In this document: positions 1-64,000 of the stretch, piece by piece
How positions within the stretch are numbered: the stretch's first letter is position 1
How the letters are laid out: each line of letters starts with the position of its first letter
Assembly (NCBI RefSeq): GCF_014137945.1
Contig: NZ_JACGWX010000004.1
Location: 62,001 to 126,000, forward strand
Length of the DNA stretch: 64,000 bases
From: Microcella alkalica
Lineage (GTDB): Bacteria > Actinomycetota > Actinomycetes > Actinomycetales > Microbacteriaceae
Reading direction: 5' to 3'
Program-made: the position numbers and the translations under genes
Notes under the pieces: model-generated
Database searches by the model: none
The model's input: only the letters and a program-made list of their open reading frames with translations
What the model was told of the DNA's origin: nothing

Positions 1-1020
<1,020 letters not shown>

Positions 1021-1032
1021 ACCCGGGGCGCA

Positions 1033-1939
1033 ACAAGCAAGTTTGCCACTTTTCATCGAACAGTACGGCGACGCCGTCGAGAGCTCATTCACGCACTATT
1101 ACGCCATAGCGTCGCGCCTGTCAAAAACAAGTCCTCGGCAGTTTGAACTCTTCTGCAATCGCATCGGCGCGCCTCTCCTTCCCGTCACCAAGGAGCAAAG
1201 ATCGTGGTTCAACGGTTCCATGATCAGTGCTGCGTATTCCGTGGAGGAGCCTGCCTTCAACGCTCGAACTCTTCTTGAGCTCACCATGCGTCAGTTGCGT
1301 CTGGTCGGGGGAGTCGAGATCATGGCATCGAACGAGGTGTTTCGCGTAGAGCCCGGCTCCCCACGAATGCGGGTGATCGCCCGACAGGGAAGCTACGCGA
1401 GCGAAAGGGTCGTGAATGCCACGTATGCCGGTATCAATCGGGTTCTCGCCCAGTCTCAACGACCCGCGATCGACGTCCAGCACGAGTTGGCTGAGATGGC
1501 ACTGATCGAACTGCCGGACCCTCTTCGCGACGTGGCGGTGACCGTCATGGATGGTCCGTTCTTCTCGCTCATGCCCTTTCCCAGTTCGGGGCTCCACACG
1601 CTGAGCCACGTCAGGTACACCCCGCACGCGCGTTGGAGAGACCGGACTGGAGAACAGCCATCCGACCCCTACGCTTCACTCCAGGGAAGTGCGCGCGCAT
1701 CCATGTTTCCCGCCATGGCGGCAGATGCGGCTCGCTACATGCCTCTTCTGAGGAAGACGAAGCACGTGGACTCGATTTGGGAGATCAAGACAGTACTGGT
1801 TGCAAGCGAGCACAACGATTCACGGCCGATTATGTTCAGGAAAGACCCAGAACTGCGGGGTCTCGTCTCGGTGCTCGGGGGAAAAATCGATAACATTTTT
1901 GACGTGCTCACGGAAGTGGAGATTTTCTATGGAAAGTAG
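1033..1939 (+). pseudogene. FAD-dependent oxidoreductase (DAO type), N-terminus removed by IS3 element
   Basis: The frame after the IS end encodes about 302 residues that resemble the C-terminal two thirds of DAO-type FAD oxidoreductases found in surface-polysaccharide loci (FVLxxxG-like RVVNATYAGIN, and GLHTLSHVRYTPH near the flavin/substrate site). The glycine-rich FAD-binding Rossmann segment that should open the protein is absent. The only available starts lie inside the IS (for example ATG at 983), giving a chimeric N-terminus. It is therefore almost certainly non-functional unless an intact copy exists elsewhere. Its end overlaps the next gene by 11 bp, so it was the upstream member of the glycosyltransferase operon. 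Confidence 0.8.
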
Positions 1940-2933
1940 CTCGCCCGCGACACTCGCACCTGGCGAACTTCAGGATGTCTTCGTTTCTGTTGTGATCGTC
2001 GCCGATGGCCAATTCGACATCGGCCATGAAATCGAAGCGATTGTTCATCGTGCGCTCGTGAGCTTCGCATACTTCGAGTTGGTGATCGTCGACAACAACA
2101 TGTCTGCTGCCCAGCGGGCGCGCGCACGGGACTGGCTTGAGACGACCACGAACACGCGAATCGTTCGGGTCGCCCGCCGCTCCAGCCTCGACGTCGCCGT
2201 GTTCGCGGGGCTTGAAGCCGCGATCGGTGACTACGTCGTGACGATGTCACCTGGATCCGACCCGCTCGAGTCGCTCGAAGAGATCGTGGCGGAGCTTCGG
2301 CGGGGCACCGTGGACGTCGTGCAAGGTCGCAGCTCGCAACCCCTGGGTGATGCCTTCCTGGAACGGCTGGGGCGATCGGCATTCTATTCGTATAACCGTC
2401 GAGTGCTTGGCATTGAGCTTTCAGATCGCGACACCCGACTAATCGGACTCACCAGGCGCGCGTTGAATGCCGTTTCGAGCGACGGCCGTCGACACCGGTA
2501 TCTCAGGCACCTTATCCAGCACTCGGGTTTGACGGTCGGGTTGTACACGTACGCTCCGTCTGGCCCTCGTCGGAGCGAGCGCAAACTGGGCGACGGCATT
2601 CGCGACGCGGTCGAGATGGTCTCCAGCTACTCCACGACACCGCTCCGGTTCGTTTCAATGCTCGCCTTGACTGCCGCGATCTTGAACCTTCTCTATGTTC
2701 TGTACATCCTGATCGTGGCAGTCGTCCTGGGAACAGCGGTTGAGGGCTGGGCGACAACATCTCTGCAGCTCTCGTTCATGTTCGTTATGATCGGTATCGT
2801 GCTTGCCGTTCAGTCGGAGTACATGGCACGGATACTCAAGGAATCTCGTCGTGAGCCCGATTACCTTCTGATCGAGGAGATTGAGAGTCCCCGTAGCACG
2901 GGAGAGCAAGCAAGGCGAAATGTCGCGTCCTGA
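1929..2933 (+). CDS. GT2 glycosyltransferase with two C-terminal membrane helices (GtrB/ArnC-like)
   Basis: A 334-residue family 2 glycosyltransferase. The GT-A fold begins around residue 18 (VFVSVVIVADGQF), has the nucleotide-binding ELVIVDNN segment, and a modified acidic motif (MSPGSDPLE) in place of a classical DxD. Two hydrophobic helices follow near residues 240-310, the architecture of polyprenyl-phosphate sugar transferases such as GtrB/ArnC. Its likely role is to load a sugar onto undecaprenyl phosphate or onto a lipid-linked repeat at the inner face of the membrane. ATG 1929 was chosen because it overlaps the upstream stop by 11 bp. Specificity cannot be read from the sequence. Confidence 0.82.
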   Translation: MESSSPATLAPGELQDVFVSVVIVADGQFDIGHEIEAIVHRALVSFAYFELVIVDNNMSAAQRARARDWLETTTNTRIVRVARRSSLDVAVFAGLEAAIGDYVVTMSPGSDPLESLEEIVAELRRGTVDVVQGRSSQPLGDAFLERLGRSAFYSYNRRVLGIELSDRDTRLIGLTRRALNAVSSDGRRHRYLRHLIQHSGLTVGLYTYAPSGPRRSERKLGDGIRDAVEMVSSYSTTPLRFVSMLALTAAILNLLYVLYILIVAVVLGTAVEGWATTSLQLSFMFVMIGIVLAVQSEYMARILKESRREPDYLLIEEIESPRSTGEQARRNVAS

Positions 2934-3732
2934 GGAGCGGGTCCGATCGAATCGCGATGTCCCCGACTACGACGCGGTTGAATTTTCTGCACCGACGACC
3001 CGTTATTGCCTGGTTGTGTTCGTCCTGAACGAAGGCACCCGTATTCGCAACCAAATCGCTAAGCTGCGCGAATTGCGCCTGCCGGTTGATGTCGTGATCG
3101 CAGATGGTGGAAGCACTGACGGATCTCTGGAGCAGGGTGCACTCAAGGAGAACGGGATCGCCGCACTGCTCACGAAGTCGGGCGCTGGTGGGTTGAGCGC
3201 TCAGATGAGGATGGCTTTCGACTGGGCGTCCAAGAGCGGCTACTCCGGTGTGATCGTGATCGACGGAAACGATAAGGACGACGCGTCCGCGGTACCGGCG
3301 TTCGTCGAGCTCCTAGACAAGGGCTTCGACCACGTTCAAGGCTCCCGGTTCATAGAGGGCGGCCGCGCAATCCGAACCCCGAAACTCCGTTACCTTGCCG
3401 TTCGGCTCGTTCATGCCCCCCTGGTCTCCATCGCCTCTGGGCGTTGGCAGACGGACACAACCAATGGTTTTCGGGGCTACAGCATGCGATTGATCGAGGA
3501 CCCCGAGATCGACGTTTTCCGCTCGGTGTTCCATTCCTATGAACTCCATTATCACCTGGCAATCGAGAGCGCGCGTCTTCCTCGTTTCCGCACAACTGAG
3601 ACTCCGGTTACTCGCGCCTATCCCGCGGGAGTGAAGACTCCGACCAAGATCACCCCTGTCCGGGGAAACCTGAAAGTCTTGGGCGTTCTGCTGTCAGCAG
3701 TATTCGGGCGCTACCGATCAAGGGGTCACTGA
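2920..3732 (+). CDS. GT2 glycosyltransferase, soluble
   Basis: A 270-residue family 2 glycosyltransferase without membrane helices. VDVVIADGGSTDGS (around residues 57-70) is the nucleotide-binding loop and IVIDGNDKDD is the acidic metal-binding stretch. The later FIEGG and TNGFRGYSM are seen in dolichol-phosphate-mannose-synthase-like transferases. ATG 2920 overlaps the preceding stop by 14 bp, so it is translationally coupled to the GtrB-like gene. It probably adds one sugar of the surface glycan. Donor and acceptor are unknown. Confidence 0.85.
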   Translation: MSRPEERVRSNRDVPDYDAVEFSAPTTRYCLVVFVLNEGTRIRNQIAKLRELRLPVDVVIADGGSTDGSLEQGALKENGIAALLTKSGAGGLSAQMRMAFDWASKSGYSGVIVIDGNDKDDASAVPAFVELLDKGFDHVQGSRFIEGGRAIRTPKLRYLAVRLVHAPLVSIASGRWQTDTTNGFRGYSMRLIEDPEIDVFRSVFHSYELHYHLAIESARLPRFRTTETPVTRAYPAGVKTPTKITPVRGNLKVLGVLLSAVFGRYRSRGH

Positions 3733-4496
3733 TGGGGTCAGCACTGTTTGGACACACAGGTTTTGTGGGGAGCAATATCGCGCGACAGCACGAGTTCACT
3801 CATCTCTACAATTCCGTCAACTCGGACGATGCCCGTGGCTCGGAATACGATTTCGTGGTCTTCTCGGCCGCCCGAGCGGAGAAATGGCGAGCGAACGCTG
3901 ATCCTGTCGGGGATCGTCGACACGTCGACTCTCTCGTTGAGCTTCTTGAGTCCGTCACGGCGCGCAGGATTGTTCTCATCTCCACTGTCGACGTCTATGC
4001 TGACCCTCGCGGAGTCGATGAGCTCACCCAGATTGACGCGAGTCGGTCGACGCCATACGGACAACACCGAAGCCTTCTCGAAGTTGCGACGCGGAGATCC
4101 TGTCCTGACGCGCTCATCGTCCGCCTGCCGGGTCTTTACGGGCGCGGGCTCAAGAAGAACGTGATCTTCGATCTTCTGACCGAGAACCTGGTTGAAAAAA
4201 TCAACCCGGATTCCGAGTTCCAGTTCTACGGCCTCGACAGGCTCTGGTCAGACATAGAACGGGCTTTGGAGGCGAACCTGAGGCTGGTGAACTTTGCCAC
4301 CCAGCCGGTCGCTACTCGCGACATAGCCGACCGAGTATTCGGTCTCGAGTTGCAAGCGCCACCGCCCCACTCCGACCCCGTGAAGTACGACGTTCACACT
4401 CAACATGCACCAGTCTTCGATGGGAGAGCTGGCTACCTTCAGGACCGCGAGAAAGTATTGGCTGGGCTCTCACGATTCGTCGCGGAGTGGGCCTAG
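3732..4496 (+). CDS. SDR-type NAD-dependent epimerase/dehydratase
   Basis: A 254-residue extended short-chain dehydrogenase. The N-terminal GHTGFVGSN is the GxxGxxG dinucleotide loop. STVDVYAD precedes the catalytic strand, and YGQHR occupies the position of YxxxK, so the usual catalytic Lys is Arg here. The protein is also shorter than typical nucleotide-sugar epimerases (about 310-340 residues). It may be an atypical sugar-modifying enzyme or have lost activity. ATG 3732 shares bases with the TGA of the upstream transferase. Its substrate is presumably a nucleotide sugar of this glycan cluster. Confidence 0.75.
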   Translation: MGSALFGHTGFVGSNIARQHEFTHLYNSVNSDDARGSEYDFVVFSAARAEKWRANADPVGDRRHVDSLVELLESVTARRIVLISTVDVYADPRGVDELTQIDASRSTPYGQHRSLLEVATRRSCPDALIVRLPGLYGRGLKKNVIFDLLTENLVEKINPDSEFQFYGLDRLWSDIERALEANLRLVNFATQPVATRDIADRVFGLELQAPPPHSDPVKYDVHTQHAPVFDGRAGYLQDREKVLAGLSRFVAEWA

Positions 4497-4499
4497 ATC

Positions 4500-5369
4500 G
4501 TGGCGACGCTGGCAGTCTCGAACATCGCGTGGTCGAGCGAGGACGAGCCGGCGGTCGCGGCTGCGCTCATGAGGCTGTCCGTGACCCGGGTCGAGGTCGC
4601 TCCGACCAAGGTCTTCGCAGATCCATTGGCGGTGAGCGAGAAGGAGCGCGGCCGATACCAGAAGTTCTGGGCCGACCACGGGATCTCGATCGTGGCATTC
4701 CAATCGATGCTCTTCGGCCGCGAGGGTCTTCAACTGTTTGGCGAGCCGGGCTCACGGCGGGAGTTGATCGAGACGCTGCGCGGATTCATCGACTTGGCAG
4801 GTTCGATGGGCGTCCACAGGCTTGTCTTCGGGTCTCCGAAGAACAGGGTGCGTCCGCCGCACATGTCAGAGCGCGAAGCTTTCACCATCGCCGTTGACGC
4901 ATTCTCGGTGCTCGGCGAGTCCGCGTTTCGGTCTGGGACGGTCCTGTGCATAGAGCCGAATCCGCCTGCGTACGAATGCAACTTCGTCGTCAACGCGGCT
5001 CAGGCCCGTCGGCTCGTGGGGGCAGTGCAGAGTCAAGGGTTCGGCCTCCATCTTGACGCTGCAGGTCTGACGCTGGCCGGAGACGACCTCGCTGCCGAGG
5101 TCGTCGCCTCCGGGGATGCGATTCAGCATTTCCATATCAGTGCGCCTCAGCTTGGCCCCATCAGTGCAGCGGGTGTTGACCACCGCGGGGCGGCGAGAAG
5201 CTTGAAACGTGTTGGCTACGAGGGTTGCGTGTCTATCGAGATGCGCCCGGTACCTGGAAGTGCCGCGGTCGAGTCTGTGGAACAAGCAGTCAACACGGCC
5301 CGGACTGAGTACGCCGCGCTCTTCGATGGCAGGAAGGACTCAGTCTTCAGTTCGCCGTCGTCCGAATAG
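4500..5369 (+). CDS. Sugar phosphate isomerase/epimerase (xylose isomerase-like TIM barrel)
   Basis: A 289-residue AP-endonuclease-2/xylose-isomerase-like TIM barrel. The four expected metal ligands are visible: Glu in CIEPNPP, Asp in HLDAAG, His in HFHISAP and Glu in SIEMRP. Members isomerise or epimerise sugars, inositols or their phosphates. It lies 3 bp after the SDR, so the two probably act in one sugar-precursor route. GTG at 4500 is the only start consistent with that spacing. The 3' end overlaps the convergent gtrA gene by 30 bp. Confidence 0.78.
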   Translation: MATLAVSNIAWSSEDEPAVAAALMRLSVTRVEVAPTKVFADPLAVSEKERGRYQKFWADHGISIVAFQSMLFGREGLQLFGEPGSRRELIETLRGFIDLAGSMGVHRLVFGSPKNRVRPPHMSEREAFTIAVDAFSVLGESAFRSGTVLCIEPNPPAYECNFVVNAAQARRLVGAVQSQGFGLHLDAAGLTLAGDDLAAEVVASGDAIQHFHISAPQLGPISAAGVDHRGAARSLKRVGYEGCVSIEMRPVPGSAAVESVEQAVNTARTEYAALFDGRKDSVFSSPSSE

Positions 5370-5714
5370 CACTTTGCTGAAGGCGAAGTTCAAGATAAAG
5401 GACACGGGCACGCTTGCAACCTTCACCAAGCCGGGTTCTGCGGGCAGTGCGGTCGAGATCACTTCTATTGCGAACGAGAAGAACGCGATCGATGTCGCGT
5501 ACCACATAAAGAACAGTACATACGTGGCGATGGTTGCTGAACGATCAAAGGTGTATCGGGAGACCAGGAGGTACACCACCGTGATCGAGCACGTCGCGCT
5601 GGTCGCATTCGCCGCAGCAGGCGGCATGCCGAGGTGGGTCAAAAGAAAGAACCCAACCAAATCCACGGTTAGCCCTGCGGCGGAGCCCAGAAGAAACCTC
5701 CAGAACTGGCTCAC
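5340..5714 (-). CDS. GtrA-family membrane protein
   Basis: A 124-residue protein with four hydrophobic helices. Features of GtrA are FLLGSAAGLTVDL near the N-terminus and a final NFAFSKVLFGRR. GtrA proteins are proposed flippases or partners for undecaprenyl-phosphate-linked sugars, working with GtrB and a type-specific transferase. The GTG start lies 6 bp after the stop of the upstream polytopic gene, so the two form one minus-strand transcript. A GtrB-like gene is 2.4 kb away on the other strand. Confidence 0.88.
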   Translation of the reverse strand: MSQFWRFLLGSAAGLTVDLVGFFLLTHLGMPPAAANATSATCSITVVYLLVSRYTFDRSATIATYVLFFMWYATSIAFFSFAIEVISTALPAEPGLVKVASVPVSFILNFAFSKVLFGRRRTED

Positions 5715-5720
5715 ATATGC

Positions 5721-7034
5721 CTAACGGTAATCATTCGCAGGAGAAGTCTCGCCCGGAGTTCTGACAAGTCGGCGTCGACCCTCGGACAAGAAGTCAATAA
5801 CAATGAACCAAAGCACGGGGACGAACGGCAGATACCACAAGACAAAATTGATGTGAGTGTGGATGTATGAATGGCCTTTAGCGAGAAAATACCACGATGC
5901 CGAAATAGCAAAAGAAATGCCCAGTAGCCACGCGTCTCGGGACGTCTTTTGATGAGATGCGTGCCAGCGCCGCAGCACGATTGCCATCACAGCGATGACT
6001 AGAATCCAAAAAGCCGAACCTGGGAGGTGCACTGTTAGAGGCGTGCCCAGATCGAAGCTTTGCAGGTCTGTGTCCCAGTCGAGAAGATACTTTGCTAGCA
6101 CCAGCAGCGGATGCGCATCGAGCGATCGTGCGTAGACCTCGGGGAATGAATCGGAGGCTCCGTAGGTCCGCCGGAGCACGTCGTTGACGTAAATGTCGCG
6201 GATTCCCGCCGAAATGTCCCCTCGACCGCGCAAAGCAGAATGTCCCAGTAGGACCAGGGCGAACGAGCCCAATGCCAAGCCGATGATGAGAGCACAGAAA
6301 CGAAGGGCACGTCGAAGGTCGCCAAAGAAGCGGCCTCGCGCGAGAATGAGCGAGAGGATCGGCACAGATGCCGCCATCAAGGTGATCGTAGTTATAAACT
6401 CATAGCCCGCTGCGAACCTTAAAGCAAAAGCGGCGAAGAGGGCGATGGCGGCCACTATCCGCAGTCGAGGCCGAGCGCTCCACATGGTCAATAGGATCGC
6501 GGCAAGGGTGGGGAGAATCCAACTCCACGGAATCCAGTAGAGATTTGGCGCGGCCGCGACCAGCCAGGGTGAAGTGATAGCCACCACGAAGAAGATGTAA
6601 GCGAGTAAGGGTTGTGAGATTCTCGCTAGCCCCACGGTCAGAAGAACGAAAGCGAGCGCGGTGAGCGATCCCGATAGCGCCCTCAGGCACGCTACCGAGT
6701 CGCACGCGGGGAGGTCGTACGCCCAGGAGAAGAAGTGTCCGGCCACACCGATCTGACTCAGATACGGCCGGAAATTCGAGTTACCTTCTTCTTCCGCGAG
6801 AAGATCTTCATAAGGCGCAAGCTGGTCGGGTGTGGCAATCAGCAGCCCCCACGGTGACGTGTCGGTCTGGAATGCTTGCTCTTGCACCTTTGCCAGGACG
6901 AGGGATTCGGAATCGCGCTGCCAGCCTGCGGCTCCTAGGCTGTCCGCCGTACCCAAGTAGTTGAGTGCGAGCAGCGGTGCGCTGATCGCTAGCAGGAGCC
7001 CTATCCGCGCCAACGTCCAAACTCGGTTCTTCAC
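5721..7034 (-). CDS. Polytopic membrane protein, probable GT-C-type glycosyltransferase
   Basis: About 437 residues with roughly ten hydrophobic helices and a large first external loop that contains an acidic WQRDSESLV stretch. This matches the layout of GT-C enzymes using polyprenyl-phosphate sugars, but no family motif is decisive. The GTG at 7034 (followed by KNRVWTLARIG) was chosen because the longer frame upstream runs through the remains of another gene. Pairing with gtrA (6 bp gap) and a GtrB-like GT2 suggests a GtrA-GtrB-Gtr(type) glycan-modification module. An alternative is an O-antigen-ligase-like or unknown membrane protein. Confidence 0.65.
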   Translation of the reverse strand: MKNRVWTLARIGLLLAISAPLLALNYLGTADSLGAAGWQRDSESLVLAKVQEQAFQTDTSPWGLLIATPDQLAPYEDLLAEEEGNSNFRPYLSQIGVAGHFFSWAYDLPACDSVACLRALSGSLTALAFVLLTVGLARISQPLLAYIFFVVAITSPWLVAAAPNLYWIPWSWILPTLAAILLTMWSARPRLRIVAAIALFAAFALRFAAGYEFITTITLMAASVPILSLILARGRFFGDLRRALRFCALIIGLALGSFALVLLGHSALRGRGDISAGIRDIYVNDVLRRTYGASDSFPEVYARSLDAHPLLVLAKYLLDWDTDLQSFDLGTPLTVHLPGSAFWILVIAVMAIVLRRWHASHQKTSRDAWLLGISFAISASWYFLAKGHSYIHTHINFVLWYLPFVPVLWFIVIDFLSEGRRRLVRTPGETSPANDYR

Positions 7035-7079
7035 TTCGTCAGAGTATCTGGCTGACGCGTCACCCGGAGCGATCACGCA

Positions 7080-7557
7080 TGCCGCGTGATGGGTAGCTCT
7101 GCACGGACGACCTCGACCTCGGAGCTTGGCGTCGAGCGGGTCGTTGCCGCCCACGGCGGCGTCGGTCTCCCTTTCGGCGCGCAGGCAGATCGGGAGGATG
7201 TCGTCAGAGTCGGCCTCGTACGTGTCAGCCCCGCGCGACGAGAGCATGACGACGGATGCGCGGCTGAGCCGCGGCGTCGGCGAGCAGTTTCGTCCCGTCG
7301 CGGTCGACGTTGACCTTGCACTCGGGCGTTCTGCCCGGGCCGAAGCCGGCGGCGAACACGACGGGATCGCGGCCGGTCAGCACCTCGGTGAGTTCAACGT
7401 CGTCGCATTGCTCGAGGTCCACGACGAGCGAAGTGGCTCCGGCGGCTGTGATGTCGGCCTCGTGGTCGGCGTCGCGGATCAGCGCGACGGGTTCATGCGC
7501 GCCGTCGGCGAGCAGTCTCGAGAGCTGGCGGGCGACCTGGCCGTTCGCACCTCGGCC
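7080..7557 (-). pseudogene. Degraded NAD(P)H-binding SDR (YwnB-like), frameshifted
   Basis: Three minus-strand frames together spell a NAD(P)H-binding protein. The first block (7557 down to about 7248) contains [17 protein letters not shown] and VVDLEQCDD followed by DPVVFAAGFGPG. After a frameshift near 7247 the next block reads MLSSRGADTYEADSDD. After another shift and a small deletion the tail reads SSEVEVVRAELPITRHA. The start codon and first strand of the Rossmann fold are missing. It is a dead gene of a kind normally unrelated to glycan synthesis, marking older chromosomal DNA between two glycan segments. Confidence 0.72.
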
Positions 7558-7860
7558 TCACGATCGACGCCCCCCGCAACGCGATGTCCTGGCGCGAGCC
7601 GCGGGAGATCTCGCCCGACGGGGCGGCTGTGAGAGTGTTCGTCGTGCCGACGAACGAGGAGCTCGTGATCGGCGGCGGCGCTGTCCGGCTGAGTGGCCGG
7701 CCCCCGCTCTGCTGGCCCACAATAAGCGCAGCGTGCGATCGTCGAACTAGACTTCTACTCGATCGCGAACTTGCGTCGTTCGGGTCAGGGTATTCGCACG
7801 CTCTTCACGGGGGTCGAAGCCGCCGATGGACAAGGTCGGGATCTTGAGGGGGCCGTGTAG
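7558..7860. other. Gap before wzx with a possible plus-strand coding remnant
   Basis: About 300 bases without a convincing gene. One plus-strand frame (about 7557-7690) reads [17 protein letters not shown] then [15 protein letters not shown], which has a protein-like composition and may be the decayed end of another gene, but I cannot name it. The last part, just before the wzx GTG, is visibly lower in GC and presumably holds the wzx promoter. I see no clean hairpin or repeat. Confidence 0.35.
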
Positions 7861-9048
7861 GTGAAGAAGAACCTACTAAAGCGAGGAGTGGCACTACTCG
7901 TTTCCGCGGGCGCCCAGTTCGCGCTGTTCGTTATAATCGCCCGAGAATTGGGCGCGGATCTGTTTGCTTCGTTCAGTGTAATCCTTGGTCTGGGGCTTTT
8001 CGCGGGAACGGTACTCGGCTTTGGTTCCGGTACGCACGTTCTACGTTTGGGCGACGGCGATCCCAGCTCGAGGTCGACAATATCCGCGTTGATCTGGCTT
8101 CGAGCCATCTCGACGGCCGTGATAGTCGCCGTGATCGGTGTTGTGCTCTCTCTGCGTGATGAGTACGTCTGGCTCGCTGTCTCGCTTGTGTGCGTGGAAC
8201 TACTCAGCGATCTGGTGCAAGGGCTACTCGCGGGACGCGGACGGGTTGGGACGGCCTCTGTGCTCCTGCTCGCACAACGGCTTCTCCCGCTATTGCTTTA
8301 CGCCGCGGGAGCGGTGAGCGGTGACGGAGTGTTCTGGCTCATCTTTGGAACGGTGGGCGTCGCAACGTTCCTGCTAGCCACAATGCTGAGTATGGCGGGG
8401 TTCGACGTGCAGATCAGGACGACAGTGTTGGCCTCGCGTGGGTACTGGGCCGATTCGCTCGCGGCGAGCGTTTCTCAACTGGATGTAGTGGCCGTTGCGT
8501 CGGGCTTCTCGGCCGCAACTACCGGCAGTTACGCGGCGGCAATGAGAATCTCCAGCCCCGTAAACATAGTCACCAGCGCTCTAATATTCGTGCTTGTGCC
8601 GGCCCTCTCACGCGAAAACAACGAACTCAAGCGTAAAGCCCTATTTGTATCAGCGCGCAACCTTACGGTTATAGTGCTACTCGGTTTACTGTCTGTTGCC
8701 GTGTTCGTGCCCCTGGGAGATGTAGCCGTGGGTATTCTTGGTTCCACATATGACAACGTTGGCCCTCTGTTTTCTGCCTTCCTCGTGGCGGCCGGGCTGA
8801 GTGGGGTGAGTAGGGTCTACCAAGCGGCTATAATCGCCCGAGGCCAGGTCGGGCTCGGAGCGCTGGCTGTATTTGCTGGTGGTTTGGTTGGCCTAGCCTT
8901 AATTCTCCTCGTTGCCGCTTTGGAAATTGCAGAGGCTTGGCTTGGCCTCGCCCCAATCATTGCTCAGGTTTGTATACTTGTGGGCCTTTTGACAATTACG
9001 TCAAGGGCAGAAGGATTCCGAAAGTGGGCGGGGGGCGGGACGCTATGA
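7861..9048 (+). CDS. Wzx-like polysaccharide flippase
   Basis: A 395-residue protein with about eleven to twelve hydrophobic segments, of the MATE/MOP polysaccharide exporter type (PST). The opening MKKNLLKRGVALLVSAGAQF and mid-protein MRISSPVNIVTSAL are family-like. It would flip undecaprenyl-diphosphate-linked repeat units across the membrane. It starts with GTG and overlaps the next gene by 4 bp. Its base composition is visibly less GC-rich than dnaX or lysC, which suggests horizontal acquisition of this segment. Confidence 0.82.
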   Translation: MKKNLLKRGVALLVSAGAQFALFVIIARELGADLFASFSVILGLGLFAGTVLGFGSGTHVLRLGDGDPSSRSTISALIWLRAISTAVIVAVIGVVLSLRDEYVWLAVSLVCVELLSDLVQGLLAGRGRVGTASVLLLAQRLLPLLLYAAGAVSGDGVFWLIFGTVGVATFLLATMLSMAGFDVQIRTTVLASRGYWADSLAASVSQLDVVAVASGFSAATTGSYAAAMRISSPVNIVTSALIFVLVPALSRENNELKRKALFVSARNLTVIVLLGLLSVAVFVPLGDVAVGILGSTYDNVGPLFSAFLVAAGLSGVSRVYQAAIIARGQVGLGALAVFAGGLVGLALILLVAALEIAEAWLGLAPIIAQVCILVGLLTITSRAEGFRKWAGGGTL

Positions 9049-9803
9049 TGCAACAATTGTCACGGAAGAACACGATTGTTTTGCTCACGGCAGCGGTTCG
9101 GCCTCGCGCCGCCGGACCCCTCGCGGTGTCCGACCCGCAAGAACGTCTTGGGCAGTATCGTCAGTCGCTACTTCGGTGGAGTAGCCTTCTTGAAGTCTCT
9201 GCGGCAGAGATTCATGTGGTAGAAACCACTGGGTCCGCCGGCTTGGGGTTGCTCTCGCTCGTGCCGCAACCGTTACGGAGCCGGATCGAAGTCATATCGT
9301 GCGAGGTGGACCGGGAAGCCGAGAGACGTGGCAAGGGCGCAGCCGAGTTTCACGCCATCGAAAAGTACATGGGTAGCGCTAGCGCGCCCGACGGGGACAC
9401 CACGCTTTACAAGGTGACTGGGCGGCTTTTTGTTCGAAATGCGATGGAGTGCATCACGCCGCTGGCTCAAGAAGAGATCCGAATCCGAATGACTCTCGAT
9501 CGCACCTTCGCGGACTCCCGGTTTTTTGGAGCCAGTTCGCTTCTCTGGAGAACTCTTCTCGCGGATATCTCCTCCAAGATGAATGACGAGAAGTCCATGA
9601 TTGCAGAGGTTGTTTTAGCTGCCGAAGTTGCGCACGCGGCCGCGATAGGTGATATCTTGATCAGTCGGTTCCCACGTCGACCGGTATTTGAGGGCAAGTC
9701 GGGATCGACCGGAGAAATTTATAGGCAGACACCCGTCAGAGACTCCCTTCTGGCGCCGCTGGAGAAGGTGCTCGCTCGTTTAGCCTCACGCAAACAGGTC
9801 TAA
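9045..9803 (+). CDS. Hypothetical protein of the glycan cluster, possible glycosyltransferase
   Basis: A 252-residue soluble protein translationally coupled to the flippase (ATG inside its TGA). The segment TLYKVTGRLFVRNA (about residues 121-134) resembles the K(I/L)TGRYFV-N block seen in several uncharacterised capsule-cluster transferases. There is no DxD motif that I can place with confidence and no membrane segment. Its position between flippase and GDP-fucose genes supports a role in the repeat unit. Function remains unassigned. Confidence 0.6.
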   Translation: MMQQLSRKNTIVLLTAAVRPRAAGPLAVSDPQERLGQYRQSLLRWSSLLEVSAAEIHVVETTGSAGLGLLSLVPQPLRSRIEVISCEVDREAERRGKGAAEFHAIEKYMGSASAPDGDTTLYKVTGRLFVRNAMECITPLAQEEIRIRMTLDRTFADSRFFGASSLLWRTLLADISSKMNDEKSMIAEVVLAAEVAHAAAIGDILISRFPRRPVFEGKSGSTGEIYRQTPVRDSLLAPLEKVLARLASRKQV

Positions 9804-9811
9804 TTAGTGCG

Positions 9812-10807
9812 CTACAGGCCCCGAAGGGCCGCACGCCTCAATCGATACCAGTCGACCGTCCGGGTTACGCCCTCGCGCAGTCCGATCTTCGCCGTCCAGC
9901 CCGCCTCGGCGAGCTTGCTGACGTCGAGGAGCTTTTGAGGCGTGCCGTCGGGCTTCGTGGTGTCCCACTCGGTCTCGCCCTCGAAACCGATGACCTCGGC
10001 GATCGTCTCCGCGATCTCGCGGATGGTCGAGTCCTTGCCCGTGCCGACGTTGACCTGCTCGGGGCCGTCGTAGTGCTCCATGAGGTGCAGTACGGCATCG
10101 GCCATGTCGTCGGCGTGCAGAAACTCGCGGCGCGGCGAGCCCGTGCCCCAGTTCGTCACCGAGGCGCTGCCGTCGAGCGCGGCTTCGTCGTAGCGGCGTA
10201 TGAGCGCCGGCAGCACGTGAGAGCCCGTGGGCGTGAAGTTGTCGTTGGGCCCGTAGAGGTTGGTCGGCATTGCCGAGATCCACGGCAACCCGTACTGCCG
10301 CCGCACGGCCTGGGTGTGCATGATGCCGGCGATCTTCGCGATCGCGTAGGCGTCGTTGGTGGGCTCCAGGTGGCCTGTGAGAAGCGAGTCCTCGCGGATG
10401 GGCTGCTCGGCGAACTTCGGGTAGATGCACGACGAGCCGAGGAACATCACGCGTTCGACGTCATTCGCGAGCGCCGCGTCGAGCACATTGGACTGGATGC
10501 GGATGTTGTCGCTGAGGAAGTCGACGGGATACGTGCTGTTGGCGAGAATGCCGCCGACCTTCGCCGCGGCGAGCACGAGGTAGCGCGGCGTGATCTCGCC
10601 GACGTAGGCGAATACGTCGTCGCGGTTCTTCAGGTCAAGTTCGGTCGAGGTCTTCCCGACGACCCGCGTGAAGCCCTCCTGCTTGAGCTTCCGTGAGATG
10701 GCCGAGCCGACGAGCCCGCGATGGCCGGCGACGTACACGACGGCATCGCGGTCGAGTGCGGTCGGGGTGTACTCGACACCGTCGCTCGAGGTCACTGCGT
10801 GCCCCAT
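9812..10807 (-). CDS. fcl: GDP-L-fucose synthase
   Basis: A 331-residue extended SDR that converts GDP-4-keto-6-deoxy-D-mannose to GDP-L-fucose by epimerisation and NADPH reduction. GHRGLVGSA is the NADP loop. LGSSCIYPK carries the catalytic Ser, and the YAIAKIAG segment provides Tyr and Lys (YxxxK). [11 protein letters not shown] is characteristic of the family. ATG 10807 overlaps the end of gmd by 16 bp, so gmd-fcl is a coupled pair on the minus strand. The frame is intact and of usual length. Confidence 0.95.
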
Positions 10808-11823
10808 GAGGGGAGCGAGACGCGGTCGATCCACGGGCGGCCAGCGTGCTCGAGTGCTTCGATGTCGGCGTCGACCATGAGGGTTGCGAGCTGGCGGCCG
10901 TCAACGGTCGCCTTCCATCCGAGCTTGCGCTCTGCCTTGCTCGGGTCGCCGACGAGGGCGTCGACCTCGGTGGGCCGCAGGTAGCGCTCGTCGAAGCGAA
11001 CGTGCTTCTCCCAGTCGAGCCCGGCGCGCTGGAAGGAGATCTCGAGGAACTCGCGCACCGTGATGCCGAGCCCGGTGGCGAGAACGAAGTCGTCCGGCTC
11101 GTCGACCTGCAACATACGCCACATGCCCTCGACGTACTCGGCCGCGTAGCCCCAATCGCGCACGGCATCGAGGTTGCCCATGTAAAGGTGTTCCTGCTGC
11201 CCGGACTTGATGGCGGCGACCGCGCGCGTGATCTTTCGGGTGACGAACGTCTCGCCGCGACGAGGCGACTCGTGATTGAAGAGAATGCCGTTGACCGCGA
11301 ACATCCCGTACGCCTCGCGGTAGTTCTTCGTGATCCAGTAGCTGTAGAGCTTCGCGGCGGCATACGGGGAGCGCGGGTAGAACGGCGTCTGCTCATCCTG
11401 CGGGGGTGGAGTCGCGCCGTACAGCTCGGAGGACGACGCCTGGTAGAACCGCGTCTTGATGCCCGAGAGTCGCACAGCCTCGAGCATGCGGATCGTGCCG
11501 GTGCCCGTCGTGTCGGCCGTGTGCTCCGGCTCGTCGAAGGAGACCCGCACATGCGATTGCGCCGCGAGGTTGTAAACCTCGTCGGGATTGACCTCAGCGA
11601 GCAGGGTGACCAGACGTGCCCCATCGCTCAAATCGCCGTAGTGCAGAAAGAGCTTCGCGCTCGGATCGTGGGGGTCGACGTAGAGGTGATCGATGCGCGC
11701 GGTATTGAAGGTGGATGCTCGTCGGATGAGCCCGTGGACTTCGTATCCCTTGGCGAGCAGCAACTCTGCGAGGTAGGAGCCGTCCTGGCCGGTGATGCCG
11801 GTGATGAGTGCGCGCTTGGTCAA
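10792..11823 (-). CDS. gmd: GDP-mannose 4,6-dehydratase
   Basis: A 343-residue extended SDR that makes GDP-4-keto-6-deoxy-D-mannose, the first step to GDP-L-fucose. [12 protein letters not shown] is the NADP loop, the ASSSELYG strand gives the catalytic Ser/Thr-Glu region, and [10 protein letters not shown] gives Tyr and Lys. The conserved ends ([17 protein letters not shown]) are present. It is transcribed divergently from the acetyltransferase gene across a gap of about 165 bp that must hold both promoters. Paired with fcl it shows the glycan probably contains fucose, or rhamnose-like GDP sugars if the intermediate is diverted. Confidence 0.96.
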
Positions 11824-11989
11824 AGAAGGTCCAATGCAGGTTCAGTATGATGAAGTCTCACGTAAGGCGACCGAAGTAGCCAAGAACAACTCTAGATCGT
11901 GCGTCCAACGTTGCGTAGTCGGCCGACTGACGCGGCCTCGGGGTAGTGTGGGGTCCGACCAGACGGACCGTCGACCGAGGAGCTCACGC

Positions 11990-12547
11990 ATGCCTGGAGT
12001 CCGCGTCATCGATCTCGCGAAAGCCCCCGGCGAGCGTCAGGCGTGGGACCGCCCCAAACTTGTCGTGTACGTGTGGGCGATCGCGGAACTCCTCTTCGTC
12101 ACTAACCCATGGCAGGCGAGTTCTCGACTTCGGATCACCGTATTGCGGCTGTTCGGAGCGTCGATCGGGCAGTCCGTGGTATTCAGGCCTCGGACCCGCG
12201 TGCGCTTTCCATGGAAACTTTCCATCGGTGATCGGAGTTGGATCGGCGAGGGAGTCTGGTTTCACAATCAGGACCTGATCGAGGTGGGCCATGATGTTGT
12301 CATCTCGCAGGAGACGTTTCTCACCACGGGGAGTCATGCTCATCGAATCGATATGGCTCTCGTCACTCGGCCTATCGTGATTGGTCCGGGGGCCTGGATC
12401 ACTAGCCGATGCGTGGTGCTCGGTGGAACAGATATCGGAACCTCGGCAGTGATCAAGCCCATGACAGTGGTTCAGGGCGTCGTCCCCGCTAACACTGTCT
12501 TCGGCCCTGGCGGGGCCGAAGGTCCGCGCTTCCTTGAGGCAAAGTAA
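11990..12547 (+). CDS. WcaF-like sugar O-acetyltransferase (left-handed beta helix)
   Basis: A 185-residue hexapeptide-repeat acetyltransferase of the WcaF/LbH type. The repeats run from about residue 65 to 165 (IGDRSWIGEGVWFHN, VVISQETFLTTGSH, IVIGPGAWITSRCVVLGG). TGSH carries the usual catalytic His. Family members acetylate sugars of colanic-acid-like polysaccharides using acetyl-CoA. ATG 11990 was chosen because AGGAG precedes it at a suitable distance; the longer frame crosses the gmd promoter region. The next transferase starts 2 bp downstream. Confidence 0.85.
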   Translation: MPGVRVIDLAKAPGERQAWDRPKLVVYVWAIAELLFVTNPWQASSRLRITVLRLFGASIGQSVVFRPRTRVRFPWKLSIGDRSWIGEGVWFHNQDLIEVGHDVVISQETFLTTGSHAHRIDMALVTRPIVIGPGAWITSRCVVLGGTDIGTSAVIKPMTVVQGVVPANTVFGPGGAEGPRFLEAK

Positions 12548-12549
12548 CC

Positions 12550-13686
12550 GTGCGCATACTTCACGTCGTAACCCTATTCAGCCCGGATGGGGCATACGGT
12601 GGTCCGGTTCGTGTGGCGACGAATCTGAGCAGCGAACTCGCAAATCGAAATCACGACGTCACTGTGGTTGGCGGTAAGCGTAGCTTCGAGGGGAGCGGGA
12701 GTTCGGAACCGAAATCCATTGAGAACCTCGACTATCGTCTTTTCCCATCACGGATCGCCGTTCCAGGCGTGGGGTTTGCCGGCATCGGCGCCCCTCTAAT
12801 GCTACCCTGGCTTCGTCGGAATAGCCGCAATTTTGATGTTGCGCACATCCATCTTGCTCGAGATCTCACCGTGTTGCCCGCAGCGGTACTTCTACAGAAA
12901 TTGAACATTCCGATGGTGATTCAGGCGCACGGGATGATCGTCCCCTCTCCAAAGATCTCCGCGCGTGTGGTCGACGCGCTGGCAACTAAACGAGTATTGC
13001 GCGGGGCGCGTCAGCTATTGTGCCTCACGAAAGAGGAAGAGGACGCCTCCAGGGCAGTGGGCGGGCAGGCCCTGCGCACGGAACGGTTGCTCAACGGAGT
13101 GCCGATCCCCGTGCTCCCATCGTTGTCGGCGCCGCCCCGAACCGTCGAGGTCGCATTTCTCGCAAGGCTGCACAAGCGCAAGCGACCCGAGTTCTTTGCG
13201 CGTTCTGCAGTGGAACTGCAGAATGAGTTCCCCGATGCCGTGTTTTCCATTGCGGGGCCGGACGAAGGGGCGGCCCAAAGTGTTCATAGGATTCTCAATG
13301 CGGCTGGTTCGCCGCCCTCGGTACGCGTTTACGGAGCGATCCCTCCGGGAGATGTATCTGCACACCTCTCCAGGTGTTCCGTGTACGTGCTTCCGACCGT
13401 GGGCGAGGCCTTAAGCATGTCGGCCCTCGAGGCCATGGCACTCGGGAAGCCGGCGATCGTGACCACCACTTGCGGCCTCGCCCCGGACATTGAAAAATAC
13501 GCGGCTGGCATAGTCGTGGGCCCCGAGCAATCGGCGCTGACCGAAGCGATACGAACGCTTCTGTCTTCAGAGAGCATGCGCGTAAGAATGGGCGCAAATG
13601 CAAGGCGATTGGTGGAGGAAAAGTATTCGGTCGGGGCGGTCACGACGCGACTTGAAGGCATTTACGAACGTGCGCTAGGAGGGTAG
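12550..13686 (+). CDS. GT4 glycosyltransferase
   Basis: A 378-residue family 4 (GT-B) glycosyltransferase. The N-terminal domain opens with MRILHVVTLFSPDGAYGGP, where the glycine-rich loop binds the acceptor side. VAFLARLHKRKRPEFF starts the donor-binding domain. VGEALSMSALEAMALGKP contains the E-x7-E motif (GEALSMSALE). It starts at GTG two bases after the acetyltransferase stop, forming a two-gene operon. It is likely a retaining transferase adding a sugar to the cytoplasmic lipid-linked repeat. Donor unknown. Confidence 0.88.
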   Translation: MRILHVVTLFSPDGAYGGPVRVATNLSSELANRNHDVTVVGGKRSFEGSGSSEPKSIENLDYRLFPSRIAVPGVGFAGIGAPLMLPWLRRNSRNFDVAHIHLARDLTVLPAAVLLQKLNIPMVIQAHGMIVPSPKISARVVDALATKRVLRGARQLLCLTKEEEDASRAVGGQALRTERLLNGVPIPVLPSLSAPPRTVEVAFLARLHKRKRPEFFARSAVELQNEFPDAVFSIAGPDEGAAQSVHRILNAAGSPPSVRVYGAIPPGDVSAHLSRCSVYVLPTVGEALSMSALEAMALGKPAIVTTTCGLAPDIEKYAAGIVVGPEQSALTEAIRTLLSSESMRVRMGANARRLVEEKYSVGAVTTRLEGIYERALGG

Positions 13687-13748
13687 GCGATGACTTTGCA
13701 CTCCGTCGTGCCGTCGTTATCCAGCTCACCGTGTTCACGACGCCATGG

Positions 13749-13961
13749 TCATCCCACCGGCCAGAAAGAGAATTTCGGCACCCCGGGCTCGACATTGCAG
13801 ACGTATCCGACTCGCTTCGCGAGTGCTTCCAGCAGTTCCCGTGTGCGGTAGGAGAACCGGGGTGCCCTGCGGTTGCGGGCGCGCCTCAAATTTTTGACAT
13901 GACCGAGCGGTTCGGCGCAAAGATGAAATCGTGTGCCGGGCTGAGTGCTGTGGCGGCTCGG
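13749..13961 (-). pseudogene. C-terminal fragment of an unidentified protein
   Basis: Directly after the TAG of the WcaI-like gene, and in its frame, 70 further codons run to a TGA. They read like a real protein tail: AEPLGHVKNLRRARNRRAPR, then FSYRTRELLEALAKRVGYV and a final PKFSFWPVG. There is no start codon, so this is the stranded end of a deleted gene. The pattern (RSLLEALAxRVGY) resembles the ends of some SAM-dependent methyltransferases near glycan genes, but that is only a guess. The rest of the 13687-13961 gap holds nothing recognisable. Confidence 0.45.
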
Positions 13962-15206
13962 CTATCGCCCGCGCTTGGCGCTGTCAAGGATCTTCTCGAA
14001 CGTGTCGATGGCATTAGCTTCGCCTAGTACCTTCCGCCGGAAGGACTGCCCCCGCTCGCCAAGCGCGTCTCCGTAGCGCTTGTCGGTGCCGACTCTCACG
14101 ATGGCACGCAAGAGGCCCTGCGCATCTCCAGATTCGACGATTTCACCACCCTCAGCAGCTCTTATTTCGTCCGCAGTGATCCCGTCCGGATCCGTTGCAG
14201 CGACGACCGGGCGTCCCGCATGAAAGTATGAAGTCAATTTGCTCGGGACGGACATCTCGCTGACCCCTGGTAGCTCATGTACTAGGAGGACGTCTGCGGC
14301 GCGGAGAGCAGCGGTGAACTCGGCCTCAGGTAGGGTCTCCAGGAATGAGACGCTGGTGAGGCCACTTGACTGCTCCATGAGTGCGCGCCGTTGCGAACCG
14401 TTTCCAAGGAATACGAATCGCACTTCGGGAGACTGAGCTTCCGCCAGCCGCGCTGCGTCCAGCGCCAGGTGCAGTCCTTGCTTGACTCCCATGTTCCCCG
14501 CGTGCAACACGATCGTCTCATCCGGAGACCATCCGAGGCGTGCGCGCGTGTGGAGGACGTCCACGGTCTCGTCCTCATCGTCCTGAATATGCGACCAATT
14601 GCGGACCACTCTCACGCGTTCGGCATCGACGCCCATGTTTTCAATGATTCGACGCGCGAATCGGTCATGGATGACGACGACCACGTCGGATCTTCGTAGC
14701 ACCCACCTCTCGACCGATCCCACCAGTCGCGCGCCGGCACCTGAGCCACGGCCTGTCTCTGCCATTCCCGCGGAATAGAGGTCTTGAACCCAGATGACGA
14801 ATGGGCGTTGGTCGCGCATGAGCAATGTGCGGAGTCGCGCGAGTGCCGAGGTGAGGAGAGCGGGGGAGACGGTCAGGGTGATGTCGTGCGCCCGCCACGC
14901 TCCGAAGTTCTGCCTCAAACCTAGGCTGATCTCGGAGATCGCTCGTCTCACATGAGACGGATCCCGGGGGACGTAATGCCGTTGCCTCGTGACGCGCACT
15001 CCGGTGATCAACTCACGGCGAGTCCACTGACCGTACCCGGGTTGCACGCGCCATGCAGGGTAGTGGGGATGAGTTGTCAACACCTCCACGCCGTGGCCTC
15101 GCGCACGTAGCCCGGCGGCCAGGCCGGTTGTGTAGGGGGCGGTACCTGTCGCTTCTGGCCAAAAGTTGCTGGCTAGAATCAACAGGCGCATCGGGCGAAC
15201 CATCAC
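13962..15206 (-). CDS. WcaI-like GT4 glycosyltransferase
   Basis: A 414-residue GT-B glycosyltransferase of the WcaI type (colanic-acid fucosyltransferase-like). It opens with MRLLILASNFWPEATGTAPY, the family signature. VIWVQDLYSAGMAE and VLHAGNMGVKQGL (start of the donor domain) also fit. The acidic donor-site region is SVPSKLTSYFHAGRPVVA. The presence of gmd-fcl makes GDP-fucose a reasonable donor, by inference. Three closely spaced Met codons (15206, 15203, 15191) are possible starts; MRLLIL at 15191 would be the family-typical one. Confidence 0.85.
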   Translation of the reverse strand: MMVRPMRLLILASNFWPEATGTAPYTTGLAAGLRARGHGVEVLTTHPHYPAWRVQPGYGQWTRRELITGVRVTRQRHYVPRDPSHVRRAISEISLGLRQNFGAWRAHDITLTVSPALLTSALARLRTLLMRDQRPFVIWVQDLYSAGMAETGRGSGAGARLVGSVERWVLRRSDVVVVIHDRFARRIIENMGVDAERVRVVRNWSHIQDDEDETVDVLHTRARLGWSPDETIVLHAGNMGVKQGLHLALDAARLAEAQSPEVRFVFLGNGSQRRALMEQSSGLTSVSFLETLPEAEFTAALRAADVLLVHELPGVSEMSVPSKLTSYFHAGRPVVAATDPDGITADEIRAAEGGEIVESGDAQGLLRAIVRVGTDKRYGDALGERGQSFRRKVLGEANAIDTFEKILDSAKRGR

Positions 15207-15364
15207 GCTAGTTTATGTGCGCGGTACCTGGGCCGGAATGTCGTCCAGGCGCTTCTACGAACCGTCGATCGTCTGGCTGTCAGCTATCGAGTGTTAACAT
15301 TGCGGTTGGCGGCTGCGCCATCCCCCGGGTTCAGGGGCAGACGTCGTAGCGGCTTTCAGGAGAG

Positions 15365-16471
15365 TTGTCGCGTGTGAACTGGAGACGGCAAGTGATCCCG
15401 TCGGCTAGAGTGCTGATCGTAGAACCGAACGGGGACGGGCATCGTCTCGGGTACGTGCGCCTCCTTCTTGCCGAGCTTGCCACCCGCGGGACATCAGCGA
15501 CTGTGCTCACCTCGAGAAGCGCTGTCGGCTCACCCGAATGGTCCATTCATATCGACGGTTCCCCCCAACAATTCCACGTGGCACTGGCCGATGACTTCTC
15601 CCTGCGCGGCATCGCGAATGTAAGCAAGCAATTGCGCGCATCTCGGGTGATCGTGCCGGACGGTGACCGCCTTCTTTTGCGGCTCGCCGCTGTCGGCTGG
15701 CGGGCAAGCGGTGAGCTTGTAGTTCTCGTCCTGCGCCCGGAGGCGCAACCTCGGCGTTCGCCCGTGGCCATGCGTGTTGTTCACTGCGTGAAGCGATCAT
15801 TACGGCGGATCGCGGGACGTCGAAACAATGTCTCCATTCTCGCGCTGACGAGCCCGCATTCCCCGGTGCCAGATCCGGGCGAGAGTTGGGTCCGGGACCC
15901 GGTAGCTCTGCAGGCCGTGCCTGCGCTAGTCGACCGTTTCGTTGAGGAGCTCGCTTCCCATTCCGTCGACTACTGGGTGGGTGTCTTCGGCTATGTGAGT
16001 CCTCGTAAGAACCTCCACCTCATTGCTGAGGCGATCACCCCACTACCCGGCGTGGGGCTAGTCCTGGCCGGAACTGTCTCTGACGAGGCGGAGAAACTTG
16101 CTCGACCTTGGCTTGAGACCCTCATGTCTGAGGGCCGCGTATACGTTCACCGCGGACCCTTGGCGTCCGACATGTTTGATTCGCTCCTCAGCAGCGTTGA
16201 CTGTGTCGTGGCGGCGCATAGCAACGATGGTCCTAGCGGAGTGGTTGCACGTGCGGCCGTCGCTGGCAAAGTCGTGGTGCTCGCCGGGGCGCCGACGCTG
16301 AGGCGTGAAGCCATCGCACTCGGGCCCCAAGCGTTCTGGGCCGAATTGACCGTTTGCGGGTTGCGGATGGCCGTCGCAGAGGCGAGGGACGAACCGAGGC
16401 CGTTCACGCCTCCTGTGGGAGGCGTGGAGCATTTTGTGAGTCGTCTCTTGGGTCCCCCAACTTCGCCGTAA
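15365..16471 (+). CDS. GT-B glycosyltransferase (GT4-like)
   Basis: About 368 residues. An N-terminal ARVLIVEPNGDGHRLGYVRL segment has the glycine/His-rich acceptor-binding loop. VGVFGYVSPRKNLHLIAEAI begins the donor-binding Rossmann domain, and SNDGPSGVVARAAVAGKVVV is the E-x7-E region, in which the first Glu is replaced by Asp. Such proteins are retaining transferases of surface glycans. The start is uncertain: TTG 15365, GTG 15374 and GTG 15392 are in frame. The gene ends about 100 bp before dnaX and is separate from it. Confidence 0.72.
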   Translation: MSRVNWRRQVIPSARVLIVEPNGDGHRLGYVRLLLAELATRGTSATVLTSRSAVGSPEWSIHIDGSPQQFHVALADDFSLRGIANVSKQLRASRVIVPDGDRLLLRLAAVGWRASGELVVLVLRPEAQPRRSPVAMRVVHCVKRSLRRIAGRRNNVSILALTSPHSPVPDPGESWVRDPVALQAVPALVDRFVEELASHSVDYWVGVFGYVSPRKNLHLIAEAITPLPGVGLVLAGTVSDEAEKLARPWLETLMSEGRVYVHRGPLASDMFDSLLSSVDCVVAAHSNDGPSGVVARAAVAGKVVVLAGAPTLRREAIALGPQAFWAELTVCGLRMAVAEARDEPRPFTPPVGGVEHFVSRLLGPPTSP

Positions 16472-16572
16472 ATTGAGGGGCCCGTGCCGGCTCCGTGCGT
16501 CACGCTGTCGCGAAAGACTCCTCCTCGCACTGAGCCGCTCTGTCTGTCAGTGCTCACCACTACGCTGACGGG

Positions 16573-18528
16573 GTGGCCACCGCCCTCTACCGCCGCTACC
16601 GGCCCGAGAACTTCGCCGAGCTCATCGGCCAGTCGCACGTGACCGATCCGCTGCGCGCCGCCCTCCGCAGCGACCGGGTGAACCACGCCTATCTCTTCAG
16701 CGGCCCGCGCGGCTGCGGCAAGACCACGTCGGCCCGCATCCTCGCTCGCTGCCTGAACTGCGCCGAGGGCCCGACCGACACCCCGTGCGGCGTGTGCCCG
16801 AGCTGCGTCGAGCTGTCGCGCGCGGGCGGCGGCTCGCTCGATGTCGTCGAGATCGACGCCGCGAGCCACGGTGGCGTCGATGACGCCCGCGACCTGCGCG
16901 AGCGTGCGGTCTTCGCGCCGGCTCGCGACCGCTACAAGATCTTCATCATCGACGAGGCCCACATGGTCACCTCGGGCGGCTTCAACGCGCTGCTCAAGAT
17001 CGTCGAGGAGCCGCCGGAGCACATCAAATTCATCTTCGCGACGACCGAGCCCGAGAAGGTCATCGGCACGATCCGGTCGCGCACCCACCACTACCCCTTC
17101 CGACTCGTGCCGCCAGCGCAGCTGCTCGACTACGTCGCCGAGCTCGCCGGGAGCGAGGGCGTGACGATCGCGCCGGGCGTCCTTCCCCTCGTGGTCCGCG
17201 CCGGCGGCGGGTCGGTCCGCGACACGCTCTCCCTCCTCGACCAGCTCATCGCCGGCAGCGATGCGGACACCGTCACCTACGAGCGCGCCGTCGCCCTCCT
17301 CGGCTACACGCACGGCTCGCTACTCGACGAGGTCGTCTCAGCGATCGCCGCTCGCGATGCGAACGCGGCGTTCCACGCCATCGACCGCGTTATTCAGACG
17401 GGGCAGGACCCTCGGCGCTTCGTCGACGACCTCCTCGAGCGACTCCGCGACCTCATCGTCGTGCAAGCCACTGCCGGCAACGCAGGTGACGTGCTGCGGG
17501 GCATCCCCGCTGACGACCTCGCCCGCATGCACGAGCACGCTGCGCTCTTCGCGCCGGCCGATCTGTCCAAGGCGGCGGATGTCGTCAATCGCGCCCTCAC
17601 GGAGATGACGGGAGCGACATCCCCCCGTCTCCATCTCGAGCTGATGATGGCGCGCGTGCTCGTCACCGCGTCGCCGAGCGGAGCGGCGCCGGTCACCCGG
17701 ACGACGGCGCCCGCCGCTGCTCCTGGAGCTCCTGCCGCGCCGACCCCGGCGCCCGCCCCGGCACCCACCTCCGAGCCCGCCCCGGAACAGAGTCCGGTCG
17801 ACCTGCCCGCTGTCGCCGGCCCGCTCACCCTCGACGGGCTTCGCGAGAAGTGGCCCGCGATCCTCGAGCGGATCCAGTCCGAGAAGATGAGCGCCTGGAC
17901 GGTCGTCTATCTCGCCGAGCCCGTTGAGCTTGACGACGGCGACGTGCTCACGCTCGCCTTCACCTCCGAGAGCGACGCGAACCGCTTCAAGGAGCGCACG
18001 AGCCCCGCCGACAGCGTGAGCGAGCACGTCCGCAACGCCATCCAGCATCACCTCGGCGTTCGCGTGAAGTTCAAAGTGCGCCTCGGTGGGGCTCCGCGGC
18101 CGACGCCGTCCGCCGCATCGGTGCCAGCGCCGAGCGAAAGCTCACCGCCCGCCGACCCCGACCCGGCTCCCCGCTCCGAACCGGATAACTCCGTCGCCGC
18201 GCTCGCGAGCACCGCCGCTGCGGCGCCTCCCGTGACCGGGTGGAACGTCGTCGCCATTCCCGGTGCATCCGCTCCGTCACCGGTCTCACACTCGCCGGGC
18301 GACGATGAGCCCCCCGCGCTCAGCGACGCCGACGCTCCTGCGCCCGACGACGAACAGACCGACGACCTGCCCTCGCCGCCTCGGCCGCCAATCCACCCTG
18401 CCGAAGCGGCCGGGCGCCAGCGCTACGGCGAGTCCGTCGTGCGCGAGGTCCTCGGCGCACGCTTCATCGGCGAAGAGGTCATCGAATCGGCCGTGAGTCT
18501 CACACCGTCTCCGCGAGAGGACGACTAG
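16573..18528 (+). CDS. dnaX: DNA polymerase III subunit gamma/tau
   Basis: A 651-residue clamp-loader ATPase subunit. GPRGCGKT (residues 44-51) is Walker A, the cysteines at about 60-78 (CLNC...CGVCPSC) form the zinc module, IIDEAHMV is Walker B, and TTEPEKV is the sensor 1 region. From about residue 370 the chain becomes a Pro/Ala-rich linker followed by a tau-like domain with another Pro-rich stretch and a conserved tail (ESVVREVLGARFIGEE). It loads the beta clamp at replication forks. It starts at GTG, and recR follows 3 bp downstream. It lies inside the polysaccharide locus with much higher GC than the flanking transferases. Confidence 0.97.
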   Translation: MATALYRRYRPENFAELIGQSHVTDPLRAALRSDRVNHAYLFSGPRGCGKTTSARILARCLNCAEGPTDTPCGVCPSCVELSRAGGGSLDVVEIDAASHGGVDDARDLRERAVFAPARDRYKIFIIDEAHMVTSGGFNALLKIVEEPPEHIKFIFATTEPEKVIGTIRSRTHHYPFRLVPPAQLLDYVAELAGSEGVTIAPGVLPLVVRAGGGSVRDTLSLLDQLIAGSDADTVTYERAVALLGYTHGSLLDEVVSAIAARDANAAFHAIDRVIQTGQDPRRFVDDLLERLRDLIVVQATAGNAGDVLRGIPADDLARMHEHAALFAPADLSKAADVVNRALTEMTGATSPRLHLELMMARVLVTASPSGAAPVTRTTAPAAAPGAPAAPTPAPAPAPTSEPAPEQSPVDLPAVAGPLTLDGLREKWPAILERIQSEKMSAWTVVYLAEPVELDDGDVLTLAFTSESDANRFKERTSPADSVSEHVRNAIQHHLGVRVKFKVRLGGAPRPTPSAASVPAPSESSPPADPDPAPRSEPDNSVAALASTAAAAPPVTGWNVVAIPGASAPSPVSHSPGDDEPPALSDADAPAPDDEQTDDLPSPPRPPIHPAEAAGRQRYGESVVREVLGARFIGEEVIESAVSLTPSPREDD

Positions 18529-18531
18529 CCC

Positions 18532-19131
18532 GTGTACGACGGCATCATCCAAGACCTCATCGACGAGTTCGGTCGACTACCCGGAATCGGGCCGAAATCG
18601 GCGCAGCGCATCGCCTTCCACATTCTCCAGACCGAGAGCTTCGACGTCAGTCGGCTCGCCCAGCTGCTCACCGACCTCCGCGAGAAGGTCCGCTTCTGCC
18701 AGATCTGCGGCAACGTCGCCGAGCAGGAGACGTGCGGAATCTGCCGCGACCCTCGGCGCAGCCCGACCACGATCTGCGTCGTGGAGGAGGCGAAGGACGT
18801 CGTCGCGATCGAACGGACTCGCGAGTTCCGCGGGCTCTATCACGTGCTCGGCGGCGCCATCAGCCCCATCGACGGCATCGGCCCCGACGACCTCCGCATC
18901 TCGCAGCTGCTTGGGCGCCTGAGCGACAGCACCGTGACCGAGGTCATCATCGCCACTGACCCGAACCTCGAGGGCGAGGCGACGGCGACCTACCTCACTC
19001 GCCTGCTCGTGCAGCCGAACCTCACCGTCTCGCGGCTCGCGAGCGGCCTCCCCGTGGGTGGCGACCTTGAGTACGCCGACGAGGTCACGTTGGGCAGAGC
19101 TTTTGAAGGCCGCCGCACTGTTCATCGGTGA
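18532..19131 (+). CDS. recR: Recombination mediator RecR
   Basis: A 199-residue protein of normal family length. [13 protein letters not shown] is the helix-hairpin-helix near the N-terminus. [18 protein letters not shown] holds the four zinc cysteines. The Toprim domain follows ([14 protein letters not shown] ... [15 protein letters not shown]), and [14 protein letters not shown] closes it. RecR with RecO loads RecA at gaps. The GTG start lies 3 bp after dnaX, forming a conserved pair; the ybaB/ebfC gene often found between them in bacteria is absent here. Confidence 0.97.
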
Positions 19132-19191
19132 GAACCTGTTCTGCAGCTACGCTCTCGCGCGGATCGCATTGTCGGGCGATCCACTAATTAG

Positions 19192-19205
19192 GTAGTGATC
19201 ACTAC
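19192..19205. repeat. 14-bp perfect palindrome between recR and the ligase/polymerase gene
   Basis: GTAGTGATCACTAC reads identically on both strands. It sits about 60 bp after recR, at the edge of a lower-GC segment (about 19140-20990) carrying one inverted surface-glycan gene. It has no T-run and too short an arm for a terminator. It could be a protein-binding site or mark an insertion junction. Confidence 0.5.
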
Positions 19206-19289
19206 ATTACAACCGAGGTGATAAAGCTTACCTGGGACAAGCGGAACTCATCGCCGAGAGACGCTAGCCAGCGCTCGAAGAGGATCCTG

Positions 19290-20672
19290 TTATGGCTTGT
19301 TTCGACTCGTCGCTCCGAACATCTGCGGCGCTTTGGCGCTAGCTTGAGCGGCATTGAGACAGGATGCCACTCCGGTTAAAGCGAGTATCACGGCAAAACC
19401 TAAACCACGATCTTCAAAAGGAGTTCCGAAAGGCAAACTCAACAGGCCCACGACCACTAGGCCCCACCATGCGGTGTGCGCCGGCGATGGCGTGACGGAT
19501 CTTGCGCTGATCCAAACAGCCCGGCACAGAGCAACAAAGTACGCGAGAAGAACTAACGTTCCAAGCCAACCAAGTCGCACCAGTGTCATGAGTGGCGAGT
19601 CTAAAATTATGGGAACAAAATACCCCAAACCAAGACCGAGAACCGGGCTGAGACTAAACAGCGCTACCCCCTGGGAATACTGTTCCGCCCGCATGACGAA
19701 GGACTGATCTGCTTGTCCCTGGCCTGCGAGAACGGAAATCGCTGACCGCAACCGGCCTTCGATGAATTCTGGACTGTTAAGCGCCACTGACGCAATCGCC
19801 GGGAATGCAGCCAAGAACAGGCCGCCTGCGACCAGCACAGTCACAGCTAGACGGCCGGTACCCACACGAGACGAGGACTTTCTTCCGACCACGGCTAGAA
19901 GTGCGCCAAAGATCACAAGGTTGGTTCTGGTTCCCGTGATGAGCATTGACAGAGGTATTATTACGGTCGGAGTCAGCCAGGCGACCCGGCTCCACGCGGT
20001 CGAATGAGAAACGAGAATCACAGCAAGCGCGAAGGCTAGTGCGGGTAGCAGCAAGCTTGATACAACAATCCGATCTGCGCTCAATGCCGTCACGCCTCGT
20101 CGGCTGAGCCAATCGATGGCGAACCCTACGGCGGCGACCGTGCCAATAACCCCCACCAGCGCGTACGCCAGGCGTGGGGTGATATCGCGGCCAGTGTCTA
20201 AAGCAATGATCGGGCCGACGACTAACATCAGATAGAAGATCGATTGTCGTGCGAAGGTCGTAAAGTCTGCATTCATGGGTGATGCGAGAAAGCCTATTAT
20301 TACTACCGCAACGAGCAGTGTGCCCCATGGAAGTGCAGGTCGAAAATAGTGAAGATAGTCAGGCGGGTCGCGAAAGAGCCTGACAGCGGCAACCGACACC
20401 GATACGCTCAGCAACCCTGCGTATATCAGTTTTCCAGAACTGAGGTCAGTGGAGGAACCAAGAACTAGCATGCCCCCGACGACGCTGGCCATGAGTCTCG
20501 CTAGCGAGTACCGAATGATGACGAACATGCCTATTGGTGCCGCCGCGGATGCCAGAGCGAGCGCAGGGTCCACTGACAGAAGTAGTGCCGAAAAAGAAGC
20601 CCAGGCGAGCGCCATGGCGGTGACGAAGATTGATCGACGCCGGGCCAGCCCAGCGGAGAACGCGAGCTTCAT
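19290..20672 (-). CDS. O-antigen ligase/polymerase-like membrane protein (Wzy or WaaL type)
   Basis: About 460 residues with ten to twelve hydrophobic helices and one larger external loop (about residues 300-350 region: FIEGRLRSAISVLAGQGQAD then SFVMRAEQYSQGV). The loop and the following LFSLSPVLGLGLGYF match the Wzy_C/O-antigen ligase family, which joins or polymerises lipid-linked repeats at the outer face of the membrane. ATG 20672 (MKLAFSAG) is preferred; the frame also allows ATG 20753 with a polar 27-residue extension. It is the only inverted gene between recR and lysC, pairs otherwise adjacent in related bacteria, so it appears inserted. Confidence 0.75.
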   Translation of the reverse strand: MKLAFSAGLARRRSIFVTAMALAWASFSALLLSVDPALALASAAAPIGMFVIIRYSLARLMASVVGGMLVLGSSTDLSSGKLIYAGLLSVSVSVAAVRLFRDPPDYLHYFRPALPWGTLLVAVVIIGFLASPMNADFTTFARQSIFYLMLVVGPIIALDTGRDITPRLAYALVGVIGTVAAVGFAIDWLSRRGVTALSADRIVVSSLLLPALAFALAVILVSHSTAWSRVAWLTPTVIIPLSMLITGTRTNLVIFGALLAVVGRKSSSRVGTGRLAVTVLVAGGLFLAAFPAIASVALNSPEFIEGRLRSAISVLAGQGQADQSFVMRAEQYSQGVALFSLSPVLGLGLGYFVPIILDSPLMTLVRLGWLGTLVLLAYFVALCRAVWISARSVTPSPAHTAWWGLVVVGLLSLPFGTPFEDRGLGFAVILALTGVASCLNAAQASAKAPQMFGATSRNKP

Positions 20673-20992
20673 CAGTGCACGCCCTTCGGTATGTGATCGA
20701 GTTGCCGTGCTGTTGTGCTCCCCTGAGGTGTCTGCCGATCCATCACCGTACATCGGCCTATGTCTCGAGACGCTTCTTCATCCAGTTATTGCGCGACCTT
20801 CGCGCGATAAGAAGGGCCCGGGCATGGTGCATCTTGTGGCTGCCACCCGAGCTAGAGTAGGTAGTAGAGCCGTTGTAGAATACCCGGTTCGACTGCAGCC
20901 GCTCGGCGGATGACGAGTGCTAGGGGTACTAGTCGGCACCGGACACAAAAAGCGGACGCGCACCCAGCCCCCACAGCCACAGGAGTTCCGCC
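20673..20992. other. Intergenic stretch before lysC
   Basis: About 320 bases (240 if the upstream gene starts at 20753) carrying the divergent promoters of the membrane-protein gene and lysC. I see no recognisable riboswitch. An imperfect hairpin (GTGCTAG ... CTAGTCGGCAC, about 20919-20940) could be regulatory. AGGAG at 20981-20985 is the lysC ribosome-binding site. Confidence 0.4.
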
Positions 20993-23307
<2,315 letters not shown>

Positions 23308-23314
23308 GTCGGCC

Positions 23315-24454
23315 TTGACATCCCCGAGCGAAGGGGCGGTTGACCTGCCGAAGCCCGCAGTCCTGTGGCTGACGAACGTTGCCAGCCCATACCGGAAACC
23401 GGTTTGGGCGAGCCTCGCCCAGTACTGCGACTTGACGGTCGGCCTCGTTGAGCCGCCCTCGCACACCATCCGCGAAGGGCGTCGTGGCGACGACTGGGTC
23501 ACCACTTCGTCTGAGGCATACCGTGTTGTCGATCTCGATACGGTCAGGGTGGCGCGCGGGGAGAACGCAAGGTACGTGCTACGCAGCTTCAAAGGGTTGC
23601 CTCGGCGGATGCCAGCCCGAGTCGTTCTCGCTGGCTGGGATCAGCCCGCCTACTGGCAAGTGCTGGGCCGCGCTAGGTCGACAGGAAGTCGAACCGTGGG
23701 GTTCTACGAATCAACGAGAGCTACACACCGTCACCGTCGGGGTCCCATCGCGGCAGTTCGTTCGGCGTACTTCCGATCGCTTGACGCTGTCGTTGTCCCG
23801 GGTGAGGCGGCGACGGACGCGCTGGTCTCGATGGGTGTGAGCCGAAGTCGCATTGTTGAGGGGTTCAACGCAGTCGACGTCGAATTCTTTCACTCTCAGA
23901 CAAATCAAGAACGACGGCTCCGTGGCGGATCGGCGAGCAACACCGTGGATTTTGACTTCATTTATGTGGGCCAATTCATTGAGCGGAAGAACCTCGAGTC
24001 GCTTCTCGATGCACTGAGAGAAGTGCCAGAAGCGCGCCTACTCCTCGTCGGTTCCGGAGCTCACCGCACGGTCCTCGAAGAGCGCGTGTTGGCCTGGGGC
24101 TTGGAGCACAGGGTCTTCTTCCATCCGCCAGTGGAGAACAGAGAACTGCCGAGACTGTTCGCGCGGTCTAGGACTCTGGTCTTGCCATCGACCGAAGAGG
24201 TCTGGGGGCTCGTTGTCAACGAGGGGCTCGCCGCGGGGCTTTCCGCCATAGTGTCAAGCGCCGCGGGCGTCGCGCCCTCTGTTGTGGGCATGAGAGGCGT
24301 GCTTGTCGCCGACCCGCATAGCGCGGGGCTGGCGCGTGCTATGCGCGAGTCACTCGCGGCTTCAGAAGCCCCCATCAAGTCGCCTGAAATCCTTCGCCAC
24401 ACACCAGTGGCCTTCGCGAGGCAGTTCGCCCGCGCACTCGAGCTCGTCCAATGA
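23315..24454 (+). CDS. GT4 glycosyltransferase
   Basis: About 379 residues. The N-terminal domain begins AVLWLTNVASPYRKPVWASL, the donor domain begins FDFIYVGQFIERKNLESLLD, and the E-x7-E motif is in EEVWGLVVNEGLAAG. It is a retaining GT-B transferase of surface glycans. The start is uncertain: TTG 23315 lies 7 bp after asd, and CTG 23345 after GAAGGGGCGG is another option; the longer open frame inside asd is an artefact of high GC. It may be co-transcribed with lysC-asd although functionally unrelated. Confidence 0.8.
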   Translation: MTSPSEGAVDLPKPAVLWLTNVASPYRKPVWASLAQYCDLTVGLVEPPSHTIREGRRGDDWVTTSSEAYRVVDLDTVRVARGENARYVLRSFKGLPRRMPARVVLAGWDQPAYWQVLGRARSTGSRTVGFYESTRATHRHRRGPIAAVRSAYFRSLDAVVVPGEAATDALVSMGVSRSRIVEGFNAVDVEFFHSQTNQERRLRGGSASNTVDFDFIYVGQFIERKNLESLLDALREVPEARLLLVGSGAHRTVLEERVLAWGLEHRVFFHPPVENRELPRLFARSRTLVLPSTEEVWGLVVNEGLAAGLSAIVSSAAGVAPSVVGMRGVLVADPHSAGLARAMRESLAASEAPIKSPEILRHTPVAFARQFARALELVQ

Positions 24455-24624
24455 GCCCGCGAGCAGGCCAGGACGGAAATTTGCATCGCTACCGGGAGCA
24501 GCGGCGAAGATTTTGCGCCCGTCGGCTTCGGCCTCGGAGTCGCACACTGCCATAGACTCGGCCGGCGAGGTAGGTCACTTCGATTCGGCCCCGCCCTTTC
24601 CGATCGCCCTGGAGGCTCAACGAC

Positions 24625-26028
24625 GTGGAACTCGCCGACTACCTGCGCATCCTGCGCAAGCGCTGGCTCGTCATTCTCGTTCTCACGCTCGTGGGCATCG
24701 CCGCCGCCGCGACCGCGACGCTGCTGACGACACCGCAGTTTCGCGCGACGACGCAGGTGTTCGTCTTCGTGCCGAGCACGGGAACGGCCGGCGACCTGGC
24801 ACAGGGCGGCAGCTTCGCCCAGAACCAGGTGCGCTCCTACGCCGAAGCGGTCAACACCCCGCGCGTGCTGGAGGACGTCGTCGCGAGTCTCGGCATCGAC
24901 GAGACCGCCGAGGAGCTCGGCGAGAGCGTCACCGCGGAGGCCCCGCTCAACACCGTGAACATCGAGATCTCGGTCGTGCGCGAGTCGCCGACGGAGGCCG
25001 CCGAGATCGCCAACGCGACCACGACGAGCTTCCGCGCCGTCATCGACGACATCACCTCCGGCCAGGTGTCGGTGAGCGTGCTGCGCGACGCCTCCGTGCC
25101 GCAGGAGCCCATCTCTCCCAACACGAACCTCAACCTCGCGCTTGGTCTGCTCATCGGACTCGCCGTCGGCGTGGGTCTCGCGGTGCTGCTCGAGGTGCTC
25201 GACACGCGAATCCGTGGCCAGCGCGACGTCGAGGCGCTCACGACCGCGCCCATCATCGGCGGCATCGCGTACGACCCGAGCGCCGTCAAGCGACCGCTCA
25301 TCGTGCACGATGACCCGCACAGCCCGCGCGCCGAAGCCTTTCGCACGCTGCGCACCAACCTGCAGTTCCTCGACATCGAGCCCGGCGCCCGCAGCTTCGT
25401 CGTCACGAGCTCCGTGCCCGCCGAGGGCAAATCGACGACGTCGGCGAACCTCGCGATCGCGCTCGCCGACTCGGGCGCGCGCGTCGTCATCATCGACGGC
25501 GACCTGCGACGCCCCAAGCTCGCCGAGTACATGGGGCTCGAGGGTGCGGTCGGTCTCACCGACGTGCTGATCCAGCGCGTCTCGCTCGCCGACGCCCTCC
25601 AGCCGTGGGGCCGTCGCGGTCTCACCGTGCTGCCCGCGGGCTCGGTGCCGCCGAACCCGAGCGAGCTGCTCGGCTCGCGCGCCATGCAGAGCCTCGTGCA
25701 CGCGCTCGAGCAGGAGTTCGACGTCGTCATCATCGACATGCCGCCGCTGCTGCCCGTCACCGACGCCGCACTCGTGAGCAAGATGACCAAGGGCGCCCTC
25801 GTCGTCGCCGCCGCCGGGAAGACCGACCGCGGTGAGCTGCAGGGCGCGATCGCCGCGCTCGAGAACGTCGGCGCGAAGGTCTCGGGCGTCATCATCACCA
25901 TGCTGCCCACCAAGGGCCCCGACGCCTACGGCTACGGTCGTTACGGGTACGGCGGCTACGGGTACACCGCCGAGGCAGGAAGCGCGTCGGCTGAGACGAA
26001 GCGTCGCAAGAAGGCCGCGAGACGCTGA
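24625..26028 (+). CDS. Polysaccharide chain-length regulator and BY-type tyrosine kinase (Wzc/CpsCD-like)
   Basis: A 467-residue fusion of a Wzz domain and a bacterial tyrosine kinase. Two helices (about residues 14-36 and 172-192) flank the external Wzz loop. The cytoplasmic kinase has Walker A (SVPAEGKSTTSANLA), Walker A' (VVIIDGDLRRP) and Walker B (FDVVIIDMPPLLPVTD). The tail around residues 435-450 is a Tyr cluster (YGYGRYGYGGYGY), the expected autophosphorylation site. It controls polymer length and export together with the phosphatase encoded next, whose ATG overlaps its end. It starts at GTG 24625. Confidence 0.93.
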   Translation: MELADYLRILRKRWLVILVLTLVGIAAAATATLLTTPQFRATTQVFVFVPSTGTAGDLAQGGSFAQNQVRSYAEAVNTPRVLEDVVASLGIDETAEELGESVTAEAPLNTVNIEISVVRESPTEAAEIANATTTSFRAVIDDITSGQVSVSVLRDASVPQEPISPNTNLNLALGLLIGLAVGVGLAVLLEVLDTRIRGQRDVEALTTAPIIGGIAYDPSAVKRPLIVHDDPHSPRAEAFRTLRTNLQFLDIEPGARSFVVTSSVPAEGKSTTSANLAIALADSGARVVIIDGDLRRPKLAEYMGLEGAVGLTDVLIQRVSLADALQPWGRRGLTVLPAGSVPPNPSELLGSRAMQSLVHALEQEFDVVIIDMPPLLPVTDAALVSKMTKGALVVAAAGKTDRGELQGAIAALENVGAKVSGVIITMLPTKGPDAYGYGRYGYGGYGYTAEAGSASAETKRRKKAARR

Positions 26029-26642
26029 TGGCCGCAGGCGACCGCTTCGAAGTGCTCGTCGTCTGCACGGGCAACGTCTGCCGGTCGCCCGTCGCCGAGC
26101 AGGTGCTGCGCGCTCGATTCGGCGAAAGGTTCGCCCGGTTCTCGAGCGCCGGCACCTTCGCGCTCGTCGGTCAGCAGATGCCCGAGCAGGCGCAGGAGCT
26201 CGCGCGTCTCCTCGGCGCCGAGCCCGGCCCCCTGCACGCCCCCCGCCTCATCGACGCCAGCATGATCGAGCAGGCCGATCTGGTGATCGCCCTCACGCGC
26301 GAGCACCGCGGCGAGATCGTGCGCCTCCTGCCCCGTGCCAACCGCTTCACGGTCACCCTGCGCGAGGCCGCCCGCCTGATCGAGTGCCTCGCCGCCGCGC
26401 CCGAGGGCGACCTCGACCTCGCGCCGCTTCGCACCGTCCCCGTTCCCGACGCGCTGCGAGCGCTCGCGCCCATGATGATGGCCGAGCGCGGGCTCGCGAC
26501 GCCACCCACCGCCGCGGACGACGACGACGTCGTCGACCCGTTCCGCCAGGCCCAGGAGGTCTACGACCGAAGCGGCGAGCAGATCATCGACGCGATCGAC
26601 CGCATCGAGGCCGCGCTCCGGAGGCTCGCCGAGCGCGCGTGA
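26028..26642 (+). CDS. Low-molecular-weight protein-tyrosine-phosphatase-like protein
   Basis: A 204-residue cysteine phosphatase. VVCTGNVCRSPVAE (about residues 11-24) is the CX5R phosphate loop. The general acid is expected in DDDDVVDPFRQ near residue 168. At 204 residues it is longer than the usual 140-160, because of an insertion in the middle. It should dephosphorylate the upstream BY-kinase, whose stop it overlaps by one base. Cycling of this kinase/phosphatase pair is known to tune capsule and exopolysaccharide synthesis. Confidence 0.88.
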   Translation: MAAGDRFEVLVVCTGNVCRSPVAEQVLRARFGERFARFSSAGTFALVGQQMPEQAQELARLLGAEPGPLHAPRLIDASMIEQADLVIALTREHRGEIVRLLPRANRFTVTLREAARLIECLAAAPEGDLDLAPLRTVPVPDALRALAPMMMAERGLATPPTAADDDDVVDPFRQAQEVYDRSGEQIIDAIDRIEAALRRLAERA

Positions 26643-26734
26643 CGGCGGGTGCGCACGGCACTGTCTATGCTGAACCCCCGATAGCTCTCCTCACGATCCG
26701 CTCGGTCCGCAGCCATACCGAAGGCCTCCTGCTG

Positions 26735-28246
26735 ATGTCCGCACCTCGCGACACCGCCGCACCGTCGACCGGGACGCATGCGGCTCCGTCTTCCGGGCGG
26801 CCCGCCGACGGCCACGAGTGGGCGCGACGATACGCTCGCCGCCTCATCGCGACCGACCTCCTCGCCGTCGCGTGGGCGGTCATCGGCACCCAGCTGCTCT
26901 GGTTCGGCTTCGAGCGCGCCGAGCTCGCGACGCGCGAGGAGCAGCGCGACATGTCGATCGATTACACGTCGATCTCCATCGTGCTCATCGCCGCGTGGAT
27001 GGCCGTGCTCGCGATGTTCGGCACGCGCGACCCCCGCATCGTCGGCACCGGTTCGATCGAGTACAAGCGCATCGCCGACGCCGCCTTCCGTCTCTTCGGC
27101 ATCGTCGCGATCATCGCCTTCCTCTTCCAGCTCGACCTCGCGCGCGGGTACATCCTCATCGGGTTCCCCCTCGGTCTCATCGCCCTTCTCGCCTCGCGAT
27201 GGATCTGGCGCCAGTGGCTCATCGCCGAGCGCGCCCACGGCCGCTACACCGCGCGCGCAGTCATCGTCGGCACCCCGCGCTCGGCGACCGCCCTCGCCGC
27301 CGAGCTCGCCTCGAAGCCTGAAGCGGGCTTCCGGGTCGTCGGCGCGTGCCTCCTGGGAGCGGCGGATACCCGCTCCGCTCCATGGGACCCGCCGCTGCCC
27401 ACGGGCGCGGGCCTCGAATCCCTCGAGAAGCTGCTCGAGAGCACTGACGCCGACACCGTCGTCGTTACAAGCACTGACGAGCTGCCCGCCGACCGCATGC
27501 GTGAGCTCAGCTGGTCGCTCGAGCCGGGGCGGCATCACCTTGTGGTCGCACCGAACCTCGCGGACATCGCGGGCCCGCGCATCCACATGCGGCCTGTAGC
27601 TGGACTGCCGCTCATGCACATTGAGATGCCTCGCTACGAGGGAGCTCAGCGTTTCAGCAAGAAAGCATTCGACTTCGTCGGTGCCCTCGTAATCGTCGCG
27701 TCGTTGTCTCCCTTGCTCGCTGCTATCGCGATAGTTGTGAAGCTCTCGTCGCCCGGCCCCGTGCTGTACCGACAGGAACGTATCGGACGCGATGGGGAGG
27801 CCTTCCCGATGTTCAAATTCCGCTCGATGAAGGTCGACGCCGATTCCGAGTTGGAGCGGCTCCTGCGAGAGCAGGGAACAGGCGACACTCCGTTGTTCAA
27901 GGTCCGCGATGACCCTCGCGTCACCAAGGTCGGCCGAGTACTGCGTCGCTACAGCCTCGATGAGCTCCCCCAGCTCTTCAACGTCCTCCGCGGTGAGATG
28001 AGTCTGGTCGGCCCACGGCCACAGCGAGAGGCCGAAGTCGCGCTCTACGATGCCGCCGCCGCACGACGCCTCAACGTGCTTCCTGGGCTCACAGGGCTGT
28101 GGCAGGTTTCTGGTCGGTCCAACCTGTCATGGGAGCAGGCGATCCGCCTCGACCTCTATTACGTCGAGAACTGGTCGATGACCGGCGACCTCGTCATCCT
28201 CTGGCGCACCCTGCGCGCCGTCGTGCGATCGGAGGGCGCGTTCTGA
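26735..28246 (+). CDS. Undecaprenyl-phosphate sugar phosphotransferase (WbaP/WcaJ-like)
   Basis: A 503-residue polyprenyl phosphoglycosyltransferase that starts repeat-unit synthesis by moving a sugar-phosphate to undecaprenyl phosphate. Four N-terminal helices (about residues 35-160) precede a nucleotide-binding-like domain. The catalytic domain begins with the re-entrant helix KKAFDFVGALVIVASLSPLL and has YRQERIGRDGEAFPMFKFRSM, LRRYSLDELPQLFNVLRGEM with the catalytic Asp-Glu, and SLVGPRPQ. The last part is less GC-rich than the first, suggesting a mosaic gene. ATG 26735 is preferred; the open frame upstream overlaps two other genes. The last base of its stop overlaps the next gene. Confidence 0.93.
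   Translation: MSAPRDTAAPSTGTHAAPSSGRPADGHEWARRYARRLIATDLLAVAWAVIGTQLLWFGFERAELATREEQRDMSIDYTSISIVLIAAWMAVLAMFGTRDPRIVGTGSIEYKRIADAAFRLFGIVAIIAFLFQLDLARGYILIGFPLGLIALLASRWIWRQWLIAERAHGRYTARAVIVGTPRSATALAAELASKPEAGFRVVGACLLGAADTRSAPWDPPLPTGAGLESLEKLLESTDADTVVVTSTDELPADRMRELSWSLEPGRHHLVVAPNLADIAGPRIHMRPVAGLPLMHIEMPRYEGAQRFSKKAFDFVGALVIVASLSPLLAAIAIVVKLSSPGPVLYRQERIGRDGEAFPMFKFRSMKVDADSELERLLREQGTGDTPLFKVRDDPRVTKVGRVLRRYSLDELPQLFNVLRGEMSLVGPRPQREAEVALYDAAAARRLNVLPGLTGLWQVSGRSNLSWEQAIRLDLYYVENWSMTGDLVILWRTLRAVVRSEGAF
28231..28245 (+). promoter_or_regulatory. Strong Shine-Dalgarno deciding a CTG start for the DUF4012 gene
   Basis: GGAGG at 28231-28235 lies 7 bases before CTG 28243, and no ATG, GTG or TTG is available at a fitting position. 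The next in-frame GTG (28321) falls inside the membrane anchor, and the only earlier one (28099) is deep in the preceding gene. CTG overlaps the upstream TGA (CTGA), a typical coupled junction. Confidence 0.6.
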
Positions 28247-30081
28247 GCGAGCAGACCCGCGCCGAGCGCCGCCGCCGTGCGCGCCGCCGCCCCATCCTCA
28301 TCGCGGTCGCGATCGTGGCCGTGCTGCTCATCGCGGTCGCCGCGTGGGTCGCCTTCCGCGGCATCGCCGCGCGCGACCAGCTGCTCGGCGCCCTGCCGAT
28401 CGCCGAGTCGGTCAAAGCGCAGGTCTCAGCCGGCGACGGTGACATCGCCGCAGAGCTCGACGAGCTGCAGGAGCGCACCCGGTCTGCGCGCGAGCTCACG
28501 AGCGACCCCGTGTGGCGCGCCGTCGAGCTCCTGCCGTGGGCCGGTCAGAACCTCCGAGCCTTTCGCGAGGCGGCCGCGACGGTCGACGACGTCGCCGCAG
28601 ACGCCCTCCCGCCGCTCGGCGAGCTCGCCGCCTCCGTCACGCTCTCGAGCCTCACGCCCCGAGACGGCGCGATCGACCTGCAGCCCATCCGCGACGCCGG
28701 CCCGGCGCTCGCCGAGGCTGCTGCGGCACTCGAGTCGGCGAACGAGCGGGCGAAGGCGATCGAGACCGCGGGCACCATTCCGCAGATCCGTGACGCGGTC
28801 GGGCAGCTCGTCGGCCTCGTCAACGAGACGAGCGAGATCGTCTCCGGCCTCGACACGGCCGCGCAGCTGCTGCCCGGCATGCTCGGCGGCGACGAGCCGC
28901 GCGACTACCTGCTGATGTTCATGAACAACGCCGAGCTGCGCGCCGGGGGAGGAATTCCCGGCGCGGTGTCGATCCTGCGCGCCGACCAGGGCTCGCTCGA
29001 CATCGTCGCGCAGTCGAGCGCCACCGCCCTCGGCGAGTTCACCCCCGCACCGCTGCCGCTCACCGACGCCGAGCGGATCCTCTTCGGCGAGGCGACCGGG
29101 CTGTTCATCCAGAACGTCACCGCGACGCCGGTCTTCTCGCGCTCGGCCGAGCTCGCCCAGGCCATGTGGGCGGAGAGGCACGGCGAGACGGTCGACGGCG
29201 TCATCGCCATGGATGTCCGCGCGCTCGCGCGCATCCTGCAGGCCACTGGGCCCGTCGAGCTCGCCGGCGGCATCGAGCTCACGAGCGACAACGCCGTGCA
29301 GGTGCTGCTGAGCGACGTCTACCGCGACATCCCCGAACCCGGGCAGCAGGATCTGTTCTTCGCCGACGCCGCGCAGCGCATCTTCTCGGCCGTCACCGAT
29401 GGGAGCGCGAACCCCGGCGCCCTCGTCGACGCCCTCGTCAACGGCGTCGGCAACAAGCGCATCGTGGTCTGGAGCGACCGCGACCATGAGCAGACCGTGC
29501 TCGCCGAGATCGAACTGGATGGCGGGCTTCCTGAGAGCACGGAGACGATCACGCGCTTCGGGGTGTACCTCAACGACTCGACCGGCGCGAAGATGAACTA
29601 CTACCTCGACGCGGCGATCACCGCCGGCGCCGTCGTGTGCCGGGAGGACGAGCGGCCGAGCTACCGCGTCGCGGTGCGGCTCGAGAACGCGGCGCCGGCG
29701 GATGCCGCGACATCCCTTCCCGACTACGTCACGGGGGGCGGGGCGTTCGGTGTGCCGCCCGGGGTCATCCGCACCAACGTGGCGGTCTACGGCCCGGCCG
29801 GCTCGATCGCGTACGAGGTGCGACTGGACGACACGAGCACCGGGTTCGCCTCCACCGAGCACGACGGCCTCACCGCTGTCGCCGCGACCGTCGACCTGCA
29901 GCCGGGTCAGACGGGGGTGCTCGAGGTGCTCTTCCTCGGAGCCGCCGGCACGGCGGAACGCGTCGACATCGAGCACACCCCGGCCGCCGCGACCGTGCTT
30001 CTCACGCCGAACGGGCCCGTCGACTGCGCGGATGTCGCGCCCGCCGGCACGAACGGGAACGTGCCGAATCCGCAGGGGTAG
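28243..30081 (+). CDS. DUF4012 domain membrane-anchored protein
   Basis: About 612 residues. A short basic N-terminus (RAERRRRARRRP) and one transmembrane helix (about residues 18-40) anchor a large extracellular part. The DUF4012 core runs from about 200 to 350 and includes DYLLMFMNNAELRAGGGIPG and MDVRALARILQATGPVEL. The family is common in Actinobacteria and Firmicutes next to exopolysaccharide genes, but its biochemical role is not established. Its coupling to the initiating transferase gene suggests a part in polymer export or attachment. The CTG start is inferred from the strong ribosome-binding site. Confidence 0.8.
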   Translation: MSEQTRAERRRRARRRPILIAVAIVAVLLIAVAAWVAFRGIAARDQLLGALPIAESVKAQVSAGDGDIAAELDELQERTRSARELTSDPVWRAVELLPWAGQNLRAFREAAATVDDVAADALPPLGELAASVTLSSLTPRDGAIDLQPIRDAGPALAEAAAALESANERAKAIETAGTIPQIRDAVGQLVGLVNETSEIVSGLDTAAQLLPGMLGGDEPRDYLLMFMNNAELRAGGGIPGAVSILRADQGSLDIVAQSSATALGEFTPAPLPLTDAERILFGEATGLFIQNVTATPVFSRSAELAQAMWAERHGETVDGVIAMDVRALARILQATGPVELAGGIELTSDNAVQVLLSDVYRDIPEPGQQDLFFADAAQRIFSAVTDGSANPGALVDALVNGVGNKRIVVWSDRDHEQTVLAEIELDGGLPESTETITRFGVYLNDSTGAKMNYYLDAAITAGAVVCREDERPSYRVAVRLENAAPADAATSLPDYVTGGGAFGVPPGVIRTNVAVYGPAGSIAYEVRLDDTSTGFASTEHDGLTAVAATVDLQPGQTGVLEVLFLGAAGTAERVDIEHTPAAATVLLTPNGPVDCADVAPAGTNGNVPNPQG

Positions 30082-30258
30082 ACCCCTCGTGTCCCCAGTT
30101 CGGGGCTGATTCTGCATCAATTAACAGAATTCTCATCAACGGCGGTCGCGAATGGTGTACCGAGCGGCTACCGTTGAGACACGCCAGCAGGCCAGCCCGG
30201 AGGTTCTCCGGAGTGCCTGGGGGGACACTCTCGACCACCGGACAAAGGATTCACCACC

Positions 30259-30777
30259 ATGATCACTCGCATTCTCGCCACAAGCGCCCTTGCGGGCGCT
30301 CTCCTTCTCACCGGCGCCGCGGCGGCCAACGCCGTCGACTACACCGGCGGCACCGTCAGCGCCACGACCGTCGCCGCCGGCGGATCCGTGACCTTCACCT
30401 CCGTGCAGACCGGCCTGGCAAGCGGCACCGCCGTCACCGCGAGCCTCACCTGCGGCACGACCGTCACGCCCATCACCGGCGCGACCGTCGGCTCGACCGG
30501 CGTCATCAGCTTCACGGCCACCGTGCCCGCGAGCGCCACCGGCGCCTGCACGCTCAACGTCGCTGCGAACGACGGCGTCAACACCTTCACCGCTGCGCAG
30601 ACCATCACCATCGCCGCGGTTCCGAGCGACGGTGGCGCGACGGGCGGCGGCCTCGCCGAGACCGGTGCAGCCGACCTGACCCCCGCCCTGTGGTTCGGAG
30701 CCGGCGCCATCGCGCTCGGCGCCGCTGCCGCGGGCGTCGTCGCCGTCACGCGCCGCAACGCGCGCACCTCGGCGTAG
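30259..30777 (+). CDS. LAETG-anchored surface protein (class E sortase substrate)
   Basis: A 172-residue secreted protein. A signal peptide (MITRILATSALAGALLLTGA, cleavage near AANA) is followed by a Thr/Ala/Gly-rich Ig-like domain with two cysteines. A Gly-rich linker leads to LAETG (about residue 132), a hydrophobic helix and a basic tail (VTRRNARTSA). LAxTG is the sorting signal reported for class E sortases of high-GC Gram-positives. No sortase gene is in the window. It follows the polysaccharide genes but has its own upstream region of about 180 bp, including the inverted repeat CCGGAG-GTT-CTCCGG at 30197-30211. Confidence 0.85.
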   Translation: MITRILATSALAGALLLTGAAAANAVDYTGGTVSATTVAAGGSVTFTSVQTGLASGTAVTASLTCGTTVTPITGATVGSTGVISFTATVPASATGACTLNVAANDGVNTFTAAQTITIAAVPSDGGATGGGLAETGAADLTPALWFGAGAIALGAAAAGVVAVTRRNARTSA

Positions 30778-30794
30778 CAACGCACCCGATCCGC

Positions 30795-30827
30795 ACGAAG
30801 GCCCCGCCGTTCCGGTGGGGCCTTCGT
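30795..30827 (+). terminator. Rho-independent-type terminator hairpin
   Basis: A 14-bp stem with one G-T pair (left arm ACGAAGGCCCCGCC, right arm GGTGGGGCCTTCGT) and a 5-base loop lies 18 bp after the LAETG gene. Its T-run is weak, as is usual in high-GC actinobacteria. It closes the polysaccharide region. Confidence 0.8.
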
Positions 30828-30881
30828 CGTGCGCGGGATGCTGCCGGATCGTTAGTGGCGCGGGCGCGGTAGCGTCGAGGG

Positions 30882-31574
30882 ATGCCCATGACCTCCGCCG
30901 TCGGCGCGCGACGCGCAGTGCTCGCGGCCCTCGCCGCGATCGCGACCTCCGCCCTCGTCGGGTGCGCCGGCGTGGGCCCGGCCGGCACGTCCGCATCCGT
31001 GCCCCCCGGCGACGGGCCCATCGTCGCCTTCTACGGCGACTCGTACACGCTCGGCACCGGGGCCTCCGACCCGTCGAAGCGGTGGTCGACGATCATCGCC
31101 TCCGACCGCGGCTGGCGCGAGTTCAACCCGAGCGTCAACGGCCTCGGCTACGTGCGCAACCGCTCGATCGTCGGCGACGGCGACCTGCCGTCGCTGATCA
31201 TCGAGCAGCAGCCCGACATCGTGTTCATCACGATGGGCCTCAACGACAACTTCGACTACGACCGCGTGGGCGAAGGGATCCGCGAGGCGATGATCGCCGA
31301 CATCGACCGTCTCGTCGCCGGGCTGCCCGACGCGCGCCTCATCGTCGTCGAGCCGTTCTGGTACACCGACGAGCGCCCCGAGTCGGTCGAGATCATCAGC
31401 GGATGGCAGCGCGAGCAGGCCGAGCGCATCGGCGCCGACTACATCGCCGGCGCCTCGCGCTGGATCGAGGGCCGCCCCGACTGGATGGCGATCGACGGCC
31501 TCCACCCCAACGACGAGGGCTACGCCGCGATGGCCGAGCGCATGGATTCCGAGCTCGAGAGGCTGGGCCTGTGA
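30882..31574 (+). CDS. SGNH/GDSL hydrolase lipoprotein
   Basis: A 230-residue secreted esterase-like protein. A signal peptide ends in a lipobox (SALVGC, Cys about residue 28), so it should be lipid-anchored outside the membrane. The SGNH blocks are FYGDSYT (nucleophile Ser), GLNDNFD (Asn) and IDGLHPNDEG (Asp and His of the catalytic pair). Substrates could be O-acetyl groups on glycans or lipids. The gene ends GTGA, where the GTG is the reconstructed original start of a second SGNH hydrolase now displaced by the ATPase cassette. Confidence 0.88.
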   Translation: MPMTSAVGARRAVLAALAAIATSALVGCAGVGPAGTSASVPPGDGPIVAFYGDSYTLGTGASDPSKRWSTIIASDRGWREFNPSVNGLGYVRNRSIVGDGDLPSLIIEQQPDIVFITMGLNDNFDYDRVGEGIREAMIADIDRLVAGLPDARLIVVEPFWYTDERPESVEIISGWQREQAERIGADYIAGASRWIEGRPDWMAIDGLHPNDEGYAAMAERMDSELERLGL

Positions 31575-31600
31575 TCGTCGGCAGCTACGCCGCGATCGGC
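31575..31600 (+). repeat. 26-bp direct repeat, left copy
   Basis: These 26 bases, beginning TCGTCGGCAGCTACGCC and ending GCGATCGGC, recur exactly at 32955-32980. The left copy starts at the first base after the stop of the first SGNH gene; the right copy lies inside the first codons of the second. The distance between copies is 1380 bp. Confidence 0.95.
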
Positions 31601-31602
31601 AG

Positions 31603-32868
31603 TCACGGCCCGAGCTGATCCGCCGGAACGACCCAGACGCCATCCGGTCGCCGAAAGGCTGCTCCGGAGGGGATCACCACGACCAGTGCCCTCGGGGTCG
31701 TCTGCACGCGCGATTCGCCGAGCGAGATCAGCGCGGCCGCTGCCTCGTCGATTCTCGAACCGCCCAGCTTGATCTCGAAGGCCATCCATGCGCCATCCGG
31801 GGTGGTGACGATGACGTCTGCCTCGAGCGCGCCGCTGCTCTCGCGATAGTGGAAGGTGCGCGCGCCGATCGCGTCGGCGTAGCACCGCAGATCCCGAACG
31901 ACCAGGTTCTCGAACAGCGAGCCCATCGTGTTGAGGTCGCCCACCATGCCGCGACTGTCGACACCGAGCAGGGCGGCAGCGATCGACGGGTCGGAGAAGT
32001 ATCGCTTGGCGGTGCTCACGAGACGCGAGCGTGATCGAAGGGCGGGCGACCAGGCGGGGAGATCCTCGATGACCATCAGGCGCTCTGCGGCCACGCGATA
32101 ACGATCCGCGGTTTCCGCGGTGAAGCCTGACGTCGAATCGCCGAAGGCGCGACGAACGATCTTTGCCAGCGGGATCGGAGCTCCCGTCACCTGCGCGTAC
32201 GCCGTCAGGAACCGTTCGAGAGCGCTGGGGTCTCGCGGTCGACCGGCCAGCGCGGGAAGGTCGTTGTCGATCAGCGCGGTGAGATAGGCCTGCGGGAACC
32301 GTTCGGCACGCGATTGCGACGCGCGCGCTGTGGCCGGCCAACCACCGCGAGCGATGAGCTCCGCGGTCTCGTGAAGCGACCTCGTCGTACCGGGAGAGGG
32401 GGCCGCACCCCCGTCGAGCAACGCGCGCAGGCTCACAGCGCCCCGTGACGCGCCGGACTCGAAGGAACTCATCGTCCGCATTCGAATGCGACTGATTCGG
32501 CCGGCGCCCGTGTGTCGGGCGATGTCGTCGATGGGCATCGCCGACCCGGTCAGAAGGAACTGCTCGGGCTCGCCTCCGGCGTCGTCGACGGCGCGGCGGA
32601 TGTGATCCCAGAGGGCGGGGACCAGTTGCCACTCGTCGAGGAGGATCGGTCGCGCACCGGAGAGCAGAAGCGACGGTTCGAGCTCTGCGAGTTCTCGAGC
32701 CTGCCGGTCGACGTCGAGTCGGATGGTCGTCGCCGCGAGCCGGCTCGCGGTCGCCGTCTTCCCGACCGCGCGTGGACCTTCGATCACTACGGCGCCGACC
32801 GTGGCCAGCTCCCGGGCGATGACATCATCAGCAATGCGCGGCAGGTACGATGAGTCGCTTGCGGGCAT
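31603..32868 (-). CDS. AAA ATPase with DUF4143 domain
   Basis: About 421 residues. VVIEGPRAVGKTATASRLA is the Walker A loop (about residues 27-45) and RPILLDEWQLVPAL is Walker B. VEQFLLTGSA-like sensor (EQFLLTGSAMP) follows, then a winged-helix/DUF4143 part ending with a nuclease-fold-like ALEADVIVTTPDGAWMAFEIK. Such proteins are widespread, often strain-specific, and their role is unknown; defence or toxin-antitoxin functions have been suggested for some. ATG 32868 is preferred; TTG 32892 is in frame. It is encoded against its neighbours inside a 26-bp direct-repeat-flanked cassette. Confidence 0.85.
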   Translation of the reverse strand: MPASDSSYLPRIADDVIARELATVGAVVIEGPRAVGKTATASRLAATTIRLDVDRQARELAELEPSLLLSGARPILLDEWQLVPALWDHIRRAVDDAGGEPEQFLLTGSAMPIDDIARHTGAGRISRIRMRTMSSFESGASRGAVSLRALLDGGAAPSPGTTRSLHETAELIARGGWPATARASQSRAERFPQAYLTALIDNDLPALAGRPRDPSALERFLTAYAQVTGAPIPLAKIVRRAFGDSTSGFTAETADRYRVAAERLMVIEDLPAWSPALRSRSRLVSTAKRYFSDPSIAAALLGVDSRGMVGDLNTMGSLFENLVVRDLRCYADAIGARTFHYRESSGALEADVIVTTPDGAWMAFEIKLGGSRIDEAAAALISLGESRVQTTPRALVVVIPSGAAFRRPDGVWVVPADQLGP

Positions 32869-32881
32869 GGTGCACTGTACC

Positions 32882-32915
32882 GCAATTCGCAAGACTTCTA
32901 TTCGGCAATTTGCAA
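32882..32915 (-). promoter_or_regulatory. Low-GC upstream region of the ATPase with a paired motif
   Basis: GCAATTCGCAA (32882-32892) and GCAATTTGCAA (32905-32915) differ by one base and are spaced 23 bp apart, about two helical turns. The second contains the odd palindrome GCAA-T-TTGC. The surrounding 60 bases are distinctly AT-rich compared with both flanks. This fits a promoter with tandem operator sites, perhaps for autoregulation, but no regulator is identified. Confidence 0.4.
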
Positions 32916-32941
32916 CCCATATAGTCAGGAATTTTCATACC

Positions 32942-33733
32942 ATGGTCTCCACGCTCGTCGGCAGCTACGCCGCGATCGGCGACAGCTTCAGCGAGGGCAT
33001 GGGCGACGAGCTGCCCGACGGGAGCCCGCGCGGCTGGGCCGACCTCGTCGCGCTCGGGCTCGCCGCGGCGCACGCGAGCGCCGGGGGGTCGGGCTTCGGC
33101 TACGCGAACTTCGCCATCCGCGGCCGATTGCTCGGCCCCATCCTCGCCGAGCAGCTGCCGCCGGCGATCGCCCTCGGCCCCGAGCTGCTCACCCTCAACG
33201 GCGGAGGGAACGACATCATGCGCCCGCGGGTCTCGGTGGCGGAGACGGCCGACCGCCTCGTGGACGCGGCCGGCGAGGCGGCGGCGGCGGGCATCCGCGT
33301 CGCGATCGTCAGCGGAGCCGACCCCACCAGGCACATCCCCCTCGGCCCGCTCATCAGGGCGCGCGGCGACGAGCTCGCCGTCGCGGTGCGCGACCGGATC
33401 GCCGGAACCGGCATCGCCTTCATCGACAACTGGTCGGATGCAGCGCTCACCGACCTGAGGTACTGGTCCATCGATCGCCTCCATCTGAACGCTCTCGGCC
33501 ACGCCCGCGTCGCCGGAAACGTGCTCGCGGGCCTCGGGGTCGCGGTGCCGGAGGCCTCCCACGCCCCGCACGGCGACACCGAGCCCGACATCGCGCGCCC
33601 CCGCACTGCCGAGTACTGGCGGCAGTACGTGCTGCCGTGGATCGGCCGGCGCCTCACCGGGCGCTCGTCCGGCGACGGGCGCGCGGCGAAGCGACCGACG
33701 CTCCTGCCGGTCGAGGTGCCGCCGGAGATCTAG
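32942..33733 (+). CDS. SGNH/GDSL hydrolase, cytoplasmic
   Basis: A 263-residue SGNH hydrolase without a signal peptide. Block I is AIGDSFSEG with the nucleophile Ser, block III is NGGGNDIMRP with Asn, and block V is RLHLNALGH with the His. The C-terminal LPWIGRRLTGRSSGDGR tail is common in actinobacterial members. The ATG at 32942 and three further codons come from the inserted cassette; codons from 32955 onward match the left repeat. There is no clear ribosome-binding site before this ATG, so expression may be altered relative to the ancestral coupled gene. Confidence 0.9.
   Translation: MVSTLVGSYAAIGDSFSEGMGDELPDGSPRGWADLVALGLAAAHASAGGSGFGYANFAIRGRLLGPILAEQLPPAIALGPELLTLNGGGNDIMRPRVSVAETADRLVDAAGEAAAAGIRVAIVSGADPTRHIPLGPLIRARGDELAVAVRDRIAGTGIAFIDNWSDAALTDLRYWSIDRLHLNALGHARVAGNVLAGLGVAVPEASHAPHGDTEPDIARPRTAEYWRQYVLPWIGRRLTGRSSGDGRAAKRPTLLPVEVPPEI
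32955..32980 (+). repeat. 26-bp direct repeat, right copy
   Basis: This copy is identical to 31575-31600. Here it encodes part of the N-terminus (LVGSYAAIG) of the second SGNH hydrolase and continues directly into GACAGCTTC (Asp-Ser-Phe), the active-site block. In the left copy the sequence after the repeat is unrelated. Confidence 0.95.
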
Positions 33734-33739
33734 GTCAGC

Positions 33740-34666
33740 TCAGCGCGGCGCGAGCGTCGCGGCGATGACGAGCAGTGCGGGCACGGCGCCGATCGTCGAC
33801 AGCAGCACGGCATCGCGCGCGACCGCGACGTGCCGGTCGAAGCGGTGCGCCCAGCTGAAGACGTGCTGTGCGGCGGGGAGGGCCGCGAACACGACGACCG
33901 TGAAGAGCGGCATGCCCGAGAGCCCGAACACGAGCCAGCCGACGAGCCACGCGATCGTCGGCATGACGACGACCTTGAGCGCGGTCGCGAGCAGCGCGTC
34001 GCGGCGGCCGGTGCCGGGGGCGAGCACGCGCACGCCGTGCAAAGACATCCCGAACAGCAGCAGGATGATCGGCACGGCCGCCCCGCCCACGAGCCTCACG
34101 GGCTCGAGCACGATCTCCGGCAGCCGCAGCCCCGTGACGGCCAGGAGCACGCCGACGAGCGAGGCGATGATGATGGGGTTGCGGATCGGCTGCAGCAGGA
34201 TGCGCCCGATCGACGCGCGGCCGCTCGTGCTGACATCGAGCACGGCGAGGGCGATCGGCGCGAACACCGTGAGGTTGAGCAGGATCACGGGCGCCGCGAG
34301 CGCCGCGTCGCCGAGCACGAAGATCGCGATCGGCAGGCCGATGTTGTTGGCGTTGACGTAGCCGGAGGCGAGGGCGACGATCGTCGTCTCGGGAACTCCG
34401 CGGCGCCAGACGAACCGCGCGACGACGGTCGCGATGAGGAAGCACGACACCGCGGCGATCGCCGAGATCGGGATGAGCGAGGAGAACAGCCGGCTGACGT
34501 CGGCCTCCGAGAGCACGGTGAGCAGCAGCAGGGGAGTGAGCACGAAGAACGCCAGGCGCGAGAGCACCTGATCGGCGCCCTCGCCGAGCAGGCCGATGCG
34601 CGCGATGATCCAGCCGAGGCCGATGATCGCGGCGATGACGGCGAAGCCGGTCAGCACCCCGATCAC
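33740..34666 (-). CDS. AEC-family transporter (auxin efflux carrier-like)
   Basis: A 308-residue membrane protein with ten predicted helices in two halves of five. GYVNANNIGLPIAIFVLGD in the fourth helix is the conserved AEC motif, and LFGMSLHGVRVL lies before the second half. Bacterial members export or import small organic acids such as malate; the substrate here is unknown. The GTG start is preceded by GGGAGGCG. Its C-terminus lies 6 bp from the end of the convergent SGNH gene. Confidence 0.88.
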   Translation of the reverse strand: MIGVLTGFAVIAAIIGLGWIIARIGLLGEGADQVLSRLAFFVLTPLLLLTVLSEADVSRLFSSLIPISAIAAVSCFLIATVVARFVWRRGVPETTIVALASGYVNANNIGLPIAIFVLGDAALAAPVILLNLTVFAPIALAVLDVSTSGRASIGRILLQPIRNPIIIASLVGVLLAVTGLRLPEIVLEPVRLVGGAAVPIILLLFGMSLHGVRVLAPGTGRRDALLATALKVVVMPTIAWLVGWLVFGLSGMPLFTVVVFAALPAAQHVFSWAHRFDRHVAVARDAVLLSTIGAVPALLVIAATLAPR

Positions 34667-34718
34667 GGGCGCCTCCCTCTCGCGCGCCCCCGCGCATCCC
34701 CCCGCATGCCGGCCGCCG

Positions 34719-35036
34719 TCAGCAGGCGGACGGATGCGCGACGACGGGCGTCGTCACGGTGCCGATGCGCTCGATGTCGATCGTCACGGTGTCGCCGGGG
34801 CCGAGCAGCACCGGGGGAGTCCGCACGTAGCCGACGCCGTCGGGCGTGCCCGTGACGATGACGTCGCCCGGGTTGAGCGTCATCGTGCGGCTCACGAGCG
34901 CGAGCACCTCGCCGACCTCGAAGATCATGTCTCGAGTATTGCCGTCCTGCATCGTCTCGCCGTTCACGATCGTGCGCACGCGCAGTCCGTCGCGCAGGTC
35001 GCCGACCTCGTTGCGATCGTCGACGGCGTCATCGAG
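34719..35036 (-). pseudogene. Fumarylacetoacetate hydrolase-family protein, C-terminal fragment
   Basis: About 105 residues match the C-terminal part of FAH-family hydrolases: LRVRTIVNGETMQDGNTRDM, FEVGEVLALVSRTMTLNPGD and VIVTGTPDGVGYVRTPP. The N-terminal two thirds, including the metal-binding Glu-Glu-Asp residues, are missing. The frame upstream runs into the TSUP gene, with which it overlaps by a few bases. It is the stump left by a deletion, and the TSUP gene has taken the place of its 5' part. Confidence 0.75.
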
Positions 35037-35799
35037 CTCGCCGCTTCCTGAGGTCGCGGATCGCCAGCTGCGCGGCGAGGGCCAGCAGGAGTGCCGCGAA
35101 CAGGACGCCGCCCACCGCGGGCGGGATGAGGAACGCGAGCCACACCCCCGCGATCGAAGCGGGCACCGCAGGGGCCGCGACGACCGCCGCATCGCGCATT
35201 GACAGCATCCCGCCGCGGAGATTGATCGACGAGCTCAGGATGGCGGCGGGGATGAGCGCGACGAGCGACGTGCCGCGCGCGAGCAGATCGCCCATGCCGA
35301 ACACCGTCATGAGCACCGGAACGGCGATCACGCCGCCGCCGATGCCGAACATGCCGGAAGCCGTGCCCATCACAAGACCGAGGAGAAGGTAGCCGAAGAG
35401 GACACCGGTCGAGAACTCGACCTCGGCACCGCGCTCAGGGGCGACGAGGACGAGACGCACGGCGACGACGAGCATGCCCGCGATGAAGAGCCACAGCAGC
35501 CAGCCGAGCGGCAGGCGGCGGAGGAGCCAGCTGCCGATCGGGGCGCCCACGAGCGCGCCGCCGGCGACGATGAGCGCCGCCGACAGGTCGATCTCGCCCT
35601 GGATGCCGTAGCCGATCGCGCTCGCGGCGGCGATCGGGACGACCGCGAGGAGCGAGGTGGCGGCGGCGCGGCGCTGATCCATGCTCGCGAGCCACATCAG
35701 GAGAGGGACCATGATGAATCCGCCGCCGACGCCGAACATCCCGGAAAGAAGTCCCCCGACTGCGCCGACGAGAAGAAGGGGCAGAATCACTTGCTCCAC
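35029..35799 (-). CDS. TSUP-family (TauE/SafE) sulfite/anion exporter-like protein
   Basis: A 256-residue membrane protein with seven to eight helices. The repeated family motif appears twice: GLLSGMFGVGGGFIMVPLL near the N-terminus and ASGMFGIGGGVIAVPVL in the second half. TSUP proteins move sulfite, sulfonates or other organic anions. The C-terminus ends KRRAR at the junction with a truncated FAH-family gene, so its last residues could have been changed by the deletion. It is divergent from mqo across about 50 bp. Confidence 0.88.
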   Translation of the reverse strand: MEQVILPLLLVGAVGGLLSGMFGVGGGFIMVPLLMWLASMDQRRAAATSLLAVVPIAAASAIGYGIQGEIDLSAALIVAGGALVGAPIGSWLLRRLPLGWLLWLFIAGMLVVAVRLVLVAPERGAEVEFSTGVLFGYLLLGLVMGTASGMFGIGGGVIAVPVLMTVFGMGDLLARGTSLVALIPAAILSSSINLRGGMLSMRDAAVVAAPAVPASIAGVWLAFLIPPAVGGVLFAALLLALAAQLAIRDLRKRRAR

Positions 35800-35849
35800 C
35801 CTAGTCGCGCGGCGCGGGCGCGGGGGTCGCGGGCGTAAACTCGGGTATC

Positions 35850-37322
35850 GTGACTGAACGCATCGACGTGGCCCTGATCGGCGGGGGCATCATGAGCGCG
35901 ACCCTCGGGACTCTGCTGCAGCAGCTGGAGCCCGAGTGGGACATCCGGATCTACGAGCGCCTGAGCGACGTCGCCCTCGAGAGCTCGAACCCCTGGAACA
36001 ACGCCGGCACGGGCCACGCCGCCCTGTGCGAGCTCAACTACACGCCCGAGAAGCCCGACGGCACCATCGACATCACCAACGCGGTGAAGGTCAACGAGCA
36101 GTTCCAGGTGTCTCGCCAGTTCTGGTCGTACCTCGTGGGCGAGGGCCTCCTGCCCGAGCCGAAAGCCTTCCTCAACGCGACGCCGCACATGAGCTTCGTG
36201 TGGGGCGAGGCGAACGTCGAGTACCTGCGGAAGCGCTACGAGGCGCTCAAGGACCACCCGCTCTTCGCGGGCATGGAGTACAGCGAGGATGTCGCGCAGA
36301 TCCGCGCGTGGGCGCCGCTGCTGATCCCCGGCCGCGCCAAGAGCCAGCCGATCGCTGCGACCTACATGGCAGCGGGCACCGACGTCGACTTCGGAGCCCT
36401 CACCCGTCTGCTCGTCGACGGGCTCGTCGCCAACGGAGCCTCGCTGCACCTCGAGCACCGCGTCACGGGGCTGAAGAAGCTGAAGGACGGCGCCTGGCGC
36501 GTATCGATGCGCCACGAGGTCGGCAGCACGCCGACCGAGGTGGAGGCGCGCTTCGTGTTCGTCGGCGCCGGCGGGCACGCCCTGCCGCTGCTGCAGAAGA
36601 GCGGCATCCCCGAGATCCGCGGCTTCGGCGGCTTCCCCATCAGCGGAGAGTGGCTGCGCAGCGACAACCCCGAGGTCGTCGCGAAGCACCTCGCGAAGGT
36701 CTACGGCAAGGCCTCGGTCGGCGCGCCGCCCATGTCGGTCCCGCACCTCGACACGCGCGTCGTCGACGGCGAGACCTCGCTGCTGTTCGGCCCGTACGCG
36801 GGCTTCAGCCCGAAGTTCCTCAAGACCGGCTCGTGGCTGGATCTCTTCGCGTCGATCACGTGGCACAACATCGTGCCGATGCTCCAGGTCGGCCTGCGCA
36901 ACTTCGACCTCGTGAAGTACCTGGTCGGCGAGCTCACCGCGAGCCGCGAGGACCGCCTGAACGCCCTCCGCGACTTCTACCCCAGGGCGGATGGCCGCGA
37001 CTGGTACAAGATGGTGGCCGGTCAGCGCGTCCAGGTCATCAAGCGCGACCCCGAGAAGGGCGGGATCCTCCAGTTCGGCACCGAGGTCGTCGCCTCGGCC
37101 GATGGGACGATCGCCGGCCTGCTCGGCGCTTCGCCCGGCGCCTCGACGGCCGCCCCGATCATGCTCGAGCTCATCGCGCGCTGCTTCCCCGACCGCATGG
37201 CCGACTGGACCCCCCAGCTCTCGCGCATGATCCCGTCGTTCGGAGGCAGGGTGAGCGACGACCCGGAGGTCGCCGACCGCATCCTCGGCGAGACGGCCGC
37301 GACGCTCGCGATCGCTCGGTAG
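35850..37322 (+). CDS. mqo: Malate:quinone oxidoreductase
   Basis: A 490-residue membrane-associated flavoprotein that oxidises malate to oxaloacetate and passes electrons to quinone, replacing or assisting malate dehydrogenase in the TCA cycle. DVALIGGGIMSATLGTLLQ is the FAD-binding loop, PWNNAGTGHAALCELNY is highly characteristic, and LLFGPYAGFSPKFLKTGSW and QVIKRDPEKGGILQFGTE complete the family pattern. The length is normal. It starts at GTG 35850. The same enzyme is standard in corynebacteria and many Microbacteriaceae. Confidence 0.97.
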   Translation: MTERIDVALIGGGIMSATLGTLLQQLEPEWDIRIYERLSDVALESSNPWNNAGTGHAALCELNYTPEKPDGTIDITNAVKVNEQFQVSRQFWSYLVGEGLLPEPKAFLNATPHMSFVWGEANVEYLRKRYEALKDHPLFAGMEYSEDVAQIRAWAPLLIPGRAKSQPIAATYMAAGTDVDFGALTRLLVDGLVANGASLHLEHRVTGLKKLKDGAWRVSMRHEVGSTPTEVEARFVFVGAGGHALPLLQKSGIPEIRGFGGFPISGEWLRSDNPEVVAKHLAKVYGKASVGAPPMSVPHLDTRVVDGETSLLFGPYAGFSPKFLKTGSWLDLFASITWHNIVPMLQVGLRNFDLVKYLVGELTASREDRLNALRDFYPRADGRDWYKMVAGQRVQVIKRDPEKGGILQFGTEVVASADGTIAGLLGASPGASTAAPIMLELIARCFPDRMADWTPQLSRMIPSFGGRVSDDPEVADRILGETAATLAIAR

Positions 37323-37369
37323 CCGGTCTCGCCGCTCGCGCGCGAGGTGCTGACCGATACCCTGAACCC

Positions 37370-38374
37370 ATGTCGTTCCGTGCGCCCGTCGACGGTGACG
37401 CCGCCACTCGACGCCGCTGGGTCGTGATCGCGGGCGTCACCGCGCTCGTGCTGCTCGACGTCATTCTCGTGGTGTGGGTGCTCGGGCGCCCGCAGTCGAG
37501 CGAGTCGGGCTCGCAAGAGCCCATCGCGGGCGCGCCCTCGACCGACGTGACGATCGAGCCCGAGCCCGATGCGGACCCGGATGCGGATCCGCCCGACGAC
37601 CCGGGCGCCCCCGCACAGATCGAGCCGGTCGCCTCGGGCCCGGCGGCACGCATCCTCACCGCCGTCGACGGCGACGTCGCCTGGCGCGCGACGACGGGCG
37701 AGTGCCCGGCCGCGGCGGCGAGCCCGGAGTTCTCGACCGACGGCGGTGCGAGCTGGACGACGACGGACGCCACCGGCCCCACGGGCGTCACCGCGCTGCA
37801 GCGCATCATCGTCTCGAGCGCCGACGTCGCGGCGATGGTGGGTGCCGCCGCCGACGACTGCACGCCGACGCTCATCCGCACCTACGTCGCCGGCGACAAC
37901 TACGCCGACTATCCGGCCGAAGTCGTCTCCGCCTGGCACGTCGACCCGGCCGACCGCGCACTCGTGAACGCGCCGGGAGGGGCGGTCGAGGCGCCGTGCG
38001 CCGCCGTCGTCGCCGTCGCCGCGGCATCCGACGTCGCCGCTGCGGTGCTGTGCGCCGACGGCTCCGTCTCCACGACGACGGATGCCGGGGCCGCTTGGTC
38101 GACGCCGGTCGCTGTCGCCGGCGCCCAGGCGCTGGCGCCCACCGACGGGGGCTTCGTCGTGGCGCGTCTCGGCGGCACGGCCTGCGAGGGTGTGGGCGTC
38201 GCGATCGTCGACGCCGCCGGAGCGGGCGCGACCGACACGGGCTGCCTGCCGGTGCCGCGCGACCCGGCGACGCTCGCCGGGCAGGTCGCCGTGAGCGACG
38301 GGGGCGGCACCCTCTGGCTCTGGGCCGGCGAGGCGGTCGTCCGCTCCACAGACCGCGGAGCGACCTGGGGTTAG
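37370..38374 (+). CDS. Membrane-anchored Asp-box (sialidase/YCF48-like) protein, function unknown
   Basis: A 334-residue protein with one N-terminal helix (about residues 16-38), an acidic Asp/Pro-rich spacer (about 50-80) and an extracellular domain with three Asp-box-like turns: STDGGASW, TTDAGAAW and STDRGATW at the C-terminus. These resemble beta-propeller blades of sialidase or photosystem-assembly (YCF48-like) folds, though there are too few for a whole catalytic propeller. Four to six cysteines probably form disulfides outside the cell. I cannot name a function. Confidence 0.6.
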   Translation: MSFRAPVDGDAATRRRWVVIAGVTALVLLDVILVVWVLGRPQSSESGSQEPIAGAPSTDVTIEPEPDADPDADPPDDPGAPAQIEPVASGPAARILTAVDGDVAWRATTGECPAAAASPEFSTDGGASWTTTDATGPTGVTALQRIIVSSADVAAMVGAAADDCTPTLIRTYVAGDNYADYPAEVVSAWHVDPADRALVNAPGGAVEAPCAAVVAVAAASDVAAAVLCADGSVSTTTDAGAAWSTPVAVAGAQALAPTDGGFVVARLGGTACEGVGVAIVDAAGAGATDTGCLPVPRDPATLAGQVAVSDGGGTLWLWAGEAVVRSTDRGATWG

Positions 38375-38508
38375 GCCCGCCCGCCTGTCGCCCCGCCCGC
38401 CCGTCGTCCTCCGGCCCGGCTGCCCGTTGGCCGCCGGCCCGACCACCCGCTCGCCCGCCTCGAATCGCGCGTGGTCCTCCTGCGATCGCGTGATCCCCTC
38501 ACGATGTA

Positions 38509-38541
38509 GAGGAGTGACGAAAAGCGATCACGTCACTCCTC
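38509..38541. repeat. Perfect 11-bp inverted repeat with 11-base loop
   Basis: Arms GAGGAGTGACG (38509-38519) and CGTCACTCCTC (38531-38541) are exact reverse complements. The loop includes GCGATCA, which can pair with the upstream CGTGATC (about 38489-38495), so two mutually exclusive hairpins can form. It lies in the 263-bp gap between the convergent Asp-box and galK genes. It could be a bidirectional terminator or an intergenic repeat element. Nothing else is recognisable in the gap. Confidence 0.7.
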
Positions 38542-38637
38542 GACAACGGAAGGGCACGCGGGGGCGGACGGAGGGGGAGGGGGCCGGGCGGCGTCGCCGC
38601 CGACTCGGCCAACTCAACCGGCAGCCCGTCTGCCCGT

Positions 38638-39794
<1,157 letters not shown>

Positions 39795-39798
<4 letters not shown>

Positions 39799-40904
39799 CT
39801 CTGGTCTGCCTTCTCGATCGCCGCGCGCAGAACCGCGGCCTGGGATTCGGGGGCGACATCGCCGATGAAGGCGCCCATGGCGGCCTCCGACCCGGCGAGG
39901 TACTTCAGTCTGTCAGCCGCGCGCCGCGGGCTCGTCACCTGCAGCATCAGGCGCACGGCATCCCGCCCCGCGTTGACGGGCGCCTGGTGCCAGGCCGCGA
40001 TGTAGGGCGTGGGGGAGTCGTAGATCGCGTCGAGCCCGCGCAGCAGGCGGCGGTAGAGCGGCGCGAGGTCGTCCTTCTCCGCCTCGGTGAGGCCCGCGAG
40101 GTCGGGCACGTGCCGGTGCGGCAGCAGGTGGATCTCGAGCGGCCAGCGCGCCGCGAACGGCACGAACGCGGTGAAATGCTCCGTCTGCGCCAGCACGCGG
40201 GGCCCCGCCTGCTCGCTCTCCAGGATCCGCGCGAACAGGTCGGGCCCGACCGCGTCGACCGAGCGCAGCAGGGTGGACGTGCGCGGCGTGATGAACGGGT
40301 AGGCGTAGATCTGCCCGTGCGGGTGGGGGAGGGTCACCCCGATCTCCTGCCCGCGGTTCTCGAAGACGAAGACCTGCTCGATGCCGGGCATCCGTGACAG
40401 GGCCTCGGTGCGCCGCGCCCACGCCTCGATGACGGTGCGCGCGCGGCTGACGGTCTGGGAGCCGAACGAGCCCTCGTGTTCGGGGGCGAAGCACACGACT
40501 TCGCAGCGCCCTACGCTCGCGCGCGTGCGCTCGATGCCGATCGCGCTCAGGTCGTCGAGGCCTGCGGGCGCGTCGGGGTGCTCGAGGTCGGGCCCGAAGC
40601 TCGGCGACCGGTTCTCGAACACGGCGACGTCGTAGTTCGATGGGATCTCGCTCGGGTTCGCCGGGCTCTGCGGCGCGAGCGGATCCTGGTCGGCAGGCGG
40701 GAGGAACACCCGGTTCTGCCGGTTGCTCGCGATCGACACCCACTCGCCGGTCAGGACGTCCTGCCGCATGCGGGCGGTGCCGGGCCGCGGGTCGAGCACA
40801 CGGCGGTCGATCGAGCGCTCGGGCCCGAGGGTCGAGTCGGCGTCGTCGAAGTAGATGAGCTCGCGGCCGTCGGCGAGCGTCGTGGATCTCTGCGTGATGG
40901 GCAC
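39795..40904 (-). CDS. galT: Galactose-1-phosphate uridylyltransferase
   Basis: A 369-residue enzyme exchanging UMP between UDP-glucose and galactose-1-phosphate. MRQDVLTGEWVSIASNRQNR is typical of the N-terminus. ENRSPSFGPD, GVTLPHPHGQIYAYPF with the active-site HPH, and WPLEIHLLPHRHVPDL follow in order. The GTG start lies only 22 bp from the TTG start of the divergent DeoR gene, so promoters must overlap coding sequence or transcripts must be nearly leaderless. The N-terminal TTLADGRELIYFDD agrees with related actinobacterial GalT. Confidence 0.95.
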
Positions 40905-40926
40905 GCTCCATGCTACGGAGGTGACC

Positions 40927-41769
40927 TTGCGATTTCACAAGCCGTACGCTTTCGATATCGACGACTTCCGAAAGCCCGATTCCGCTCCGCTGCGCCGTGA
41001 GCGCATGGCCGCCGCGATCGCCCGCCGCGGCTTCGCGCGGGTCACCGACCTCGCCCGCGAGCTCGGCGTGAGCGAGGTGACCGTCCGCACCGACCTCGCG
41101 GCGCTCGAGGGCGACGGCCGGATCGCGCGCGTGCACGGCGGCGCCATGCCGAAGGGCCTCGTCGCCGAGCGCGAGTCGAGCCTCGAGCAGTCGCGCGCCC
41201 GGCTGACGCGGGCCAAGGAGGCGATCGCGGCCGCCGCCGCCGCGGAAGTGCGCTCGGGTGAGAGCGTGCTGCTCGACGTCGGATCCACGACCCTCGCAGT
41301 TGCCCACGCGCTCGTCGCGCGCGCCGACCTGCGCGAGCTCGTCGTCGTGACGAACGGCCTCGCCATAGCGCTCGCGCTCGAGCCGGCCATCCCCCGATTC
41401 ACGGTCGTCGTCACGGGAGGCACCGTGCGCTCGCTGCAGCACTCGCTCGTGAACCCGCTCGCGACGACGCTGCTCGACGACGTGCGCGCCGACCTCGCGA
41501 TCCTCGGCGCGACGGGCGTCCACATCGAGCACGGGGTCACGAACGTGAACCTCCCCGAGGCGGAGGTGAAGCGCCGCATGGTCGCGAGCGCCGCCCGCCG
41601 CCTGCTCGTCGCCGACTCGAGCAAGATCGGCCAGGCGCACCTGGGCCGCGTCGCGCACCTCGACGAGATCGACGAGCTCATCACCGACACGGGTCTCGAT
41701 GAGGCGGATGCCACCGCCCTCGCCGAGGCCGGGCTGCGGGTGAGAGCGGTCTCGCCCCGACGCCGCTGA
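40927..41769 (+). CDS. DeoR-family transcriptional regulator, probably of galactose genes
   Basis: About 280 residues. The N-terminal helix-turn-helix (RRERMAAAIARRGFARVTDL, then SEVTVRTDLAALE) is followed by the DeoRC sugar-phosphate sensor domain (VLLDVGSTTLAVA ... VVTNGLAIALAL ... GATGVHIEHGVTN ... LLVADSSKIGQ). TTG 40927 was chosen because the near-perfect Shine-Dalgarno GGAGGTGA (40917-40924) precedes it; GTG 40921 would lie inside that site. Divergence from galT-galK and closeness to galM suggest it represses the Leloir genes with a sugar phosphate as inducer. Confidence 0.88.
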   Translation: MRFHKPYAFDIDDFRKPDSAPLRRERMAAAIARRGFARVTDLARELGVSEVTVRTDLAALEGDGRIARVHGGAMPKGLVAERESSLEQSRARLTRAKEAIAAAAAAEVRSGESVLLDVGSTTLAVAHALVARADLRELVVVTNGLAIALALEPAIPRFTVVVTGGTVRSLQHSLVNPLATTLLDDVRADLAILGATGVHIEHGVTNVNLPEAEVKRRMVASAARRLLVADSSKIGQAHLGRVAHLDEIDELITDTGLDEADATALAEAGLRVRAVSPRRR

Positions 41770-41805
41770 GGCCGCGCCGGAGCCGCCCGGCATTAGTCTG
41801 ACGAC

Positions 41806-42738
41806 GTGACCCGTATCGCAGCCCCCACCGGTGAGCAGTTCCACCTCCGCCACGACGGCGCCCACGGCGCCGTCGAGGCGACCATCACGGAGGTCGCCGC
41901 CGCCCTGCGGCAGCTCTCGGTCGACGGGCATGCGCTCGTGCAGGGCTTCCCGCGCGAGTCGACCCCGCCGTTCGGGCACGGCATCGTCCTCGCGCCGTGG
42001 CCCAACCGCGTGCGCGACGGCCGCTGGGTGCACGAGGGAACGGTGCTGCAGCTCGACATCACCGAGGTCGAGCGGAAGAACGCCATCCACGGCCTGCTGC
42101 GCAACACCCCGTACCGCGTCGTCGAGAAGTGGGACGACTCGGTCACGCTGGGCGCGGCGGTCGTCCCGCAGCACGGCTGGCCCTTCCATCTCTGGACGAC
42201 CGTCCAGTACGCCCTGACCGGCAACGGCATCCGCGTCACCCACACGGCGACCAACATCGGCAATCACGCGGCGCCGATCGCGTTCGGCACGCACCCCTTC
42301 CTCGCGGTCGGCGACCACCCGATTGAGGAGCTCACGCTCACCGCCCGCACCGTCGAGCACGTCATCGTCGACGACCGCCTCAACCCCGAGGGCCTCGAGC
42401 CCGTCACGGGCACGCGCTTCGACCTGAGCGGCGGCGTCGCGGTGAAGGACGCCCAGTTCGACGACGCATGGCGCGTCGAGCCCGACGGAGACGGCATCGT
42501 CCGCTCGGTGCTCTCGGCGCCCGACGGCACCGAGACCGAGCTGTGGCAGGGTCGCGAGTGGGAGTGGCTGCAGGTCTTCGTGACCCGCATCTTCCCCGGC
42601 GAGAACGGCCAGCAGACCGCGATCGCGGTCGAGCCCATGACGGCCCCGGCCGACGCGCTCAACAGCGGAATCGGTGTGCGGTGGCTGCAGCCCGGCGACT
42701 CCTGGTCGGGCAGCTGGGGCATCTGCCGGCCCGCGTAG
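41806..42738 (+). CDS. galM: Aldose 1-epimerase family protein (mutarotase)
   Basis: A 310-residue galactose-mutarotase-like protein. APWPNRVRDGRW holds the substrate Arg, NAIHGLLRN and IAFGTHPFLAVG hold the catalytic His residues, and AIAVEPMTAPADALNSG holds the catalytic Glu. It interconverts alpha and beta anomers of galactose or related sugars before phosphorylation. It starts at GTG 41806, 36 bp after the regulator. The assignment to galactose rests on the galT-galK neighbourhood. Confidence 0.88.
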   Translation: MTRIAAPTGEQFHLRHDGAHGAVEATITEVAAALRQLSVDGHALVQGFPRESTPPFGHGIVLAPWPNRVRDGRWVHEGTVLQLDITEVERKNAIHGLLRNTPYRVVEKWDDSVTLGAAVVPQHGWPFHLWTTVQYALTGNGIRVTHTATNIGNHAAPIAFGTHPFLAVGDHPIEELTLTARTVEHVIVDDRLNPEGLEPVTGTRFDLSGGVAVKDAQFDDAWRVEPDGDGIVRSVLSAPDGTETELWQGREWEWLQVFVTRIFPGENGQQTAIAVEPMTAPADALNSGIGVRWLQPGDSWSGSWGICRPA

Positions 42739-42811
42739 GGAATCCGTCACTTCACGGTCGACAGCGAGTCGGCGCGCCCGCCGCACCGGACGCGCACGCC
42801 TGCGGCCCTGA

Positions 42812-43018
42812 CGCACGCACGCCCGGGCCTCCAGGCTCGCCGCGTTCCGGCTCATCGCCGTCCAGGGTGCCTCGCGCACCGAGCAGGCCGACGACATCTG
42901 GCGCGCGGTCATGGCCTCAGAGCTCACGCCCGTGCTGCCGACCGCGGTCGACTGGCTGCGCGACGGGCAGCAGTACCGCGCGCACGACCCGGCGCTGCTC
43001 GCCGGGCTCGCGAGCTGA
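42812..43018 (+). pseudogene. Startless C-terminal remnant of an unidentified protein
   Basis: A 68-codon frame without a start ends at TGA 43016. The segments LAAFRLIAVQGASRTEQADD, IWRAVMASELTPVLPTAVDW and LRDGQQYRAHDPALLAGLAS look like genuine protein rather than a high-GC shadow. I cannot assign a family. It lies between galM and the end of the convergent GH32 gene and is probably the stump of a deleted gene. The rest of the 42739-43030 gap holds nothing else. Confidence 0.4.
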
Positions 43019-43030
43019 GAGCTGGCGCGC

Positions 43031-44431
43031 TCACCGCGTCGCGTCGGCTGCCGCGATGCGGATGGTGCTCAGGGGAGCATCCGGGAACACCTGCTGCGTC
43101 AGTGTGACCAGTCCCCCGTCGACGAACACCTCCAGAACGCTTCCGTCGACGACGATGCGCAGGTCGGTGATGTCTCCCCCGAGAAGAGGAGCTGTGTCGC
43201 GCGACGCGAACGCGGCGTGGAAGTCTGTCTCGCCGCTCATCGTTCGATCGCTGGTGATGGTTCGTGATGTGCCGTCGACCGTGAGAACGACGTGGCTGGA
43301 GCCTTCACCGGGCGCCGGCGCCAGCAGGACCTCGGTTCGCTGCCCTGGGCTCGAGTCGACGGAGACGTCGAAGACGGAGACTCCGGGCACCGCTGCGGGG
43401 AGGATGGGCTGCTGGACCAGGCGGAGGCGCCCGCCCTCGTGGCGCGTCAGCCGGAGCTCGCGGACGAGCGACATGCTCGACCGCCACGGAGCGGTGGGAG
43501 TCGCGTTGGCGTAGTCCCAGTTGTTCGCCCACGCGATGGTCAGTCGTCGCCCGTCGGGAGTATCATTGAACGACACGGGGGCGTAGTAATCCCGGCCGTA
43601 ATCGAGCCAGTCGTAGTCGGCGAGGTCGGTCGATTCCGAGACACGATCAGCGGTGAACGCGCGCCCGTCGAAGTCGCCGATGAAGTACTGGCTTCCCGAT
43701 CCGCCAGCGATCCCGCCGGGGTTGAGGCTCACGATGAGCACCCACTTCGTCTCGCCGGTGTCGTCCACGGGGAGGGCGAAGAGATCGGGGCACTCCCAGA
43801 CGCCGCCGACGGCGTGCGCGGGTCCGAACTGCGACTCGAGGGTCCAGGTGGTGAGGTCGGGGGAGGAGTAGAAGGAGACGCGGTGGTCGACCGGGTTGGC
43901 GACGACCATGATCCAGTGGCCGTCCTCCTCGCCGAACCAGAAGACCTTGGGGTCTCGGAACTCGGTCGAGCCGATGTCGAGGACGGGGTTGCCGGCGTAC
44001 CGGGTCCAGGTCTCGCCTTCGTCCAGGCTGTAGGCGAGCGACTGGGCCTGGGCGCCGGGGCTGCCGCTGGCCGCTGTGCTCGCGCTCGTGTAGATGGCCA
44101 CGAGCGCCGTCTGGCCGGGGCCGGCGAATCCGGCGGTGTTGCGCACGTCGGCGACCGCGCTGCCGGAGAACACCATCTCGAGGTCGGTACTGGGAATGGC
44201 CGTCGGCTGCTCGTGCCAGTGAATCAGGTCGGTGGAGGTGGCGTGCCCCCACGAGATGTTGCCCCACGTGCTTCCGGTGGGATTGCTCTGGAAGAAGAGG
44301 TGGTAGATCCCGTCGTGGTACAGCAGTCCGTTGGGGTCGTTGAGCCATGTACCGTGCGCAGTGAAGTGCGCGGCCGGGCGGAACTGGGGGGTGGTGCCGG
44401 CCAAGGCGCTGGCGGGCGTCGTCGAGATCAC
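43031..44431 (-). CDS. GH32 glycoside hydrolase (beta-fructosidase/levanase-like), cytoplasmic
   Basis: A 466-residue five-bladed propeller plus C-terminal beta-sandwich. The three GH32 acidic motifs are present: WLNDPNG with the nucleophile Asp (about residue 32), STEFRDPKVF (transition-state Asp) and GGVWECPDLF with the acid/base Glu. It cleaves terminal fructose from sucrose, fructooligosaccharides or levan fragments. GTG 44431 is preceded by AAGGAG at 7 bp; no signal peptide follows, so it acts on imported substrate. It is the last gene of the LacI-ABC transporter operon. Confidence 0.93.
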   Translation of the reverse strand: MISTTPASALAGTTPQFRPAAHFTAHGTWLNDPNGLLYHDGIYHLFFQSNPTGSTWGNISWGHATSTDLIHWHEQPTAIPSTDLEMVFSGSAVADVRNTAGFAGPGQTALVAIYTSASTAASGSPGAQAQSLAYSLDEGETWTRYAGNPVLDIGSTEFRDPKVFWFGEEDGHWIMVVANPVDHRVSFYSSPDLTTWTLESQFGPAHAVGGVWECPDLFALPVDDTGETKWVLIVSLNPGGIAGGSGSQYFIGDFDGRAFTADRVSESTDLADYDWLDYGRDYYAPVSFNDTPDGRRLTIAWANNWDYANATPTAPWRSSMSLVRELRLTRHEGGRLRLVQQPILPAAVPGVSVFDVSVDSSPGQRTEVLLAPAPGEGSSHVVLTVDGTSRTITSDRTMSGETDFHAAFASRDTAPLLGGDITDLRIVVDGSVLEVFVDGGLVTLTQQVFPDAPLSTIRIAAADATR

Positions 44432-44490
44432 GACAGGACTCCTTCGGGGTGATTCGGATGGGGCCGGAGCGTCTTGCCTTCGGAGCAGAC

Positions 44491-44531
44491 GACGGTGCGG
44501 GGGCGGGTTTCGTGCCCGCCCCCGCACCGTC
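44491..44531 (-). terminator. Strong intercistronic hairpin between the binding-protein and GH32 genes
   Basis: A perfect 17-bp stem (arms 44491-44507 and 44515-44531, core GGTGCGGGGGCGGG) with a 7-base loop lies just after the solute-binding gene on its strand. There is no U-run. It probably attenuates transcription or protects the upstream mRNA, keeping binding protein in excess over the hydrolase. Confidence 0.8.
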
Positions 44532-44537
44532 AGATCG

Positions 44538-46145
44538 CTAGCCGACGAAGCGGTCGTAGGCCTGCTGGTACACGTTCACGACGTCTTCGATGCCGAGGGA
44601 CTCGAGCTGCGCGAGGTAGCCATCCCACTCGTCGTTCACGGTGCCGTTCACGATCCAGGAGGCGAACTTCTCCTTGACCAGAGTGTTGATGTCGGTCTGC
44701 GCGAAGCTCACGGTGTCGAGCTCCTCGTTCGAGAGCATGACCGGCGGGTAGGCGTCGTTCGCCTTGTACGGGGCGAAGTGCTCGTCAACCAGCGCCTGAC
44801 GCTCGGCAGCGCGCGGCTCGGGAGCGACGACCGTCTCGAAGTGCTCGCGCGTGGTGACCTTCGGGCCACCCGGGGCGACGAGCTGACGACGCTCACCCTC
44901 GGAGACGCCGGCCTCAGCGGGGATCTGAACGAGCATGCCGTTGGCGTCCTCCTCCTGCGTGATGCCGATGGGCCCCCAGCTGGCCTGTGCCGACATCACC
45001 GGGTCGAAGAGGCGGTCGACCCAGCGCATGGTCGCGGCGGGGTACTTGTTGGCCGACGTGATCGCGAACGCGCCGCGAGAGATCTCCTGGAAGTTCGAGA
45101 CGCTCGCCTGACGCTCTCCGTCGACGCCCTCGAGGATGCCCAGCAGTGCGTAATCGTTCAGACGGTCATCGCCGACCATTTCCTTGAGCTCCCACCAGAA
45201 GAACGAGCCGAGCACAGCAGTCTCGGACTTGCCCTTGGCCAGGTAGGCGACGTCGTCGTGAGAGAACGACTCCTGGTCGATGAGGCCGTCGGCGAACCAC
45301 TCGCCGAGCGCCTCGACGCCCTGCCGGTAGCCCTCCGAGTTGGCGGTGAACTCGACCTTGCCGTCGCGAACGATGCGGTGGTCGTTGTTGGTGGGCTGGC
45401 CACCGAGCGCAGCGATGAGATCCCAGGGGTTGGCGCAGAAGTGATCCGGCTTGAAGCTCAAGGGAATCTCGTCGGCCTGGCCGTTGCCATTCGGGTCGAG
45501 CGTCTTGAACGCCTCGAGCGCGTCGCGGTACTCCTCGATGGTCGTCGGCATCGGGATGTCGAGCTTCTCGAGCCAGGCGGTGTTGATGAACAGGAAGTTG
45601 GGGTACTGCAGGATCCCGAGCTCCTCGACCGACGGCAGCGTGTAGATGTGGCCGTCCGACGCCGTGATGGCGGCGCGGATGTCCGGGCGCTCCTCGAGCA
45701 GTGCCGAGAGGATCGGGGCGTGCTCTGCGATGAGGTCCTCGAGCGGGATGAGAGTGCCGCTCGTGCCGTACTGGACGACCTCCGCGTCTGACAGTCCAGT
45801 GTTGTACAGGACGTCCGGGAGCTCGTTGCTGGCGAGCATGAGGTTCTTCTTCTCCTGGTAGACCTGGCCGGCCAGGTTCTCCCACTCGATCGAGATGTTC
45901 GTGTCGGCCTCCCACTGCTGCGCGAGCTCCATCTCGGAGTAGTCCGGCGCGAGCGCCGACTTCTCGCCGCCGAACGTCAGGGTGAGCGTCTCATCGACGA
46001 TCGGCAGGCCCTCGGCGTTGAAGCCGAAGTCGGCGGAAAGGTCGGCGCCCGTGGTGGAGGCGTCGGTCGTTCCGGAGCAGGCGCTCAAGAGGAGTGCGCC
46101 AGTAGCCGTCAGGGCGACGGCGGCGGCGAATCTGCGGTGTCTCAT
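44538..46145 (-). CDS. Carbohydrate ABC transporter substrate-binding lipoprotein (LplA/YtcQ-like)
   Basis: A 535-residue extracellular solute-binding protein. The signal peptide ends in the lipobox LLLSAC (Cys about residue 23). The mature protein has the large two-domain fold, with LPDVLYNTGLSDAEVVQYG, DGHIYTLPSVEELGILQYP and FFWWELKEMVGDDRL. Its length is typical of the long LplA/YtcQ group serving oligosaccharides. GAAGGAGATATACCC precedes ATG 46145. It works with the two permeases just upstream. The GH32 gene downstream suggests a fructan-type substrate. Confidence 0.92.
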   Translation of the reverse strand: MRHRRFAAAVALTATGALLLSACSGTTDASTTGADLSADFGFNAEGLPIVDETLTLTFGGEKSALAPDYSEMELAQQWEADTNISIEWENLAGQVYQEKKNLMLASNELPDVLYNTGLSDAEVVQYGTSGTLIPLEDLIAEHAPILSALLEERPDIRAAITASDGHIYTLPSVEELGILQYPNFLFINTAWLEKLDIPMPTTIEEYRDALEAFKTLDPNGNGQADEIPLSFKPDHFCANPWDLIAALGGQPTNNDHRIVRDGKVEFTANSEGYRQGVEALGEWFADGLIDQESFSHDDVAYLAKGKSETAVLGSFFWWELKEMVGDDRLNDYALLGILEGVDGERQASVSNFQEISRGAFAITSANKYPAATMRWVDRLFDPVMSAQASWGPIGITQEEDANGMLVQIPAEAGVSEGERRQLVAPGGPKVTTREHFETVVAPEPRAAERQALVDEHFAPYKANDAYPPVMLSNEELDTVSFAQTDINTLVKEKFASWIVNGTVNDEWDGYLAQLESLGIEDVVNVYQQAYDRFVG

Positions 46146-46198
46146 GGGTATATCTCCTTCGATATGGGTCGGTGCAAGGGGTGGTGCGGGAGGGTGGT

Positions 46199-47176
46199 TC
46201 AGCTCTTGACGGCGCCGAGCAGCGCGCCCTTGGTGAAGTGCTTCTGCATGAAGGGCAGCAGGATGAGAAGAGGAATGCTCGAGATCACGATCATCCCGTA
46301 CTTGATCAGCTCGCCGATCCGCTGCGCGGCGGCGTACGAGTCCATCGCTCCGGAGCCGCCGGCCCCCGAGACCTCGGACTGGATGAGCACGTTGCGCAGC
46401 ACGAGCTGGAGCGGGTACATGTCTTCGTTGTCGAGGAAGATCAGCGCGTCGAAGAACGCGTTCCAGTTGCCGACGAGGTGGATCATGATCATCAGGAAGA
46501 TGAGCGGCTTCGACAGCGGCAGAACAATGCTGAAGAAGAAGCGGAAGTCGTGCGCTCCGTCGAGCTGCGCGGCCTCGCGGAGCTCGGAGGGCACGTTGTT
46601 CTCGAAGAACGCCCGCGCGATGATCAGGTTCCACACGCCGATCGCACCGGGTAGCACCACGGCCCACACGGTGTCGAGCATCCCCAGGTCACGCACCACG
46701 AGGTAGCGAGCGATGAGGCCGCCGTCGACGAACATCGTGATGATGAAGAGCAGCATGAAGAACGTGCGGCCCAGCATGTCTCGGCGCGAGAGCGCGTAGG
46801 CGGCGAACAGGATCGCCGTCACGCTGACGAAGGTTCCCACCACGGTGTACGCGACGGAGTTGGCGAAGCCGCGCATGATCGCCGGGTCGGAGAAGATCCG
46901 CGCATAGCCCTCGAACGTGATGCTCTGCGGGATCAGCCAGACATTGCCGTTCAGAATCTCCGCCGGCTCGCTGATCGAGGCGATGACGATGAAGTAGAGC
47001 GGGTAGATGATCGCCGCGATCGCCAGGACGAGAAGTCCGATCGACACGGCGTTGAACGCCGGGTCTGCCATGCGGGCGAGGAGTGACCGACGGCGACGCA
47101 CGGGCGCCGTCGCGCGTCGCGACCGCGACGACGAAGGTGCCGTGGGGGCAGGAGAGAGGGGTGTCGAGAGATTCAT
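46199..47176 (-). CDS. Carbohydrate ABC transporter permease (LplC/YtcP type)
   Basis: A 325-residue inner-membrane component with six helices and a long basic/Ser-rich cytoplasmic N-terminus. The EAA loop that contacts the ATPase is ELREAAQLDGAHDFRFFFSI followed by VLPLSKPLI. It pairs with the permease encoded 8 bp upstream. No ATPase gene is in this operon, so a shared multi-sugar ATPase such as MsiK is probably used. Confidence 0.93.
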   Translation of the reverse strand: MNLSTPLSPAPTAPSSSRSRRATAPVRRRRSLLARMADPAFNAVSIGLLVLAIAAIIYPLYFIVIASISEPAEILNGNVWLIPQSITFEGYARIFSDPAIMRGFANSVAYTVVGTFVSVTAILFAAYALSRRDMLGRTFFMLLFIITMFVDGGLIARYLVVRDLGMLDTVWAVVLPGAIGVWNLIIARAFFENNVPSELREAAQLDGAHDFRFFFSIVLPLSKPLIFLMIMIHLVGNWNAFFDALIFLDNEDMYPLQLVLRNVLIQSEVSGAGGSGAMDSYAAAQRIGELIKYGMIVISSIPLLILLPFMQKHFTKGALLGAVKS

Positions 47177-47183
47177 GACGAGA

Positions 47184-48137
47184 TCACCACAGACTTGACT
47201 GGTTGGCCCGACGAGCGACCCAGTTGAAGGTCAGAAGCAGGGTGAGGTTGATGGCGGAGTTGAAGAGCCCGATCGCAGCCGAGTAGCTGAACTGCGCTTG
47301 CTGCAGACCTGCCTTGTACACGTAGGTCTGAATCACCTCAGACGTGGGGAGGTTGAGGTCGGTCTGCATGAGCAGCACCTTCTCGAACCCGAGGTTGAAC
47401 AGATTGCCGATCGCCAGGATGAAGAGGATCGTCACGACCGGCATGATTCCGGGGATGTCGATGTGGCGGATGCGCTGCCACTTGTTGGCGCCGTCGACGC
47501 GGGCGGCCTCGTGCAGCGCGGGGTCGATTGCCGTCAGAGCGGCGAGGTAGATGATCATCGAGAAGCCGGCGTTCTGCCAGATGTCAGACCCGATGTAGAG
47601 CGGCCGGAACCACTCCGGTGCGCCCATGAAGAACACCGGGTCGCCGCCGAACGCCTCGATTGCATGGTTGACGACCCCGGCACGGGGGGAGAACAGCAGG
47701 TGGATCATGCCGGCGACCACGACGACCGAGATGAACGACGGCGCGTAGAGAACGGACTGCGTGAACTTCTTGAATCGCTCGCTCTGGAGCTGGTTCACGA
47801 TCAGGGCGAGGATGATCGGCACGGGGAAGGCGATGAGCAGGCCCAGCGCATTCAGCGAGAGGGTGTTGACCATCAGTCGCTCGAACTGGAAGGACTCGAC
47901 GAATCGCTCGAAGTGCTCCAGGCCCACCCACGGGCTGCCCGCGAAGCCGTCAGAGGGGTTGTAGTCGCGGAAGGCGATCTGCGCCCCGTACATCGGCCAG
48001 TACTTGAAGACCGCGATGTAGGCCACCGCCGGGATCAGTAATACGTATAACTGCCACGAAGAGATGGCGCGTCGGTTCAGCGAGCGCCCCCTCAGTCGAG
48101 GCGTGGATCGCCGTGTGGGGACTGCTAGACGACTCAT
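47184..48137 (-). CDS. Carbohydrate ABC transporter permease (LplB type)
   Basis: A 317-residue inner-membrane component with six helices. PAVAYIAVFKYWPMYGAQIA and FRDYNPSDGFAGSPWVGLEH are typical of the LplB/YteP group, and ALHEAARVDGANKWQRIRHI DIPGI is the EAA loop. It is translationally coupled to the LacI regulator gene (ATG within its TGA) and to the next permease (8 bp). It forms the heterodimeric channel with that protein. Confidence 0.93.
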   Translation of the reverse strand: MSRLAVPTRRSTPRLRGRSLNRRAISSWQLYVLLIPAVAYIAVFKYWPMYGAQIAFRDYNPSDGFAGSPWVGLEHFERFVESFQFERLMVNTLSLNALGLLIAFPVPIILALIVNQLQSERFKKFTQSVLYAPSFISVVVVAGMIHLLFSPRAGVVNHAIEAFGGDPVFFMGAPEWFRPLYIGSDIWQNAGFSMIIYLAALTAIDPALHEAARVDGANKWQRIRHIDIPGIMPVVTILFILAIGNLFNLGFEKVLLMQTDLNLPTSEVIQTYVYKAGLQQAQFSYSAAIGLFNSAINLTLLLTFNWVARRANQSSLW

Positions 48138-49168
48138 GCGTGCACCTTTGCGCTCGCCACGGACCCGCGTGGGATCAGAGAGCAGTGAATGGGATTAATC
48201 AGGGGCGCCGCCCCCTGCTCGTCGAGGAGAATCTCGACGGCTCGGCGTGCCATCTGCTCGTAGGGGAGTTTCAGCGTGGTCAACCCTGGGTCCAGGTACG
48301 GCGCGAGCGTCTCCTGGTTGTCGAAGCCGACGATGGAGCAGTCTTCGGGAACGCGGAGGCCGAGCCTCTCGAGTGCGCGGTACGCACCCCACGCCGTTCG
48401 GTCGTTGCCGCAGAAGATCGCGGTGGGAGCATCCGGCTGCTGCATCAGGATGCGGGCCTGCTCCATGCCGTCCTCGACGATGCCCAGGCCGGGTCGCACG
48501 AGTGTCGGGTCGATCTCGATGCCGGCGTCGATGAGCGCTCGGCGATAGCCCGCGAGCCGGCCGATGCCAGCCGGAAGAACGCTGTCCGGGGCTTGAATGT
48601 TGATCATCGCGATGCGGCGGTGCCCGGCGTCGAGGAGGTGTCGAGTGGCGGCGTACCCGCCCTGCACCTCGTCGGGGTACACGCTGGGAACGCGCCCCGC
48701 GCCATCGCGAGCGTTGAGCACCACGACGGGCGCTCCCGCAAGGCTCGACGGCAGCTCCATCACGCGGTGGTACATCGCGGCGAAGATGATGCCTCGAACT
48801 CGATACGACAGCATCATCTCGACAGCCGCATCCTCGAGGGCGCGCTCGTTGTAGGTGTCGATGCTCAGGATGACCTGGCCGGTCGCCCACGCGAGCTCTT
48901 GAGCGCCCTTGAGGAGCTTGCCGGCGAAGGGTGCGCTCGCGACCTCGTCGGAGATGAACCCGATGATCCCGGAGTCGCCGCTGCGCAGGCTCCGGGCGAA
49001 GGCGTTGGTGCTGTAGCCGAGTTCGTCTACGGCGTCGAGGATGCGGGCCCTCGTGGACTCTGCCACTCGTCCCCCGTCGGCCCCGTTGAGCACGAGAGAC
49101 ACGGTCGCTTGAGATACGCCCGCGCGGTCAGCAACATCCCACATCGTGGGTCGTTTGCTACGGACCAA
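48134..49168 (-). CDS. LacI-family transcriptional regulator
   Basis: A 344-residue repressor. The helix-turn-helix and hinge are in TMWDVADRAGVSQATVSLVL (about residues 8-27) and RVAESTRARILDAVDELGYS. The sugar-binding periplasmic-protein-like core follows, with GIIGFISDEVASAPFAGKLL and DCSIVGFDNQETLAPYLDPG. It heads the operon it presumably controls, with a perfect palindrome and promoter just upstream. The TTG start has GAGGAGG 8 bp before it. The inducer is probably the transported fructan-type sugar or its product. Confidence 0.92.
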   Translation of the reverse strand: MVRSKRPTMWDVADRAGVSQATVSLVLNGADGGRVAESTRARILDAVDELGYSTNAFARSLRSGDSGIIGFISDEVASAPFAGKLLKGAQELAWATGQVILSIDTYNERALEDAAVEMMLSYRVRGIIFAAMYHRVMELPSSLAGAPVVVLNARDGAGRVPSVYPDEVQGGYAATRHLLDAGHRRIAMINIQAPDSVLPAGIGRLAGYRRALIDAGIEIDPTLVRPGLGIVEDGMEQARILMQQPDAPTAIFCGNDRTAWGAYRALERLGLRVPEDCSIVGFDNQETLAPYLDPGLTTLKLPYEQMARRAVEILLDEQGAAPLINPIHCSLIPRGSVASAKVHA

Positions 49169-49195
49169 GGCAAAGCCTCCTCGTCGAGTGCGTTA

Positions 49196-49237
49196 TGCGT
49201 AGTACGCAAGGTAAAACGTATAACCCACGCGTGTCAA
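49196..49237 (-). promoter_or_regulatory. Promoter and LacI-type operator of the fructoside operon
   Basis: On the minus strand TTGACA (49237-49232) is followed after exactly 17 bases by TTACCT (49214-49209). Directly downstream lies the perfect odd palindrome TGCGTA-G-TACGCA (49208-49196), where the transcription start should be. A repressor bound there would block initiation. The palindrome size and symmetry fit LacI-family operators. Confidence 0.75.
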
Positions 49238-49331
49238 GAGGCGTGTCGAAGTCGAAGAAGTCTGGCGTCGTCATCGCCGCGCTGCGGTCACCACGATCGA
49301 GGGGACGCGGCGCGGCCATCGCGTCGCAGGG

Positions 49332-49404
49332 TGGGCCCCGTGGGGCTCGAACCCACGACCCGCGGATTAAAAGTCCGCTGCTCTACCGACTGAGCTAGAG
49401 GCCC
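49332..49404 (-). tRNA. tRNA-Lys (anticodon UUU)
   Basis: A 73-base cloverleaf on the minus strand. The acceptor arms are GGGCCTC and GGGGCCC, with discriminator A. The D-arm is AGCTCAGTCGGTAGAGC, the anticodon arm is GCGGA-CTTTTAA-TCCGC giving UUU, and the T-arm is GTGGG-TTCGAGC-CCCAC. The 3' CCA is not encoded (CC then CTGC follows). It is oriented like the LacI and BKACE genes. Confidence 0.97.
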
Positions 49405-49460
49405 GCGGCCTCCAATCTATCGCGCCCGGGTGCGAGCGCGATGCCCGCCCCCGGACGCGG

Positions 49461-50408
49461 TCAGGCGATGTTGTAGAGCGCGCGGGCCTCGTCGTGCGTG
49501 GCGATCGGGCGGCCGACCTCCCGGGCGATCTCCTGCGCCTGCTGGAGCAGCTCGAGGTTCGTGGGGTTCCGGGCGGGGTCGTAGAACAGCTCGAGCCCGG
49601 TCTTGATGTGGCCACCGAGCTCGATGGCGCGGCGGAGGATGTGGGTGTCGTCGAGCGCACCCTGACCCCAGATCGAGATGTACCAGGGGTGCGTCACCTG
49701 CGCCTCCTCGATCATCGAGAGGTAGTAGTAGAGGCTCTCGAGGCTCGGCTTCATGCCGTTGGTGCCGATGGGCTCGGTGGCGGTGAGCCCGTAGTCGCCG
49801 ATGAGGTAGAAGTCCCACATCGACCCCTGCGTCGACATCCCGCGGTTCACGTAGTGCATCGCGTGACGCAGGTGTCCGGGCTCGTAGATGCCGAAGACCA
49901 TCGCGAGGTCGCGCTCGCGGAACATCTTCACCTGGCGGGCGACGCGCTCGTAGTTGAAGCCGAACTCGGGTCCGGAGAGGTAGCCCTCGTCGTCGACATC
50001 GGTGGCGAAGAGGGTGAGGCCGGTGTCCACGCACCCGATGTTGACGTTCGCGTGGTCGTGCAGCGGGGGCACGTGCTCGAGACCGCTCTCGGTCGGAAGC
50101 AGGCGCAGGTTGTTGCACGTCGTGGGGTACCAGGTGATGTCGGGATGACGCTCCAGCACGCTCCGCCACGTGCGCATGTAGTCCTCGTAGGCGTCCTCGC
50201 CGAGCAGGTCGAAGCTGCTGTTGTGAGCGTGGATGGCGCCGGCTCCCGCCTCCCAGCAGCGGATCGCGTCCTCCGCGATCTCCTCGTACGAGACCGGCGT
50301 GTTCGGGTTCATGTCCTTCGTGCGCACCCCGTTGATGTGCGATTCGATGACGACCGGGTAGTCCCAGCTCGGCTTCCTGTCGGCGTATCTGTCCAGCGCG
50401 GTGGCCAT
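49461..50408 (-). CDS. BKACE enzyme (beta-keto acid cleavage, DUF849 family)
   Basis: A 315-residue TIM barrel of the beta-keto acid cleavage enzyme family, which condenses a beta-keto acid with acetyl-CoA and splits it to acetoacetate and a new acyl-CoA. The zinc ligands are expected at Glu22 (VVIESHING), His60 and His62 (AIHAHNS), and Glu in WGQGALDD/ELGGHIKTGLE-type positions. The Kce founder acts in lysine fermentation, but family substrates are very diverse. GGGAAAGGGAGAT precedes ATG 50408. It is divergent from the epoxide hydrolase, and both face a shared operator region. Confidence 0.88.
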   Translation of the reverse strand: MATALDRYADRKPSWDYPVVIESHINGVRTKDMNPNTPVSYEEIAEDAIRCWEAGAGAIHAHNSSFDLLGEDAYEDYMRTWRSVLERHPDITWYPTTCNNLRLLPTESGLEHVPPLHDHANVNIGCVDTGLTLFATDVDDEGYLSGPEFGFNYERVARQVKMFRERDLAMVFGIYEPGHLRHAMHYVNRGMSTQGSMWDFYLIGDYGLTATEPIGTNGMKPSLESLYYYLSMIEEAQVTHPWYISIWGQGALDDTHILRRAIELGGHIKTGLELFYDPARNPTNLELLQQAQEIAREVGRPIATHDEARALYNIA

Positions 50409-50434
50409 CGATCTCCCTTTCCCGTCGTTGCGAA

Positions 50435-50448
50435 TGGAATCTATTCAG
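50435..50448 (-). promoter_or_regulatory. Operator-like motif before the BKACE gene
   Basis: Minus strand CTGAATAGATTCCA, 27 bp before the BKACE start. It closely matches CTGAATAGAATTTCAG (59874-59889) before the glycerol-1-phosphate dehydrogenase and CTGAATAGAG (50575-50584) on the epoxide hydrolase side. It is probably one of several binding sites for the SorC-type regulator of the cluster. Confidence 0.5.
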
Positions 50449-50528
50449 AGTGTGATGATTCATGCACAGGATGACCGGGCCGCCGCGATGATGTCAAGCG
50501 CGAGGGCGCTCAATGGCGGAGAGATGCG

Positions 50529-50557
50529 TTGACATGCCCAGTCGATCGCGCTACGGT
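50529..50557 (+). promoter_or_regulatory. Near-consensus sigma-70-type promoter of the epoxide hydrolase gene
   Basis: TTGACA at 50529-50534 and TACGGT at 50552-50557 are separated by exactly 17 bases. The start should fall near 50564, about 62 bp before the epoxide hydrolase ATG. Operator-like sequences lie just downstream. Confidence 0.75.
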
Positions 50558-50574
50558 GCATAAGCAAGCAGACA

Positions 50575-50598
50575 CTGAATAGAGCGAGTGCTCGCTCT
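50575..50598 (+). promoter_or_regulatory. Operator-like motif and 18-bp perfect inverted repeat after the promoter
   Basis: CTGAATAGAG (50575-50584) overlaps the start of the inverted repeat AGAGCGAG-TG-CTCGCTCT (50581-50598). Both lie between the predicted transcription start and the ribosome-binding site AAGGAGG. Repressor binding or an mRNA hairpin here would control the epoxide hydrolase gene. Confidence 0.55.
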
Positions 50599-50625
50599 GG
50601 CGGCCGTGAACAAGGAGGTTCAACG

Positions 50626-51861
50626 ATGTCGGCATCCCCCGAGGTGCGCCCCTTCCGCGTCAGCATCCCCGATGCGGATCTCGAGGACATGATGGAGCGC
50701 CTCAAGCGCACCCGCTTCCCCGAGGACTTCGCGAACGACGACTGGCGCTACGGGTACAACACCGCGTACCACCGCACCCTCGTCGACTACTGGATCAACG
50801 AGTACGACTGGCGCGACGTGGAGCGCCGGATGAACGAGCTCCCGCAGTTCACGGTTGACCTGATGGGCGTGCCGCTGCACTTCATCCACGTCAAGGGCAA
50901 GGGCAAGAACCCCATGCCGCTGCTCCTCCACCACGGCTGGCCGTGGACCTTCTGGGATGTCCGCAAGGTCATCGAGCCCCTCACTGACCCCGTGAAGTTC
51001 GGCGGCAAGGAGGAGGACGCCTTCGACGTCGTCCTCATCTCCCTCCCCGGCTACGGCTTCTCCTCGCCGCTGCGCGAGACCGGCTGGAACTTCTGGCACA
51101 CCGCCGACCTCGAGAACGCCCTGATGAAGGACGTTCTGGGTTACGAGAAGTACGCCACGGCCGGCGGCGACTGGGGCGCGCTCATCGCGCAGCAGCACGG
51201 TCACAAGTACGAGAACGACGTCATCGGTCTCTACACCCACTTCCCGGCGCAGATGTCGCACTACCTGCCCGATCACCCCGACCAGCCCGCCGGCGTCGAG
51301 TTCGACCCCTTCCTCGGCCTTCCCGCCGAGAGCGAGTACACCGCGGAGGAGGCCGGCTGGTTCGAGCGCGGCAAGCTGTTCGTCGAGCGCGAGAGCGGGT
51401 ACGGCGAGATCCAGCTGACCAAACCGCAGACTCTCGCGGCGCTCGTCGCCGACTCGCCCGCCGCCCAGCTCGCCTGGATCACCGAGAAGCGGTACTTCTG
51501 GGGCCTCGCCGAGCGCGGCGTCGGAACCGAGGCCTTCGAGAGGGTCTGGCCCAAGGAGGACCTCGTCACCACGGCGGCGGTCTACTTCCTGACCAACACA
51601 GGAGGCACCTCCTCGCGCTACTACTGGGAGTGCCGCGGCAACCCCTGGTCGCCGAGCCACGACCGCTTCCCGGTCGTCGGTGTACCGACCGCCGTCTCGA
51701 TCTACCCGGGCGAGATCTACAAGCCCCCGATGACCTGGACGTCGAAGTACTTCAACCTCCATCAGTACCGCGTCCACTCCACCGGCGGGCACTTCGCTCC
51801 ACTGGAGGAGCCGGAGATCTACGTGGACGACGTCCGCACGTTCTTTCGGACTCTGCGCTGA
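50626..51861 (+). CDS. Epoxide hydrolase (EHN-domain alpha/beta hydrolase)
   Basis: A 411-residue epoxide hydrolase of the microsomal type. The N-terminal EHN domain (PFRVSIPDADLEDMMERLKR ... WRYGYNTAYHRTLVDYW) lids an alpha/beta-hydrolase core. LLHHGWPWTFWD is the HGxP oxyanion segment. ATAGGDWGALIAQQ contains the nucleophile Asp, and STGGHFAPLEEPE the catalytic His. It opens epoxides to vicinal diols through an ester intermediate. AAGGAGG stands 8 bp before ATG 50626. Its link to the neighbouring import and polyol genes is by shared operator-like motifs only. Confidence 0.9.
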   Translation: MSASPEVRPFRVSIPDADLEDMMERLKRTRFPEDFANDDWRYGYNTAYHRTLVDYWINEYDWRDVERRMNELPQFTVDLMGVPLHFIHVKGKGKNPMPLLLHHGWPWTFWDVRKVIEPLTDPVKFGGKEEDAFDVVLISLPGYGFSSPLRETGWNFWHTADLENALMKDVLGYEKYATAGGDWGALIAQQHGHKYENDVIGLYTHFPAQMSHYLPDHPDQPAGVEFDPFLGLPAESEYTAEEAGWFERGKLFVERESGYGEIQLTKPQTLAALVADSPAAQLAWITEKRYFWGLAERGVGTEAFERVWPKEDLVTTAAVYFLTNTGGTSSRYYWECRGNPWSPSHDRFPVVGVPTAVSIYPGEIYKPPMTWTSKYFNLHQYRVHSTGGHFAPLEEPEIYVDDVRTFFRTLR

Positions 51862-51914
51862 TCGGCGCAGCGGCCGACATCGCGTCGCCCGGATAACGAA
51901 TCCGTCACGCGCGA

Positions 51915-51948
51915 GGCATTCCCCCGCAGGCCCTTGTGGGGGGATGCC
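51915..51948 (+). terminator. Terminator hairpin after the epoxide hydrolase gene
   Basis: Arms GGCATTCCCCC and GGGGGGATGCC pair over 11 bp (one T-G pair) around a 12-base loop, 53 bp after the stop codon. It separates the epoxide hydrolase transcript from the transporter operon. Confidence 0.75.
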
Positions 51949-51958
51949 CTTCCGCTTA

Positions 51959-51996
51959 CCATTCAAGTGAATGGCGAGCATTATATTGAATAAAAA
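51959..51996 (+). promoter_or_regulatory. 16-bp palindrome and AT-rich promoter of the transporter operon
   Basis: CCATTCA-AG-TGAATGG (51959-51974) is a perfect palindrome and is followed by TATATT (51982-51987), a likely -10 element, then TTGAATAAAA (51986-51995). Operators of the SorC/DeoR type, such as Bacillus subtilis DeoR, contain ATTGAA/TTCAAT half-sites, which are echoed here. A regulator bound to the palindrome would cover the -35 region. Confidence 0.6.
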
Positions 51997-52042
51997 TGCC
52001 AACCGCTCGGAACCGAGTGCTCAATCCACCAAGGAGTCGAAG

Positions 52043-53191
52043 ATGTCTCTTTCCTCACAGCGCGGCCGGATCGCTCGTGCATCCGCGTTCGCCGCCGCCG
52101 CCTCGCTCGCCCTCGTGGGCTGCACGACGACCGCCGGAAGCGGCGGCGAGGACGCCGGCCCGATCGCCAAGGAGGACATCGTCCTCGTGGCCTCGGTGAT
52201 CAACACCGCCAACCCCTACTTCACCGCCAACATCGAGGGCGCCGAGGCGCTCGCCGCCGAGCTCGATCTCCCGCTCGAGATCGTCGACTCGGAGAACTCG
52301 TCGCAGACCGAGATCTCCAAGATCCAGGCCATTCTCGCCCAGGGCAAGAAGGTCGTCATGTTCGTCAACACCGTGGCGAGCTCCGACACTCCCACCATCG
52401 TCGACGCCGTGACGCGCGCCGGCGGCTACGTGTCGATCTGGTGGAACAAGCCGGACGAGTTCGAGCCGTGGGACCAGAGCGACAACTTCGTCGCTTTCCA
52501 GAAGCACCCTGGCATCGAGTCGGGTCGCTGCAACGCGCAGGCCATCGGCGACGCGCTCGGCGGCGAGGGCAACGTGATCATGCTCCCCGGCGTCGCGGAC
52601 AGCACCACGAGCCAGACCCGCGTCGTCGGCTTCAAGGCCGAGCTCGAGGAGAACTACCCGGGCATCACCATCCTCGAGGAGCAACCCTCGAACTGGGACC
52701 CGGTGCTCGCGAACCAGAACGCGCGCGACATGATCGCCAAGTACGGCGACGAGATCGACGCCGTCTGGAGCGCTGACGACGGCATGCAGCTCGGCGCCCT
52801 TCAGGCGTTCGAGGACGCCGGCCTGCTCGAGCAGGTCAAGTTCGCGTCCGACGGCCTCTACCCCGACACGGTCGAGCTCATGAAGGAGGGCTACGGCAAC
52901 AACGCCATCGTCGGCGAGACCTTCCACCGCGGCTACATGGCCTCGGCGATCGGCCTCTACACCGCCTACCTCGCGGCCACCGGCGAGATCGACCCGTCGG
53001 AGCTCCCGAACGAGAAGCGCACGAGCTTCTTCGACATCAAGTGCGTCACGCCGGACAACCTCGACGAGTATGCCCAGTACGACGAGCCGGGGGCTGCCGC
53101 GGCCTTCGTGAAGGAGCTCATCGAGAACGGCCCGTGGGACACCGAGCCCGCCACCCTCGTGGGCGGCGGCGGTCCCGAAGTCCTCGACTAG
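52043..53191 (+). CDS. Sugar ABC transporter substrate-binding lipoprotein (RbsB-like)
   Basis: A 382-residue periplasmic-binding-protein type 1 (family 2 sugar) protein. The signal peptide ends in the lipobox SLALVGC (Cys about residue 27). The mature part has ASVINTANPYFTANIEGAEA at the N-terminus of the first lobe, and IWSADDGMQLGALQAFEDAG-like AVWSADDGMQLGALQAFEDA in the hinge/second lobe. It captures a small sugar, polyol or related compound outside the cell. AAGGAG lies 6 bp before ATG 52043. It is the first gene of a four-component importer. Confidence 0.92.
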   Translation: MSLSSQRGRIARASAFAAAASLALVGCTTTAGSGGEDAGPIAKEDIVLVASVINTANPYFTANIEGAEALAAELDLPLEIVDSENSSQTEISKIQAILAQGKKVVMFVNTVASSDTPTIVDAVTRAGGYVSIWWNKPDEFEPWDQSDNFVAFQKHPGIESGRCNAQAIGDALGGEGNVIMLPGVADSTTSQTRVVGFKAELEENYPGITILEEQPSNWDPVLANQNARDMIAKYGDEIDAVWSADDGMQLGALQAFEDAGLLEQVKFASDGLYPDTVELMKEGYGNNAIVGETFHRGYMASAIGLYTAYLAATGEIDPSELPNEKRTSFFDIKCVTPDNLDEYAQYDEPGAAAAFVKELIENGPWDTEPATLVGGGGPEVLD

Positions 53192-53208
53192 CAGGTCGCA
53201 ACCCCCTT

Positions 53209-53249
53209 GCCGCTCCCGCCGTCCTCGCCAGGAGGACGGCGGGAGCGGC
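53209..53249 (+). terminator. Strong hairpin between binding-protein and permease genes
   Basis: A perfect 18-bp stem (arms 53209-53226 and 53232-53249, arm GCCGCTCCCGCCGTCCTC) with a 5-base loop and no U-run. It should stabilise the upstream mRNA or attenuate read-through, so that the binding protein is made in excess of the membrane components. Confidence 0.82.
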
Positions 53250-53292
53250 CCCCTCACCACAGACACCGTCGTCTTTCGTCAGGAGAATCACC

Positions 53293-54342
53293 ATGGCTCA
53301 GAGGAATCCGACCCTCGACCGGCCGGTCGCCATCGACACGACCGCAATCAGGGTGCGCGAGCAGGGCATCGAGCGCCGTGCTCGGTTCCGCAGCATCTCA
53401 GAACCGCTGGGGCTGCTGATAGCCCTGGTCGTTCTCCTGATCGTCTTCTCCCTGCTCAACGACCGATTCCTCACGATCGGCAACGCGCAGAACATCCTCA
53501 CCCAGGCGTCCATCCCGCTCATCATCGCGGTCGGCGCCACCCTCGTCATCCTGCTCGGCTCCATCGACCTCTCCGTCGAGGGCGTCATGGGAGCCGCAGG
53601 CATGACCTGGATCCTCCTCACCGCGAACTCGCGAGGAGGCGAGGGTCTCGGAGCGTGGGCCTGGGTCATCGCGCTCGGCGTCGCCCTCCTCTTCGGCCTC
53701 GCCAACGGCCTCATCTTCACGGGCCTGAAGGTCCCGTCCTTCATCGTCACCCTTGGCATGTGGTACGTCGGGCTCGGCTTCGCGACGATCCTCTACGGCC
53801 GCGACCTGTTCCCCCGCCTGGAGGACGCCGCGCTCAAGGGATGGACCTCGCAGCTAACGCTCGGCCTCCCCAACGCCTTCTGGCTCGCCCTGCTCGTGAT
53901 CGGCATCGGGCTCGCCGTCGTCCGGTACACGCGCGTCGGCCGCGTCGCCCTCGCGATCGGCAACAGCGAGACCATCGCCCGCGCAGCCGGACTCCCCGCC
54001 TTCCGCGTCAAGGTCGCCGTCTTCGCGATCGCCGCCGTCCTGAGCGGCCTGGGCGGCATCCTCGCCACAATCCAGCTCGACATCGGGTCGCCGCTCGTCG
54101 GCTCCGGCCTCCTATTCATCGTCATCCCGGCCGTCGTGATCGGCGGCACGAGCCTCGGCGGCGGCAGGGGCGGCATCCTCCGCACCGTGCTCGGCGTCTT
54201 CCTGCTCACGGTGCTCAACAACGGCCTGATCCTCTCGGGCGTCGACACGAGCTGGCAGTCGGCCGTCTCCGGCGTGATCCTCGTCGCCGCGATCGTCTTC
54301 GCGGCGTGGTCGCACCGCGACCGCCTGGGGGTGGCGAAGTGA
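53293..54342 (+). CDS. Sugar ABC transporter permease (RbsC-like), first subunit
   Basis: A 349-residue BPD_transp_2 permease with eight to ten helices. VILLGSIDLSVEGVMGAAGM and ANGLIFTGLKVPSFIVTLGM are the family core, and GRVALAIGNSETIARAAGLP is the loop contacting the ATPase. AGGAG precedes ATG 53293. It ends in GTGA, overlapping the start of the ATPase gene. A different second permease follows the ATPase, so the channel is probably a heterodimer. Confidence 0.93.
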   Translation: MAQRNPTLDRPVAIDTTAIRVREQGIERRARFRSISEPLGLLIALVVLLIVFSLLNDRFLTIGNAQNILTQASIPLIIAVGATLVILLGSIDLSVEGVMGAAGMTWILLTANSRGGEGLGAWAWVIALGVALLFGLANGLIFTGLKVPSFIVTLGMWYVGLGFATILYGRDLFPRLEDAALKGWTSQLTLGLPNAFWLALLVIGIGLAVVRYTRVGRVALAIGNSETIARAAGLPAFRVKVAVFAIAAVLSGLGGILATIQLDIGSPLVGSGLLFIVIPAVVIGGTSLGGGRGGILRTVLGVFLLTVLNNGLILSGVDTSWQSAVSGVILVAAIVFAAWSHRDRLGVAK

Positions 54343-55928
54343 CCGCTCGAACCGCAGCCGACGCATCCGCCCGCACCGCCCACGAGAACGAGGTGACCGC
54401 CATGAGCGACACGACCCCGGTGCTCCGCCTGTCAGGGATCTCGAAGACGTTCGGCATGAACAAGGCGGTCGACTCCGTCTCGTTCGAGATCCTGCCCGGC
54501 GAGGTGATCGGCCTCATCGGCGAGAACGGTGCGGGCAAGTCCACCCTCCTGAAGATGCTCTCCGGCAACTACCGCCCCGATGCCGGCACGATCGAGGTCA
54601 ACGGCGCCCCGCAGACCTTCCGCGGCCCGGCCGACGCGCTCCGCAGCGGCATCGGCGTCGTGCACCAGGAGCAGTCGCTCTTCACGAACCTCACCGTCGC
54701 CGAGAACATCGAGATCAACACGCCGGCCGGGCGCGGCGGAGTCAGCCGCCTCGGGCTCTACAACTGGCGTCGCCTCAACCGCGACGCGGCCAGGGCGCTC
54801 GAGCTCATCGGATCGAAGCTTGACCCGAACACCCGGGTGAGCGACCTCACCTTCGTCGACCGGCAGATGGTCGAGATCGCCCGCGCGATCCGCGTGAGCG
54901 CCTCGAGCCACACCCCGCCGCTCGTCATCCTCGACGAGCCGACGGCGATCCTCGAGCGCACCGAGACCGAGATCCTCGAGCGCGAGATCAGCAAGTTGCG
55001 CGACATCGGGTCGGTCATCTTCGTCTCGCACCGCCTCGACGAGGTTCTGCGCATCTGCGACCGCGTGCTCGTCATGAGCAACGGGCGCCTCATCGCCGAC
55101 CGCCGCTCGCGCGAGACGAACGAGGACGAGCTGTTCCGCCTCATGGTGGGCCGCGAGGTGCACGCCGCGCAGCGCGCCCGCTCGAGCGTCGCACCCGGCA
55201 CGACCCCCGTCATCGCGGTCTCGGAGCTCGCCCGCACGGGAGAGTTCGCGGACGTCTCGTTCGACGTCTACCCCGGCCGGGTCCTCGCGGTACTCGGCAC
55301 TAGCGGCTCCGGGCGCGAGTCGCTCGTCCGCACGATCTTCGGCGCGGAGGCGGCGACGTCGGGCACCGTCGCGATCGGGGGGGATGCCTCGGCCAGGCCG
55401 TCGATTCAGCGCTCGGTCAGGAGCGGCATCGGCTACCTGCCCGCCGAGCGCAAGACGGAGGGCATGGTGGGTGAGATGCCCGCCGACGAGAACCTCACGC
55501 TCACGCACCCCGGCCGCGCCGCGGTCGGCCCGTTCGAGCTGCCCCGCCGCCGCCGCGCGATCGCCGCCGAGTGGTTCGAGACACTCGACATCCGCCCGCG
55601 CACCCCCGAGCGCCAGCTCGGCGAGTTCTCCGGCGGAAACCAGCAGAAGGTCGTACTCGCCAAGTGGCTCAACTCCGACGAGCTGCGCGCGCTCCTGCTC
55701 GACCACCCGCTGCGCGGCCTCGACCCGGGGGCCGCCGAGACGGTCAACGAGCAGGTGCGCGCCGTGTGCGACGCCGGGACGGCGATCGTGCTCATCCCCG
55801 ACACGATCGAGGAGGCGCTCGAGATTGCGGACGACATCATCGTCATGCGCGACGGCCGAGTCTCCGGCCGGTACGACCTCGGTCACGACGATCCCACCAC
55901 GCTCGACCTGCTCGAAAGGATGCTGTGA
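54339..55928 (+). CDS. Sugar ABC transporter ATP-binding protein with two nucleotide-binding domains (RbsA-like)
   Basis: A 529-residue fused ATPase. The first domain has IGENGAGKSTLLKML (Walker A) and LVILDEPTAILERTE (Walker B), but a weak signature (LTFVDRQMVEIARAI). The second domain has LGTSGSGRESLVR (Walker A with Arg for Lys, common in this class), a canonical signature FSGGNQQKVVLAKWL, and LLLDHPLRGLDPGA, in which the catalytic Glu after Asp is His. The second site is therefore probably not hydrolytic. GTG 54339 overlaps the upstream permease stop by 4 bp, and its stop overlaps the next ATG. Confidence 0.92.
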   Translation: MTARTAADASARTAHENEVTAMSDTTPVLRLSGISKTFGMNKAVDSVSFEILPGEVIGLIGENGAGKSTLLKMLSGNYRPDAGTIEVNGAPQTFRGPADALRSGIGVVHQEQSLFTNLTVAENIEINTPAGRGGVSRLGLYNWRRLNRDAARALELIGSKLDPNTRVSDLTFVDRQMVEIARAIRVSASSHTPPLVILDEPTAILERTETEILEREISKLRDIGSVIFVSHRLDEVLRICDRVLVMSNGRLIADRRSRETNEDELFRLMVGREVHAAQRARSSVAPGTTPVIAVSELARTGEFADVSFDVYPGRVLAVLGTSGSGRESLVRTIFGAEAATSGTVAIGGDASARPSIQRSVRSGIGYLPAERKTEGMVGEMPADENLTLTHPGRAAVGPFELPRRRRAIAAEWFETLDIRPRTPERQLGEFSGGNQQKVVLAKWLNSDELRALLLDHPLRGLDPGAAETVNEQVRAVCDAGTAIVLIPDTIEEALEIADDIIVMRDGRVSGRYDLGHDDPTTLDLLERML

Positions 55929-56935
55929 TGAGCACCACGGTCACGGAGGCCACGCCCACGACGGACGCCGCGCCTCGCCCCCGCCGTAGGATCCCCGGTC
56001 GCCACGCCTGGCAGGCCGTCGGCCCGATCGTCATCTTCGTGGCGATGCTCGTCGTCGTCGCCATCCTCACCCCGGCATTCATCGGCGGCGGCGGCCTCGC
56101 GATCGTCGCGACCTCGTCGGCGCCCATCCTCCTGCTCGCCCTAGGGCAGGCGATGGTGCTCAACGTCGGCTCGATCGACCTCTCGAACGCGGCGATCGCC
56201 CTGCTCGGCGCGATCCTGCTGGCGCTGACCCTCGGGCCCGTCGCCGGGGCGGCCCCGCTCGTGATCCTGCTCGCCACGACTCTCTTCGGGGCGGTCAACG
56301 GCTTCCTCGTCGCGACCTTCCAGGTCCCGTCGTTCGCACTCACGCTCGGCACGCTAGGCATTTTCCAGGCGGCGGCTCTCGTCCTGAGCGGGCGGACCAC
56401 CGTCTACGTCTCGGCCAACAGCGAGGTCACCTCGACGCTGTACCAGACCGGTATCGCGAACGTGCCTATGACCTTCTGGATCGCGGTCGTCTTCGCCGTC
56501 GTGCTGTGGGTCATGATGCGCTACACGCGCGTCGGGCGCGGCCTGACCGCGATCGGGAAGAACGAGTCGGCCGCGATCTTCTCGGCCGTGCGCACGCGCA
56601 GCCTCAAGGTGCTCGCCTTCGCGCTCTCCGGCTTCGCCGCCGGACTCGGCAGCATCGCGATCATCGCGCAGGCCGGGTCGGCCTCCCCGAGCGGGCTCGG
56701 CAGCGACCTGCTGCTGCCCGCGATCGCCGCGGCCCTCATCGGCGGCACCTCGATCTCCGGCGGCGTGGTCAACCCGCTCGCCGTGATCTTCGGAGCCCTC
56801 ACCGTCGCGCTCGTTCCGATCGCGTCCGCCGCGATCGGCATCCCCACCCAGGCGCAGAGCCTCGTGTACGGCGTCGTCATCATCGCGATCGTCGCCCTCA
56901 CGATGTCGCGCAACAAGTCCAGCATCGTCAAGTAA
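55928..56935 (+). CDS. Sugar ABC transporter permease (RbsC-like), second subunit
   Basis: A 335-residue BPD_transp_2 permease. AMVLNVGSIDLSNAAIALLG and VNGFLVATFQVPSFALTLGT are the family core, and GRGLTAIGKNESAAIFSAVR is the coupling loop. It is clearly different from the first permease in sequence. ATG 55928 shares a base with the ATPase TGA. The dipeptidase-like gene follows after 19 bp, indicating one transcript. Confidence 0.93.
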   Translation: MSTTVTEATPTTDAAPRPRRRIPGRHAWQAVGPIVIFVAMLVVVAILTPAFIGGGGLAIVATSSAPILLLALGQAMVLNVGSIDLSNAAIALLGAILLALTLGPVAGAAPLVILLATTLFGAVNGFLVATFQVPSFALTLGTLGIFQAAALVLSGRTTVYVSANSEVTSTLYQTGIANVPMTFWIAVVFAVVLWVMMRYTRVGRGLTAIGKNESAAIFSAVRTRSLKVLAFALSGFAAGLGSIAIIAQAGSASPSGLGSDLLLPAIAAALIGGTSISGGVVNPLAVIFGALTVALVPIASAAIGIPTQAQSLVYGVVIIAIVALTMSRNKSSIVK

Positions 56936-56954
56936 CCAGCGAGAGGAATCCACC

Positions 56955-58448
56955 GTGACCACGACCGAACTCATGGAGGCGAAGAACACCGGCGTTCTCG
57001 CCCACCTCGAGCCCCGCGAGGTGTTCCAGTTCTTCGAGGTGCTCACGAGCATCCCCCGCGGGAGCGGCAACGAGGAGCGGATCGCGAACTGGGTCCTCCG
57101 GTTCGCCGAGGCCCACGGCCTCGAGGCGTCGAAGGACGACGCACACTGCGTGCTCGTCCGCAAGCCCGGCCAGGGCGGGCTCGAGAACGCCGCACCGCTC
57201 GTTCTCCACGGCCACCTCGACATGGTGTGTGAGAAGGCGGAGGGCGTCGAATTCGACTTCGAGAACCAGCCTCTGAGCCTCCTCGTCGACGACGAGTTCA
57301 TCTCGGCCGACGGCACCTCGCTCGGCGCCGACAACGGGATCGGCGTCTCTTACATCCTCGCGCTGCTCGCGTCGACGGACCTCGCCCACCCGCCGCTCGA
57401 GGCCGTGCTCACGGCCATGGAGGAGAAGGGCAAGGTGGGCGCCGGCCAGTTCGACGTCTCCCGGCTCTCCGGCAAGCGCATGATCGACTTCAACTGGATC
57501 ACCGACAAGGAGATCCTCGCCGGCTGCTCGGGCGACGTGACCTTCATCGTCGATGTGCCGGGCGAGCTCGAGCCGACCCCGGCCGATCTCGACGCGGCAC
57601 GCTCGCTCGACGTGCGCGGCCTCAACGGCGGCCACTGCGAGTTCGACATCCAGCTCGAGCGTGCGAACGCCCTGCAGGTGCTCGCCCGCGCCGTGCGCAG
57701 GCTGACACAGTCGTTCGACGTGCGCATCGCGCAGCCCTACGGCGGCGCGCAGAACAACGCCATCCCCGCCGACGCCTCCGCAGTGCTCGTCTTCCGCTCC
57801 TCCGACGCCGCCGCGATCGAGGTGGCGCTCGCCGAGCTCGACGGCGAGCTGAAGAAGGAGTACGAGCTCGCCGATCCGGGCATCCGCGTCGAGCTCACAG
57901 GGGCAGAGCGCCCGGAGACCGTGTTCTCCGCCGCCGCGACCGAGCGCCTCATGTCGCTCCTCCGCCTCATCCCGCACGGCGTCGTGAGCTGGAACCTCCA
58001 CGTGCCCGGCCGCGTCGAGACGTCGAACAACATCGGCACCGTCCGCCCGACGGCGAACGGCGCGCGCATCATGTCGACCATCACCTCGGCGCTCACCTCG
58101 CGCAAGCACGAGCTGTGGGATCGCATCCGCGCAGCCGTCGACCTCGCGGGCGGCGGCGTCACCGCCGAGCTCTTCGGCCTCGACGCCCCCGAGTTCCCGT
58201 ACCGCCCCGACTCGCAGCTGCTCGCGACGGCCTCGCAGGCCTACCGCGACGTGCTCGGCGCCGAGCCGAACGTCGAGGTGTCGCAGTGCTCGCTCGAGCT
58301 CGGCATGTTCAGCCGCCGCGTGCCGGTGGAGGACATCATCTCGATCGGCACCGAGCTGCACGCCCTGCACTCGCCCGCCGAGAAAGTCAACCACCGCTCC
58401 GTCGAGCGCGTCTGGCCGCTCATCAAGGAGGTCGTCTCGCGGCTCTGA
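56955..58448 (+). CDS. M20 peptidase, PepD-like (aminoacyl-histidine dipeptidase family)
   Basis: A 497-residue M20C metallopeptidase-like protein. LVLHGHLDMVCEK carries the first metal His and Asp, SLGADNGIGVSY the bridging Asp, TAMEEKGKVGAGQ the catalytic Glu-Glu, and LHALHSPAEKVNH the last His. The segment that in PepD reads INLDxE, providing another Asp ligand, is MIDFNWITDKE here, so that ligand seems displaced or lost. It may cleave an amide or peptide bond in a substrate brought in by the co-encoded transporter. The GTG start at 56955 follows GAGAGGAA. Confidence 0.85.
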   Translation: MTTTELMEAKNTGVLAHLEPREVFQFFEVLTSIPRGSGNEERIANWVLRFAEAHGLEASKDDAHCVLVRKPGQGGLENAAPLVLHGHLDMVCEKAEGVEFDFENQPLSLLVDDEFISADGTSLGADNGIGVSYILALLASTDLAHPPLEAVLTAMEEKGKVGAGQFDVSRLSGKRMIDFNWITDKEILAGCSGDVTFIVDVPGELEPTPADLDAARSLDVRGLNGGHCEFDIQLERANALQVLARAVRRLTQSFDVRIAQPYGGAQNNAIPADASAVLVFRSSDAAAIEVALAELDGELKKEYELADPGIRVELTGAERPETVFSAAATERLMSLLRLIPHGVVSWNLHVPGRVETSNNIGTVRPTANGARIMSTITSALTSRKHELWDRIRAAVDLAGGGVTAELFGLDAPEFPYRPDSQLLATASQAYRDVLGAEPNVEVSQCSLELGMFSRRVPVEDIISIGTELHALHSPAEKVNHRSVERVWPLIKEVVSRL

Positions 58449-58467
58449 TCGCGGATGCTCGACCCTC

Positions 58468-58498
58468 GTGGCCCGGATCGCGCACGCTTCCGGGCCAC
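58468..58498. terminator. Bidirectional terminator hairpin between pepD-like and regulator genes
   Basis: Arms GTGGCCCGGA (58468-58477) and TCCGGGCCAC (58489-58498) pair perfectly over 10 bp around an 11-base loop. It lies between two convergent genes and can serve both. Confidence 0.75.
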
Positions 58499-58536
58499 AA
58501 GCCGTTCCCGGGGCTGCGCGCCTCGAGCCGGCTCGA

Positions 58537-59520
58537 TCAGGAGGTCGCGGGACCGTGCTCGACGAGGTACTCGGCCGACTCCTCGTCGGTCACGAGCACG
58601 TTGATCCATCCGCCGCGGACGGCTGCCAGCAGCGCGCGGTGCTTGCTCTCGCCGCCGGAGACGGCGATGCGCTGGTCTGCTCGCCGGAGCTGCTCGAGCG
58701 TGACCCCGACCACGTGAGGGTCGAGGTCACCGTCGATCGGTGTCCCGTTCTCGTCCATGAAGCGCAGGTTGATCTCGCCCACGGCGCCGAGCTCGCGGGC
58801 GTGCGCGAACTCCTCCTCCGTGAAGAAGTTGTCGCCGGCGACCAGCGGCGCGACGACCGTGGCGTTGCCGATTCCGACGAGCGCGATGTCGAGCTCGTCG
58901 AGCGCGTCGAGCGCCTGGCGGGCGAACGGGTCGTTGGCGAGGATGGCGTCGCGCACCTCGACCGAGGGCGCCACGCCATGCACGCGGAGGAACACCGGCT
59001 CAGCATCCGTGAGTCGCGCGAAGCGCTCCGTCGCGGTGGTGGCCTCGTGCTGGACGGTCGGCTGGCCGACACCGCCGAGCATCTCGACGATGCGCGTCGC
59101 CTTCCCGTGCGAGAAGCGGGGCAGGTTGTCGACGAAGCGCCGCATCGATCGACTCCAGGAGGTGAAGCCGATCGTCTTGCCGTCGATGGGGTACGAGCGG
59201 AAGACGCTCGCGAGCGCCCGGCCGAGGGTCTCGGTGCGCTGCGACTCCGACTCGCCGGAGGCGTCGACGATGTGCACCTCGCGGAGCCCGAACATCGTCT
59301 CGACGCGGTCCTCCAGGTCGGCGTTGAGACCCTGGGGCGTGACGACGACCGTGCGGACGATCCCGGCGCCTTCGGCGGCGGAGAGCAGGCGCGAGACGCG
59401 AGCCTGGGAGACGCCGAGCGTTCGAGCGATCTCCGTCTGCACCAGACCGCGCGTGTGATAGAGGTGCGACACCTTCGTCATCATCCTGAGCTGGTCGAGG
59501 TCCCGATTGTCGATGGGCAT
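58537..59520 (-). CDS. SorC/DeoR-type sugar-binding transcriptional regulator
   Basis: A 327-residue regulator. The N-terminal winged helix is in MMTKVSHLYHTRGLVQTEIA and RTLGVSQARVSRLLSAAEGA. The large sugar-phosphate-binding domain follows, with ALVGIGNATVVAPLVAGDNF and GEINLRFMDENGTPIDGDLD, typical of the SorC family. ATG 59520 was chosen over a longer frame because AGGAAGGGGA precedes it. It is divergent from the dehydrogenase-kinase operon and convergent with the transporter operon, so it is the likely controller of both, with a phosphorylated intermediate as effector. Confidence 0.93.
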   Translation of the reverse strand: MPIDNRDLDQLRMMTKVSHLYHTRGLVQTEIARTLGVSQARVSRLLSAAEGAGIVRTVVVTPQGLNADLEDRVETMFGLREVHIVDASGESESQRTETLGRALASVFRSYPIDGKTIGFTSWSRSMRRFVDNLPRFSHGKATRIVEMLGGVGQPTVQHEATTATERFARLTDAEPVFLRVHGVAPSVEVRDAILANDPFARQALDALDELDIALVGIGNATVVAPLVAGDNFFTEEEFAHARELGAVGEINLRFMDENGTPIDGDLDPHVVGVTLEQLRRADQRIAVSGGESKHRALLAAVRGGWINVLVTDEESAEYLVEHGPATS

Positions 59521-59930
59521 CGCGTCCCCTTCCTGTTGGCGGGCGAGTGTGCTGGAATGGGCTCGCTGAGAGCTCCTCGATTCGATCGGTCCGTCGGACC
59601 TCGATACCCCCTCAGTATACGGAATCCTTAGTCCTTTTTTGACTGAAAATTCAAGGATTTCCGTTCTCTCGCCCGTCGCCATCATCGGCGATCTGACGCG
59701 CGTGCTGAGCGGCGGCCATCGAGGCGACACTATGCGGGCGCCAGCGCTCACCCCGCTGCCGCGGCTTCGGGGTCACGGAGGGCTCGACCCGCTTGACGGC
59801 GGTGGCCAGATCGGCCTTGACACGGTGTCCTGCGATGCCTACTCTCGAACCATGCCGAATGAGAATTCGGTCACTGAATAGAATTTCAGACGGTCAGCGA
59901 CGACCGAGAACCACAGGAGCGGAACCGGCC
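59521..59930. promoter_or_regulatory. Divergent control region between the SorC regulator and the dehydrogenase operon
   Basis: A 410-bp gap without a convincing gene. Near the regulator, GGAATCCTT (59621-59629) and AAGGATTTCC (59653-59662) form an inverted repeat, with AGTC/GACT nested around a run of six T and the sequence TGAAAATTCA (59643-59652) inside it. Near the operon, CTGAATAGAATTTCAG (59874-59889) repeats the motif found before the BKACE and epoxide hydrolase genes. The TGAA...TTCA half-sites recall SorC/DeoR operators. ACAGGAGC precedes the dehydrogenase ATG. Confidence 0.6.
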
Positions 59931-61385
59931 ATGAGCCTCTTCGAGAGCATCAGCGACCCGACCGATCTCGACGCTCTGCGCCGAGTCGTGGCCGAGTCGA
60001 CGCGCCCCGAGGCACTGGTCCCGCTCGGCATCGACCGGCTCGCGATCGGCCCGGGTGCCGCGCTCGCCGTCGCCGATGAGCTCCACCGTCTGATCGATCG
60101 CCGGAGGATCCGCGCGACTCGCATCCACGTGCTGCTCATCGCGGACGCCACACTGATCCGCCGGGGCGAGGCCGATCTCAAGGCCCTGGTCCGCAACCAG
60201 CTCGACGATCACGGGTTCGCCGTCGAGACGCTCGTGCTCGGCGACCGCGAGCACTCCCTCCACGCCGACGACGATGCCCTCGACGCTGCGGCGGCCGCGG
60301 CCGCCCGCGTCGACGCCGTCGTGTCCGTCGGCTCCGGAACGATCAGCGACATCGCCAAGGTCGCGACCGACCGCGCCGGGGGCATCCCGTTCATCCTCGT
60401 GCAGACCGCCGCCTCGGTCGACGGCTACACCGACAACGTTTCCGTCATCCTCCGGGCGGGCGCGAAGCGCACGATCCCGTCCCGCTGGCCGGACGTCGTG
60501 CTCGCCGACACGACGACGATCGCGACGGCACCGACCGCGCTCAACACCTCCGGCTTCGGCGAACTGCTGTCGCTGTACACGGCCCCGGCCGACTGGTGGC
60601 TCGCGTCCCGCATCGGGCTCGACCCGAGCTTCCACGAGACGCCGCGCGACCTCCTGCTCGCTTTCGCGGGATCTCCGCGCGAGTGGGGCGCGGGCCTCGC
60701 CGACGGGGCGCCCGCCGCCGTCGAGCAGCTCACGCGCGTCCTGGCGATCCGTGGAATCGGGACGGGGATCGCCGGGACGACCGCGTGCCTGTCGGGGGTC
60801 GAGCACCTCGTCAGCCACATGCTCGACATGCACGCCGCCGCGCGCGGGCTCGAGACCGGCCTGCACGGCGCCCAGGTCGGCGTCGCGTCGCTCGTCGCCG
60901 CCGCGGCCTGGGAGCACCTGCTCGCCCGCCTCGCGGCCGAGTCCGCGACCCGTCGGCCGGTCGATCGCGACGCGGCCCGTGCGTCAGTCGAGGCGACCTT
61001 CGCCTCGCTCGATCCGAGCGGGGCCCTCGCGGGCGAGTGCTGGGCCGATGTCGCGCGCAAGCTCGACGCTGTAGAGGCCGCCGGCGACCGCATCGACGCG
61101 GTCCTCGCCGAGCTCCCGACCTCCGTCGCCGCGGGCGAGCCCGCCCTCATGCCCGTCGACGACGTCGCCGCCGCTCTCCGCGTCGCGGGCGCCGCCGCGT
61201 CCCCGGCCGAGCTGCAGGGGTGGATCGACGACGACATCTGGCAGTGGGCCGTCGCCCACTGCCACCGCATGCGCAACCGGTTCACGGTGGTCGATCTCCT
61301 CGACCTCCTGGGCTGGTGGGAATCCGCCGACGTGGGCGCCGTCCTCCGTCGCGCCAAGCAGGCCGGCGAGGGGGTGCTCGCATGA
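59931..61385 (+). CDS. sn-Glycerol-1-phosphate dehydrogenase family protein (AraM/EgsA-like)
   Basis: A 484-residue iron-containing-alcohol-dehydrogenase-like enzyme. VVSVGSGTISDIAKVATDR is the dinucleotide-binding loop. VQTAASVDGYTDNVSV carries the substrate-site Asp. SGVEHLVSHMLDMHA and TGLHGAQVGVASLVAA supply the metal His ligands. AraM-type enzymes interconvert DHAP and sn-glycerol-1-phosphate with Ni or Zn. It is longer than most (about 350-400) because of a C-terminal helical extension. ATG 59931 follows ACAGGAGC; its end overlaps the kinase ATG. The operon context suggests oxidation of a phosphorylated polyol. Confidence 0.85.
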   Translation: MSLFESISDPTDLDALRRVVAESTRPEALVPLGIDRLAIGPGAALAVADELHRLIDRRRIRATRIHVLLIADATLIRRGEADLKALVRNQLDDHGFAVETLVLGDREHSLHADDDALDAAAAAAARVDAVVSVGSGTISDIAKVATDRAGGIPFILVQTAASVDGYTDNVSVILRAGAKRTIPSRWPDVVLADTTTIATAPTALNTSGFGELLSLYTAPADWWLASRIGLDPSFHETPRDLLLAFAGSPREWGAGLADGAPAAVEQLTRVLAIRGIGTGIAGTTACLSGVEHLVSHMLDMHAAARGLETGLHGAQVGVASLVAAAAWEHLLARLAAESATRRPVDRDAARASVEATFASLDPSGALAGECWADVARKLDAVEAAGDRIDAVLAELPTSVAAGEPALMPVDDVAAALRVAGAAASPAELQGWIDDDIWQWAVAHCHRMRNRFTVVDLLDLLGWWESADVGAVLRRAKQAGEGVLA

Positions 61386-62923
61386 CCGCGACTGCGGTTC
61401 CAGTCCGCTCGCATGCGGCCCCCCTCGTCGTCGCCGTGGACTGCTCGACGACGAGCGCCAAGGCGATCGTGTGGGATGCCGCGGGCGCCCGCGTGGCGAG
61501 CGCGCACGCGCCGCTCCCTCTCAGCACGCACCAGCCCGGCTACGGGGAGCAGGACCCCGCCGATTGGTGGAGCGCAACCGCCGAGGCCATTCGCGCCGCG
61601 GTCGATGGCATCGATACCGATCGCGTCATCGCCGTCAGCGTCACTCACCAGCGCGAGTCTTTCGCGTGTCTCGATGAATCCGGCGCGGCCGTGCGCCCCG
61701 CGATGCTCTGGCTCGACGTGCGGGCCCGCGAGCAGGTCGAGCGCTTCGGCACCAACCGCGTGCACGCGCTCACTGGAAAGCCCGCCAACCCGACTCCCGC
61801 TTGGTACAAGCTCCTCTGGATCGCCGAGCACGAGCCCGAGACGCTCGTCCGCACGCACCGCATCGTCGACGTGCACGGCTATCTCGTTCAGCGGATGACC
61901 GGGCTCTGGGTCACCTCGATCGCGAGCGCCGATCCGCTCGGGCTCGTCGACCTAGTGACCGGCGACTACTCCGACGAGCTCCTCGACGCGGCGGGCGTGC
62001 GCCGCGATCAGCTCTGCGAGCTCGTGGACCCCGGCACGCGCATCACTACGCTCACGGAAGACGCTTCGGCCGAGCTCGGCCTGCGCGTTGACACCGTCGT
62101 GATCGCCGGCGCGGGCGACGGTCAGTGCGCCGGGCTCGGGGCAGGGGTCACCGAAGCGGGGCGCGCTTACCTCAACCTCGGCACCGGACTCATCGCGGGC
62201 ATCGTGAGCGAGAGCTACGCGCCGAGCGCCGCGTACAGGGCGCTCACCGGCGCCGTCCCCGGCACCTTCGACTTCGAGCTCTTCATCGGCGCGGGCACCT
62301 ACATGGTGACCTGGTTCGTCGACACGTTCCTCGAGCCGCCGGGCGTGGGTGGTAGCACGCCCGGCGGACTCGAGCTCCACTGGGAGCAGCAGGCGGCGAT
62401 GATCGCGCCGGGCAGCGACGGACTCGTGGTGGTGCCGTACTGGAACGGCGCCATGACGCCGTACTGGGACGCCCGTGCGCGCGGCATCATGGTCGGCCTC
62501 ACCGGCGCACACGGCCGCGCGCACATCTACCGCGCCATTCTCGAGGGCATCGCCTTCGAGCTGCGGCTGTGCGTCGAGCACGCCGAGGCCGGGCTCGACC
62601 GCCCGGTCTCCGAGTTCGTGACGATGGGCGGCGGCTCGCGCAGCCCGTTCTGGTGCCAGTTGCTCGCCGACGTCCTCCAGCGCCCGATCGTCCTCGCGGG
62701 CGAGGACGAGGCGACCTGCCTCGGCGCCGCCATGCTCGCCGCCGCCGGTGCCGGCATCCACGACGGCATCGAGGCCGCGTCGGCTGCGATGAGCGCACTC
62801 GGCCGCCGCTTCGAGCCGGATGCATCGGCCCCGGCGATCTTCAACGGCCTCTACGCAGGCTACCGCGCCGTGTATCCCGCGCTCGCCCCGGTCTTCCCCA
62901 CTCTCGGCGGGGTCGCCGCATGA
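61382..62923 (+). CDS. FGGY-family carbohydrate kinase
   Basis: A 513-residue sugar/polyol kinase. VVAVDCSTTSAKAIVWD is the N-terminal phosphate-binding strand, GYGEQDPADWWSA and MLWLDVRARE are substrate-side segments, IAGAGDGQCAGLGAGVTEAG holds the catalytic Asp, and FVTMGGGSRSPFWCQLLADV with DEATCLGAAMLAAAG form the C-terminal ATP site. Closest in appearance to xylulokinases, but specificity is not readable. ATG 61382 overlaps the dehydrogenase stop (ATGA), and it overlaps the next gene by 4 bp. It should trap the imported substrate as a phosphate. Confidence 0.92.
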   Translation: MTATAVPVRSHAAPLVVAVDCSTTSAKAIVWDAAGARVASAHAPLPLSTHQPGYGEQDPADWWSATAEAIRAAVDGIDTDRVIAVSVTHQRESFACLDESGAAVRPAMLWLDVRAREQVERFGTNRVHALTGKPANPTPAWYKLLWIAEHEPETLVRTHRIVDVHGYLVQRMTGLWVTSIASADPLGLVDLVTGDYSDELLDAAGVRRDQLCELVDPGTRITTLTEDASAELGLRVDTVVIAGAGDGQCAGLGAGVTEAGRAYLNLGTGLIAGIVSESYAPSAAYRALTGAVPGTFDFELFIGAGTYMVTWFVDTFLEPPGVGGSTPGGLELHWEQQAAMIAPGSDGLVVVPYWNGAMTPYWDARARGIMVGLTGAHGRAHIYRAILEGIAFELRLCVEHAEAGLDRPVSEFVTMGGGSRSPFWCQLLADVLQRPIVLAGEDEATCLGAAMLAAAGAGIHDGIEAASAAMSALGRRFEPDASAPAIFNGLYAGYRAVYPALAPVFPTLGGVAA

Positions 62924-63783
62924 ACGCCATCTCCGTAGCGGAAGTCGCGGTGCGGCTGAGCTCGCCCTCGCGCTTCTACAGCGCCTATCTCTTCGATCTC
63001 GACGGCACCATCTACCTGGGCGACGAGCTGCTCCCCGGAGCGCGTGAGCTGCTCGCGGCGCTGCGGTCCCGCGGCGCGCGCACGGTGTTCCTCTCCAACA
63101 ACCCGACCAAGGATCCGGCGATGTACGTCGAGAAGCTCCGGCGCCTCGGCATCCAGGCCGAGCTCGGCGATGTCGTCAACACGGTCGTCTCGACGGTCGG
63201 CTGGCTCACGCGGAACCACCCGGGTGCGACGGTGTTCGCGATCGCGGAGGAGCCGCTCGTCCGCGCGCTGCGCGAGGCGGGCATCCGCATCTCGGAGGAT
63301 CCGGCCGAGATCGACATCGTCATCGCGAGCTACGACCGCGCGTTCGACTACCGCAAGCTCCAGATCGCGTTCGACGCCATCTGGCAGAACAAGCGCGCGC
63401 AGCTCATCACGACCAACCCCGACCGGTACTGCCCGTTCCCGGGCGGTCGCGGCGAGCCCGACGCCGCAGGCATCGTCGCCGCGATCGAGGCGACCACGGG
63501 CATCACGTGCTCGGCCAACATGGGCAAGCCCGACCGCATCATGATCGACACCGTCCTCGCCACCCTCGGCGTGCCAGTCGAGGACGCGATCATGGTCGGC
63601 GACCGCCTCGGCACCGACGTGCGCATGGCCGTCACCGCGGGCATGAACTCGGCGCTCGTGCTCACGGGCGACAGCACGCTGCACGACGTGCAGGCGACGC
63701 CCTCCGCCGAGCGCCCCACTTTCGTGCTCGACCGCATCGACCGCCTCCTCCCCGAAGGGACGAGCCCGTGCGGCAACGACTGA
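62920..63783 (+). CDS. HAD-IIA phosphatase (NagD/phosphoglycolate phosphatase-like)
   Basis: A 287-residue HAD-superfamily hydrolase. YLFDLDGTIYLGDELLPGA is motif I with the nucleophile and acid Asp. VFLSNNPTKDPAMYV is motif II, MGKPDRIM the motif III Lys, and IMVGDRLGTDVRMAV motif IV. The subclass IIA cap domain lies between. Relatives dephosphorylate glycerol-3-phosphate, phosphoglycolate or sugar phosphates. ATG 62920 overlaps the kinase stop by 4 bp. A phosphatase in an operon with a kinase suggests the phosphate is removed later or that a side product is cleared. Confidence 0.9.
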   Translation: MNAISVAEVAVRLSSPSRFYSAYLFDLDGTIYLGDELLPGARELLAALRSRGARTVFLSNNPTKDPAMYVEKLRRLGIQAELGDVVNTVVSTVGWLTRNHPGATVFAIAEEPLVRALREAGIRISEDPAEIDIVIASYDRAFDYRKLQIAFDAIWQNKRAQLITTNPDRYCPFPGGRGEPDAAGIVAAIEATTGITCSANMGKPDRIMIDTVLATLGVPVEDAIMVGDRLGTDVRMAVTAGMNSALVLTGDSTLHDVQATPSAERPTFVLDRIDRLLPEGTSPCGND

Positions 63784-63835
63784 CCCTCATCCACCTGATC
63801 CCAGCCGGCGAGAGCGTCGGAGAAAGGGGGTTCCC

Positions 63836-64000
63836 ATGGAAACCCTGAGCATCGACACGTTGCTCGAGATGCAGCGGCGCATGCTGCGCATCCGCGCCTT
63901 CGACGAGCGCGCCTCGAAGATGGTCAAGCGCGGCCACATCCCCGGCACGGTGCACACGAGCATCGGCCAGGAGGCGCAGGTCGTCGGCGCCACGATGGCT
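63836..64000 (+). CDS. TPP-dependent dehydrogenase E1 alpha subunit (2-oxo acid/acetoin type), 5' part
   Basis: The first 55 codons of a gene cut by the window end. LLEMQRRMLRIRAFDERASK, KRGHIPGTVHTSIGQEAQVV and GATMA are the typical opening of E1 alpha subunits of pyruvate, branched-chain or acetoin dehydrogenases (AcoA-like). AGAAAGGGGG precedes ATG 63836, and the gene lies 52 bp after the HAD gene on the same strand. An E1 beta and probably an E2 gene should follow outside the window. The exact substrate class cannot be decided from this fragment. Confidence 0.85.
   Translation, partial: METLSIDTLLEMQRRMLRIRAFDERASKMVKRGHIPGTVHTSIGQEAQVVGATMA

Follow-up and report, generated by a model that had tools for sequence, protein, structure and literature searches.

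The PDC-S01 family, with roughly 39,000 genes, is reportedly the fourth commonest defence system across prokaryotes (PMC12988326), its defence role being a candidate label, with validation pending for most PDCs; the part of that paper available to us gives no mechanism for it. Long direct repeats left by insertion are known from IS1549/IS1634, whose target duplications vary in length from 8 to 514 bp according to the accessible part of PMC2266710. Here we describe the recent insertion of a one-gene cassette with a PDC-S01-like gene, found in a 64-kb stretch of DNA that was analysed as a whole (the window). Our main new result is that the array of 23-bp units preceding this gene recurs in modified form across a large branch of the family.

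The sequence TCGTCGGCAGCTACGCCGCGATCGGC forms an exact 26-bp direct repeat with copies at 31575-31600 and 32955-32980, the sole direct repeat of at least 18 bp in the window, and a search of the whole genome allowing 3 mismatches returned these two copies only. After one copy and the 1,354 bp were deleted in silico, the reconstructed site aligned as a single block with six relatives, L003-L007 and L010, the last of which has a small additional insertion at the junction. Four same-genus relatives (L003, L004, L006 and L007) carry a single exact 26-mer directly 3' of the GTGA overlap within an uninterrupted coupled pair of SGNH hydrolase genes, and L005 has a single copy with 5 mismatches. Given these empty sites with a single copy, the cassette was therefore inserted into the start of the second SGNH gene with duplication of 26 bp, and the reading frame of that gene was rescued by the insert's own in-frame ATG at 32942. 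ATPase matches in seven other genomes of the genus all lie at other places than this site, and the 26-bp similarity did not turn out to be conserved independently in the two genes. The insert consists of three 23-bp units, one gene, 2 bp beyond its stop codon and little else; ORF and domain searches revealed no recombinase in it, and an Rfam scan of window positions 30800-33800 gave no match. The initial annotation had read the core of the locus correctly, namely the perfect repeat, the SGNH pair rebuilt by deletion, the replacement ATG, a lone AAA/DUF4143 gene on the opposite strand, no accompanying recombinase, and the empty site to be sought in relatives.

Table 1 Features of the insertion locus (window coordinates)
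Feature	Position	Strand	Remark
First SGNH/GDSL hydrolase gene	30882..31574	+	TGA overlaps the GTG at which the second SGNH gene formerly began
Residual original 5' end of the second SGNH gene	31571..31618	+	GTG, 26-bp copy, then stop within the insert; 15 codons before the stop
Left copy of the 26-bp target duplication	31575..31600	+	Repeat search, empty sites
Inserted DNA, 1,354 bp	31601..32954	n/a	No equivalent at this place in relatives
AAA_14 + DUF4143 + PD-(D/E)XK gene, PDC-S01 family	31603..32868	-	
Stop TGA of the ATPase-nuclease gene	31603-31605	-	2 bp off the left 26-bp repeat
Likely start ATG of the ATPase-nuclease gene	32866-32868	-	421 codons; TTG ORF extends to 32892
23-bp array unit 3	32876..32898	-	Closest to the ATPase gene
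23-bp array unit 2	32899..32921	-	
23-bp array unit 1	32922..32944	-	Outer end contains the replacement SGNH ATG
Replacement ATG of the second SGNH gene	32942-32944	+	Inside array unit 1
10-bp leader, array to right target copy	32945..32954	n/a	
Right copy of the 26-bp target duplication	32955..32980	+	Repeat search, empty sites
Second SGNH hydrolase gene	32942..33733	+	Frame kept via the insert's ATG

The only substantial gene of the insert, on the minus strand, encodes AAA_14 and DUF4143 domains. Across 23 sequences, residues G39, GKT44-46, D86-E87, E357, D359 and E373-x-K375 are invariant (numbered from the TTG ORF; the ATG at 32866-32868 is the more likely start), and we take them to be the Walker A/B and PD-(D/E)XK motifs. 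The protein matches the PADLOC profile of a phage-defence candidate, PDLC04790 (PDC-S01; AAA_14 + DUF4143), over nearly its full length (residues 7-427 of 429, 214 bits, E 5e-64), which places it in a widespread family of candidate antiviral function. Members of PDC-S01, as characterised in the accessible part of PMC12988326, likewise join an ATPase to a PD-(D/E)XK domain. In Foldseek searches, the predicted middle domain (97 residues), considered as a candidate DNA-binding fold, had no match at E below 3, and Pyrococcus abyssi PABY2304 (PDB 2QEN), an archaeal AAA+ ATPase, ranked second for the whole model with a TM-score of 0.43 (query length); the TM-score is low, and the best PDB sequence match of the protein has an E of only 0.4. 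Two ATPase copies of genome G015 (L035 and L041) were considered as broken genes and rejected as such: their stops fall just before the likely start, and the genes are open.

The initial annotation called the region upstream of the gene an AT-rich promoter and did not recognise that it is made up of three 23-bp units. At lag 23 it shows 29 of 46 matches, a score that none of 60 shuffles equalled or bettered, and a sigma-70-type promoter scan of the array found no site. The three units lie over the promoter region and may constitute an operator-like array.

Period-23 arrays characterise a large clade of the ATPase-nuclease family. Of 41 related loci, a sample that contains three near-duplicate pairs, 39 had their best period directly upstream of the ATPase gene at exactly 23 bp. 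All 60 shuffles were exceeded in 36 of the 41, against 3/41 downstream and 0/41 inside the gene. On viral contigs and plasmids, 12 of 14 additional loci, scored by best lag alone and not against shuffles, had a best period of 23, and six of 111 ORFs from the window and seven fetched stretches showed a significant period 23, all of them ATPase genes. The repeat sequence varies from locus to locus while the spacing stays at 23 bp, and genome G674 has five distinct arrays. The arrays share a motif with a variable spacer of ~6 bp; it scores 6.36 bits, compared with 3.84-4.30 bits for the 12 controls. Over 46 loci, array sequence tracks protein sequence (Mantel r -0.29; 0 of 5,000 permutations as extreme), which suggests a cognate binding array that travels together with its gene. 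Loci with the array form a clade of 46 rows with support 100/100, subject to a caveat on row labelling.

The array marks one clade, not DUF4143 genes in general. Its presence in all such genes was considered and rejected, as a significant upstream period occurred in 5 of the 30 PF13635 loci that score highest in the phylum (period 23 in three, 22 in one and 24 in one; a sixth had a best lag of 23 below significance). Among 36 ORFs of 7 genomes, significance was reached by a period of 22-24 in 11 and by one of 32-33 in another two; five of the 36 coincide with loci of that PF13635 set, and none of these five belongs to the 11.

On balance, we consider it probable that the locus represents a one-gene cassette, composed of an operator-like array and a PDC-S01-type ATPase-nuclease that binds it, and that this cassette was captured at a staggered break. 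The ATPase-nuclease would bind its own 23-bp array, most simply as self-repression, such that the protein would be restrained until an invader upsets that state, and the array would accompany the gene as its private switch. Incoming DNA comprising array, gene and little else would then have been captured at a double-strand break with staggered ends, whose overhangs of ~26 nt were presumably filled in and joined to yield the 26-bp duplication. Among insertion routes, such capture fits best. The genome encodes Ku (PF02735, E 3.6e-49), which makes capture possible, although its occurrence does not follow from Ku. The compact unit of array and gene recurs in five insertions that could be compared with empty sites, this one and four others. 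However, chance capture alone predicts no excess of direct duplications around other DUF4143 genes, and these exceed expectation (13/82).

That excess speaks for a self-mobile element, in which the ATPase-nuclease would use its own array as a recognition end, place widely spaced nicks in the target and insert array and gene, so that the target duplications would vary in length. Direct duplications of at least 40 bits surround 13 of 82 DUF4143 loci compared with 0.07 expected from cross-locus pairs, and control places gave 0/27 and 0/65. Copies hug the unit at three other loci (L194, 49 bp; L115, 254 bp; L051, about 411 bp), and on its gene side the compact unit extends little or nothing beyond the stop codon (2 bp in this cassette, 0 bp in G006). 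The range known for IS1549/IS1634 offers a precedent and runs counter to the initial annotation's view that direct repeats of this length are not usual for transposase duplications.

Nevertheless, we regard self-driven insertion as unlikely. Protein pairs of at least 60% identity were absent from the 36 ORFs examined in 7 genomes, a subset of the copies there, which argues against a copying element, and the window genome holds a single cassette. The initial annotation had expected repeats of 20-30 bp at other DUF4143 genes; none of 40 other loci has a short target duplication, the longest flanking repeat being 12 bp and in the wrong place (L042; 0.25 expected). The four other insertions with empty sites exhibit host loss or unclear junctions instead of duplications, and the other three cases of copies hugging the unit are less clean than the 26-bp one. 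At L051, the flanks occur in the opposite order in relatives, 107 bp apart in G150 and 1.5 kb apart in G249, and at L058 they are widely separated in G221 and G265, so that neither was kept as a clean duplication. Nor does the target resemble the array, since 33% of sampled 86-bp window stretches outscore the empty site. The self-contained element proposed initially is half supported: the compact unit of array and gene recurs, and its self-driven movement is putative. The broader idea of a transposase-free one-gene mobile element, whose AAA+ ATPase-PD-(D/E)XK nuclease inserts its own array and gene and which became a common 'defence' gene by spreading, appears distinctly unlikely.

Other candidate boundaries were examined as well. 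L040 was rejected as a clean duplication: between its two neighbours, G011 lacks the entire ~3.5-kb stretch that contains the AbiE-like genes, and L040 is therefore an island. L044 and L046, considered as a pair with repeated boundaries, share neighbouring sequence and are probably one site. L115 and L125 share only about -9 to +37 bp around the gene, and L116 and L120 only about -83 to +53/62 bp; neither ARAGORN nor Rfam detected any tRNA or other RNA within the L115 repeat.

A further improbable route is homologous exchange, by which transformation with DNA of a donor carrying the cassette upstream of a related SGNH gene would have led to homologous joining on the right and illegitimate chance joining on the left. 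This would agree with the in-frame SGNH start codon (ATG) at the end of the insert, and with L040, L051 and L058, where the neighbouring gene has a long ORF past the stop and, ahead of the array, a partial copy. Yet over the first 100 bp right of the junction the identity to four relatives is 96-100%, and the following 500 bp remain at the left gene's level or somewhat lower, with no foreign-looking start; a donor with the cassette-SGNH order was not found among 26 genomes of the genus. By eye, the neighbouring genes at L040, L051 and L058 are AbiEii, a SET-domain gene and msrA, respectively.

Finally, the initial annotation had suggested a passenger mobilised in trans. A non-autonomous cassette moved by a transposase or integrase encoded elsewhere would need no recombinase of its own, and 26 bp is a usual length for integrase cores, but this reading is already weakened and very unlikely, there being one cassette copy, one DUF4143 match and no third 26-mer in the genome, and no terminal inverted repeat on the insert (exact inverted matches in the outermost 40 bp reach 4 bp at most).

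The PDC-S01 text available to us describes neither the 23-bp array nor single-gene insertion with target duplication, and the terms 'iteron' and 'target site duplication' are absent from the main text of PMC12988326. Among the matches listed for '23 bp repeats' with AAA ATPase, nuclease or defence, the phrase did not occur, and among those listed for iterons, antiphage function, ATPase and autoregulation, none concerned this family by title; matches for AAA_14/DUF4143 were nearly all off-topic by title, and no paper was found for PF13635, with preprints and subscription journals outside the scope. A promoter-proximal 23-bp array with protein-specific sequence provides a molecular handle on a large branch of the PDC-S01 family: it points to the probable DNA bound, the probable regulation and the boundary of the gene unit, and can be used for gene-start annotation and clade definition. 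The fresh insertion, with its empty sites, is an example of one-gene units entering chromosomes.

Compared with known mobile systems, the locus resembles IS1549/IS1634 in the long direct repeats arising from insertion, here 26 bp and backed by empty sites, but differs in that the insert is single-copy, lacks a DDE transposase and terminal inverted repeats, and is filled by an ATPase ORF. As to integrase-type elements, no core site was found elsewhere at up to 3 mismatches and no recombinase inside the insert, while for capture of broken ends by NHEJ, Ku is present in the window genome. Plasmid iterons and multi-site operators consist of tandem sites at nearly constant intervals next to the gene for the protein presumed to bind them, an arrangement that the array shares, its binding protein being putative. 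Any replication role would be putative here, and the array departs from these systems in retaining its 23-bp spacing while its sequence diverges.

The two 26-bp copies that bracket the ATPase cassette (31575-31600 and 32955-32980), at the start of the second SGNH hydrolase gene, are identical and are the sole direct repeat of at least 18 bp in the 64-kb window, and no third copy was found in the whole 2.74-Mb genome with up to 3 mismatches allowed, which bears out the exact repeat described in the initial annotation. That annotation had also predicted an empty site with a single copy next to a coupled SGNH gene pair. Gene content and kinship suggest that the host belongs to the Microbacteriaceae. 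When the second SGNH protein was used to query 26 genus members, the source genome among them, close relatives (63–90% identity) turned up in 22 of the 25 other genomes, and the window flanks, fused at one 26-bp copy, aligned as a single block to six of these relatives (L003-L007 and L010). Four of them (L003, L004, L006 and L007) have precisely the predicted arrangement, with one exact 26-mer right behind the GTGA overlap; the single copy in L005 has 5 mismatches, and L010 carries a small additional insertion at the GTGA/26-mer position. Rather than being shared by all relatives at this place, the ATPase gene has matches in seven other genomes of the genus, in each case at a location other than this one. 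Given the single-copy empty sites and the ATPase matches elsewhere, the event is therefore, on sequence comparison, a 1,354-bp insertion with a 26-bp duplication. The 100 bp immediately right of the junction are 96–100% identical to four relatives, indicating that the target was a conserved block and that the start of the right-hand gene is not foreign sequence.

Upstream of the ATPase gene, the insert carries an array of tandem 23-bp units, which occupy the expected promoter position; a simple sigma-70 scan gave no sigma-70 site, so the promoter itself is putative. As had been proposed, the cassette supplies a replacement ATG for the downstream SGNH gene; it sits at the outer edge of unit 1. 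The longest exact inverted match between the insert ends is 4 bp, no second copy of the cassette was found in the genome (short matches at chance level only), and the genome's only DUF4143 match lies inside the cassette.

Features of the insert, read along the direction of the ATPase gene
Feature	Position	Length	Strand	Remark
Leader		10 bp		outer end of insert
Array	32944 down to 32876		minus	three consecutive 23-bp units
Spacer between array and gene		7 bp
ATPase gene	ATG 32868 to stop at 31603		minus
Tail after ATPase stop		2 bp

The insert protein has the Pfam domains AAA_14 and DUF4143 and is a member of the known candidate phage-defence family PDC-S01 (PADLOC model PDLC04790, E 5e-64). 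The closest relatives found are at most 47% identical over nearly the full length, with one partial match at 53%. Their distribution is patchy: at a cutoff of E 1e-60, 31 of the 398 genomes of the family have one, counting the source genome. Across 23 aligned sequences there is no variation in the ATPase motifs or in a residue set, E-D-ExK, that is typical of PD-(D/E)XK nucleases. Sequence searching returned no relative of solved structure (best E 0.4). An AlphaFold2 model built on 12 sequences (pLDDT 83.6, pTM 0.83) resembles AAA+ proteins loosely, with RuvB as the top match and PDB 2QEN second at TM 0.43, and the middle 97 residues, modelled separately (pLDDT 74), gave no structural match.

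With the gene family already known, the main new result is the 23-bp array. The accessible portions of the literature accounts of PDC-S01 contain no such array, and none of the literature matches listed for repeats combined with ATPase and defence terms concerned the family by title. For 41 loci, a set that keeps the near-duplicate pairs L033/L034, L037/L038 and L044/L046, self-matching at lags of 15–35 was scored in the 190 bp surrounding the start of the gene. The best lag was exactly 23 in 39 of these loci (exceptions, 22 in L039 and 25 in L066), and the score exceeded all 60 dinucleotide shuffles upstream of 36/41 genes, compared to 3/41 downstream and 0/41 within the gene. By best lag only, without shuffles, 23 was also recovered at 12 of 14 added loci on viral contigs and plasmids (L102 and L104 being identical in sequence), including those of Bacteroides, Prosthecochloris, Collinsella and Lentilactobacillus; the other two are Thermus and Rhizobium genes. 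The window and seven fetched stretches together contain 111 ORFs at least 200 codons long; lag 23 was significant in six, all of them ATPase genes, and six further ORFs had significant repeats of other periods.

Each unit consists of a more conserved portion plus a variable ~6-bp spacer. A weak motif (6.36 bits vs 3.84–4.30 in 12 column-shuffled controls) is common to the units of 46 loci, which are 55 loci minus the near-duplicates L034, L038 and L046, the L102 copy L104, the truncated L103, the off-period L039 and L066, and the array-less L107 and L108. Over the same 46 loci (1,035 pairs), array similarity tracks protein similarity (Mantel r −0.29, 0/5,000 permutations). An 80-protein tree contains a 46-row clade (support 100/100) made up solely of rows labelled as array loci, the label being given by set rather than by significance: L055, L057, L064, L065 and L066 were each equalled or surpassed by at least one of the 60 shuffles (the best lag of L066 being 25), and the array status of the viral and plasmid rows comes from the best-lag test alone. 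In the tree, members of the window's family are interspersed with Bacteroidota, Chlorobiota, Cyanobacteriota and Gemmatimonadota, a pattern suggestive of horizontal transfer. Outside this clade arrays are rarer, with a significant period in 5 of 30 phylum-level loci.

By eye, some array-less phylum-level loci have palindromes near the gene start instead (L112, L114, L119, L129, L131 and L137, upstream of DUF4143 genes), such as AACCATT-n-AATGGTT and TTATGCATTTATAATGCATAA; these are perhaps another operator type in other DUF4143 lineages.

We read the array as the ATPase protein's own operator, which moves with the gene, and its position, period and co-variation with the protein support this reading. 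The protein would bind its own array and thereby repress, and release of the ATPase-nuclease would be the active step in defence. Eight ATPase genes were examined in one genome (G674); period 23 was significant at five of them, each with a unit sequence of its own, as expected if every protein reads its own array.

ATPase genes of the genus occupy eight sites with differing immediate flanks, and four of these (L033/L034, L035, L036 and L039) share a neighbourhood of ~20 kb that looks like an insertion hotspot. These four sites are in G001/G002, G015:C28, G006 and G020, respectively, and their neighbourhood lies near a tRNA cluster. Four further insertions were comparable with empty sites, with boundaries that are rough against relatives of ~75% identity: the G006 insert (~1.38 kb) ends at the stop codon TAG, with ~91 bp of host sequence lost, and those of G020 (~1.42 kb), G001/G002 (~1.45 kb) and G015 (L041, ~1.59 kb) end 66, 50 and 119 bp past the stop, respectively. 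None of the four has a clean duplication.

Direct similarity of at least 40 bits between left and right flanks occurred at 13 of 82 loci, vs 0.07 expected from cross-locus pairs, and inverted similarity at 1/82. Such direct repeats were seen at 0/27 SGNH-centred loci, in 2/67 control tiles, exactly those over the window insertion and L040 (inverted, 1 tile), and at 3/36 further ORFs. Because the controls were SGNH-centred loci and tiles, not other accessory genes, plastic regions may account for some of the excess. Both copies hug the unit of array and gene only at the window, L194 (49 bp), L115 (254 bp) and L051 (~411 bp, two blocks). The L194 pair, hairpin-like by eye and 96% identical on both sides of the unit, may be another short target duplication or else a terminator that recurs; the L115 repeat (92%) includes a stretch resembling a tRNA 3' end by eye, and ARAGORN and Rfam returned nothing for it. 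Relatives of L051 and L058 have the flanks swapped or widely separated, so that neither duplication is a simple one, L040 is part of a ~3.5-kb island with AbiE-like genes, and several remaining duplications lie far from the gene or adjoin a second ATPase gene. Given these cases and the possible contribution of plastic regions, variable-length duplication around ATPase units is therefore a lead, not a result.

At L040/L076 (G015:C34), the DUF4143 unit lies between partial and full-length AbiEii-like gene copies (402 bp, 97.5% identical), and genes that by eye are Ppx/GppA-like and MBL-fold-like flank the island. In L116 and L120 a 33-bp element, TGCAAACGCGCTGCAAACCAAACTGGATGATAC, occurs shortly past the stop codon, and in L120 upstream too.

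For the insertion itself, we favour capture of the cassette at a staggered break, which would then be filled in, because Ku is encoded in the genome, the cassette is unique there, and, among 36 examined ORFs of seven genomes (part of their copies), no two reached 60% identity, unlike what a copying element would leave. A transposase, too, can give rise to long duplications of variable length, as do IS1549/IS1634 according to PMC2266710, as of which no mechanistic model had been proposed for them; the window insert likewise has a long duplication.
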